Below, piece after piece: positions 1 through 33,623 of a stretch of 33,623 bases of DNA. Position 1 is the first letter of the stretch. Every line of letters begins with the position of its first letter. The translations under genes were made by a program, and so were the position numbers. The notes under the pieces are model-generated. The model was not told the DNA's origin. It worked only from the letters and a program-made list of their open reading frames with translations, and ran no database searches. The stretch is from Oscillospiraceae bacterium (GTDB lineage Bacteria; Bacillota; Clostridia; UMGS1810): positions 1 through 33,623 of the forward strand of contig SVJH01000022.1 in the NCBI GenBank assembly GCA_015069095.1, written 5' to 3'.

Positions 1-185
1 AATTCTTTGGTACAGGTACTGCTGCAGTAATTTCTCCTGTTGGTAAATTACGTTATAAAGAGGATGTTATGACAATTAACGATAATGTAATTGGTGAAGT
101 TACATCAAAACTATATGATGAAATTACAGGTATCCAAGGCGGTACAAAAGAAGATAAACTTAATTGGATTACATATATTGACTAA
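1..185 (+). CDS. ilvE: Branched-chain amino acid aminotransferase, C-terminal end (5' truncated by window)
   Basis: Reading frame 3 is open from the left edge to a TAA at 183-185 and encodes about 60 residues starting [14 protein letters not shown] and continuing to [11 protein letters not shown]. This matches the end of class IV (PLP-dependent) branched-chain aminotransferases, in which the GTGTAAVxSPVG segment lies near the cofactor phosphate and LYDxLTGIQxG is the usual C-terminal signature. The enzyme interconverts Val/Leu/Ile and their 2-keto acids in the cytosol. Only the tail is present, so the start, promoter and catalytic lysine are outside the window. A hairpin follows six bases after the stop. 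The family call is secure; the exact paralogue is inferred. Confidence 0.85.
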
Positions 186-190
186 TTTTA

Positions 191-220
191 TAATACCGAA
201 GTTTTATGACTTCGGTATTA
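191..220 (+). terminator. Hairpin after ilvE, possible weak terminator or processing site
   Basis: An 11-bp perfect stem (TAATACCGAAG, 191-201, with its complement at 210-220) encloses an 8-base loop. The bases after it (ACATTAAATA) are not a T-run, so it is a poor intrinsic terminator. It may only partly separate ilvE from the ApgM-family gene, whose ribosome site (GGGGGC) lies 15 bases further on. Confidence 0.45.
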
Positions 221-240
221 ACATTAAATAGGGGGCAAAC

Positions 241-1452
241 ATGAAATATATTGTCATTTTAGGAGACGGAATGGCGGATTATCCTGTAAAAGAACTCGAC
301 AACAAAACTCCGCTTGAAAAAGCATATAAACCAAATATTGATTCTCTATGCAAAAAAGGTGTATTAGGACTTGTTTCAAATGTTCCGGAAAATCTTTCTC
401 CGGGAAGTGATGTTGCAAATCTTTCAGCAATGGGGTATGATCCACAAAAATACTATTCAGGTCGTTCTCCTCTTGAAGCAGTAAGCATAGGTATTGATCT
501 TAAAGATACTGATGTTGTTTTCAGATGCAATGTTGTTACTCTTACTGAGGACGAAGAAAACTATACAGATAAAAAAGTAATCGACCACAGTGCAGATGAA
601 ATCACAACAGAAGAAGCAGCGGAACTTATTAAAGCTGTTCAAAAAGAATTTGGTAACGAATTTTTAACCTTTTATCCTGGCATCAGTTATCGTCATGCAT
701 TAGTATGGGATAAAGGTTCGTTAAATGTTAATCTTACTCCACCACACGATATATTAGAACGTGTTATTGGTGATTATATGCCAAAAGGCGACGGAAGCGA
801 CGTACTTTTTGAAATGATGAAAAAAAGTTACGATGTTCTAAAGGATCACCCTATAAATATTTCACGTAAAGAAAGAGGTCTTAATCCAGCAAATTCTATC
901 TGGATATGGGGAGAAGGTAAAAAACCACTCCTTGATAGTTTTGAGGATAAATATGGTAAAAAAAGCGCTGTAATATCTGCAGTTGATTTGATAAAAGGTA
1001 TAGCAATTTGTGCTTCTATGGAGAGCATTGATGTAGAGGGTGCAACAGGTAATATTCATACAAATTTCAAAGGAAAAGCGGATGCTGCACTTAATGCATT
1101 AAGAAATGGTAAAGATTTTGTTTATATTCATATGGAAGCACCAGACGAATGCGGACATAGACACGAGATAGAAAACAAAGTTAAATCAATTGAAATCATC
1201 GACAAAGAAGTCGTTGGATATATCGTGGATGAACTTAAAAAAGACGGCGAATCGTTTAAAATAATTGTTCTTCCTGATCATCCAACCCCATTGGAATTAA
1301 GAACTCATACAAGAGAACCTGTTCCGTTTTTGATATATGACAGTACCGATGAAAAAAATAATGAATTTTCTTCTTATACCGAAGAAAATGCAAAAAAATC
1401 AGGACTTTATATAGAAAACGGATATACATTGATAGAAAGAATTTTTAGTTAA
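241..1452 (+). CDS. apgM: Cofactor-independent phosphoglycerate mutase, ApgM family / proposed homoserine kinase
   Basis: The 403-residue product has the normal length for the archaeal-type iPGM family of the alkaline phosphatase superfamily. Visible motifs: ILGDGMAD (metal ligand D9), PGSDVANLSAMGYDP with the likely nucleophile S56, HMEAPDECGHRHE with metal-binding D/H residues in the C-terminal third, and LPDHPTP followed by RTHTREPVPF (D346, H347, H356). The family either interconverts 3- and 2-phosphoglycerate or, in a subgroup found with threonine-pathway genes, has been proposed to act as homoserine kinase. Here it follows ilvE, an amino-acid gene, which is suggestive but not decisive. 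The start ATG has GGGGGC five bases upstream. The family is sure; the substrate is not. Confidence 0.85.
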   Translation: MKYIVILGDGMADYPVKELDNKTPLEKAYKPNIDSLCKKGVLGLVSNVPENLSPGSDVANLSAMGYDPQKYYSGRSPLEAVSIGIDLKDTDVVFRCNVVTLTEDEENYTDKKVIDHSADEITTEEAAELIKAVQKEFGNEFLTFYPGISYRHALVWDKGSLNVNLTPPHDILERVIGDYMPKGDGSDVLFEMMKKSYDVLKDHPINISRKERGLNPANSIWIWGEGKKPLLDSFEDKYGKKSAVISAVDLIKGIAICASMESIDVEGATGNIHTNFKGKADAALNALRNGKDFVYIHMEAPDECGHRHEIENKVKSIEIIDKEVVGYIVDELKKDGESFKIIVLPDHPTPLELRTHTREPVPFLIYDSTDEKNNEFSSYTEENAKKSGLYIENGYTLIERIFS

Positions 1453-1457
1453 TTTTT

Positions 1458-1496
1458 AAAAAACAGCAATCTACTTTTAGATTTGCTGTTTTTTAT
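1458..1496 (+). terminator. Rho-independent terminator after apgM
   Basis: A 12-bp stem AAAAAACAGCAA (1458-1469) pairs with TTGCTGTTTTTT (1483-1494) around a 13-base loop, and the 3' arm runs into a T-rich stretch. It ends the ilvE/apgM transcript. Confidence 0.85.
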
Positions 1497-1584
1497 TTTT
1501 GTGTCGGATATTGCGATATATTTTACTGTACTTTTTTGTATTGCATATATATAATTATAGTGATGCAAAAAAGGAGAGATGTCT

Positions 1585-1896
1585 ATGAAAAAAACATATT
1601 TTAACAAACAAAATGTAAAACTAACAGATCCTACTTATTTAAATGGTGAATTTGAACTTGAGTACTATATTTTAACTAACAAAACTGATGATGAAAAAAA
1701 TACATATGGTGTTGAAATAATAAAAAAATATGCTGATGTTTACGGCAATAGAATAACACAAAGTAATATTGAAGAAGTGATAACAGAAAAAGAAAATGAT
1801 ATAAAAAGTTTCGTTCAAAAACTATTTGAATGTATGATTACACCGATGTGCCTAAACGAAGTTGTGATTGATTTTAAAAATGGATTAGATATATGA
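1585..1896 (+). CDS. DUF6514 family protein, function unknown
   Basis: A small acidic protein of 103 residues. An upstream in-frame ATG at 1579 lies only two bases after the AAGGAG site (1571-1576), while the ATG at 1585 has eight-base spacing, so 1585 is preferred. The sequence runs from a LEYYIL strand through YGVEIIKKYADVYGN to a C-terminal ITPMCLNEVVIDF. This pattern resembles the DUF6514 family of short Clostridia proteins (from memory; no search was run). No signal peptide, membrane segment or catalytic motif is visible. It stands alone between two terminators. A TATAAT box at 1550-1555 could be its -10, but no convincing -35 was seen. Confidence 0.7.
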   Translation: MKKTYFNKQNVKLTDPTYLNGEFELEYYILTNKTDDEKNTYGVEIIKKYADVYGNRITQSNIEEVITEKENDIKSFVQKLFECMITPMCLNEVVIDFKNGLDI

Positions 1897-1927
1897 AAAA
1901 ACAACCGTTCAAAAACGGTTGTTTTTT
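1896..1927 (+). terminator. Rho-independent terminator after the DUF6514 gene
   Basis: A perfect 14-bp stem, AAAAAACAACCGTT (1896-1909) against AACGGTTGTTTTTT (1914-1927), with a four-base loop. The 3' arm forms the T-run. It overlaps the last base of the TGA stop codon. Confidence 0.92.
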
Positions 1928-1950
1928 GTTTTAAAAATTGCAAAATTGTA

Positions 1951-1979
1951 TTGTAAAATGATGTAAAATGTGTTATAAT
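1951..1979 (+). promoter_or_regulatory. Sigma-A promoter for yybS-gdpP-rplI-dnaB
   Basis: TTGTAA (1951-1956) and TATAAT (1974-1979) are separated by 17 bases. A TG one base before the -10 (TGTTATAAT) makes an extended -10, which compensates for the 4/6 match at -35. The first gene starts at 2021 with GGAG at 2011-2014. Confidence 0.8.
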
Positions 1980-2020
1980 TTATAATATATTTTATTTAAT
2001 ATACAGTTTAGGAGAAAATA

Positions 2021-3019
2021 ATGCTTAATTCTACGTCAAAACTATCAAAATTTTTTGATTTTTTGTTGGTTGCTATTCTTACAAACTTAAATATTTTTTT
2101 AGATAATACTTACTTAAACTATTCTTATGTATCGATTTGCGCTTTTTTTGTTTCAATGTGTTTGTCAATTGTTTTGATAATAATTGCATATAGAAAAAAC
2201 ATAATTGATATATGTATCAATGCTTTTGTAGTTTTAATTAGTTATTTTATTTATAAAAGTTTCATTTTAAAATTTGATTTTATAAATACTTTTTTTGCAA
2301 TTTTAAACACTTTAGTTTTACCAATTTCAATTGGATTATGTTTTAAGTATACAAAGTCATATTTTAAAACTATTTGTTTTTCTGCTTTTGCAGTGGTCGC
2401 TGAATTTTTGGTTAGTATTTTAAGAATTGTACTGATTGATAAAGTGGATATAAAAGAAACGATAATTAAACCTTTAATATCTGGATATTATGCTGATTTA
2501 AAATTGATTGCACCTGAAATCCAAATTGGGCTGAATGAACTTATAACTTCAATTACCCTCAGTCTTCCGGCTGTTGTGATAATTGTTTCTATATTTGTTG
2601 CATTGTTTTATATAACTATTTCAAAAAAGTTAATTGAACTTATTTATAAAAATAAAATTGCAGGAATAAATTCGTTTTCATATTTGCAAATGCCAAAAGG
2701 TTCATCATGGATTTTCATAATTTTTATGATTATTGTTATGTTTTCGTCAAAACAAAGTATTTTTGTTGATGCAACAATCAATGTCCTTACTGTAATGAGC
2801 GCGGGATTTTTTATAAACGGATTGTCATTTGTGGATTTTCATTTTAGAAAGACTGGCTTATGGGCAATTGTACGAGTAATATTGTACTTTGTTGCTTTGG
2901 TAATTCTGTCATTGTTTTTATTTATAAATCCTGTTATTTTACTTGTTATTTTAGGATTAACTGATTCTAATAGTGATTATAGAAAAATCAGATATGTTGA
3001 TCAAAACGAAAATATGTAA
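2021..3019 (+). CDS. yybS: YybS-like DUF2232 integral membrane protein
   Basis: The 332-residue product is strongly hydrophobic, with about eight predicted membrane segments and a short polar C-terminus. The call rests on its overall character and gene order: in Firmicutes a DUF2232 (YybS) membrane protein commonly precedes gdpP (yybT), rplI and the replicative helicase gene, exactly as here. Its function is not established. Bacterial DUF2232 proteins have been likened to small-molecule permeases, but no substrate is known. It is the first gene after the promoter at 1951-1979, and 12 bases separate it from gdpP, so the two are almost certainly co-transcribed. No key residues can be assigned by eye. 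Confidence 0.75.
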   Translation: MLNSTSKLSKFFDFLLVAILTNLNIFLDNTYLNYSYVSICAFFVSMCLSIVLIIIAYRKNIIDICINAFVVLISYFIYKSFILKFDFINTFFAILNTLVLPISIGLCFKYTKSYFKTICFSAFAVVAEFLVSILRIVLIDKVDIKETIIKPLISGYYADLKLIAPEIQIGLNELITSITLSLPAVVIIVSIFVALFYITISKKLIELIYKNKIAGINSFSYLQMPKGSSWIFIIFMIIVMFSSKQSIFVDATINVLTVMSAGFFINGLSFVDFHFRKTGLWAIVRVILYFVALVILSLFLFINPVILLVILGLTDSNSDYRKIRYVDQNENM

Positions 3020-3031
3020 TGAGGTGATATA

Positions 3032-5029
3032 ATGACGCCAAAAAAAATAATAAAATCACTTTCGCTTAAAAATACGTATTATTTATGGGTAATATTGCTT
3101 TTTTCGTCAGTAACACTATTTTTTAATAAAGCAATTGCAATATTTGAACTTACAGTTTTTGCTGTGCTATTTTTCAATTATGCATTTGTTTATGTAAGAG
3201 AAGAAAAAAAGTTTTCGGAATATGTGAATAATTTATCGCTTTCTGTTGAAAAAGCAAGCCATGATTCTATATTTAATTTTGTTATACCAGTTGTTATTTT
3301 AAAATCATCCGGTAGTATTGTTTGGTATAACGATGAGTTTTATAAACTCATATCTACTTCTCAAACAGAGAACAAAAATTATGCGTACGAAAAAAACATA
3401 AAAGAATGTATTGATGTTTTTCCAAACAAATTTGAATCTAAAAGCTTATCGAAAATTTCTTTTGAATTAGAATATAAACAACGCTATTATCACATTTTCG
3501 GTAATACAACAAAAGTAGATTTTAGTGATGAATCGCTTACTATTTTATATTTTGAAGACAGAACTGACAACGAAAATCTAAAAAAACGTTATGTTAATGA
3601 AAAGTTTGTAAGTTCTGTAATTGTATGCGACAATTATGATGATGTTATTCAGGATACACCGGTTTCAGAACGACCGATGCTTATTGCAACTCTTGATAAT
3701 TTGATAAGTGAGTTTTCAAACGAAGTAAACGGTGTGCTAAAAAAACAAGAAAAAGACAGATACTTTTTCTATTTTCAAAGAAGACACCTTGATAAGTTTG
3801 AAGAAAATAAATTTGAAATATTAAAAAAAGTCAAAGAAATAAATGTGGGTAACAAACTTCCAATAACATTAAGTATTGGTATTGGTTGCAATGGTTCTAC
3901 AATGGCAGAAAATGATTCGTATTCACAGACTGCTCTTGATATGGCATTGGGACGCGGTGGTGATCAAGTTGTTATTAAGGATATTGACCAATTTAAGTTC
4001 TATGGCGGAAGTTCAAAAGAAGTAGAAAAAAGAACAAAAGTAAAAGCGCGTGTTGTTTCATACGCATTAAAAGAGCTGATATTAGAGTCTGAAAATGTAA
4101 TCATAATGGGACATAAAAACGCAGATATTGATGCCTGTGGTGCTGCAATCGGTATTTACCGAATGGTAAACAGTCTTGGAAAAGAAGCGAAAATTGTTAT
4201 GCAAACTGTTAATCAAGCGGTTAATATGTATATCAATTCTCTTGGAAAAGATTATGAAGATTTGTTTGTTACAGGTTCTTATGCTGGAGAGATTATCACA
4301 GAAAAAACTTTACTTGTTGTAGTAGATACGCACAAAAAAAGTATTACAGAAGTACCTTCGCTTCTTAACGATACTAAAAAAATTGTTGTCATTGACCATC
4401 ACAGAAAAGGCACAGACTTCATTGACAATGCAGTATTAACGTATCATGAGCCGTACGCGTCAAGCGCAAGCGAACTTGTAACTGAAATATTACAATATAT
4501 GGATAATTCGGTAGTTCTTAAGAAAAAAGAAGCAGAGGGACTTTATGCCGGCATTTACCTTGACACCAAAAACTTTACATTTAAAACTGGTGTCAGAACT
4601 TTTGAAGCAGCATCAGTACTTAAGCGTGCCGGTGCAGATGTAATAAATGTAAAAAAATTATTTCAGATTAACTTTGAAAATGCAAGTAAAAGATGGAAAA
4701 TCATTGAAAATGCAGAATTTTATAAAGGCAATATCGCAATTGCGACTTGTAAAGAAAACGACAGTGATATGCAGACGATAATTGCTCAAGCAGCAGATGA
4801 AATGTTAAATATTCAAGATATAATATGTTCGTTCGTTATATGTCAATTTGGCGAAAATGATTTGGTAATCAGTGCCAGATCGTTTGGAAATGTGAATGTA
4901 CAAATTATTCTTGAAAAATTTGGTGGCGGTGGTCATATGACAATGGCAGGAGCACAAATAAAAAATATGTCTATATATGAAGCAGTAGATGCTATTAAAA
5001 ATTATGTGGATGAACAGATTAGTAAATAA
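3032..5029 (+). CDS. gdpP: Cyclic-di-AMP phosphodiesterase GdpP (YybT): PAS, degenerate GGDEF, DHH-DHHA1
   Basis: The 665-residue product shows the full GdpP layout: two N-terminal membrane segments (about 16-54), a PAS-like region (about 85-170), a GGDEF-like region (about 190-330) that lacks an intact GG[DE]EF motif, and a DHH/DHHA1 phosphodiesterase module from about 350. The catalytic metal ligands are all visible: H361, D365 and D367 in GHKNADID, D432 in VVVDTHKK, D455-H456-H457 in IDHH, and the substrate-binding GGGGH at 631-635. GdpP hydrolyses c-di-AMP to pApA at the membrane and so affects osmolyte balance, cell-wall stress and beta-lactam tolerance. The ribosome site is GAGGTGAT. 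The intact metal site suggests an active enzyme and implies c-di-AMP signalling in this organism. Confidence 0.96.
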   Translation: MTPKKIIKSLSLKNTYYLWVILLFSSVTLFFNKAIAIFELTVFAVLFFNYAFVYVREEKKFSEYVNNLSLSVEKASHDSIFNFVIPVVILKSSGSIVWYNDEFYKLISTSQTENKNYAYEKNIKECIDVFPNKFESKSLSKISFELEYKQRYYHIFGNTTKVDFSDESLTILYFEDRTDNENLKKRYVNEKFVSSVIVCDNYDDVIQDTPVSERPMLIATLDNLISEFSNEVNGVLKKQEKDRYFFYFQRRHLDKFEENKFEILKKVKEINVGNKLPITLSIGIGCNGSTMAENDSYSQTALDMALGRGGDQVVIKDIDQFKFYGGSSKEVEKRTKVKARVVSYALKELILESENVIIMGHKNADIDACGAAIGIYRMVNSLGKEAKIVMQTVNQAVNMYINSLGKDYEDLFVTGSYAGEIITEKTLLVVVDTHKKSITEVPSLLNDTKKIVVIDHHRKGTDFIDNAVLTYHEPYASSASELVTEILQYMDNSVVLKKKEAEGLYAGIYLDTKNFTFKTGVRTFEAASVLKRAGADVINVKKLFQINFENASKRWKIIENAEFYKGNIAIATCKENDSDMQTIIAQAADEMLNIQDIICSFVICQFGENDLVISARSFGNVNVQIILEKFGGGGHMTMAGAQIKNMSIYEAVDAIKNYVDEQISK

Positions 5030-5051
5030 TTGAGAGGAATGGAATAAAATT

Positions 5052-5498
5052 ATGAAAGTCATATTTATGCAAGATGTAAAAGGCCAAGGAAAAAAAGGAG
5101 AAATAAAAAACGTGAGCGACGGTTATGCTAAAAACTTTCTTCTTCCAAAAGGAGTTGCGATAGAAGCTACCACTGCTAACTTAAATGATTTAAAAGGAAA
5201 AAATGATTCGATAAAGTTCAAAAAAGATACCGAAGAAGACAACGCAAAAAAATTAGCAGAAAAATTAAAAACGCTAAGTATAAAAATATCTGCAAAATGC
5301 GGTGATAATGGAAAACTTTTTGGTTCTATAACAAGCAAAGATTTAGCAGAAGAACTAAAAAAACAGCATGGTATAGAAATTGATAAAAGAAAATTCAATA
5401 TGCCTGATGCTTTAAAAAGCGCCGGAGAATTTAATATATCGATTAAATTACATCCTGGCATTGCAGGCACACTAAAGGTTATTGTTGTTTCACAATAA
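5052..5498 (+). CDS. rplI: Large ribosomal subunit protein bL9
   Basis: The 148-residue product has the standard bL9 length. The N-terminal rRNA-binding domain carries [18 protein letters not shown] and the signature [13 protein letters not shown] long charged helix (about 45-80, rich in Lys/Glu) connects to the C-terminal domain, which contains [15 protein letters not shown] and ends in [14 protein letters not shown]. bL9 binds 23S rRNA near the L1 stalk and helps reading-frame maintenance. It lies 22 bases after gdpP and 13 bases before dnaB, matching the conserved Firmicutes order. GAGAGGAAT upstream is a plausible ribosome site. Confidence 0.98.
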
Positions 5499-5511
5499 AT
5501 TGGAGGAATTT

Positions 5512-6837
5512 ATGGCTGAAGAAATTATCAGAACTCTGCCACATAGTATAGAAGCAGAGCAAATCATTCTTGGTACTATTATTTTCGATAATGAATCTTT
5601 ACCTGATATAAGTTCAACATTAAAGATAAAAGATTTTTATTTAGAACAACACAAAAAAATATTTGAAGCAATGATTGATATATCAAACAGAGCAGAACCT
5701 ATTGATATTATTACATTGAAAAACACATTAGGACCTGCGTTTGACAACGCAGGTGGTATAGAATATTTAACACAGCTTCGATTTATGGTTTCAACTACTG
5801 CTAACATAAGATATCATGTTCAGATTGTAAAAGATAAATCAATTCTTAGAGATTTAATCCGTGCTTCAAATGACATTTTAAGCAATTGCTATAATGAAAA
5901 TGAAGTAAATGAAGTTATAAATATTGCTGAAAGTAGAATACTTGATATTTCGCAAGGTAAAGATAACACAGACATATTCCATATTAAGGATATCTTAGTT
6001 GATAACCTTGCTCGTCTTGATGAACTAAGAAAAAACAAAGGAAATGTTACCGGTGTACCAACAGGTTTTAAAGAACTTGACAAGAGAACTGCTGGATTAC
6101 AACCAACTGACCTTATCCTTATTGCTGCAAGACCATCTATGGGTAAAACAAGTTTTGCGATAAATATTGCGACAAATGCTGCTGTAAGATACGGAAAAAG
6201 TGTTGCTATTTTTAGCCTTGAAATGGGCAAAGAACAACTTGCAAACAGAATACTTTCATCAGAAGCGTTAATACCAAGCCAAAAAATGAGGGTAGGGGAC
6301 TTAACGATGGAAGATTGTGAACATCTTGTAAAGACTATGGATTTAGTTTCTAAATCAAATATATACATCGATGACACACCAGGTATTACCATTGCTGAAA
6401 TACGAGCAAAATGCAGAAGACTTAAACTTAAAGGTCAACTTGATTTAATTGTTGTCGATTACTTGCAGCTTATGGAAGGAAGCGGTAAGGAAAGCAGACA
6501 GCATGATGTATCGGATAACAGCCGTATGCTTAAAATTTTGGCAAAAGAATTACAGGTGCCTGTAATCACGCTTTCTCAGCTTAACCGTGAATCAGAAAAA
6601 CGTGGAGATCATAGACCTCAACTTAGTGACCTTAGAGATTCCGGTGCTATTGAACAGGATGCTGATATAGTACTATTTTTGTACAGAGATTCAAGATATA
6701 ACGAAAGTGCTGATGCAAATCTTGCGGAAGTTATTATCGCTAAGCACAGAAATGGTTCTCTTGATAAGTTTGAAGTTGGCTGGAGAGGCGAATATACTCA
6801 GTTTGTGGATATTGATTTAGTTCACAAAGAAGAATAA
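5512..6837 (+). CDS. dnaB: Replicative DNA helicase DnaB (B. subtilis DnaC)
   Basis: The 441-residue product begins MAEEIIRTLPHSIEAEQIILG, the typical DnaB start. An upstream ATG at 5482 would overlap rplI and has no ribosome site, whereas the ATG at 5512 is preceded by TGGAGGA (5501-5507). The N-terminal domain (about 1-100) is followed by a linker and the RecA-like helicase core: Walker A ARPSMGKTS with K212, Walker B IVVDYLQLM, LSQLNRESEKR and LSDLRDSGAIEQDAD. The hexameric enzyme unwinds DNA at the replication fork and recruits primase. It is the last gene of the yybS-gdpP-rplI-dnaB run; tilS begins 14 bases later and may be read through. Confidence 0.98.
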   Translation: MAEEIIRTLPHSIEAEQIILGTIIFDNESLPDISSTLKIKDFYLEQHKKIFEAMIDISNRAEPIDIITLKNTLGPAFDNAGGIEYLTQLRFMVSTTANIRYHVQIVKDKSILRDLIRASNDILSNCYNENEVNEVINIAESRILDISQGKDNTDIFHIKDILVDNLARLDELRKNKGNVTGVPTGFKELDKRTAGLQPTDLILIAARPSMGKTSFAINIATNAAVRYGKSVAIFSLEMGKEQLANRILSSEALIPSQKMRVGDLTMEDCEHLVKTMDLVSKSNIYIDDTPGITIAEIRAKCRRLKLKGQLDLIVVDYLQLMEGSGKESRQHDVSDNSRMLKILAKELQVPVITLSQLNRESEKRGDHRPQLSDLRDSGAIEQDADIVLFLYRDSRYNESADANLAEVIIAKHRNGSLDKFEVGWRGEYTQFVDIDLVHKEE

Positions 6838-6851
6838 AGTAGGTGTTAAAT

Positions 6852-8186
6852 TTGCACGAATTGGAAAGAAATGTGCAAAATTTCATAAAAAAGCATAATA
6901 TGTTTCAAAAAGATACACCAATCATTGTAGGAGTGTCGGGTGGAGCAGATTCAATTTGTCTTGCTACAGTTTTAAAAAAATTGGGATATAACATTATTGT
7001 TGCTCATATAAATCACAATCTCAGAGGCGAAGAATCTTTAAGAGATGAAAACTTTGTACGTGAATTTTCTAAAAAAAACGGATTTGTTTTTGAACTATTA
7101 AGTGCTAATGTGCAAGGTATTGCAAGTAAAGAAAAGATTTCTTTAGAAATGGCCGGTAGGAAAGTTCGCTACGAATTTTTCAATAGATTATCACATAATT
7201 ATCATACACAGTTCATCGCTGTAGCACATAATAAAAATGATAATGCTGAAACTGTTTTGATTAACATAATCCGTGGTGCATCTTTAAATGGTCAAAAAGG
7301 AATACGTCCTATAAATAACAATATTTTTCGTCCACTTCTTGATGTTTCTCGAATTCAAATAGAAAAATATTTATCAGATTTGTCAATTGATTACGTTAAC
7401 GACAGCACGAATTTTGAAGATGTATATACTCGTAACATTATTAGAAATGATGTTATAAAAACTATCGAAAAGATAAATCCTAACTTTATAAATACTTTGT
7501 CTGATAATTCTAATCTTATGTGCGACGACAATGATTTTATAAAAGAGTGTGTTCTTGATAAATCAAAAACATTGATAAAAGAATCAAATAACGAAATAAC
7601 ACTTGATTTATCATCTGACGAAATACACATAGCATTAAAAAGACGTCTTGTATTAAAATGTATAGAAATGTTAAACTCAAATGTTATTGGAATTTCTTCA
7701 TCTCACATTGAGTCAATTTTAAGCCTTGATACTGGCAAAAAATTTATTTTGGGAGATAACTTGACAGTAACAAATAATTATGGTAAATTATCTTTTGTAA
7801 CTTTAGATGAAAATATTGAATTTGACTATGTTTTGCATCTTGGTAACTCAATAAAAATCACAGAAATCAATAAGACATTTAATGCGAGTTTTACTGATGT
7901 TTTTGAAAAAGAATCGAATGCTATGTACATTGATTTTGATAAAATCAAGTCAGATGTACGTCTTCGCTCAAAAAAAGACGGAGATAAATTTAAACCGATT
8001 GGCTTAAATGGCGTTCAAAGTGTCAAAAAATATTTTATAAATAATAAAATACCAAAATATGAAAGAGAAAAAACCCCGATTGTTGTTTGTGATGAAGATA
8101 TAATAGGGATTTTTCCAAACAGAATAAATGAAAAATATGCAGTTAGCAGTTTTACAAAAAGAATTCTAAAAATTACAGAAGAATAA
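6852..8186 (+). CDS. tilS: tRNA(Ile)-lysidine synthetase TilS
   Basis: The product has 444 residues if it starts at TTG 6852. A GTG at 6843 lies inside the ribosome site AGGTG (6841-6845), so TTG six bases further on is the better start. The PP-loop motif SGGADS sits at 29-34, followed by VAHINHNLRGEES and AHNKNDNAETVLINIIRG. A C-terminal TilS domain contains LRSKKDGDKFKPIGL and SVKKYFINNKIPK. TilS attaches lysine to C34 of tRNA-Ile(CAU) using ATP, converting an AUG reader into an AUA reader, and is normally essential. The gene sits before ftsH as in Bacillus, but the hpt gene usually found between them is absent. Confidence 0.96.
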   Translation: MHELERNVQNFIKKHNMFQKDTPIIVGVSGGADSICLATVLKKLGYNIIVAHINHNLRGEESLRDENFVREFSKKNGFVFELLSANVQGIASKEKISLEMAGRKVRYEFFNRLSHNYHTQFIAVAHNKNDNAETVLINIIRGASLNGQKGIRPINNNIFRPLLDVSRIQIEKYLSDLSIDYVNDSTNFEDVYTRNIIRNDVIKTIEKINPNFINTLSDNSNLMCDDNDFIKECVLDKSKTLIKESNNEITLDLSSDEIHIALKRRLVLKCIEMLNSNVIGISSSHIESILSLDTGKKFILGDNLTVTNNYGKLSFVTLDENIEFDYVLHLGNSIKITEINKTFNASFTDVFEKESNAMYIDFDKIKSDVRLRSKKDGDKFKPIGLNGVQSVKKYFINNKIPKYEREKTPIVVCDEDIIGIFPNRINEKYAVSSFTKRILKITEE

Positions 8187-8235
8187 ATTATAAATTCTTA
8201 TACTTTGTAAATAATATTATCGGAGGCGATGCATT

Positions 8236-10092
8236 TTGAAAAAATACATAAGAGGTATAGGGCTATATATAATCCTCTTTGCAGTTATAATTACAATTCT
8301 TTCGCTTTTTAATCATCAAAGCGGGCCGGTAGAAGTTTCATTTTCAAAATTAGTTACAGAAATTAACGAAGGAAAACTATCTGAAATTGTAATAGATAAA
8401 GAAACGGGAAAATTATCTGCCAAAAGAGCAGATGACACCGAAATAATAGCTGATATTCCGTCTTTAGATGTTTTATATGAACATGTTGGAGAATCACTTG
8501 TAAATCAAATAAATGAGAAAAAAGTTGAATATGACGTTGTACAGCCGCAAGTTATGCCTTGGTGGTTATCAATGCTTCCTTCATTATTTTTAACTCTTAT
8601 TATTGTTGGTTTTTGGATTTTCTTCATTCGCCAATCCCAGGGAGGCGGAGCAGGGAAAGCAATGTCATTTGGCAAAAGCCGTGCAAAAGTATATGTAAAA
8701 AACAAAGATTCTGTTACATTTAAAGATGTTGCAGGCGCAGATGAAGAAAAAGAAGAACTTGAAGAAATCGTTGAATTTTTAAAATCTCCTGATAAATTTG
8801 AACAATTAGGAGCAAAAATTCCACGTGGTGTATTACTTGTAGGACCTCCGGGAACAGGTAAAACTCTTCTTGCGAAAGCTGTTGCAGGAGAAGCTGATGT
8901 TCCTTTCTTTTCTATGAGTGGTTCTGATTTTGTCGAGATGTTTGTAGGTGTTGGTGCATCAAGAGTAAGAGACGTATTCGAGCAGGCAAAAAAAGCTGCC
9001 CCAAGTATTATTTTTATTGATGAAATTGATGCAGTCGGTAGACAGCGTGGCGCAGGTCTCGGTGGTGGTCACGACGAAAGAGAACAGACATTAAATCAAC
9101 TTCTTATTGAAATGGACGGTTTTGGACAAAATATTGGTGTTATTGTTATTGCTGCAACAAACAGACCTGATATTCTTGATAATGCACTTTTAAGACCTGG
9201 TAGATTTGACCGTCAGGTTGTTGTTGGATATCCTGATGTTAAAGGAAGAGAAGAAATATTAAAAGTACATTCGCGCAAAAAACCATTAGGTGATGACGTG
9301 GATTTATCTGTTGTTGCAAAAGGAACTGCTGGATTTACAGGTGCAGACTTGTCTAACTTACTTAACGAAGCTGCTTTGTTGGCTGCAAAACGTGGAAAAT
9401 CAATCATAAATATGCCAGATATAGAAGATGCAAAAATGAAGGTAATAGTAGGTACAGAAAAGAAAACACGTTCTATATCAGAACGCGAAAGAAAACTTAC
9501 TGCTTATCATGAAGCAGGCCACGCTGTTGCTTCAAAACTTCTTCCAACTACAGATCCTGTTCATGAAATTTCAATCATTCCACGCGGTAGAGCAGGGGGC
9601 TATACATTAAATTTACCAAGCGAAGATAAATACTACACAACAAAACAAGAGATGCTTGACCAAATTGTTGAACTACTTGGTGGCAGAACTGCAGAATTGC
9701 TTGTACTTGACGACATCTCAACCGGTGCTTCTAATGATATTGAAAGGGCATCAAAGATTGCAAGAGAAATGGTAACGAAATATGGTATGAGTGAAAAAGT
9801 GGGACCAATTAGTTTTAGCAGCGAACATAATGAAGTTTTTGTAGGCAGAGATTTTGCTCAAACAAGAAATATAAGCGAAGCTGTAGCCGCTGAAATTGAT
9901 AGCGAAGTTCGCTATATTATTGATGGTTGCTTTGATAAATGTAAAGAACTTATTTCTACAAATCTTGATAAATTAGAAAACGTTGCTAAAGCTCTTTTAG
10001 AAAAAGAAAAACTTTCTGGAGAAGAATTTGAAAAAATATTTGCAGGAGAAATTTCTGGTAAAGTTGAATCTGATAAAGAAATTGAAGAATAA
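8236..10092 (+). CDS. ftsH: Membrane-bound ATP-dependent zinc metalloprotease FtsH
   Basis: The 618-residue product starts at TTG 8236, with GGAGG at 8222-8226 and nine-base spacing; the nearby ATG at 8229 is out of frame. It has two membrane segments (about 5-24 and 112-132) flanking an extracytoplasmic domain, then the AAA+ module: Walker A GPPGTGKT with K209, Walker [16 protein letters not shown], and the second region of homology [20 protein letters not shown]. The protease zinc site is HEAGH at 425-429, with D501 in SNDIERA as the third ligand. FtsH degrades membrane and regulatory proteins and in spore formers also supports sporulation entry. A terminator begins immediately after the stop codon. 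Confidence 0.99.
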
Positions 10093-10093
10093 T

Positions 10094-10120
10094 AAAAAGC
10101 TGTCGAAAGGCAGCTTTTTT
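10094..10120 (+). terminator. Rho-independent terminator after ftsH
   Basis: The stem AAAAAGCTG (10094-10102) pairs with CAGCTTTTT (10111-10119). It is extended inward by a T-G and a C-G pair around a GAAA tetraloop, and the 3' arm ends in six T residues. Confidence 0.93.
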
Positions 10121-10142
10121 CTTGTAAAATTAGTATTTAATA

Positions 10143-10171
10143 TTGATATTTTAAGATGAATTTGGTATAAT
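10143..10171 (+). promoter_or_regulatory. Strong sigma-A promoter for the DUF2156 operon
   Basis: TTGATA (10143-10148, 5/6 match) and TATAAT (10166-10171, 6/6) have 17-base spacing. It lies just after the ftsH terminator and about 30 bases before the ATG at 10204, which is preceded by GGGAG. Confidence 0.88.
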
Positions 10172-10203
10172 GTTATTAAATATAAAATGGGAGATTATTT
10201 AAA

Positions 10204-11097
10204 ATGATAGATTTAAAATCTATTGAAATTGATGACAAAAATCTTTTTGATGAAAAAATTAACTTTTCGTATTTAAATTCAGAGGCATCATTTGCAAATC
10301 TTTATATGTGGAGAAAATCATCAAATACAAAATACGCACTTATAAATGATTCCTTGGTTGTTTTTTATACAAAGTCAAATGGAAAAATGGCATGCTGTTT
10401 TCCGTTTTCTTCAACAAATTTAAAAAATGATGTTAATATTATCAAACAATATTTTGATTCTTTAGACAGAAAATTTATAATGGAAAGTGTAACAGAGGAT
10501 AATGCAAACACACTAAAGGAAATTTATAAAGATAACTTAATTATAACAGAATGTCCTAACTTAAATGATTATGTGTATTTTTCGGAAAAACTTATAAACT
10601 TATCAGGAAAAAAACTTCACGCAAAAAGAAATCATATCAACAAGTTTAAAAGTATGTATGAATATAAATATCAACGAATAACATCAGATATCTGCAACAA
10701 ATGTATAGAAAAGGCAAATGAGTGGTTATTAGAAAAGTATTCAAACGCGGATGAAGACTATATTGCCGAAATAACTGCTTTAAAAGAAGTATTCAATAAT
10801 TATGATAAATTAAATTTAGTAGGAGCTATGCTAACTGTAAATGGTGAAATTATCGCATTTTCAGTTGGAGAAAAACTAAATAATGATACATTTGTTACTC
10901 ACATAGAAAAAGCGGACACAAATTTTCATGGTTCATATACAATAATGAATAATGAGTTTGCTAAGAATGAGTGCTCTGCATACAAATATATAAATCGCGA
11001 AGAAGATATGGGAATTGAAGGTATAAGAAAAGCAAAATTATCGTATTATCCCGACAAAATTATAAAAAAATATAGAATAGAATTTAAGGAGAAGTGA
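10204..11097 (+). CDS. DUF2156 family protein, GNAT-like fold (phosphatidylglycerol lysyltransferase C-terminal-like)
   Basis: The 297-residue product has no membrane segments. Features resembling DUF2156 proteins include an N-terminal EASFANLYMWR stretch, the central NLSGKKLHAKRNHINKF segment, VGAMLTVNGEIIAFSVGEKL, a strand carrying THIEKAD, and the C-terminal YINREEDMGIEGIRKAKLSYYPDKI. The fold is that of the C-terminal catalytic half of MprF and of tandem GNAT acyltransferases that use aminoacyl-tRNA, but here there is no MprF membrane half, so the substrate is unknown. It is first in an operon with its own promoter, and the next ATG begins one base after its stop. Family confidence is good; no function is assigned. 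Confidence 0.82.
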   Translation: MIDLKSIEIDDKNLFDEKINFSYLNSEASFANLYMWRKSSNTKYALINDSLVVFYTKSNGKMACCFPFSSTNLKNDVNIIKQYFDSLDRKFIMESVTEDNANTLKEIYKDNLIITECPNLNDYVYFSEKLINLSGKKLHAKRNHINKFKSMYEYKYQRITSDICNKCIEKANEWLLEKYSNADEDYIAEITALKEVFNNYDKLNLVGAMLTVNGEIIAFSVGEKLNNDTFVTHIEKADTNFHGSYTIMNNEFAKNECSAYKYINREEDMGIEGIRKAKLSYYPDKIIKKYRIEFKEK

Positions 11098-11098
11098 A

Positions 11099-11638
11099 AT
11101 GGTAGCATTATTTTTAGCGGATGGTTTTGAAGAAATAGAAGCATTAGTTGTTGTTGACATATTAAGAAGAGCAAATATTGAAATTGAAACAGTTTCTATA
11201 TCTAACGAAACAAAAGTTATTGGATCGCATAAAATTCCTGTTATTGCAGATAAAACAATAGGAGAAATTGACAAGAATAAATATGAATGTTTTATTTTAC
11301 CAGGAGGTCTTCCGGGCACAACAAATCTTGGAAATTCCAAAACTGTTACAGAGATTTTGTTGTGGGCAAATAATCAGAAAAAATATATTGCTGCAATTTG
11401 CGCAGCACCATCAGTGCTTGGAAAATTGAATATTTTAAATGGAAAAAATGCAACTTGTTATCCAGGATATGAAAATGAACTTCTTGGAGCAAACTGCACA
11501 AAAGAAAAAGTTGTAACGGACTCTAATGTTGTTACATCGAAAGGCGCAGGAACTGCACACGATTTTGCTTTTGAATTAGTAAAAATTTTAAAAGATGAAA
11601 AAACTGCAAAGGATATTAAAAATGCAATGCAATATTGA
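11099..11638 (+). CDS. DJ-1/PfpI family protein
   Basis: The 179-residue product matches the single-domain DJ-1 (YajL/ThiJ) subfamily in length. The start MVALFLADGFEEIEALVVVDILRRA supplies the conserved acidic residue E14, which contacts the reactive cysteine. The nucleophile elbow is AAICAAPSVL, with C101 the predicted reactive cysteine. A later GAGTAHDFAFELV is also typical. DJ-1 relatives have been reported as glyoxalases, chaperones or oxidative-stress proteins, and the role of this one cannot be told from sequence. AAGGAG (11086-11091), inside the end of the DUF2156 gene, is the ribosome site, consistent with translational coupling. Its 3' end overlaps the cyclo-ligase start by 17 bases. 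Confidence 0.93.
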   Translation: MVALFLADGFEEIEALVVVDILRRANIEIETVSISNETKVIGSHKIPVIADKTIGEIDKNKYECFILPGGLPGTTNLGNSKTVTEILLWANNQKKYIAAICAAPSVLGKLNILNGKNATCYPGYENELLGANCTKEKVVTDSNVVTSKGAGTAHDFAFELVKILKDEKTAKDIKNAMQY

Positions 11639-12179
11639 TAAAAAACTTATTAGAAGAGATATGATTTCAAAAAGAAAACAAATGCATATAAGCAAAGTTC
11701 GTGAAAATTCTGATATTATTTTAGAAAGTTTTATTGATTTGAATTTAGATTACAAAACTGTGATGTGCTATCTTGACTTTTCTAATGAAGTTATTACCAA
11801 AGAATTTGTTTCATATTTTAAAATAAATGGTTATATTTTAACTGTTCCTGTATGCGATGACAATAATATGTTTGCTGCTAAATTTAACGATTTGGATGAG
11901 TTTAAAGTTTCAAAATTAGGTGTATTGGAACCAGAAAATCCCGAATTGATAGATTCAAATTTAATAGATTTATGTATTATCCCTGGTGTTGCATTTGATA
12001 AACAAGGAAATAGAGTAGGGTACGGAAAAGGCTATTATGATAAGTTTTTACGGAACAAAAAAACTATAAAAGTCGCTATTTGTCATGATTTTCAATTGAT
12101 TGATGATATAATTCAAAGTGATGATAATGATGTGAAAATGGATTATATAATTACAGAAAAAAGGGTATTAAAACTATGA
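11622..12179 (+). CDS. 5-formyltetrahydrofolate cyclo-ligase
   Basis: The product has 185 residues from ATG 11622, which is preceded by AAAGGA (11608-11613, eight-base spacing). A farther ATG at 11595 has no ribosome site and would lengthen the overlap with the DJ-1 gene. An N-terminal basic stretch (LIRRDMISKRKQM) binds nucleotide in this family. The C-terminal signature PGVAFDKQGNRVGYGKGYYDKFL is complete, with the Gly-rich GYGKGYYD loop. The enzyme uses ATP to turn 5-formyl-THF into 5,10-methenyl-THF and returns stored folate to one-carbon metabolism. It overlaps the next gene by four bases (ATGA). Confidence 0.95.
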   Translation: MQCNIDKKLIRRDMISKRKQMHISKVRENSDIILESFIDLNLDYKTVMCYLDFSNEVITKEFVSYFKINGYILTVPVCDDNNMFAAKFNDLDEFKVSKLGVLEPENPELIDSNLIDLCIIPGVAFDKQGNRVGYGKGYYDKFLRNKKTIKVAICHDFQLIDDIIQSDDNDVKMDYIITEKRVLKL

Positions 12180-13054
12180 AAATATCTATAAATTTATTTT
12201 TGTTGGTAATTTTAGTTCTACAAATTTCAGTAAACTTAATAATGGAACTGTTATTTGGAAATGTGTCAGAGTTTTTTAAAATTTATATTTCGCAGATTAT
12301 ACCACTATTTATTCCGTCTGTGTTATATTGTCTACATAAAAAAGAAGAAGGTTTTTCATGCATAAAAAGACAAGGACGTGTTACACTTGTTGGAGTTATC
12401 TTTGTAATTCTTCTTTCAGTGTGTATAAATATAGGAATAAATACATTCAATCAAGTTATTTATTCACCGATATTGAGTATTTTTGTAAAAAATACGACAA
12501 ATTCATTATTACCACAAACAAACTTTGATATAATACTAAATATATTGTTTATATGCATAACACCAGCAATTTTCGAAGAAATTTTGTTCAGGGGAATTGT
12601 ACTTACTGAATATGAAAAGATATACGGTACAAAGCGCGCTATATTTGTGTGTGGAGCAGTATTTGCGCTTCTTCATGGTGAAGTAACAGCCTTAATACCT
12701 CAGTTTATAGTAGGGGTGTTCATTTCGTTTATTGTAATAAGATTAGATTCAATTTATTATGGAATACTTGCTCATTTAGTTCACAATATATCAACTTTAG
12801 TTTTACACTTGCTATGGAACGCATTTCCATCTGGTTTAGTTTTTATGACAAAATATTGGATAATAACTTTTATAGGGATAGTAATTGTTATTTATGTAAT
12901 TTTTGCATTACTAAATAAAATAGTTAAACAAAAATCGTTAATTAAAGAAGATAAAGATAAGAAATTGCTTTACAAAGAAAATAAGTATTTCAAAATTATG
13001 TTGGCAATATTCATTATAATGACAATAATTAGAATAATTCTTTCATTTTTATAA
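12176..13054 (+). CDS. CPBP family intramembrane glutamic endopeptidase (CAAX protease / Abi)
   Basis: The 292-residue product has about eight membrane segments. The catalytic motifs of the CPBP (Rce1-like) family are present: motif 1 EEILFRG (E134, E135, R139), motif 2 FALLHGE (H167), and motif 3 HLVHN (H200, H203, N204). Bacterial members have been linked to bacteriocin immunity, protein processing and signalling, but most lack a known substrate. It starts inside the stop codon of the cyclo-ligase gene (ATGA overlap) and ends that operon. The C-terminal Lys-rich stretch (about 243-265) before the last membrane helix is probably cytoplasmic. No terminator of the usual kind follows; instead there is the palindrome at 13074-13101. 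Confidence 0.9.
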   Translation: MKISINLFLLVILVLQISVNLIMELLFGNVSEFFKIYISQIIPLFIPSVLYCLHKKEEGFSCIKRQGRVTLVGVIFVILLSVCINIGINTFNQVIYSPILSIFVKNTTNSLLPQTNFDIILNILFICITPAIFEEILFRGIVLTEYEKIYGTKRAIFVCGAVFALLHGEVTALIPQFIVGVFISFIVIRLDSIYYGILAHLVHNISTLVLHLLWNAFPSGLVFMTKYWIITFIGIVIVIYVIFALLNKIVKQKSLIKEDKDKKLLYKENKYFKIMLAIFIIMTIIRIILSFL

Positions 13055-13073
13055 TGATAGAGTAAAATAGATA

Positions 13074-13101
13074 ATTTCGCAAAATTAAAATTTTGCGAAA
13101 T
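13074..13101. repeat. 28-bp near-perfect palindrome in front of xer (dif-like candidate)
   Basis: Two 13-base arms, ATTTCGCAAAATT (13074-13086) and AATTTTGCGAAAT (13089-13101), flank a central AA. Viewed as 11+6+11 it is ATTTCGCAAAA / TTAAAA / TTTTGCGAAAT, the geometry of Xer recombination sites. It directly abuts the xer ribosome site (GGGAGG, 13102-13107), so as RNA it would form a hairpin just upstream of the start. No T-run follows, so it is not an ordinary terminator. Whether it is a recombination site, an operator or an RNA hairpin is not settled by sequence. Confidence 0.9.
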
Positions 13102-13115
13102 GGGAGGTAGAAAAA

Positions 13116-14102
13116 ATGCCTGATTTATCTAATATATATATAAAATGTCCGGTTTTTTTAAAAGACTACTTAACTTACATGTCTGTAATTAAAGGAAAAT
13201 CACAAAATACTATAAAAGAATATTTTTATGATTTAAGAATGTTTTTGCGTTATGTTTTATATATGAATGGTTTGTGTAAAAAGTCTGAATTAAATTCTAT
13301 TGATATTGCTGAGTTTGATTTTAAATATATTGAAAGAATTTCTTTAAGTGATTTATATGCTTTTATGGCGTATGTTAATAATGAACATTCTTCTAATGAT
13401 TGCTACAGAGCCAGAAAAGTTGCAAGTTTAAAATCTTTCTTTAATTATTTAACTATTAAAGATAAATCTTTAAAATTAAATCCAGCAGCAAATTTAGAAA
13501 CACCGAAAATAAAAAAGCGAATGCCAAAGTATCTTACTCTTGAACAAAGTATAAGTTTTTTAAAAGTGATTGATGGCGAATTTAAAGACCGTGATTTAGC
13601 AATATTTGTATTATTTTTAAATTGCGGATTAAGATTATCAGAGTTAGTTGGGATTAACCTTAAAGATTTTGATTTGGACAAAAGAACTTTAAAAGTTATT
13701 GGTAAAGGCAACAAAGAACGTGTTGTATATTTAAACGATATCTGTGTCGATGCTCTTACAAATTATCTAAAAGTAAGACCTGTTGATCAGGTTAATTATG
13801 AAGATCGTGATGCATTATTTTTGAGTAATCAATTAAGAAGAATTAGTAACAGAATGGTTGAAATCCTTGCCAAAAAATACTTTAAAAAAGCAAATCTTGA
13901 CTATGATATGTACACACCTCATAAACTTAGACATACAGCTGCGACGATTATGTATCGTGATGGTGATGTTGATATAAGAACGCTTCAGGAACTTTTGGGA
14001 CACGCAAGTTTGTCTACAACTCAGCTTTACACTCATGTAAAAAATGATGATTTAAAACAGGCTGCAGATAAAAATCCGCTTGCAAATATAAAAATAGAGT
14101 AG
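13116..14102 (+). CDS. Tyrosine recombinase, XerC/XerD family
   Basis: The 328-residue product has an N-terminal SAM-like core-binding domain (about 10-135: FLKDYLTYMSVIKGKSQNTIKEY is split over its first helices) and a C-terminal catalytic domain. All catalytic residues are visible: R173 in GLRLSEL, K197 in GKGNKER, H269 and R272 in HKLRHTA, H296 in LLGHAS, and the nucleophile Y305 in QLYTHV. Xer proteins resolve chromosome dimers at dif together with FtsK. The length is near that of XerC/XerD (about 300) and shorter than XerS (about 356). No phage or conjugation genes are nearby, so a chromosomal role is more likely than an integrase. A palindrome lies immediately upstream. Which Xer subfamily it belongs to is undetermined. 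Confidence 0.92.
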   Translation: MPDLSNIYIKCPVFLKDYLTYMSVIKGKSQNTIKEYFYDLRMFLRYVLYMNGLCKKSELNSIDIAEFDFKYIERISLSDLYAFMAYVNNEHSSNDCYRARKVASLKSFFNYLTIKDKSLKLNPAANLETPKIKKRMPKYLTLEQSISFLKVIDGEFKDRDLAIFVLFLNCGLRLSELVGINLKDFDLDKRTLKVIGKGNKERVVYLNDICVDALTNYLKVRPVDQVNYEDRDALFLSNQLRRISNRMVEILAKKYFKKANLDYDMYTPHKLRHTAATIMYRDGDVDIRTLQELLGHASLSTTQLYTHVKNDDLKQAADKNPLANIKIE

Positions 14103-14125
14103 GTATTCCCCTACTCTATTTTTTA
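14091..14125. terminator. Bidirectional terminator between xer and the DUF4956 gene
   Basis: AAAATAGAGTAGG (14091-14103) pairs perfectly with CCTACTCTATTTT (14110-14122) around a six-base loop. On the + strand the stem runs into TTTTTT; on the - strand it is followed by a T-rich stretch. It carries the stop codons of both convergent genes. Confidence 0.93.
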
Positions 14126-14857
14126 TAATGCTTTAATTTCTACGTTACTTGATACTGCAAGAGCAATATTTAAATTACCATTTCTACATCTTAGTTTATC
14201 AATCATTTCTTTTTCGTTAGTATCTTTTTTCAGACATACGTCAAAATATAACTGATATAATGTTCCCAAATCAACTGTTTTTATGCGTAATGTTTCAAAT
14301 GATACTGTATATTCTTCCAAAATATCATCAAATGCACCTTTAAAATTTAAATCTTCTGGCACAGTTATTTTTAATATGTAATGTCTGTTTTTTTGTGTTC
14401 CAAATTTTATTAAATCTAATATGATCAAGAATAAACATAATGAAACCACAAGCGCCAGCGCATACCATACAAGACCAACTCCACATCCTAAGCCGGCCGC
14501 CATAGCAAAGAAAATAAAAGTTATATCTTTACTCGACCCAGGGGCACTTCTGAATCTTATCAAAGAAAATGCACCTGCTAAGCTGAATGCGCGAGCAACA
14601 TTATTTCCTACGAGAAGAATTATTATTGAAATAATTGCCGGAATCATAGCAATAGAAACGATGAAATTCTGACTACTGTCTTTTTTTCTATTGATAAACA
14701 TATAAGTGAGACTTATAAATGTACCAAGAATAAATGCCATTAACAATGTAACGAATATTTCGTTAATTGAAGCAATAGAAGAACTACTTACAACATTATT
14801 AACATCATTTAAAGTAGTGATTTCGCTAGTAGTGGTAATTGCTGTTGCATAAAGCAT
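14123..14857 (-). CDS. DUF4956 family membrane protein, probable partner of the VTC-domain protein
   Basis: The 244-residue product has an N-terminal region with three or four membrane segments (about 34-55, 63-84, 112-150) and a C-terminal cytoplasmic domain (about 155-244). The segment GAFSLIRFRSAPGSSKD (95-111), with R101 and R103 and a following helix FIFFAMAAGLGCG, is the hallmark of DUF4956. The family has no proven biochemical role but is often encoded beside VTC-domain polyphosphate polymerase homologues, as here. AGGAGG seven bases before the ATG at 14857 fixes the start, giving a 49-base overlap with the end of the VTC gene. A bidirectional terminator ends the operon. A role as a membrane anchor or channel for polyphosphate is inference. 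Confidence 0.85.
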   Translation of the reverse strand: MLYATAITTTSEITTLNDVNNVVSSSSIASINEIFVTLLMAFILGTFISLTYMFINRKKDSSQNFIVSIAMIPAIISIIILLVGNNVARAFSLAGAFSLIRFRSAPGSSKDITFIFFAMAAGLGCGVGLVWYALALVVSLCLFLIILDLIKFGTQKNRHYILKITVPEDLNFKGAFDDILEEYTVSFETLRIKTVDLGTLYQLYFDVCLKKDTNEKEMIDKLRCRNGNLNIALAVSSNVEIKAL

Positions 14858-15582
14858 TTGTCATCCTCCTTAGTTAAACTAATTAGTCTTTTGTGTATCG
14901 AACCATATTTTGAAAATCCAGTAGAGTAAATTTTATTTTCACTCAAATAATTTGTAAGCCATATAGGAATTCCTTTTTCAGCTTTGATTTCAAGTATCCA
15001 ATAATCTTCTTTTAGTAATCTGTTACCTTTTTCGCTGCTTTCAAGCTGTAAGTTTTCTGTGTTAAAAAATATATTTCTGTCAAAAGAAACTCTTAAATCC
15101 TTAGTATCCAATGAAAAAAAAGCATATCTATCATATGAAATTTTTATCTTTGGGACAGGATTGTAAACAGAAATAAAATATGAAATTTCGTTTAAAACTT
15201 GCTTATTTATATAACCATTATTTTCTGGAAATATTTTGTTATTTAAAAAATCATAAGCTTCATAAAGTTTAATCTTTGTTCTTCTTTTATATGTAATACC
15301 GTTGTATTTTTTCTTTAATTCAATGTAAGAAAATGAATTTAAATCTGGTGTGCCGTACGTGCGAAGTCGTATTTTTTCTTTGTATATTGGTTTTTCTATT
15401 GAATTTCTTACTAAATAGTCATCATGTGTATCATAATATATATTAGAAATGTGATATGTATTGTCGTCTTTATTATATTTATCGGAAATCATATAAGTTT
15501 TTAAAAAATTACGCATTTTTAAGTATGCTTCGTTATCAATTACATACTTTTTTTCAGAGCGCCTAAAAACTTCTATTGCCAT
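14809..15582 (-). CDS. VTC domain-containing (polyphosphate polymerase-like) protein
   Basis: The product has 257 residues from the ATG at 15582, which has AGGAGG eight bases upstream; a longer frame to 15618 has no ribosome site. The protein is one VTC catalytic domain: RRSEKKYVID (7-16), SNIYYDT (46-52), the basic KEKIRLRTYG (K70, R72, R74), YIELKKK (E88, K90), TYKRRTK (R100, R101), KISYDR (R152), WILEIKAEKG (E198, K200) and the C-terminal SKYGSIHK. In yeast Vtc4 such residues line a tunnel that makes polyphosphate from ATP, and bacterial homologues belong to the same triphosphate-tunnel fold. The protein is soluble, and its membrane partner is probably the overlapping DUF4956 gene. A TATACT box at 15607-15612 could give separate transcription, but the -35 is poor. 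Confidence 0.88.
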   Translation of the reverse strand: MAIEVFRRSEKKYVIDNEAYLKMRNFLKTYMISDKYNKDDNTYHISNIYYDTHDDYLVRNSIEKPIYKEKIRLRTYGTPDLNSFSYIELKKKYNGITYKRRTKIKLYEAYDFLNNKIFPENNGYINKQVLNEISYFISVYNPVPKIKISYDRYAFFSLDTKDLRVSFDRNIFFNTENLQLESSEKGNRLLKEDYWILEIKAEKGIPIWLTNYLSENKIYSTGFSKYGSIHKRLISLTKEDDKCFMQQQLPLLAKSLL

Positions 15583-15642
15583 TTGTATTTCCTCCTTATG
15601 TAAAACAGTATAATACAAATTTGTGTTAAAAGAATGTTCATA

Positions 15643-16182
15643 TTATGAATTTTTTAAAAATGAAAGCGCTTTGTAAATACCGCAAATAGTTTTCGCATCA
15701 CAAATCTCATTATTATCAATCATTTTTAAAATATCATCAATTTTATACTTTTCAATATTCAAAAATTCTCCTTCGTCCAGATGTTGCTTAGTTTTTTTGA
15801 AATCTGTTGCGAGGAATAAATATATTATTTCTGAACAGTAAGCTGGAGTTGGATACATGACACCTAAAGAAATTAAATCTGACGCTAAAAGCCCTACTTC
15901 TTCTTCAAGTTCACGTATAGCACCTGTTTTTGGATTTTCTCCAACCTCGAGTTTTCCGGCAGGTATTTCAAGAACAACTTTTTCTACTGCCTTTCTGTAC
16001 TGTCTAACCATATATATGTATTCGTCTTCAATAGCTACAACAGTAACTCCTCCATTGTGCATAACAAGTTCTCTAAACGATTTCGAACCATCAGGAAGCA
16101 CAACGTCATCCACTTTAACTTTAAAAACTTTTCCATCAAAAATTTCTTTTGATGATATCGTCTTTTCCTCAAAGTTTTTCAT
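15643..16182 (-). CDS. nudF: ADP-ribose pyrophosphatase, Nudix hydrolase
   Basis: The 179-residue product carries a complete Nudix box, G76 x5 E82 x7 R90-E91-L92-x-E94-E95-x-G97, reading GKLEVGE then RELEEEVGL. The N-terminal strand MKNFEEKTISSKEIF, VVRQYR-like MVRQYRKAV and LEIPAGKLE are typical of the ADP-ribose pyrophosphatase group, as is the proline-containing MYPTPAYCSE downstream. These enzymes cleave ADP-ribose to AMP and ribose 5-phosphate using Mg2+. AGGGGAG precedes the ATG. It follows the unknown protein gene by 12 bases and is probably read from the same transcript. In Bacillus nudF also lies within a few genes of xerD; here the xer gene is nearby but on the opposite strand. Confidence 0.92.
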   Translation of the reverse strand: MKNFEEKTISSKEIFDGKVFKVKVDDVVLPDGSKSFRELVMHNGGVTVVAIEDEYIYMVRQYRKAVEKVVLEIPAGKLEVGENPKTGAIRELEEEVGLLASDLISLGVMYPTPAYCSEIIYLFLATDFKKTKQHLDEGEFLNIEKYKIDDILKMIDNNEICDAKTICGIYKALSFLKNS

Positions 16183-16194
16183 ATTTCTCCCCTA

Positions 16195-16914
16195 TTATTT
16201 AATAATTTTTTTGGTAATGAAGTTAATCAAAAATCCACCCATAGCCAAGCAGATGATTAACAAAGTAATCACTGTAAATTCAAAATATTTAGAATTTGTA
16301 AAACTATCTTCTTTTACTTGATCCGATTCGCTGTTATTTTCAACAATATCATTATATGCTATGTAATCCGCTTCATAATCGTTAAGTAGTTTGTTATCGT
16401 TTATCGATATTACTTCTTTACCATCATACTTATATTGTGTTTGTTTTCCATCAGTTCGGATATAATGTGCTAATGCTAAAAGTTGTGTTCCGCACTCTTC
16501 ACCTTGCATACCATGCGGAATTAAGACTTTTAGTTTTGAAAAAGATACAGTATCAACTTTATAAGCACCAGTGCCAACCATAAATTTTCCGTCGGCTTTT
16601 GTAAGATTTATAATAATATTATCGCCAAATTTAGGATTGTTATAATTTGTAGAATGCTCTGTGCAATATGAATATTTAAAATTATCAACAGTAATTGTGG
16701 AAGGTAAATTGCTATTTTTTGGATATACTTCATATTCATTAGATAATTGAATCGAATTGTTTTCAATTCCGATAATTGTTGCGAGTATTACACAGTCGTT
16801 TTCCTGTCCTATTATTTTATCAACCGGATATATTTCGTCTTCATCAGCATATGAATATGACAAAGAAAACGACACAATAAGTAATATTAAAAATGCAGAT
16901 AAGATTTTTTTCAA
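16195..16914 (-). CDS. Unknown secreted protein anchored by a C-terminal membrane helix
   Basis: I do not recognise this family. The start is uncertain: GTG codons at 16926 and 16923 sit in the likely ribosome site (a TAAG...GGTG match), while TTG 16914 lies six bases after it and begins MKKILSAFLILLIVSFS, a clean signal peptide ending near SYA-DED. From there the protein has 239 residues. The mature part looks beta-rich, with only three cysteines (in SYCTEH, GEECGT and the final helix), followed by an Asp/Glu/Asn-rich stretch, a membrane helix near the C-terminus and a short basic tail (NFITKKIIK). The topology is therefore ectodomain outside, tail inside. It lies directly after two DUF4330 genes in the polysaccharide cluster, so an envelope role is likely but unproven. 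Confidence 0.7.
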   Translation of the reverse strand: MKKILSAFLILLIVSFSLSYSYADEDEIYPVDKIIGQENDCVILATIIGIENNSIQLSNEYEVYPKNSNLPSTITVDNFKYSYCTEHSTNYNNPKFGDNIIINLTKADGKFMVGTGAYKVDTVSFSKLKVLIPHGMQGEECGTQLLALAHYIRTDGKQTQYKYDGKEVISINDNKLLNDYEADYIAYNDIVENNSESDQVKEDSFTNSKYFEFTVITLLIICLAMGGFLINFITKKIIK

Positions 16915-16928
16915 AATAAACACCACAC

Positions 16929-17417
16929 TTATTCTTTTATGTTCATAACAGTTGTAGATACTTCAATTTTATTTGAGTATATATTTAATACAGCGTAATT
17001 TGTAATGCCTTTTTCATTACTTAAATAATACCATTGGTCATTGACTTTTGCATCACATTCTACATCAAAATATATATCGTATTTTGTTGGAATTTTTGCT
17101 TTTTCACGGAAAGTTCCATCAGCGTTGTTTACATATTCATATGCGTCTTCAATTCTCTTATTTTTGATTTTTCCTAAATATGCTTTTGTTTCTACATCAT
17201 ATATCTTATCGCCAACTTTTATAGCATCACATGAAACACTGCGAACTGCTTTTGCACGGAGAGTATATGTTATTTTTGTAGTCTTATCGGCGGTGTTTCC
17301 TATTATCCCTGAAAACTTCAATACGCATACCGAAACTGAAACAAGAAGAATTAACAATACTAAAAAATCGATAATATTAATTTTTCCGAATAATTTGCCT
17401 TTTTTATCTATTATCAT
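16929..17417 (-). CDS. DUF4330 family membrane-anchored protein (copy 2)
   Basis: The product has 162 residues from ATG 17417, which has AAGGAG seven bases upstream; the longer frame to 17435 overlaps that site and the previous gene. The start IDKKGKLFGKINIIDFLVLLILL is a good match to DUF4330: a short basic cytoplasmic tail, one membrane helix (about 13-37) and an extracytoplasmic domain. The domain contains KVGDKIYDVETKAYLGKI and DGTFREKAKIPTKYDIYF, which align with the same positions of the neighbouring copy (NGDIVRDSITGTVLGKI and DGTFIET). The function of DUF4330 is unknown. The stop codon of copy 1 is one base before this ATG, so the pair is translated together. Confidence 0.82.
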   Translation of the reverse strand: MIIDKKGKLFGKINIIDFLVLLILLVSVSVCVLKFSGIIGNTADKTTKITYTLRAKAVRSVSCDAIKVGDKIYDVETKAYLGKIKNKRIEDAYEYVNNADGTFREKAKIPTKYDIYFDVECDAKVNDQWYYLSNEKGITNYAVLNIYSNKIEVSTTVMNIKE

Positions 17418-17418
17418 A

Positions 17419-17904
17419 TTACTTCTCCTTATCAAACAAGTTTAAATTTGTTATATAACCTGAACCAGCGTATTGTTTTGTTCTTATATAAAGCATCTTA
17501 CCAATTTTAATATCAATTGTATCAAGTCTTATATTTTGATTAGAATCTAATGTAGGGGTTGTTTCGATCGTTACATACACATCTTTTTTATCAGGAAATG
17601 AAGTTTCTATAAAAGTACCATCAATAGTATTTTCTCTTATTTCAACGTTATCTTTTATATCAACATTAATTATTTTTCCAAGAACAGTTCCTGTAATGCT
17701 ATCGCGAACTATGTCTCCATTTTTAATATAATTGCCAATATCCTCCGGTGTAGATTTAAGTTCAACAACATAATGCAACACTTTGTTTTGAGAAGTTTTA
17801 TATGTTTTTCCTAAATTTGAAGCAAAATAAACTACAGCAAAACATATTGCTAATATCACAAAAGAAATTATTATAATATCAATAAAATTTAGTCGTTTTT
17901 TCAT
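17419..17904 (-). CDS. DUF4330-like membrane-anchored protein (copy 1)
   Basis: The 161-residue product begins MKKRLNFIDIIIISFVILAICF, one membrane helix (about 8-28), followed by an extracytoplasmic domain with no cysteines. It lacks the KKGKLFGKIN prefix of its neighbour but shares the NGD-D-TGTVLGKI strand, the DGTF motif and the KxDVYV/KYDIYF strand, so the two are divergent tandem paralogues. The topology suggests a periplasm-facing or wall-facing accessory factor. It starts two bases after the stop of the glycosyltransferase gene, with AGGGGAT as ribosome site. A place in glycan assembly or export is inferred from context only. Confidence 0.75.
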   Translation of the reverse strand: MKKRLNFIDIIIISFVILAICFAVVYFASNLGKTYKTSQNKVLHYVVELKSTPEDIGNYIKNGDIVRDSITGTVLGKIINVDIKDNVEIRENTIDGTFIETSFPDKKDVYVTIETTPTLDSNQNIRLDTIDIKIGKMLYIRTKQYAGSGYITNLNLFDKEK

Positions 17905-17906
17905 AT

Positions 17907-18995
17907 TTATCCCCTACCCTTCATTAAATCTATATATAAGTTTTCAATATTTTTAGACATAATCTTTGCAGTAAATTCTCTATTGAAAATATCTAAACAA
18001 TTTTTTTTCATAGTTTGGTAAACATCATTATTAGTGATAATTTGTCGAATTTTATTATATAAATCAGTGCTATTCTTACTTTCAAACAAGAAACCATTTA
18101 TACCATTATAAATTACACCGGGATTTCCACCAAAATCACTTACCACAGCAGGAAGACCAATACTCATACCTTCCAAAAGTGATAAACTTGTTGCTTCTGT
18201 TCCAAACGAAGCATTTATATTCAAATCAATACTATTGTTAAAAGTTTCGACATCTTCAACAAAACCAAGCATTTCAACAATATCATTTAATTTTAATTCA
18301 GAGATTTTTTTCTTTATAATATCTTCATAAGGACCGGTTCCGGCAATTTTAAGCTTAACATTGATTCCGTCATTTAAAAGTTTTTTTACCGCTTCAAGGA
18401 TATAAATATGTCCTTTAACTTCTGTAAGGCGGGCAGCAATTCCTAAAGTAAAAACTTCATTTTCTTCTCTTTCAATTTTATTTAATGGTTCAACACCATT
18501 TTTTATAACTACAATTTTTTCTTTATTAACACCGGTTTTTATAAGATTGTCTTTAGCGGCGTCTGCAACAGCGATTATTCTGTCGGAAAAATAGTTATTG
18601 ATGGCACCATTTATAACTTTTCCTATACCTTTTGAGATTTTTTTAGAAGGTTCAAAAACGCTATGTCTTGTGTAAACAGTTTTTATGCTCTTAAAACTCT
18701 TTGCTGCAATTCTTGCAGAAAATGCCGCATGAGAATGCACAATATCAGGTTTTTCTTCTTTAAAAATCTGTTTTAGTTTTTTTATAACTTTAATATCAAA
18801 AGATTTATCTGCCAGACCATCTATTTCTATAACTTTTTTGCCAAGAGAAATTATGTGTTCTTTGAGCAAACTACCTCTTGGAATTATTGTTATAATCTCA
18901 AATTTATCATTATTATGATATTTTAGAAAGTTTAATAAGCACTTCCCTGCTCCACCTATATTTAAATCCGAAATTACATTGATTACTTTATACAT
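17907..18995 (-). CDS. Glycosyltransferase family 4
   Basis: The product has 362 residues from ATG 18995, preceded by AAGGAG with eight-base spacing; the longer frame to 19025 lacks this. It is a GT-B fold enzyme. The N-terminal Rossmann domain starts KVINVISDLNIGGAGKCLLN, with IVHSHAAFSA at 86-95; the C-terminal nucleotide-sugar domain includes LGIAARLTEVKGH and the E-x7-E motif (E267 in GTEATS, E275 in LLEGMSIGLP). GT4 enzymes are retaining and build lipid-linked or surface glycans on the cytoplasmic side. No membrane helix is seen. It overlaps the O-antigen ligase-like gene by 13 bases, so the two are coupled. Donor and acceptor cannot be told from sequence. Confidence 0.93.
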   Translation of the reverse strand: MYKVINVISDLNIGGAGKCLLNFLKYHNNDKFEIITIIPRGSLLKEHIISLGKKVIEIDGLADKSFDIKVIKKLKQIFKEEKPDIVHSHAAFSARIAAKSFKSIKTVYTRHSVFEPSKKISKGIGKVINGAINNYFSDRIIAVADAAKDNLIKTGVNKEKIVVIKNGVEPLNKIEREENEVFTLGIAARLTEVKGHIYILEAVKKLLNDGINVKLKIAGTGPYEDIIKKKISELKLNDIVEMLGFVEDVETFNNSIDLNINASFGTEATSLSLLEGMSIGLPAVVSDFGGNPGVIYNGINGFLFESKNSTDLYNKIRQIITNNDVYQTMKKNCLDIFNREFTAKIMSKNIENLYIDLMKGRG

Positions 18996-20875
18996 TTTTG
19001 TTCTCCTTGATTTTTGGCGTAACATTTTACTGTTGCTGAAGTAAGTCCAACTATCATAAAGAATAACAACACTATTCTATAATTGTAAAAAACATTATCA
19101 AATAGTCCTTGAATTAAAAATCCGGCTATTGCAGAAGATAACCCTATAATAAGCGATTTTTCAAAACTTTTTTCTTTATATGAAACTGCAGATATTGTGT
19201 TTTTATAAAAAGCAATAATAATCCACAAAAATATTACTAATCCTAAAATGCCGTTTTCTGTTATTAAAAGTAAATACAAATTATGGGGATGAGGTGCATT
19301 TATGCTTGCATATGCATATCGGCCGTAAATCATTCTAAATGCTTCTTCACCAAGTCCTATACCGGTAATCCAATAATCATTGAGCATTTTTAGTGTTCCA
19401 AGCCATATGTTTAATCTGTATGATGTAGATGTATCAGCAGTATTGCCAATACTCATAATCCTGTTAATTATGTTTTCAGGAAGAAATAGTGGTGATAGAA
19501 GTAAAACAATAATTCCGTACCATAAAAACTTCCGATCATAAAACGCAAAAAATAAAATAACTGCAATAATAAGCCCGATCCAGTTACCTCTTGAATAGGT
19601 AAATATCATACATACTGTCAAAACTCCAACAAGTATTAAATGAAGAAATCTATTTGAAATTTTCGGAGCTTTCCATATAAAAGCAAATGCAATAGGAATC
19701 ATTAAAAGTAAGTATTCACCAAGTACATTTGGATTTTCAAATGTAGAAACAACACGGGTTTCAATATCTGAAAACATCTCACTATCTATCCAAGTTAACC
19801 CCTCTTCAAAGCCAAATATATATTGATAGATACCGTAAAGACCTACAATCAGTGCCGAAAAAAGCGTTACGCTTAACAATGAATATATTTGTTTTGTAGA
19901 AGTTATTGTATTTGTAATAAGAAAATATGACATTATAAATACGTTATAAACTAAAACAATTTGTAAACTTCTTACAGGAGTATACGATGTAATAGCAGAA
20001 AAAGTAAGAATAAATTCAAAAGCTATAATTGGCAGGTCAAGAGAAGTTCTCTTAAAACAAAAATCTTTATCAGTCAGATATTTTAATATTAAAGATAAAA
20101 GTGATATGCATATAAGTCCTACGAGTGCCATTGTTGGCATAAAAGGTAACAATGCAAATATTAAGTACACACCAATTTTGTAATTATAAATTATACCGCC
20201 AATTAAAATTATGCCGATAATACCTATTAAAACAAATGGCAGACTAATATAAAAAGTAGTAAATCCTAAAATCAATCCAGCAAGAACTATAAAAATAAAA
20301 GTTTTTTTGGAAATTTTACACTGTTTGATATTATTAGTTGAACAATCTATGCCTAAATAAGAAAATACTATCTTAAATATAAAACTACTACTTGCTAAAG
20401 CAAAAGCGGAACGAAAAAGCAATATAAATAATATACCTGTACAAAGCGTAACAATAAAGAATAATGAACTCAATTCCGAGATATTATTCGTTAGTATTAG
20501 TAATACCCCGTTTGAAGTACAAATCGCAGTTAAAAACACTCCAATTGTAAACAAAGGGATATTTAATACGTTTTTGTAAAAGAATTTTATTGAAGATAAA
20601 ATAACACTGTTATCTAAATGTTTTTTTGACTTTAAAGTAATGTTTTTTATCGAATTAACTAATTTTGAAATTATTGTATTAAAATAACTTGTTTGTAATC
20701 TTCCATTAACATCAGGTTTAGTCGTAAAAAACTTTACTATAAAACTGTTTTTTGATGATTTGACCAAAAAGTTTTTGATATAGTCACAAATCTTTTTCAA
20801 AAAGCTGTGATTGTATGCGACAGCAAACAAATTATAAATCTTTATAAAAAAATTTAATATGAAACTATTGTTCAC
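18983..20875 (-). CDS. O-antigen ligase / polysaccharide polymerase family (Wzy_C) membrane protein
   Basis: The 630-residue product starts at GTG 20875, with AAGGAGG eight bases upstream. About 100 N-terminal residues are basic and amphipathic with repeated (N/H)SF(I/L) starts; about twelve membrane segments follow. The Wzy_C/WaaL signatures are present: FTYSRGNWIGL with R429, and PHPHNLYLLLITENGILG with H531 and E540. Such proteins join undecaprenyl-linked glycan chains or transfer them to an acceptor outside the membrane. In a Gram-positive cell a polymerase or wall-ligase role is more likely than lipopolysaccharide ligation. It overlaps murJ by 11 bases and the GT4 gene by 13, forming a tight assembly module. 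The substrate is unknown. Confidence 0.9.
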   Translation of the reverse strand: MNNSFILNFFIKIYNLFAVAYNHSFLKKICDYIKNFLVKSSKNSFIVKFFTTKPDVNGRLQTSYFNTIISKLVNSIKNITLKSKKHLDNSVILSSIKFFYKNVLNIPLFTIGVFLTAICTSNGVLLILTNNISELSSLFFIVTLCTGILFILLFRSAFALASSSFIFKIVFSYLGIDCSTNNIKQCKISKKTFIFIVLAGLILGFTTFYISLPFVLIGIIGIILIGGIIYNYKIGVYLIFALLPFMPTMALVGLICISLLSLILKYLTDKDFCFKRTSLDLPIIAFEFILTFSAITSYTPVRSLQIVLVYNVFIMSYFLITNTITSTKQIYSLLSVTLFSALIVGLYGIYQYIFGFEEGLTWIDSEMFSDIETRVVSTFENPNVLGEYLLLMIPIAFAFIWKAPKISNRFLHLILVGVLTVCMIFTYSRGNWIGLIIAVILFFAFYDRKFLWYGIIVLLLSPLFLPENIINRIMSIGNTADTSTSYRLNIWLGTLKMLNDYWITGIGLGEEAFRMIYGRYAYASINAPHPHNLYLLLITENGILGLVIFLWIIIAFYKNTISAVSYKEKSFEKSLIIGLSSAIAGFLIQGLFDNVFYNYRIVLLFFMIVGLTSATVKCYAKNQGEQKCIK

Positions 20876-22442
20876 TTTGTTTGCCTCCTTTTATCTTGTT
20901 GATAAATATATTACATAGTTCGTAAAATTCTTCTGACTTAAGAATTACACATAATACGATATAAATAATAATACCTGCAGATGTAGGAATTATTAGTTGA
21001 AAAAATTTGTTTAAATTAAACTTTAATAAATAAGTATAAATAATGTTTACAAAAATTGCCATAACAACAGATGAAATTATATTTTTTGAAAGCGAAAATA
21101 TTAAATTTTTATTTATTATTTTCCTGTTATTTCTTTTGTTTAAAATTATAAGCATTGTAATTCCTGTAAAGTTTGCAGCAAGTGATGCTGAAAATGCAAG
21201 TCCTTCAAGACCAGTGCCAACAATTTTTATGAATACTATACTTAGCAATATATTTAATGATATGCCTATAATTGATATTTTCATCGGTGTTTTTCCATCT
21301 TTTAACGAATAAAACGCTTTATTCATCATTTCACTAAGAGCAAATCCTGCCATTCCCATAGAATAAAATAATAATGCTTGTGAAGTAAGATAAGTTGATG
21401 TGGCATCGAAAGCACCGCGTTCATAGAGTACTTTTATTATTGGATATCTCAATACTATAAATCCCGCCATTATTGGCAATATAACAAACATAATATATTT
21501 TACAGATTTTTGAATTACTGTATTATACCCTATTTCATCGTTAGATGATGCCATTTTTGACAAAGAAGGAAAAGTAATATTTGTTACTGTATAAGCAAAA
21601 ACACCAACTAAAATAATGTACAATTTATTTGCAAAATCAAGTGATGTAACTGCTGCACCATTATTTAAATGTGAAGCAAGGTTTATATTTATCATTGTAT
21701 TTATTGGTTGAACCCATGTACTTATTATGATCGGCAATGCTAATATGCAAACTTTTTTTATATTATCATCTTTAAACGGATTTGAAAAATAAAACTTATA
21801 ATCCATCTTTTTTAGTGATGGGAGTTGAACGAAAAGTTGTAATGACCATGACAAAAGCATAGCAACAGCAACGCCAACAACACCAAATTTATTTTTAAAA
21901 ACTATAAGATATAAAATCAAACAAGCATTCGAAACAAGACTTATAAGTGCAGGAACTATGAATTCACCTTCAGATTGAAGTATTCCTACAGCGCAATATG
22001 AAAGTCCTGTTGTAAGTATTATCGGAAAAAGAATTTTAACCAAATAAGATGCAAGATTTAATTGTTCAGCATTTAATCCTCCTGCAACAATGCTTGCTAT
22101 ATTTTTAGAAAAAATTATTCCAAAAATAACCATTACACTTGTAATAATAGTTACAAGTGTAATGAATCTATTGGAAAATAACGTTGCACTTTTTCTGTCT
22201 TTATTTTTTAATATGTCATTATAAATAGGAATAAAAGCCGAAGTAACAGCAGAACCTAATGCAATATCAAAAAATAAAAGTGGTATTCTTGAAGCAGTTG
22301 AATATGCAATAGCTTCAACCGTTTCAGTTCCGTATAATGCTGCTAAAAATATATCTCGCAGCATACCAAATACTTTTGATAAAAGTATTGATACCGATAC
22401 AATAGCAGCAGTCATAACGGTGTTTTTCTTGGTTAATTTCAT
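20865..22442 (-). CDS. murJ: MurJ/MviN family lipid II (or lipid-linked glycan) flippase
   Basis: The 525-residue product has about 14 membrane helices of the MOP flippase superfamily. The N-terminal SKVFGMLRDIFLAALYG and the ASRIP and AFIPIYND segments match MurJ. Compared with E. coli MurJ (residues recalled, not aligned by program), R24 is kept (LRD), R18 is Lys, D39 is Glu, R52 has no clear counterpart, and the TM8 DR pair reads NK. MurJ flips lipid II for peptidoglycan synthesis. Because this copy sits with an O-antigen ligase homologue and a GT4, it could instead flip another lipid-linked glycan. AAGGA inside the end of ireB serves as ribosome site. The family is certain; the cargo is not. 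Confidence 0.92.
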   Translation of the reverse strand: MKLTKKNTVMTAAIVSVSILLSKVFGMLRDIFLAALYGTETVEAIAYSTASRIPLLFFDIALGSAVTSAFIPIYNDILKNKDRKSATLFSNRFITLVTIITSVMVIFGIIFSKNIASIVAGGLNAEQLNLASYLVKILFPIILTTGLSYCAVGILQSEGEFIVPALISLVSNACLILYLIVFKNKFGVVGVAVAMLLSWSLQLFVQLPSLKKMDYKFYFSNPFKDDNIKKVCILALPIIISTWVQPINTMININLASHLNNGAAVTSLDFANKLYIILVGVFAYTVTNITFPSLSKMASSNDEIGYNTVIQKSVKYIMFVILPIMAGFIVLRYPIIKVLYERGAFDATSTYLTSQALLFYSMGMAGFALSEMMNKAFYSLKDGKTPMKISIIGISLNILLSIVFIKIVGTGLEGLAFSASLAANFTGITMLIILNKRNNRKIINKNLIFSLSKNIISSVVMAIFVNIIYTYLLKFNLNKFFQLIIPTSAGIIIYIVLCVILKSEEFYELCNIFINKIKGGKQSEQ

Positions 22443-22446
22443 AATG

Positions 22447-22692
22447 TTAATCCTTCAAGTATTCACGGAAAACTTCTTCTAATATCTCGTCGCGTTCTAA
22501 TTTTGAAATTATACTTCTTGCATTGTTGTGGCTTGTAATATATGTTGGATCGCCTGACATAATGTATCCCACAAGTTGGCTAATCGGATTATATCCTTTA
22601 ACTTTTAATGCTTCATATACAGTTAATAATGATTGACGAACTTTGTTTTCTTTGTCAAGTCCTCCAAAAACCATTGTTTCGTAGTTACTCAT
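22447..22692 (-). CDS. ireB: IreB/ReoM family regulatory phosphoprotein
   Basis: The product has 81 residues from ATG 22692. A GTG at 22701 coincides with the ribosome site AAGGAG (22701-22706), so the ATG eight bases on is used. The sequence holds the family signature: NYETMVF near the N-terminus, [42 protein letters not shown] after it, and a short tail. IreB/ReoM proteins are substrates of PASTA-type Ser/Thr kinases. In Listeria and enterococci, phosphorylation near the N-terminus controls beta-lactam resistance and MurA turnover, and T6 here corresponds to a recalled phospho-threonine position. The usual neighbours are alaS and ruvX; here it lies between pheT and murJ, which is unusual. 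Confidence 0.94.
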
Positions 22693-22708
22693 AATACTCA
22701 CTCCTTAT

Positions 22709-25081
22709 TTATCTAAGTTGTGCACCAAAATCTTTTTTAAGTTTTTCAATAATTTTATCAAAAACTTTACTTATTTCGTCATCTGTAAGTGTTCTGTCTT
22801 CTGCTCTGTAAATTATTGAAAAAGCAACACTTTTTTTGCCTTCATCAATTTGAGAGCCTTTATATACGTCAAATAGTTTTATTTCTTCAAGTATTTTACC
22901 AGAGCATTGTTTAATGCCTTTTTCAAGATCACCAATGCAAACTTCATCATTTACTATCATTGCAATATCTCTTGTTACTGCAGGGAATTTTGGAAGTGGT
23001 TTGAATTTTACATCTTCTTTATAAAATTCGCACAATTTATTAAATTCAAGTTCTGCAATATATGTTCTTGCTCCGATTGAATAATTATCGTTTACTATTG
23101 GATTTGTTTCTCCTATAATACCAATATACTGATTATTAGCATATATTTTTGCACATCTTCCCGGATGGAAAGTTGTATCGTCGGAGCAAGTTTTAAATTC
23201 ATAATATGAAATCTTTAGTTTTTCAAAAATTGATTCAACTGCACCTTTTATTGTGTAGAAATCACAATCTCCATACATACCTAAGCAAACTCTCTTTGAT
23301 TCGTTAGGTAGTTTTTCGCCATCCTGTGGTAAATATACATTAGCAATTTCGTAGAATTTTGCATTTTGTATTCTTTGATTAAAGTTATATGCTAATGTTT
23401 TTACCATATCTGCCATTAGTGTCGGTCTCATTACTGAACAATCTTTACCAAGCGGATTTGTAATTTCAATCATTTTTGAAAAATCAGGATTATTTGTGTT
23501 CAAAAGTTTTACAATATCAGGTGTTGTAAAGGAGAAATTCATAATTTCATACAAACCTTGAGATATAAGTGCTGAAACAATTATATCTTTTACTTTCTGG
23601 TCTTTTGTTTTAACACCAAGAGTTGTTTCTGCTTTCATAAATGTCGATTCGATTTTGTCGTAACCATAAATTCTGGCAACTTCTTCAGCAATGTCCGCTT
23701 CGCCTTCAACATCCATTCTGTAACTTGGAACAGTAACTTTATCTCCTTCTACTTTAAAATCAAGCAAAGAAAGAACTTTAACCATATAATCTCTGTCAAG
23801 ATTAAATCCCATAAAACTATTGATGTAATCTGGTCTGAAAGGTAAAATATATGGTTCGTTAGAACTATTATCGACATCAATAATTCCGCCAACTACTTCA
23901 CCTGCACCAAGTTGTTCAACAAGTTCACAAGCTCTGTTTAGCGCATCAATAACCCCTTTAGGATCAAGTCCTTTTTCGAATCGTGCAGAAGATTCTGTTC
24001 TCATGCCAAGTTTTTTAGCTGTGATTCTAACACTTGGCCCGAAGAATGATGCTGATTCAAACAAAATTGTTTTTGTATCTTCTGTGATTTCAGAATCCAT
24101 ACCACCCATTACACCAGCAACACACGATGGATTTTCTTTATCACATATTAAAAGCATTGATGAATCAAGATTATGTTCCTGTTCATCAAGTGTTGTAATT
24201 TTTTCGCCATCTTTTGCACATCTTACAACGATTTCTTTACCGCTTAATTTATCTAAATCAAATGCGTGCATAGGCTGACCATACTCTAAAAGAACATAAT
24301 TTGTTATATCAACAATGTTGTTAATACTTCTGATTCCGCTAAGTTTTAGTCTGTCTTTAAGCCATTTTGGACTTTCTTCGATTTTAACGTTTTTAACTAC
24401 TCTTGCTGTGTATCGAGGACATTTTTCTGTATCTAAAACAGTTACCTTTGCATAATCATTAACATTTTCGTTATTTGCTTTTACATCTGGTTTTTTTATG
24501 TTAAGAGGTTTATCAAATGTTGCAGCAGCTTCCCTTGCAAGACCTATTACACTAAAACAGTCGGATCTGTTTGGTGTAATTTCAAACTCGATAATACTTT
24601 CGTTAAGACCAAAAATTTCTTTTACATCCATACCAAGTTCATAAGGTTTAGGAAAAATTAAAATTCCGTTTTCATCAGCATAAGGCACATCTTCTTTTGT
24701 TAGGGCAAGTTCATTGAAAGAACATAGCATACCATTTGATTCTACACCACGTAATTTGCCTTTTTTTATAACAATTCCACCCGGAAGTTTTGAATTATCA
24801 AGTGCAACAGGAATGTAGTCATTAACAGAAATATTATGCGCGCCTGTAACTATTTGCAGAACTTCGTTTCCAACATCAATTTTACAAATCTGAAGTTTAT
24901 CGGCATCAGGGTGTTTTTCTATTTCTAAAATTTTACCAACAACAACTCTGTCAATCTGATCTCCAATGTTTTCTACTGCTTCAACTTTAGAACCGGACAT
25001 TGTCATATAGTGGGCAATTTGTTCCGGAGTATATTCTGTTACATCAACGTAATCATTTAACCAATTTATAGGAAATTTCAT
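22709..25081 (-). CDS. pheT: Phenylalanine-tRNA ligase beta subunit
   Basis: The 790-residue product is a full-length bacterial PheRS beta subunit. The order is: N-terminal MKFPINWLNDYV, the EMAP/OB tRNA-binding domain (about 40-150, with ILEIEKHPDADKLQICKID and IVTGAHNI), the B3/B4 editing region (about 210-380), the B5 domain (about 400-475), the catalytic-like core, and the C-terminal FDX-ACB anticodon-binding domain (about 695-790, KFPAVTRDIAMIV). It pairs with PheS as an alpha2beta2 enzyme that charges tRNA-Phe. The ribosome site is AAGGCGG, nine bases from the ATG. It follows pheS by 17 bases and precedes ireB by 16, with no terminator seen. Confidence 0.98.
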   Translation of the reverse strand: MKFPINWLNDYVDVTEYTPEQIAHYMTMSGSKVEAVENIGDQIDRVVVGKILEIEKHPDADKLQICKIDVGNEVLQIVTGAHNISVNDYIPVALDNSKLPGGIVIKKGKLRGVESNGMLCSFNELALTKEDVPYADENGILIFPKPYELGMDVKEIFGLNESIIEFEITPNRSDCFSVIGLAREAAATFDKPLNIKKPDVKANNENVNDYAKVTVLDTEKCPRYTARVVKNVKIEESPKWLKDRLKLSGIRSINNIVDITNYVLLEYGQPMHAFDLDKLSGKEIVVRCAKDGEKITTLDEQEHNLDSSMLLICDKENPSCVAGVMGGMDSEITEDTKTILFESASFFGPSVRITAKKLGMRTESSARFEKGLDPKGVIDALNRACELVEQLGAGEVVGGIIDVDNSSNEPYILPFRPDYINSFMGFNLDRDYMVKVLSLLDFKVEGDKVTVPSYRMDVEGEADIAEEVARIYGYDKIESTFMKAETTLGVKTKDQKVKDIIVSALISQGLYEIMNFSFTTPDIVKLLNTNNPDFSKMIEITNPLGKDCSVMRPTLMADMVKTLAYNFNQRIQNAKFYEIANVYLPQDGEKLPNESKRVCLGMYGDCDFYTIKGAVESIFEKLKISYYEFKTCSDDTTFHPGRCAKIYANNQYIGIIGETNPIVNDNYSIGARTYIAELEFNKLCEFYKEDVKFKPLPKFPAVTRDIAMIVNDEVCIGDLEKGIKQCSGKILEEIKLFDVYKGSQIDEGKKSVAFSIIYRAEDRTLTDDEISKVFDKIIEKLKKDFGAQLR

Positions 25082-25098
25082 TTACTTATCCGCCTTTC

Positions 25099-26118
25099 TT
25101 AAAACTGTTTCAAAAATCTCAAATCATTTTCGTATAGATGACGCATATCACCTATGTTGTACGATCTCATAACAACACGTTCAAGACCGATACCAAAAGC
25201 AAAACCACTGTATATTTCGGGGTCTATGCCACAGTTTTTAAGAACTTTAGGATGAACCATTCCGGCACCTAAAATTTCAATGAAACCTTCTTTTTTACAA
25301 ACGCTACATCCTTTTCCGCCACATACAAAGCAAGAAATATCAACTTCTGCGCTTGGTTCTGTAAATGGAAAATGATGAGGTCTGAGTCTAAGTTTGATGT
25401 CATCACCGTAAAGTTTTTTAAGAGCAATTTCAAGTGTTCCTTTTAAATCACCCATTGTTATTCCTTTATCTACAACAAGACCTTCCATTTGATGGAAAAC
25501 CGGTGAGTGTGTTGCATCAACAGCGTCTGAACGGAAAACCCTTCCCGGAGCGATAACTCGTATAGGAGGTTTTGTATTTTCCATTACACGCGCTTGAACT
25601 GAAGAAGTTTGTGTTCTTAAAACTACATCATCGCTTATGTAAAACGTATCTTGTGTATCTCTTGCAGGGTGATGTTTAGGAATGTTTAATGCTTCGAAAT
25701 TGTAGTAATCAAGCTCAACTTCGGGACCATCTGCAATAGAAAAACCCATTCCCATAAAGATTTCTTCAAGTCTGTTTTGTACTATTGTTAAAGGATGTTT
25801 ATTGCCCATTTCACTTTTTTTAGAAGGCATTGTTACATCAATTTTTTCATTTTCTAATTTTTTAAGCATTTCAGTTTGTTTTAATTCGTCTCTTTTTTGA
25901 GTAATTGCATTTTCAAGTTCGAAACGAATTTCATTAGCAAGTTGTCCAATTACCGGACGTTCTTCAGCACTAACTGAACCTAAGCCTTTAAGAACCGCGG
26001 TAATTTCACCTTTTTTCCCAAGATATTTTACTCTGAAGTTTTCAAGTTGTTCCATATTATCTATAGAACATAACGCACTTGTTGCATCAGATTTAATTTG
26101 ATTAAGTAGTTCTTTCAC
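25099..26118 (-). CDS. pheS: Phenylalanine-tRNA ligase alpha subunit
   Basis: The product has 339 residues, the usual length. GTG 26118 is preceded by AAGGAGA (26126-26132, seven-base spacing), while an in-frame ATG at 26136 overlaps that site, so GTG is the start. After an N-terminal coiled coil (about 1-85) the class II catalytic core shows [29 protein letters not shown] in consecutive segments, [24 protein letters not shown], the Cys-rich [16 protein letters not shown] loop and motif 3 [13 protein letters not shown]. It activates Phe and, with PheT, charges tRNA-Phe. Its leader is only about 45 bases from the -10 box, too short for a T-box riboswitch. Confidence 0.98.
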
Positions 26119-26169
26119 GTTATAATCTCCTTCCATAGTATGTAATTAACGTATTTAATCATTCATGGT

Positions 26170-26198
26170 ATTATATCACAAAAACACTAATAATGCAA
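26170..26198 (-). promoter_or_regulatory. Sigma-A promoter for pheS-pheT and the downstream envelope genes
   Basis: On the - strand, TTGCAT (26198-26193) and TATAAT (26175-26170) are 17 bases apart, with TGA just before the -10 (extended -10, TGATATAAT). The -35 is weak (3/6) but the -10 is perfect. It lies between the end of ispA and the start of pheS. Confidence 0.72.
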
Positions 26199-26204
26199 GA
26201 AATA

Positions 26205-27062
26205 TTATACAAAATCAGCAAATAAATAATTAAAGAATTCACATAAAAATTCATTATTATCAAATTCACTTATAAATAAATCGCATTTTTTTACATATTC
26301 AACAATTGTTTTTCTCGCTTTATCTTGTCCCAAAATGTTAATAAAATTTGGAGATCCATCGTCTCCACCGTCTTGTTCTACATCTTCAAAATCATCTCGA
26401 ATTTGAAAGGCAATACCTAAATTCGAGGCGAATTCACTGAATTTTTTTATTTTTTTGTCATCAACTCCAGCGAGAATTGCTGGTGTTACAACAGAAGCAC
26501 ATATAAGCTCGGATGTTTTTTTATCAACAAGTTTCAAGAGCAAATCATAGTCAGCATTTTTATTATCAGTGTTGTTAATATCAATAACTTGTCCGTTTAT
26601 CATGCCACACATACCGGCCTTACATGCGACAAAATTGATTGCTTTTATGCAATTTTTCGGATATTCACATTTTTCAGAATAAAACGACATAATATCGAAC
26701 GCTAAAGTTAATAAAGCATCGCCAACTAAAACCGCCATACCTTCTCCGTACTTTTTATGGCAACTTGGCATACCTCTTCTAAAATCATCATCATCCATGC
26801 AAGGTAAATCATCATGAACTAATGAGTAAGCATGGATAAATTCGATTGCACATGCAAAAGCATAGGCTAAATCCTCATTCACATCGTTTAATTTTGCAAA
26901 TTCAATGCACAGTATTGATCTTAGTCGTTTCCCGCCATTTAAAACTGAATATTTTATTGCTTCTTTTAAATTCGGCTGTGTATCAGTTATTGAGTCGATA
27001 TAATTTTCAATATAATTGTCGATTTTTTTAATTCTCTTAGAATATTCATTTAAAAATTCCAT
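26205..27062 (-). CDS. ispA: Farnesyl diphosphate synthase (polyprenyl synthetase family)
   Basis: The 285-residue product has the all-helical isoprenyl synthase motifs: GGKRLRS (43-49), the first Asp-rich motif HDDLPCMDDDDFRRG (D84, D85, D90), GDALLTLAF, KTSELICAS, and the second Asp-rich motif RDDFEDVEQD (D223, D224, D227). Tyr79, five residues before the first Asp-rich motif, fits a C15 (farnesyl) product. The enzyme condenses IPP with DMAPP and GPP, feeding undecaprenyl phosphate and menaquinone synthesis. It closes the nusB-xseA-xseB-ispA operon in the usual order. GGAGG lies seven bases before the ATG. The C-terminus (FFNYLFADFV) is shorter and more hydrophobic than usual. Confidence 0.94.
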   Translation of the reverse strand: MEFLNEYSKRIKKIDNYIENYIDSITDTQPNLKEAIKYSVLNGGKRLRSILCIEFAKLNDVNEDLAYAFACAIEFIHAYSLVHDDLPCMDDDDFRRGMPSCHKKYGEGMAVLVGDALLTLAFDIMSFYSEKCEYPKNCIKAINFVACKAGMCGMINGQVIDINNTDNKNADYDLLLKLVDKKTSELICASVVTPAILAGVDDKKIKKFSEFASNLGIAFQIRDDFEDVEQDGGDDGSPNFINILGQDKARKTIVEYVKKCDLFISEFDNNEFLCEFFNYLFADFV

Positions 27063-27064
27063 CT

Positions 27065-27289
27065 TTATTCCTCCGGTGTAAAATCTTCTTCTGTTATACC
27101 CTTTTCGGACTCAAAAAGAATTTTTATTTTTTGTTCAGCATTTTCTATTTGTTTAGCACATTCATCTGATAAAAATGCTCCTCTTTCGAAAAGAGAAATG
27201 CATTCATCTAAAGTGGCCTCGCCAGTTTCTAATTTTAATACGATTTCTTCAAGTTCTTTAATGTTTGATTCGAAATTTCCTTTTGACAT
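27065..27289 (-). CDS. xseB: Exodeoxyribonuclease VII small subunit
   Basis: The 74-residue product shows the classic XseB pattern: NFESNIKELEEIVLKLETGEATLDECISLFERGAFLSDECAKQIENAEQKI read as consecutive helices, with an acidic tail. Several XseB chains bind each XseA to form the single-strand exonuclease. It has GGAGGAA before the ATG, follows xseA by 35 bases and ends two bases before ispA. Confidence 0.96.
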   Translation of the reverse strand: MSKGNFESNIKELEEIVLKLETGEATLDECISLFERGAFLSDECAKQIENAEQKIKILFESEKGITEEDFTPEE

Positions 27290-27324
27290 TTCTTCCTCCG
27301 TTTACGATAAATAAATTATGTTAA

Positions 27325-28506
27325 CTAATCTGCTATTGCTGTAATTTCTCCATCTGTTACAGTTATTTTTATTTTGTCTCCACTTTTAACATCATTGACA
27401 GATTTTACAACTTTTCCATTTACTTGTGCATACGAAAACCCACGTTTTATTACAGAAATTGGATTTAATGCCTCAAGTTTACTCATTTGTTTAAGTAAAT
27501 GTGTTTTTTTGTCGGATGTAATTTTTTTGTATATTTCAATAAGTGAGTTGCTTATGTCATCAAGATGTTGTTTTTTACCATTGAGCGCAGATTTGTAATC
27601 TGATAACACCGGACGTTTTAAAAGTGAGTTTAGTTGAGATTTTTTTAATACTGTAAAGTTTTTTAGTAATGAAATTAAACGAACTTTAGTTTTTAATAAG
27701 TTTTGTGATATTTCATCTGTTGATGGAACCGCAAGTTCTGCACCTGCAGATGGTGTTGGTGCTCTTAAATCTGCAACAAAATCTGCAATTGTAAAGTCTG
27801 TTTCGTGCCCTACTGCAGAAATTATAGGTATTTTTGAATTGTATATTGCATACGCTACTTTTTCTTCATTAAATGCCCACAAGTCTTCTATAGAACCACC
27901 GCCACGTCCTGCAATAATTACATCAACACTGTTTAGTTTATTAAAAGTTTCAATTCCCTTTACAATAGTGTCCCCTGCTCCCACGCCTTGTACCTGAGCA
28001 GGATAAATTATAATATCACAAAGTGTATATCTTCGTTTTAAAACATTTAATATATCTCTTATTGCTGCACCGGTTGGCGATGTTATTACACCAATTCGTG
28101 CAGGGTATTTTGGGATTTCTTTCTTATGTGAAGTTGCAAAAAGCCCTTCTTTTTCAAGTTTTTCTTTAAGTTGTTCATACGCAATATGAAGTTCTCCCAC
28201 TCCATCGGGTATCATACTTTCAATATATAATTGATATTGACCATCACGTTCAAATACAGCAACCTTACCACAAGCAATAACTTTCATTCCGTTGTCCGGA
28301 TTAAACTTTAATGTTGAGGTACTTCCTTTAAACATTATGGCTTTTAAAACACTATTTTCGTCTTTTAAAGTTAAGTATAAATGGCCTGTATAATGTTTCT
28401 TGAAATTTGAAATTTCTCCCTTTATCCATACTTTTTGCAAATGTACGTTATTATCAAAATACCTTTTTATGTAATTGTTTAATTGACTTACTGTGATTAC
28501 AGACAT
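27325..28506 (-). CDS. xseA: Exodeoxyribonuclease VII large subunit
   Basis: The product has 393 residues from ATG 28506 (GGAGG six bases upstream); a TTG at 28509 is possible but less likely. The N-terminal OB-fold DNA-binding domain (about 1-100) carries VSQLNNYIKRYFDNN and VWIKGEISNFKKHYTGHLYLTLKD. The catalytic domain includes RIGVITSPTGAAIRDIL, IIYPAQVQG, IIAGRGGGSIEDLWAFN, and VGHETDFTIADFVADLRAPTPSAGAE in sequence. A coiled-coil region precedes the C-terminal segment. The enzyme degrades single-stranded DNA in both directions and works with XseB. It overlaps no gene; nusB stops 12 bases before the ATG. Confidence 0.97.
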   Translation of the reverse strand: MSVITVSQLNNYIKRYFDNNVHLQKVWIKGEISNFKKHYTGHLYLTLKDENSVLKAIMFKGSTSTLKFNPDNGMKVIACGKVAVFERDGQYQLYIESMIPDGVGELHIAYEQLKEKLEKEGLFATSHKKEIPKYPARIGVITSPTGAAIRDILNVLKRRYTLCDIIIYPAQVQGVGAGDTIVKGIETFNKLNSVDVIIAGRGGGSIEDLWAFNEEKVAYAIYNSKIPIISAVGHETDFTIADFVADLRAPTPSAGAELAVPSTDEISQNLLKTKVRLISLLKNFTVLKKSQLNSLLKRPVLSDYKSALNGKKQHLDDISNSLIEIYKKITSDKKTHLLKQMSKLEALNPISVIKRGFSYAQVNGKVVKSVNDVKSGDKIKITVTDGEITAIAD

Positions 28507-28518
28507 CAAAATCCTCCG

Positions 28519-28920
28519 TTATTTAACGATATTCGCCAATACTCCATTTATGAATGACGGATCTTCATCGTTTCCGTAAATTTTTGCAAGTTCAACCGCT
28601 TCATTTATTGCAACTTGAAACGGAACATCATCGCAGAATTCTATTTCACAAATCGCAAGTCTAAGGATTGCCACAGTTGTTTTTGCAAGACGCGATACGG
28701 TCCAACCCCTTAAATTTTTCTGAATTTTTGCATCAATATTTTCCACGTTTTCAAAGCATTTTTTTACAGTAAAGTTAATGTATTCAATGTCTTTCTTATT
28801 CAAATCATCTTCGTCATATGTATTTGCATAATAATTCAGTCTTGTTTCGTATTCATTTTCATGAAACGGTATTTCAAAAATAAGTTTAAATGCACAGTCT
28901 CTTGCTTTTTTTCTACTCAT
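28519..28920 (-). CDS. nusB: Transcription antitermination protein NusB
   Basis: The 133-residue, all-helical protein has the family hallmarks: SRKKARDCAFKLIFEI at the start, LRGWTVSRLAKTTVAILRLAICEIEF in the middle, and the C-terminal signature VPFQVAINEAVELAKIYGNDEDPSFINGVLANI. NusB binds boxA RNA with NusE (S10) and supports rRNA transcription. GGGGG lies just upstream of the ATG. A TATAAT occurs in the AT-rich gap upstream (about 28945-28955), but its -35 is unconvincing. It is first of the nusB-xseA-xseB-ispA operon, after the terminator of the Asp23 gene. Confidence 0.97.
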   Translation of the reverse strand: MSRKKARDCAFKLIFEIPFHENEYETRLNYYANTYDEDDLNKKDIEYINFTVKKCFENVENIDAKIQKNLRGWTVSRLAKTTVAILRLAICEIEFCDDVPFQVAINEAVELAKIYGNDEDPSFINGVLANIVK

Positions 28921-28967
28921 TTGTATCCCCCTAAATTTACTCTTAATATATTATAATATATATTTTT

Positions 28968-29009
28968 AAAAAAATAAACCCCAATATGCAATTTTTTTAC
29001 ATATTAGGG
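28968..29009 (-). terminator. Rho-independent terminator after the Asp23/YqhY gene
   Basis: On the - strand CCCTAATATG (29009-29000) pairs with CATATTGGGG (28988-28979), one G-T wobble included, around an 11-base loop. It is followed by TTTATTTTTTT. It separates the Asp23-family gene from nusB. Confidence 0.85.
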
Positions 29010-29015
29010 CAAAAA

Positions 29016-29417
29016 TTATTCATTTTCTTCTGCAATTTCGTTGTTTTCATCTTCATTTTCGTCAACTACATTTATTCCTGTTATATGAATGTTAATTTTG
29101 TCTACTTCAAGCCCAGTCATAGATTCAACTTCTCTTTTTATATTTTCCTGTGCTTCCCATGCAACTTCAGGAATACGCACACCAAATTTAATTACTAATG
29201 ATACGTCAATAGTAACTGACTTTTCGTTAAATACTACTTTGATGCCTTTTCCGTAAGATTTTTTCACAAATTTTTGTTTAAGTTCTCCAGCAAGCGAAGA
29301 ACTTGTTCCGCAAATTCCATTTATTTCTTTTATTGCAATTTCTGATATCGTAGCAACTACTTCTTCTGAAATTTTAATATTACCAGCACTTTTTGAAGCT
29401 TCGAAAGATTTGTCCAT
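29016..29417 (-). CDS. Asp23/Gls24 family envelope stress protein (YqhY type)
   Basis: The 133-residue product contains the Asp23 domain: GNIKISEEVVATISEIAIKEINGICG at the start, SVTIDVSLVIKFGVRIPEVAWEAQENIKREVESMTGLEVDKINIHITGI after it, and a Glu/Asp/Asn-rich tail. It has no membrane segment. In Firmicutes a YqhY protein is encoded between spoIIIAH and accBC/nusB and has been connected with control of acetyl-CoA carboxylase and envelope stress. The acc genes are absent here. It has TGGAGG before the ATG, its own extended -10 promoter at 29457-29485 and a terminator at 28968-29009, so it can be expressed apart from sporulation. Confidence 0.93.
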   Translation of the reverse strand: MDKSFEASKSAGNIKISEEVVATISEIAIKEINGICGTSSSLAGELKQKFVKKSYGKGIKVVFNEKSVTIDVSLVIKFGVRIPEVAWEAQENIKREVESMTGLEVDKINIHITGINVVDENEDENNEIAEENE

Positions 29418-29456
29418 AGTAAAACCTCCAACTTTAATTCAGAATCTTTTAATAAT

Positions 29457-29485
29457 ATTATAACACATATTTTATTCAACTTCAA
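29457..29485 (-). promoter_or_regulatory. Sigma-A promoter for the Asp23/YqhY gene, inside the end of spoIIIAH
   Basis: TTGAAG (29485-29480) and TATAAT (29462-29457) on the - strand have 17-base spacing and TGT before the -10 (extended -10). The -35 lies in the last codons of spoIIIAH. Confidence 0.7.
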
Positions 29486-30008
29486 CTATTTTTACATTTT
29501 TTGTATCAATGTATTCATTAATCACATCATAAATTTGCGAAACCTGAGGCTCGGTGAGCTTTTTCCCTTTTACTGTTATAGTAACAGAGTCTTTATCAAC
29601 AAATGCCATTACATCTTCAAATCCTTTTAATTTTATTATATTTTCGATGTTTATTTCTTTTTCGATATTATCCGAAATATTTATAAGCATTTCTTCTGCT
29701 TTGATTTTTGCATCATCAGTCGTATTTGAATTATTTATCGTATTAGTTAATAAATCAATGTTTTCACTGCGAGATTCATCTCTTTCAAGTTTGCATTTAA
29801 CAAATAGATTTTCACCATTGTTTATTGTTCCGCTTGCCATTTTTGCTTCCCCTAATGTTCTTTCAGTCTCAGCATCTATTTGGTTTACTACATTGACATA
29901 TTCTTCAAGATCGCTTTGGTTATTACTTTCAAATCTTAAATATCCTGCAATACATACTCCAACAGCAAGTAAGAGTAATATCATTTTTCTTTTTTTAAAT
30001 GTAAACAT
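29472..30008 (-). CDS. spoIIIAH: Stage III sporulation protein AH
   Basis: The product has 178 residues from ATG 30008, which has GAGGA six bases upstream; an ATG at 30014 directly touches that site. One N-terminal membrane helix (about 7-23) is followed by a coiled-coil-like Glu-rich stretch and a C-terminal ring-building domain of the YscJ/FliF type, ending in VTITVKGKKLTEPQVSQIYDVINEYIDT and KNVKIVEVE. SpoIIIAH in the mother-cell membrane binds SpoIIQ of the forespore, forming the channel needed for late forespore gene expression. It is last of the spoIIIA operon, and spoIIIAG's stop lies in its ribosome site. Confidence 0.95.
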   Translation of the reverse strand: MFTFKKRKMILLLLAVGVCIAGYLRFESNNQSDLEEYVNVVNQIDAETERTLGEAKMASGTINNGENLFVKCKLERDESRSENIDLLTNTINNSNTTDDAKIKAEEMLINISDNIEKEINIENIIKLKGFEDVMAFVDKDSVTITVKGKKLTEPQVSQIYDVINEYIDTKNVKIVEVE

Positions 30009-30017
30009 ATGCATTCC

Positions 30018-30530
30018 TCACTTTCTTGGTAAAACCTCAACTTTATGTATTCCTACATTTAAAACTGTTTTTACTGCATTTTTTATGTTTCCCTTTACCG
30101 TGGAATTTTTTGCGCCATCTGCTACAACGATCACTCCTCTTACAGTCGGAATCATTTCTTTAACTACAAACGGAGTTTGTACATTACCTTCTTTGCTCAT
30201 AACAGTCATTGAATCTATATCTCTGACATTTTTATCGTTTTGCTCATTAGAAGAACTTTTAATATCTTTTGCTACAATTTTTTCAAATTTGTTTTCAAAA
30301 ACAATCATCACCTCAACTTTACCTGCGCCATTTATTTTTGACAGTATATCTTCGAGTTCTTTTTTTATCTTATTTTCATCAAAAGTATTAAGTTTTTCCT
30401 CGTTTTTTGCTGTATTATTATTTATTTTGAGTATACCAGGCCCAATCATAAGTATAATTCCGACTATCAAAATAATAACTAAAGTTTTTCTCGAATAATT
30501 CCCAATAATTCTTTTTATAATTTCGTTCAC
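30018..30530 (-). CDS. spoIIIAG: Stage III sporulation protein AG
   Basis: The 170-residue product starts at GTG 30530 with TGGAG about five bases upstream. One N-terminal membrane helix (about 16-34) is followed by a linker and a ring-building domain: LEDILSKINGAGKVEVMIVFE, a variable loop rich in Ser/Asn/Asp (about 90-115), then VVKEMIPTVRGVIVVADGA and a C-terminal helix with VKTVLNVGIHKVEVLP. SpoIIIAG forms a large ring in the mother-cell/forespore channel. It abuts spoIIIAF and shares its ribosome site with that gene's end. Confidence 0.95.
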   Translation of the reverse strand: MNEIIKRIIGNYSRKTLVIILIVGIILMIGPGILKINNNTAKNEEKLNTFDENKIKKELEDILSKINGAGKVEVMIVFENKFEKIVAKDIKSSSNEQNDKNVRDIDSMTVMSKEGNVQTPFVVKEMIPTVRGVIVVADGAKNSTVKGNIKNAVKTVLNVGIHKVEVLPRK

Positions 30531-31001
30531 TTATTCTCCAGTCCCATCTTCAAAGGTAATATTATCAATCGAATATGTCTTTTTTATGTGATTTTTTATA
30601 GTATTTTCACTTAACTTATTGCATTTTACAAATAAGGATATGTTGTCAAAATTCCCTTCAACTTTTGCGGTGATTGTGCAATCTAAATTTAATTTGTTTT
30701 TAATATTCTTTTCAATTTCATACTTCAAATTTTCCTCAAATAAGTCATTAATTTGCAAATCATATTCTTTCCTATAATTACTGCTATCAAAATTTATTGA
30801 TTTAAATAATTCACTTTCAGCAGGATTATATGTTATAGAAAGTAAAGAATATATTGAAGATATTATGGTAATTGTTATAATTAGTCCAAATGCAAATTTG
30901 ATATATTTTTTATATATACCTTCCGGGGATATGCTTTCAAGTACAACACTAATAAGAATTATTCCAATTGAAGATGCTACAAAATCAGAAAATACTTGCA
31001 T
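30531..31001 (-). CDS. spoIIIAF: Stage III sporulation protein AF
   Basis: The 156-residue product has two N-terminal membrane helices (about 7-25 and 33-55; SSIGIILISVVLESISPEGIYKKYIKFAFGL read in order) and a C-terminal soluble domain (about 85-156) with a ring-building-like alpha/beta pattern ending in the acidic ITFEDGTGE. It is a component of the SpoIIIA-SpoIIQ channel. AGGAG precedes the ATG and the gene lies 14 bases after spoIIIAE. Confidence 0.92.
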   Translation of the reverse strand: MQVFSDFVASSIGIILISVVLESISPEGIYKKYIKFAFGLIITITIISSIYSLLSITYNPAESELFKSINFDSSNYRKEYDLQINDLFEENLKYEIEKNIKNKLNLDCTITAKVEGNFDNISLFVKCNKLSENTIKNHIKKTYSIDNITFEDGTGE

Positions 31002-31015
31002 ATAAATTTCTCCTG

Positions 31016-32122
31016 TTAATTACAAAGTGCAATAATTATACCCAACGATAAAACCAACGTCATTGACACAATTAGTATCATTGTCGACATAATTTGTATA
31101 GAAGATGCCGCTCCACTTACTAAGTTACTTAGTTTTCTTTCTGAAACAGGTTCTATAATGCCGGCGGCAAGCCTATAAAGCCAAGTAATTACCAAAAGTT
31201 TTATATATGGATAAATACTTATAAGACATATTGCAATAATTCCAACTATTCCAACGGAGTTTTTAAGAAGCGTTGCTGACGAAACGACTGTATCGAGTGT
31301 ATCGGATAATAGTCTACCTACAACAGGAACAAAATTCCCCATAGAATACTTTATAGTTTTTATACCAATCCTATCAACTGTTGCACCTTTTAATCCCGAT
31401 AAACTTAATGCGCTGACAAAAACTGTCATTGAAAATCCCAAAATCCAATTTATAGTTTGCTTTAGCAAAGAAATTATCTTTGAAATTTGAATTTTATCAG
31501 ATGCATTGTTAACTGTGGTTAATAAAAACACCCAATAGTTAAGCGGAAAGAGCACGTTTTCTATAAGTTGTGTACAAATATGTATTAAGTATAAAAAAAT
31601 TGCATTGATTGCTGTCGCTGTACTTACATGACCGGTTGCTGCAACTGTAGTTACATACAAAGGTGTTGATACTTCAATTAGCGATATTTGTGTTTTGAGA
31701 GTGTTTTTTGCAAGTTCGTAGCAACTTTTATATGAACTTGCAAGGATATATATGTACACAAAATATATACTCAAAAATGCAATATCAGCAACATTCCGTC
31801 TTGAAAAAGATGATTGAAAATTTACAATAAACCCAGCAAATACAGAAAATGCGATTAAAAATAATATACTTTTTAAATTTACCTTTATTTCGCCAACAAT
31901 ATAACTTAACAAATCGGAAAATATATTTTGGTTTTCATCAGTGTATCCATTAAGTATATTTTCAACGTTTTTTTTAAAATCAAATTCTTTGTCATAAACT
32001 GACGATATTATATTGTTGATTTCATCAAAATCAGTACTTTCAAGAATTTCTGTTGCATGAGCAGTCTTCTGCATATATAATGTTAAAATTAAAACAATAA
32101 CTATCGTTAATCTATATTTCAT
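31016..32122 (-). CDS. spoIIIAE: Stage III sporulation protein AE
   Basis: The product has 368 residues from ATG 32122. An in-frame ATG at 32134 has no upstream ribosome site and its first codons supply the AGGAG used by 32122, though the spacing is short. It starts with a signal peptide (MKYRLTIVIVLILTLYMQKTAHA), then has an extracytoplasmic region and about seven membrane helices. Conserved family segments include GNFVPVVGRLLSDTLDTV, ATAINAIF and IIEPVSERKLS. SpoIIIAE is the largest membrane component of the mother-cell channel. It overlaps the end of spoIIIAD if 32134 is used, otherwise lies nine bases after it. Confidence 0.95.
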   Translation of the reverse strand: MKYRLTIVIVLILTLYMQKTAHATEILESTDFDEINNIISSVYDKEFDFKKNVENILNGYTDENQNIFSDLLSYIVGEIKVNLKSILFLIAFSVFAGFIVNFQSSFSRRNVADIAFLSIYFVYIYILASSYKSCYELAKNTLKTQISLIEVSTPLYVTTVAATGHVSTATAINAIFLYLIHICTQLIENVLFPLNYWVFLLTTVNNASDKIQISKIISLLKQTINWILGFSMTVFVSALSLSGLKGATVDRIGIKTIKYSMGNFVPVVGRLLSDTLDTVVSSATLLKNSVGIVGIIAICLISIYPYIKLLVITWLYRLAAGIIEPVSERKLSNLVSGAASSIQIMSTMILIVSMTLVLSLGIIIALCN

Positions 32123-32130
32123 TTTTCTCC

Positions 32131-32514
32131 TCATATCAATGTAAGAATTAAATCTGCAAGTGATATAATTATTGGAATTGTAAGTGCAATAATTATTATT
32201 TTGCCTGCAAATTCAACTTTGGCAGCATTTGATTTTTCGCCGGCATCTTCACAAATCGTTGATGCAAACTCGCATATATATGACACGACTACAATTTTTA
32301 AAATAATAGCAAAGAATTCTGAATTAAGGTTGAATTTTCCTACAAGTTCGTATACCGAGTTTGATATGTTACCTATGTACTTAGTGATACTTATAAAAAC
32401 AAAAGTTCCAAATATTAAACTTAAATATATCGAAAATTCTGCTGCAGACTTTCTTAAAATGACTGACAGTATTGTAGTTATTATCGCTAATGCGCTGATT
32501 TGTATTATACTCAT
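32131..32514 (-). CDS. spoIIIAD: Stage III sporulation protein AD
   Basis: The 127-residue membrane protein has about four helices. The segment VVSYICEFASTICEDAGEKSNAAKVEFAGKIIIIALTIPI is the clear SpoIIIAD/AC family signature. It starts inside the stop codon of spoIIIAC (ATGA overlap), indicating coupled translation. It is a membrane component of the SpoIIIA channel. Confidence 0.95.
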   Translation of the reverse strand: MSIIQISALAIITTILSVILRKSAAEFSIYLSLIFGTFVFISITKYIGNISNSVYELVGKFNLNSEFFAIILKIVVVSYICEFASTICEDAGEKSNAAKVEFAGKIIIIALTIPIIISLADLILTLI

Positions 32515-32705
32515 AGATTAAATATCGACTTAATTGTTTCAAACAATAAACTAATCTGATTTATTACCATAAGTAACACAACAATAAGTCCTGTAAGAGT
32601 CGTCATCATAGCTTGTTCTTCTCTGCCTGACCTTATCAACACCTGATTTAAAACAGATACTATTATTCCAATTGCTGCTATTTGAAAAATTAAATCTACT
32701 TCCAT
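32511..32705 (-). CDS. spoIIIAC: Stage III sporulation protein AC
   Basis: The 64-residue protein has two membrane helices (about 6-22 and 36-55) connected by the basic, conserved loop LIRSGREEQAMM. The length and sequence fit SpoIIIAC, a small mother-cell channel subunit. AGGAGG-like bases (TAGGAGG) precede the ATG; it overlaps spoIIIAD by four bases. Confidence 0.96.
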   Translation of the reverse strand: MEVDLIFQIAAIGIIVSVLNQVLIRSGREEQAMMTTLTGLIVVLLMVINQISLLFETIKSIFNL

Positions 32706-32720
32706 TGTATCCTCCTAAAA

Positions 32721-33215
32721 CTAAATAAGTAAAACAACTACTAATATTCCACCATATAGTGCTAAATTTCTAAATAATTTTTCGTTTTTCAGTATATAAT
32801 TTTCTTTTTTATATATTTCACTTTCCAAATTTAATAAATAGTTTTCAAACAAGTTTTTTTGACCTTCAACATCTACCGATAAAAAAAGATTAACAAAATC
32901 AAAAAAAATTTTTTTATCAGTTTTTAATGTAACTATATTGTCTATACATGATTTCCATTTTACATCGATATCTTCTGTGTGATTATCTTCAATAAAACTT
33001 TCATAAATTGTCTTCATATATGTGTTATTATGAGATAACTGTTTAATTATTTTAGGTAACGGTTCTTTACAAAAATATATGTTGTTTTTCATATATAAGA
33101 TATCATTTTTAAAATCTTTAAGTCTTAATAAACTTATTTTTAAATCTTTACATTTTAAAAATCCATACATATATGATGAAACTATTATAAAAATTGCCCC
33201 AATAAACTTATACAT
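32721..33215 (-). CDS. spoIIIAB: Stage III sporulation protein AB
   Basis: The 164-residue product has one N-terminal helix (about 3-18), a long alpha-helical cytoplasmic part with SLLRLKDFKNDILYMKNNIYFCKEPLPKII in consecutive helices, and a C-terminal hydrophobic helix (about 150-164). It resembles the type II secretion platform protein GspF in fold and is thought to work with the ATPase SpoIIIAA. The sequence is Lys/Asn-rich and more diverged than its neighbours, but position and topology fit. AAGGTG lies upstream of the ATG. Confidence 0.9.
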   Translation of the reverse strand: MYKFIGAIFIIVSSYMYGFLKCKDLKISLLRLKDFKNDILYMKNNIYFCKEPLPKIIKQLSHNNTYMKTIYESFIEDNHTEDIDVKWKSCIDNIVTLKTDKKIFFDFVNLFLSVDVEGQKNLFENYLLNLESEIYKKENYILKNEKLFRNLALYGGILVVVLLI

Positions 33216-33222
33216 CTGTCAT

Positions 33223-33623
33223 TCACCTTGTTTTGACAACATTTTCTATTGTTCCCGGTCCGTTTTTTCTGCTGAGTACAATAAATGTTTCAAAAAAGTC
33301 TTTAATCTTTTTTGAATATTCACTTTTTAAAAATTCATTATAATCTCCGGCATGAATTGAAGTTATGATTTTCACACCGGAACATAGTGCTTTTTTTAAC
33401 GCCAAAATATCATCATCGTTACCTATTTCGTCTGTAATAATCACGTCAGGAGACATTGCTCTTATCAACATATTTATCCCATCAGTTTTTTTGCAACCAC
33501 ATATAACAAACGAATGAAGACCTATGTCATTTAAAACTTTTCCATTAACTAATGATGCAATTTCATTTCTTTCATCTACAATGCCTACTTTTTTAGCATA
33601 TTCCTCACTTCCAAATAAATACG
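33223..33623 (-). CDS. spoIIIAA: Stage III sporulation protein AA, C-terminal part (5' truncated by window)
   Basis: The frame is open from the TGA/TAA-side stop at 33223 to the window edge, so the true start is outside; a shorter frame starting at an internal ATG (33471) is only part of it. Visible segments are KKVGIVDERNEIASLVNG, FVICGCKKTDGINMLIRAMSP and the Walker B-like VIITDEIGNDDD, then IITSIHAGD. This is the C-terminal half of the GspE/VirB11-like ATPase that powers or assembles the SpoIIIA channel. The Walker A motif would lie beyond the right edge. It is the first gene of the spoIIIA operon; its mother-cell promoter is not in the window. Confidence 0.95.
   Translation of the reverse strand, partial: YLFGSEEYAKKVGIVDERNEIASLVNGKVLNDIGLHSFVICGCKKTDGINMLIRAMSPDVIITDEIGNDDDILALKKALCSGVKIITSIHAGDYNEFLKSEYSKKIKDFFETFIVLSRKNGPGTIENVVKTR

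Follow-up and report, generated by a model that had tools for sequence, protein, structure and literature searches.

A symmetric palindrome in front of xer as the likely dif site of an Xer recombinase lineage widespread in Clostridia

Reviews of Xer recombination name the XerCD, XerS, XerH, and XerA systems. In E. coli and B. subtilis, the two recombinases of XerCD act at dif, a 28-bp terminus site of 11-6-11 form with unlike arms (those of E. coli agree at 6/11 positions). The single-recombinase systems are XerS/difSL of streptococci and lactococci, XerH/difH of Helicobacter and Campylobacter, and XerA/dif of archaea (PMC5357621). difSL lies beside its gene at the terminus and has 31 bp, an 11-bp central region, and unequal arms; difH lies near the gene for XerH, a protein of 354–362 aa, and has imperfect arms of 11 and 10 bp; and XerA, said to act without FtsK, uses a 28-bp 11-6-11 site that is linked to its gene in some species only and is usually not located at 180 degrees from oriC (PMC5357621).

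We analyzed a contig of 33,623 nucleotides from an Oscillospiraceae bacterium (assembly GCA_015069095.1, contig SVJH01000022.1), hereafter the window. Directly in front of a tyrosine recombinase gene, xer, lies a perfect palindrome with arms of 13 bp around a central AA, just as an earlier note made from the sequence had described it, and the ribosome-binding site of xer follows its 3′ end immediately (Table 1). No perfect 13-2-13 palindrome arose in 200 dinucleotide shuffles of the window (0/200). Perfect 11-6-11 palindromes number five in the window versus 0.06 per dinucleotide shuffle; of the remaining four, at least one, at 14093, resembles a terminator hairpin. The search of the whole genome that the earlier note had proposed returned no extra copies: the 28-mer was single-copy at up to three mismatches in its own assembly (2,062,222 bases in 46 contigs, 97.9% complete).

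Table 1. Features of the xer locus in the window.
Feature	Positions	Strand	Basis or remark
28-bp palindrome ATTTCGCAAAA-TTAAAA-TTTTGCGAAAT, proposed dif site of the adjacent recombinase	13074–13101	.	11+6+11
Putative left recombinase-binding arm, ATTTCGCAAAA	13074–13084	+	Arm consensus of 30 xer-adjacent sites
Central region TTAAAA, the sole asymmetric part	13085–13090	.	Centre free between genomes, arms symmetric
Putative right recombinase-binding arm, TTTTGCGAAAT	13091–13101	-	Reverse-complements the left arm exactly
GGGAGG, likely ribosome-binding site of xer	13102–13107	+	Sequence reading
Tyrosine recombinase gene xer (328 aa; start codon ATG at 13116), class-wide Xer lineage apart from XerC and XerD	13116–14102	+	
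Likely terminator at the xer end	14090–14123	+	14-bp inverted repeat, then a T run
Switch of GC skew (~+0.2 on the left, ~-0.15 on the right) and of gene strand (+ to -)	13000–15000	.	Terminus signature

The locus shares with XerS/difSL a site beside its gene, a terminus location, and probably the use of one recombinase, whereas its site has 28 bp, a 6-bp centre, and equal arms. It shares with XerH/difH a site near the gene and probably again one recombinase, although the protein is shorter (328 aa) and the arms are again equal; with XerA/dif it has in common a 28-bp 11-6-11 site, a linkage of gene and site in some species only, and probably one recombinase, although XerA is archaeal. The likeness to XerCD/dif covers the 28-bp 11-6-11 terminus site, the Xer domains, and an FtsK γ domain (97.6 bits in this genome), whereas the equal arms and the separate protein clade differ. 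Judged from sequence, the clostridial system would work like the three single-recombinase systems, and it fails the defining features of each that were tested.

Direct likeness to known dif sequences contributed little to this comparison. The match counts given in the earlier note were reproduced with the dif sequences printed in PMC3025954: the palindrome agrees with E. coli dif at 7/11 positions in the left arm, 3/6 in the centre, and 8/11 in the right arm, and with B. subtilis dif at 17/28. Their value as evidence fell away, because 27 positions in the window reach at least 17/28 to B. subtilis dif, the best of them (19/28) elsewhere in the window; such likeness is near chance in AT-rich DNA and carries little weight. 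No better dif was found elsewhere in the genome, and across 293 genomes of the class the B. subtilis-type dif pattern gave counts like those of the reversed control among the matches listed. Kono et al. predicted dif in 97/100 Firmicutes using a B. subtilis-seeded model, which failed in two Clostridium species (PMC3025954); some of the clostridial sites described here may be among those predictions.

The xer product contains Xer domains and the R-K-H-R-H-Y catalytic residues of a tyrosine recombinase, and R173, K197, H269, R272, H296, and Y305 were invariant in 17 aligned members. It passed none of the curated cut-offs of the XerC, XerD, XerA, and XerS models. The best NCBIfam match was the XerC model TIGR02224 (227.7 bits; cut-off 335.15), and the scores for XerA (NF040815; 216.2 bits, just below the cut-off of 220), XerD (TIGR02225; 210.3 bits; cut-off 329.6), and XerS (NF003462; 168.6 bits; cut-off 267) were lower; the XerH structure 5jjv gave a weak phmmer alignment of 59 bits. 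Orthologs of xer were found in 188/293 genomes of the class, with one copy each in nearly all, and no ortholog reached the cut-off in 105/293, some close relatives among them. When Bacillota XerC and XerD were put into one tree with both E. coli proteins, the 23 orthologs included formed a single long-stemmed clade (100/100 support) outside XerC and XerD, although long branches meet there and make the position with respect to E. coli XerC less certain. XerC over the cut-off was found in 0/293 class genomes and XerD in 88/293; genomes of other classes of the phylum mostly encode two XerC/D proteins. The recombinase very probably represents a third, unnamed Xer branch that occupies, in most Clostridia, the place of a recognisable XerC. 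Databases label its members XerC, and the papers retrieved contain no description of a separate Xer lineage of Clostridia or of its symmetric site.

The palindrome is conserved upstream of orthologous xer genes in its 11-6-11 form, with arms that differ between loci (e.g., ATTATACAAAA, ATTGCGCAAAA, and ACTTCGCTAAA). A matrix built from 30 xer-adjacent sites identified sites in 49 loci, comprising 40 distinct 28-mers and 22 different left arms; reversed loci scored at most 3.1, and true sites mostly above 15. Non-matching letters were present in 9/440 arm pairs, in a scan that allowed at most one arm mismatch per site and therefore favours symmetric sites, and in f7 genomes the two arms disagree at one to three positions. 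From genome to genome the 6-bp centre is free to change, whereas arm symmetry is kept. Among the listed matches to the motif with at most one mismatch, all 11 genomes have the xer ortholog. Two centres occur in either orientation with respect to xer, as though the site had flipped in place: TAGTTA/TAACTA in L049 and L062, and TGAATA/TATTCA in L052, L072, and L080 against L016 and L097. Genome G036 holds a second perfect copy with a different centre on another contig of 103 kb (L216:1828-1855), perhaps a second replicon.

The position of the sites bears directly on function, since a hairpin or operator in the xer leader should follow xer, whereas dif should follow the terminus. In the window, GC skew changes from positive to negative at the palindrome, and the genes turn from one strand to the other at the same place (Table 1), which is the look of a replication terminus; skew in this genome was read from stretches. 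On sequence alone, a run of - strand genes farther along (29472-33471) resembles spoIIIA, a sporulation operon. Flanks of 4 kb or more on each side were available for 32 sites in the class; skew was positive on the left and negative on the right at 28 of them and the opposite at none, the loci behind these counts being related rather than independent, and 14 of the 32 lie more than 300 bp from the start of the xer match. Where a locus had no site, the skew kept its sign across the locus in 20/28 cases. The site lies at the switch or a few kilobases from it in seven complete genomes (G252, G205, G181, G038, G049, G160, and G244) and in a large contig of G298; in G252, it is 16 kb from xer and at most 5 kb from the skew switch.

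Two genomes with no xer-adjacent site were used for blind prediction by reading the stretch toward the expected switch and listing all palindromes together with the skew. In G039, the switch was placed at ~2.365 Mb and the site was found at 2365777, 66 kb from xer; in G131, the switch was placed at ~363-368 kb and the site was found at 363330, 14 kb from xer. Three cases depart from this pattern: in G121, a site linked to xer shows no skew switch nearby; at locus L056, there is hardly any switch; and in G149, no recognisable site was found near the switch.

Sites of this kind were also found in connection with mobile DNA. In Pusillibacter faecalis, a microvirus provirus of ~5.3 kb (L335:6623-11922) is flanked by radA (left) and xer (right) and encodes capsid protein F (Phage_F, 1e-173), a replication protein, ORF5, and a pilot protein but no integrase. 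Its end sites are at 6623 and 11895, the one on the xer side being strong and the one on the radA side having one degraded arm; in a relative, Pseudoflavonifractor (L116), the order is radA, site, xer, and the phage is absent. Xer-dependent microviruses show a similar pattern of insertion at dif (PMC7062461). These are likewise small ssDNA phages that lack an integrase and have one end site conserved and the other more variable, but they use XerCD of Enterobacteria or Bacteroidetes (PMC7062461, PMC3091885), whereas the provirus in P. faecalis sits at a clostridial site. Its insertion at the proposed dif would point to use of the site in vivo and is indirect evidence for strand exchange.

The motif was present in 27 viral contigs and its reordered control in 0. 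Of 23 motif-bearing viral records tested, some of them fragments, 19 had no tyrosine integrase; the window's own arms were found in none of the viral contigs. In one phage family (L259, L262, L267, L271, L273, L276, and L279), the palindrome follows the portal gene, and its flanks and arms are conserved while the 6-bp centre is hypervariable. Elsewhere (L261:1747-7014), an inovirus-like Rep_trans replication protein and a Zot-family ATPase adjoin the recombinase gene and its site. The 421-kb Ruminococcus albus plasmid pRUMAL01 encodes a recombinase of the clostridial Xer lineage and has a perfect palindrome of its own in front of the gene (L336:11931-12957), and no clear skew switch was seen around that site.

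We consider it highly likely that the palindrome is the dif of this bacterium, its site of chromosome-dimer resolution, and that the product of the adjacent xer gene is the recombinase acting there, because sites across the class lie at the terminus, combine near-identical 11-bp arms with a free 6-bp centre, are tied to the recombinase lineage, and have received a microvirus. Comparison across genomes thereby supports the proposal in the earlier note that an unusually symmetrical site forms part of a dimer-resolution module. A self-contained module with a single recombinase drew support from relatives that lack XerD but not from this genome, in which the search for other Xer genes found no XerC over the cut-off and did find an XerD (C28:90492-91352, L002; 356.5 bits, over the NCBIfam cut-off). 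The dif could instead be used by a mixed tetramer in which the recombinase, as a diverged XerC, joins this orthodox XerD in a two-recombinase system of XerCD type, and the presence of XerD in other genomes of the class, the XerC model as best match, and the annotation of the plasmid-borne homologs as XerC all fit such a pairing. We nevertheless regard it as unlikely: the XerC score is far under its cut-off, the clade falls outside XerC and XerD (with the reservation on long branches given above), and the nearly identical arms are not one of XerC type and one of XerD type. Moreover, six genomes (G021, G051, G081, G125, G128, and G235) encode no other XerD-like protein at E ≤ 1e-15, and three of them (G021, G081, and G125) also carry the site. 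Because this genome has an XerD, the single-recombinase system is argued from these relatives, and the sequences are probably best read as an Xer/dif system, common in Clostridia, in which a single recombinase acts on a symmetric site.

The remaining explanations deny that the palindrome is a dif. That it is only an operator or an RNA hairpin controlling transcription or translation of xer, as the earlier note had offered as an alternative, would suit a palindrome that abuts the ribosome site, folds well as RNA (z -4.2), and in a few loci (e.g., L023) has a good -10 element overlapping its left arm. As the main function this is very improbable, since the palindrome stays at the skew switch even when it is kilobases from xer or downstream of it, and is intergenic in phages and present at a provirus end. 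Promoter scores beside the palindrome were near background (6.6 vs 6.0), and promoter overlap was rejected as a general rule; the RNA-hairpin reading, for all its good fold, was rejected because the site occurs at the terminus without xer. A second, regulatory role beside that of dif may exist, and with the site abutting the xer ribosome site the recombinase may also repress its own gene. Still less probable is that gene and palindrome are the integrase and attachment site of a mobile element. Phages and plasmids do carry tyrosine recombinases of similar size, and homologs of this one occur on megaplasmids, but the presence of just one copy in nearly all of the 188 genomes, the single well-supported clade, the constant terminus location, and the lack of an element around the gene in the window all speak against this reading.

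In the proposed mechanism of dimer resolution, four copies of the one recombinase would bind two sites, FtsK would translocate to the site at the septum and activate exchange, and crossover within the 6-bp centre would split the dimer into its two monomers. With identical arms, the half-sites would have no distinct XerC and XerD roles, which would leave the centre or FtsK as the only source of direction. It seems probable that in most Clostridia this third Xer lineage alone resolves dimers on a near-symmetric dif, with equal half-sites replacing the fixed XerC-XerD order, and that XerD, where retained, took on another task. Work cited in PMC13342612 gives XerD of B. subtilis the further task of unloading SMC at dif.

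If this reading is true, the annotation of a housekeeping gene would change across an entire class of bacteria of the gut and of industry, and the terminus in Clostridia could be located in a simple way. The site would be one used by small phages and perhaps by plasmids. How FtsK orders strand exchange could then be studied on an Xer site that is symmetric by nature, as could the role that XerD plays when dif does not need it.
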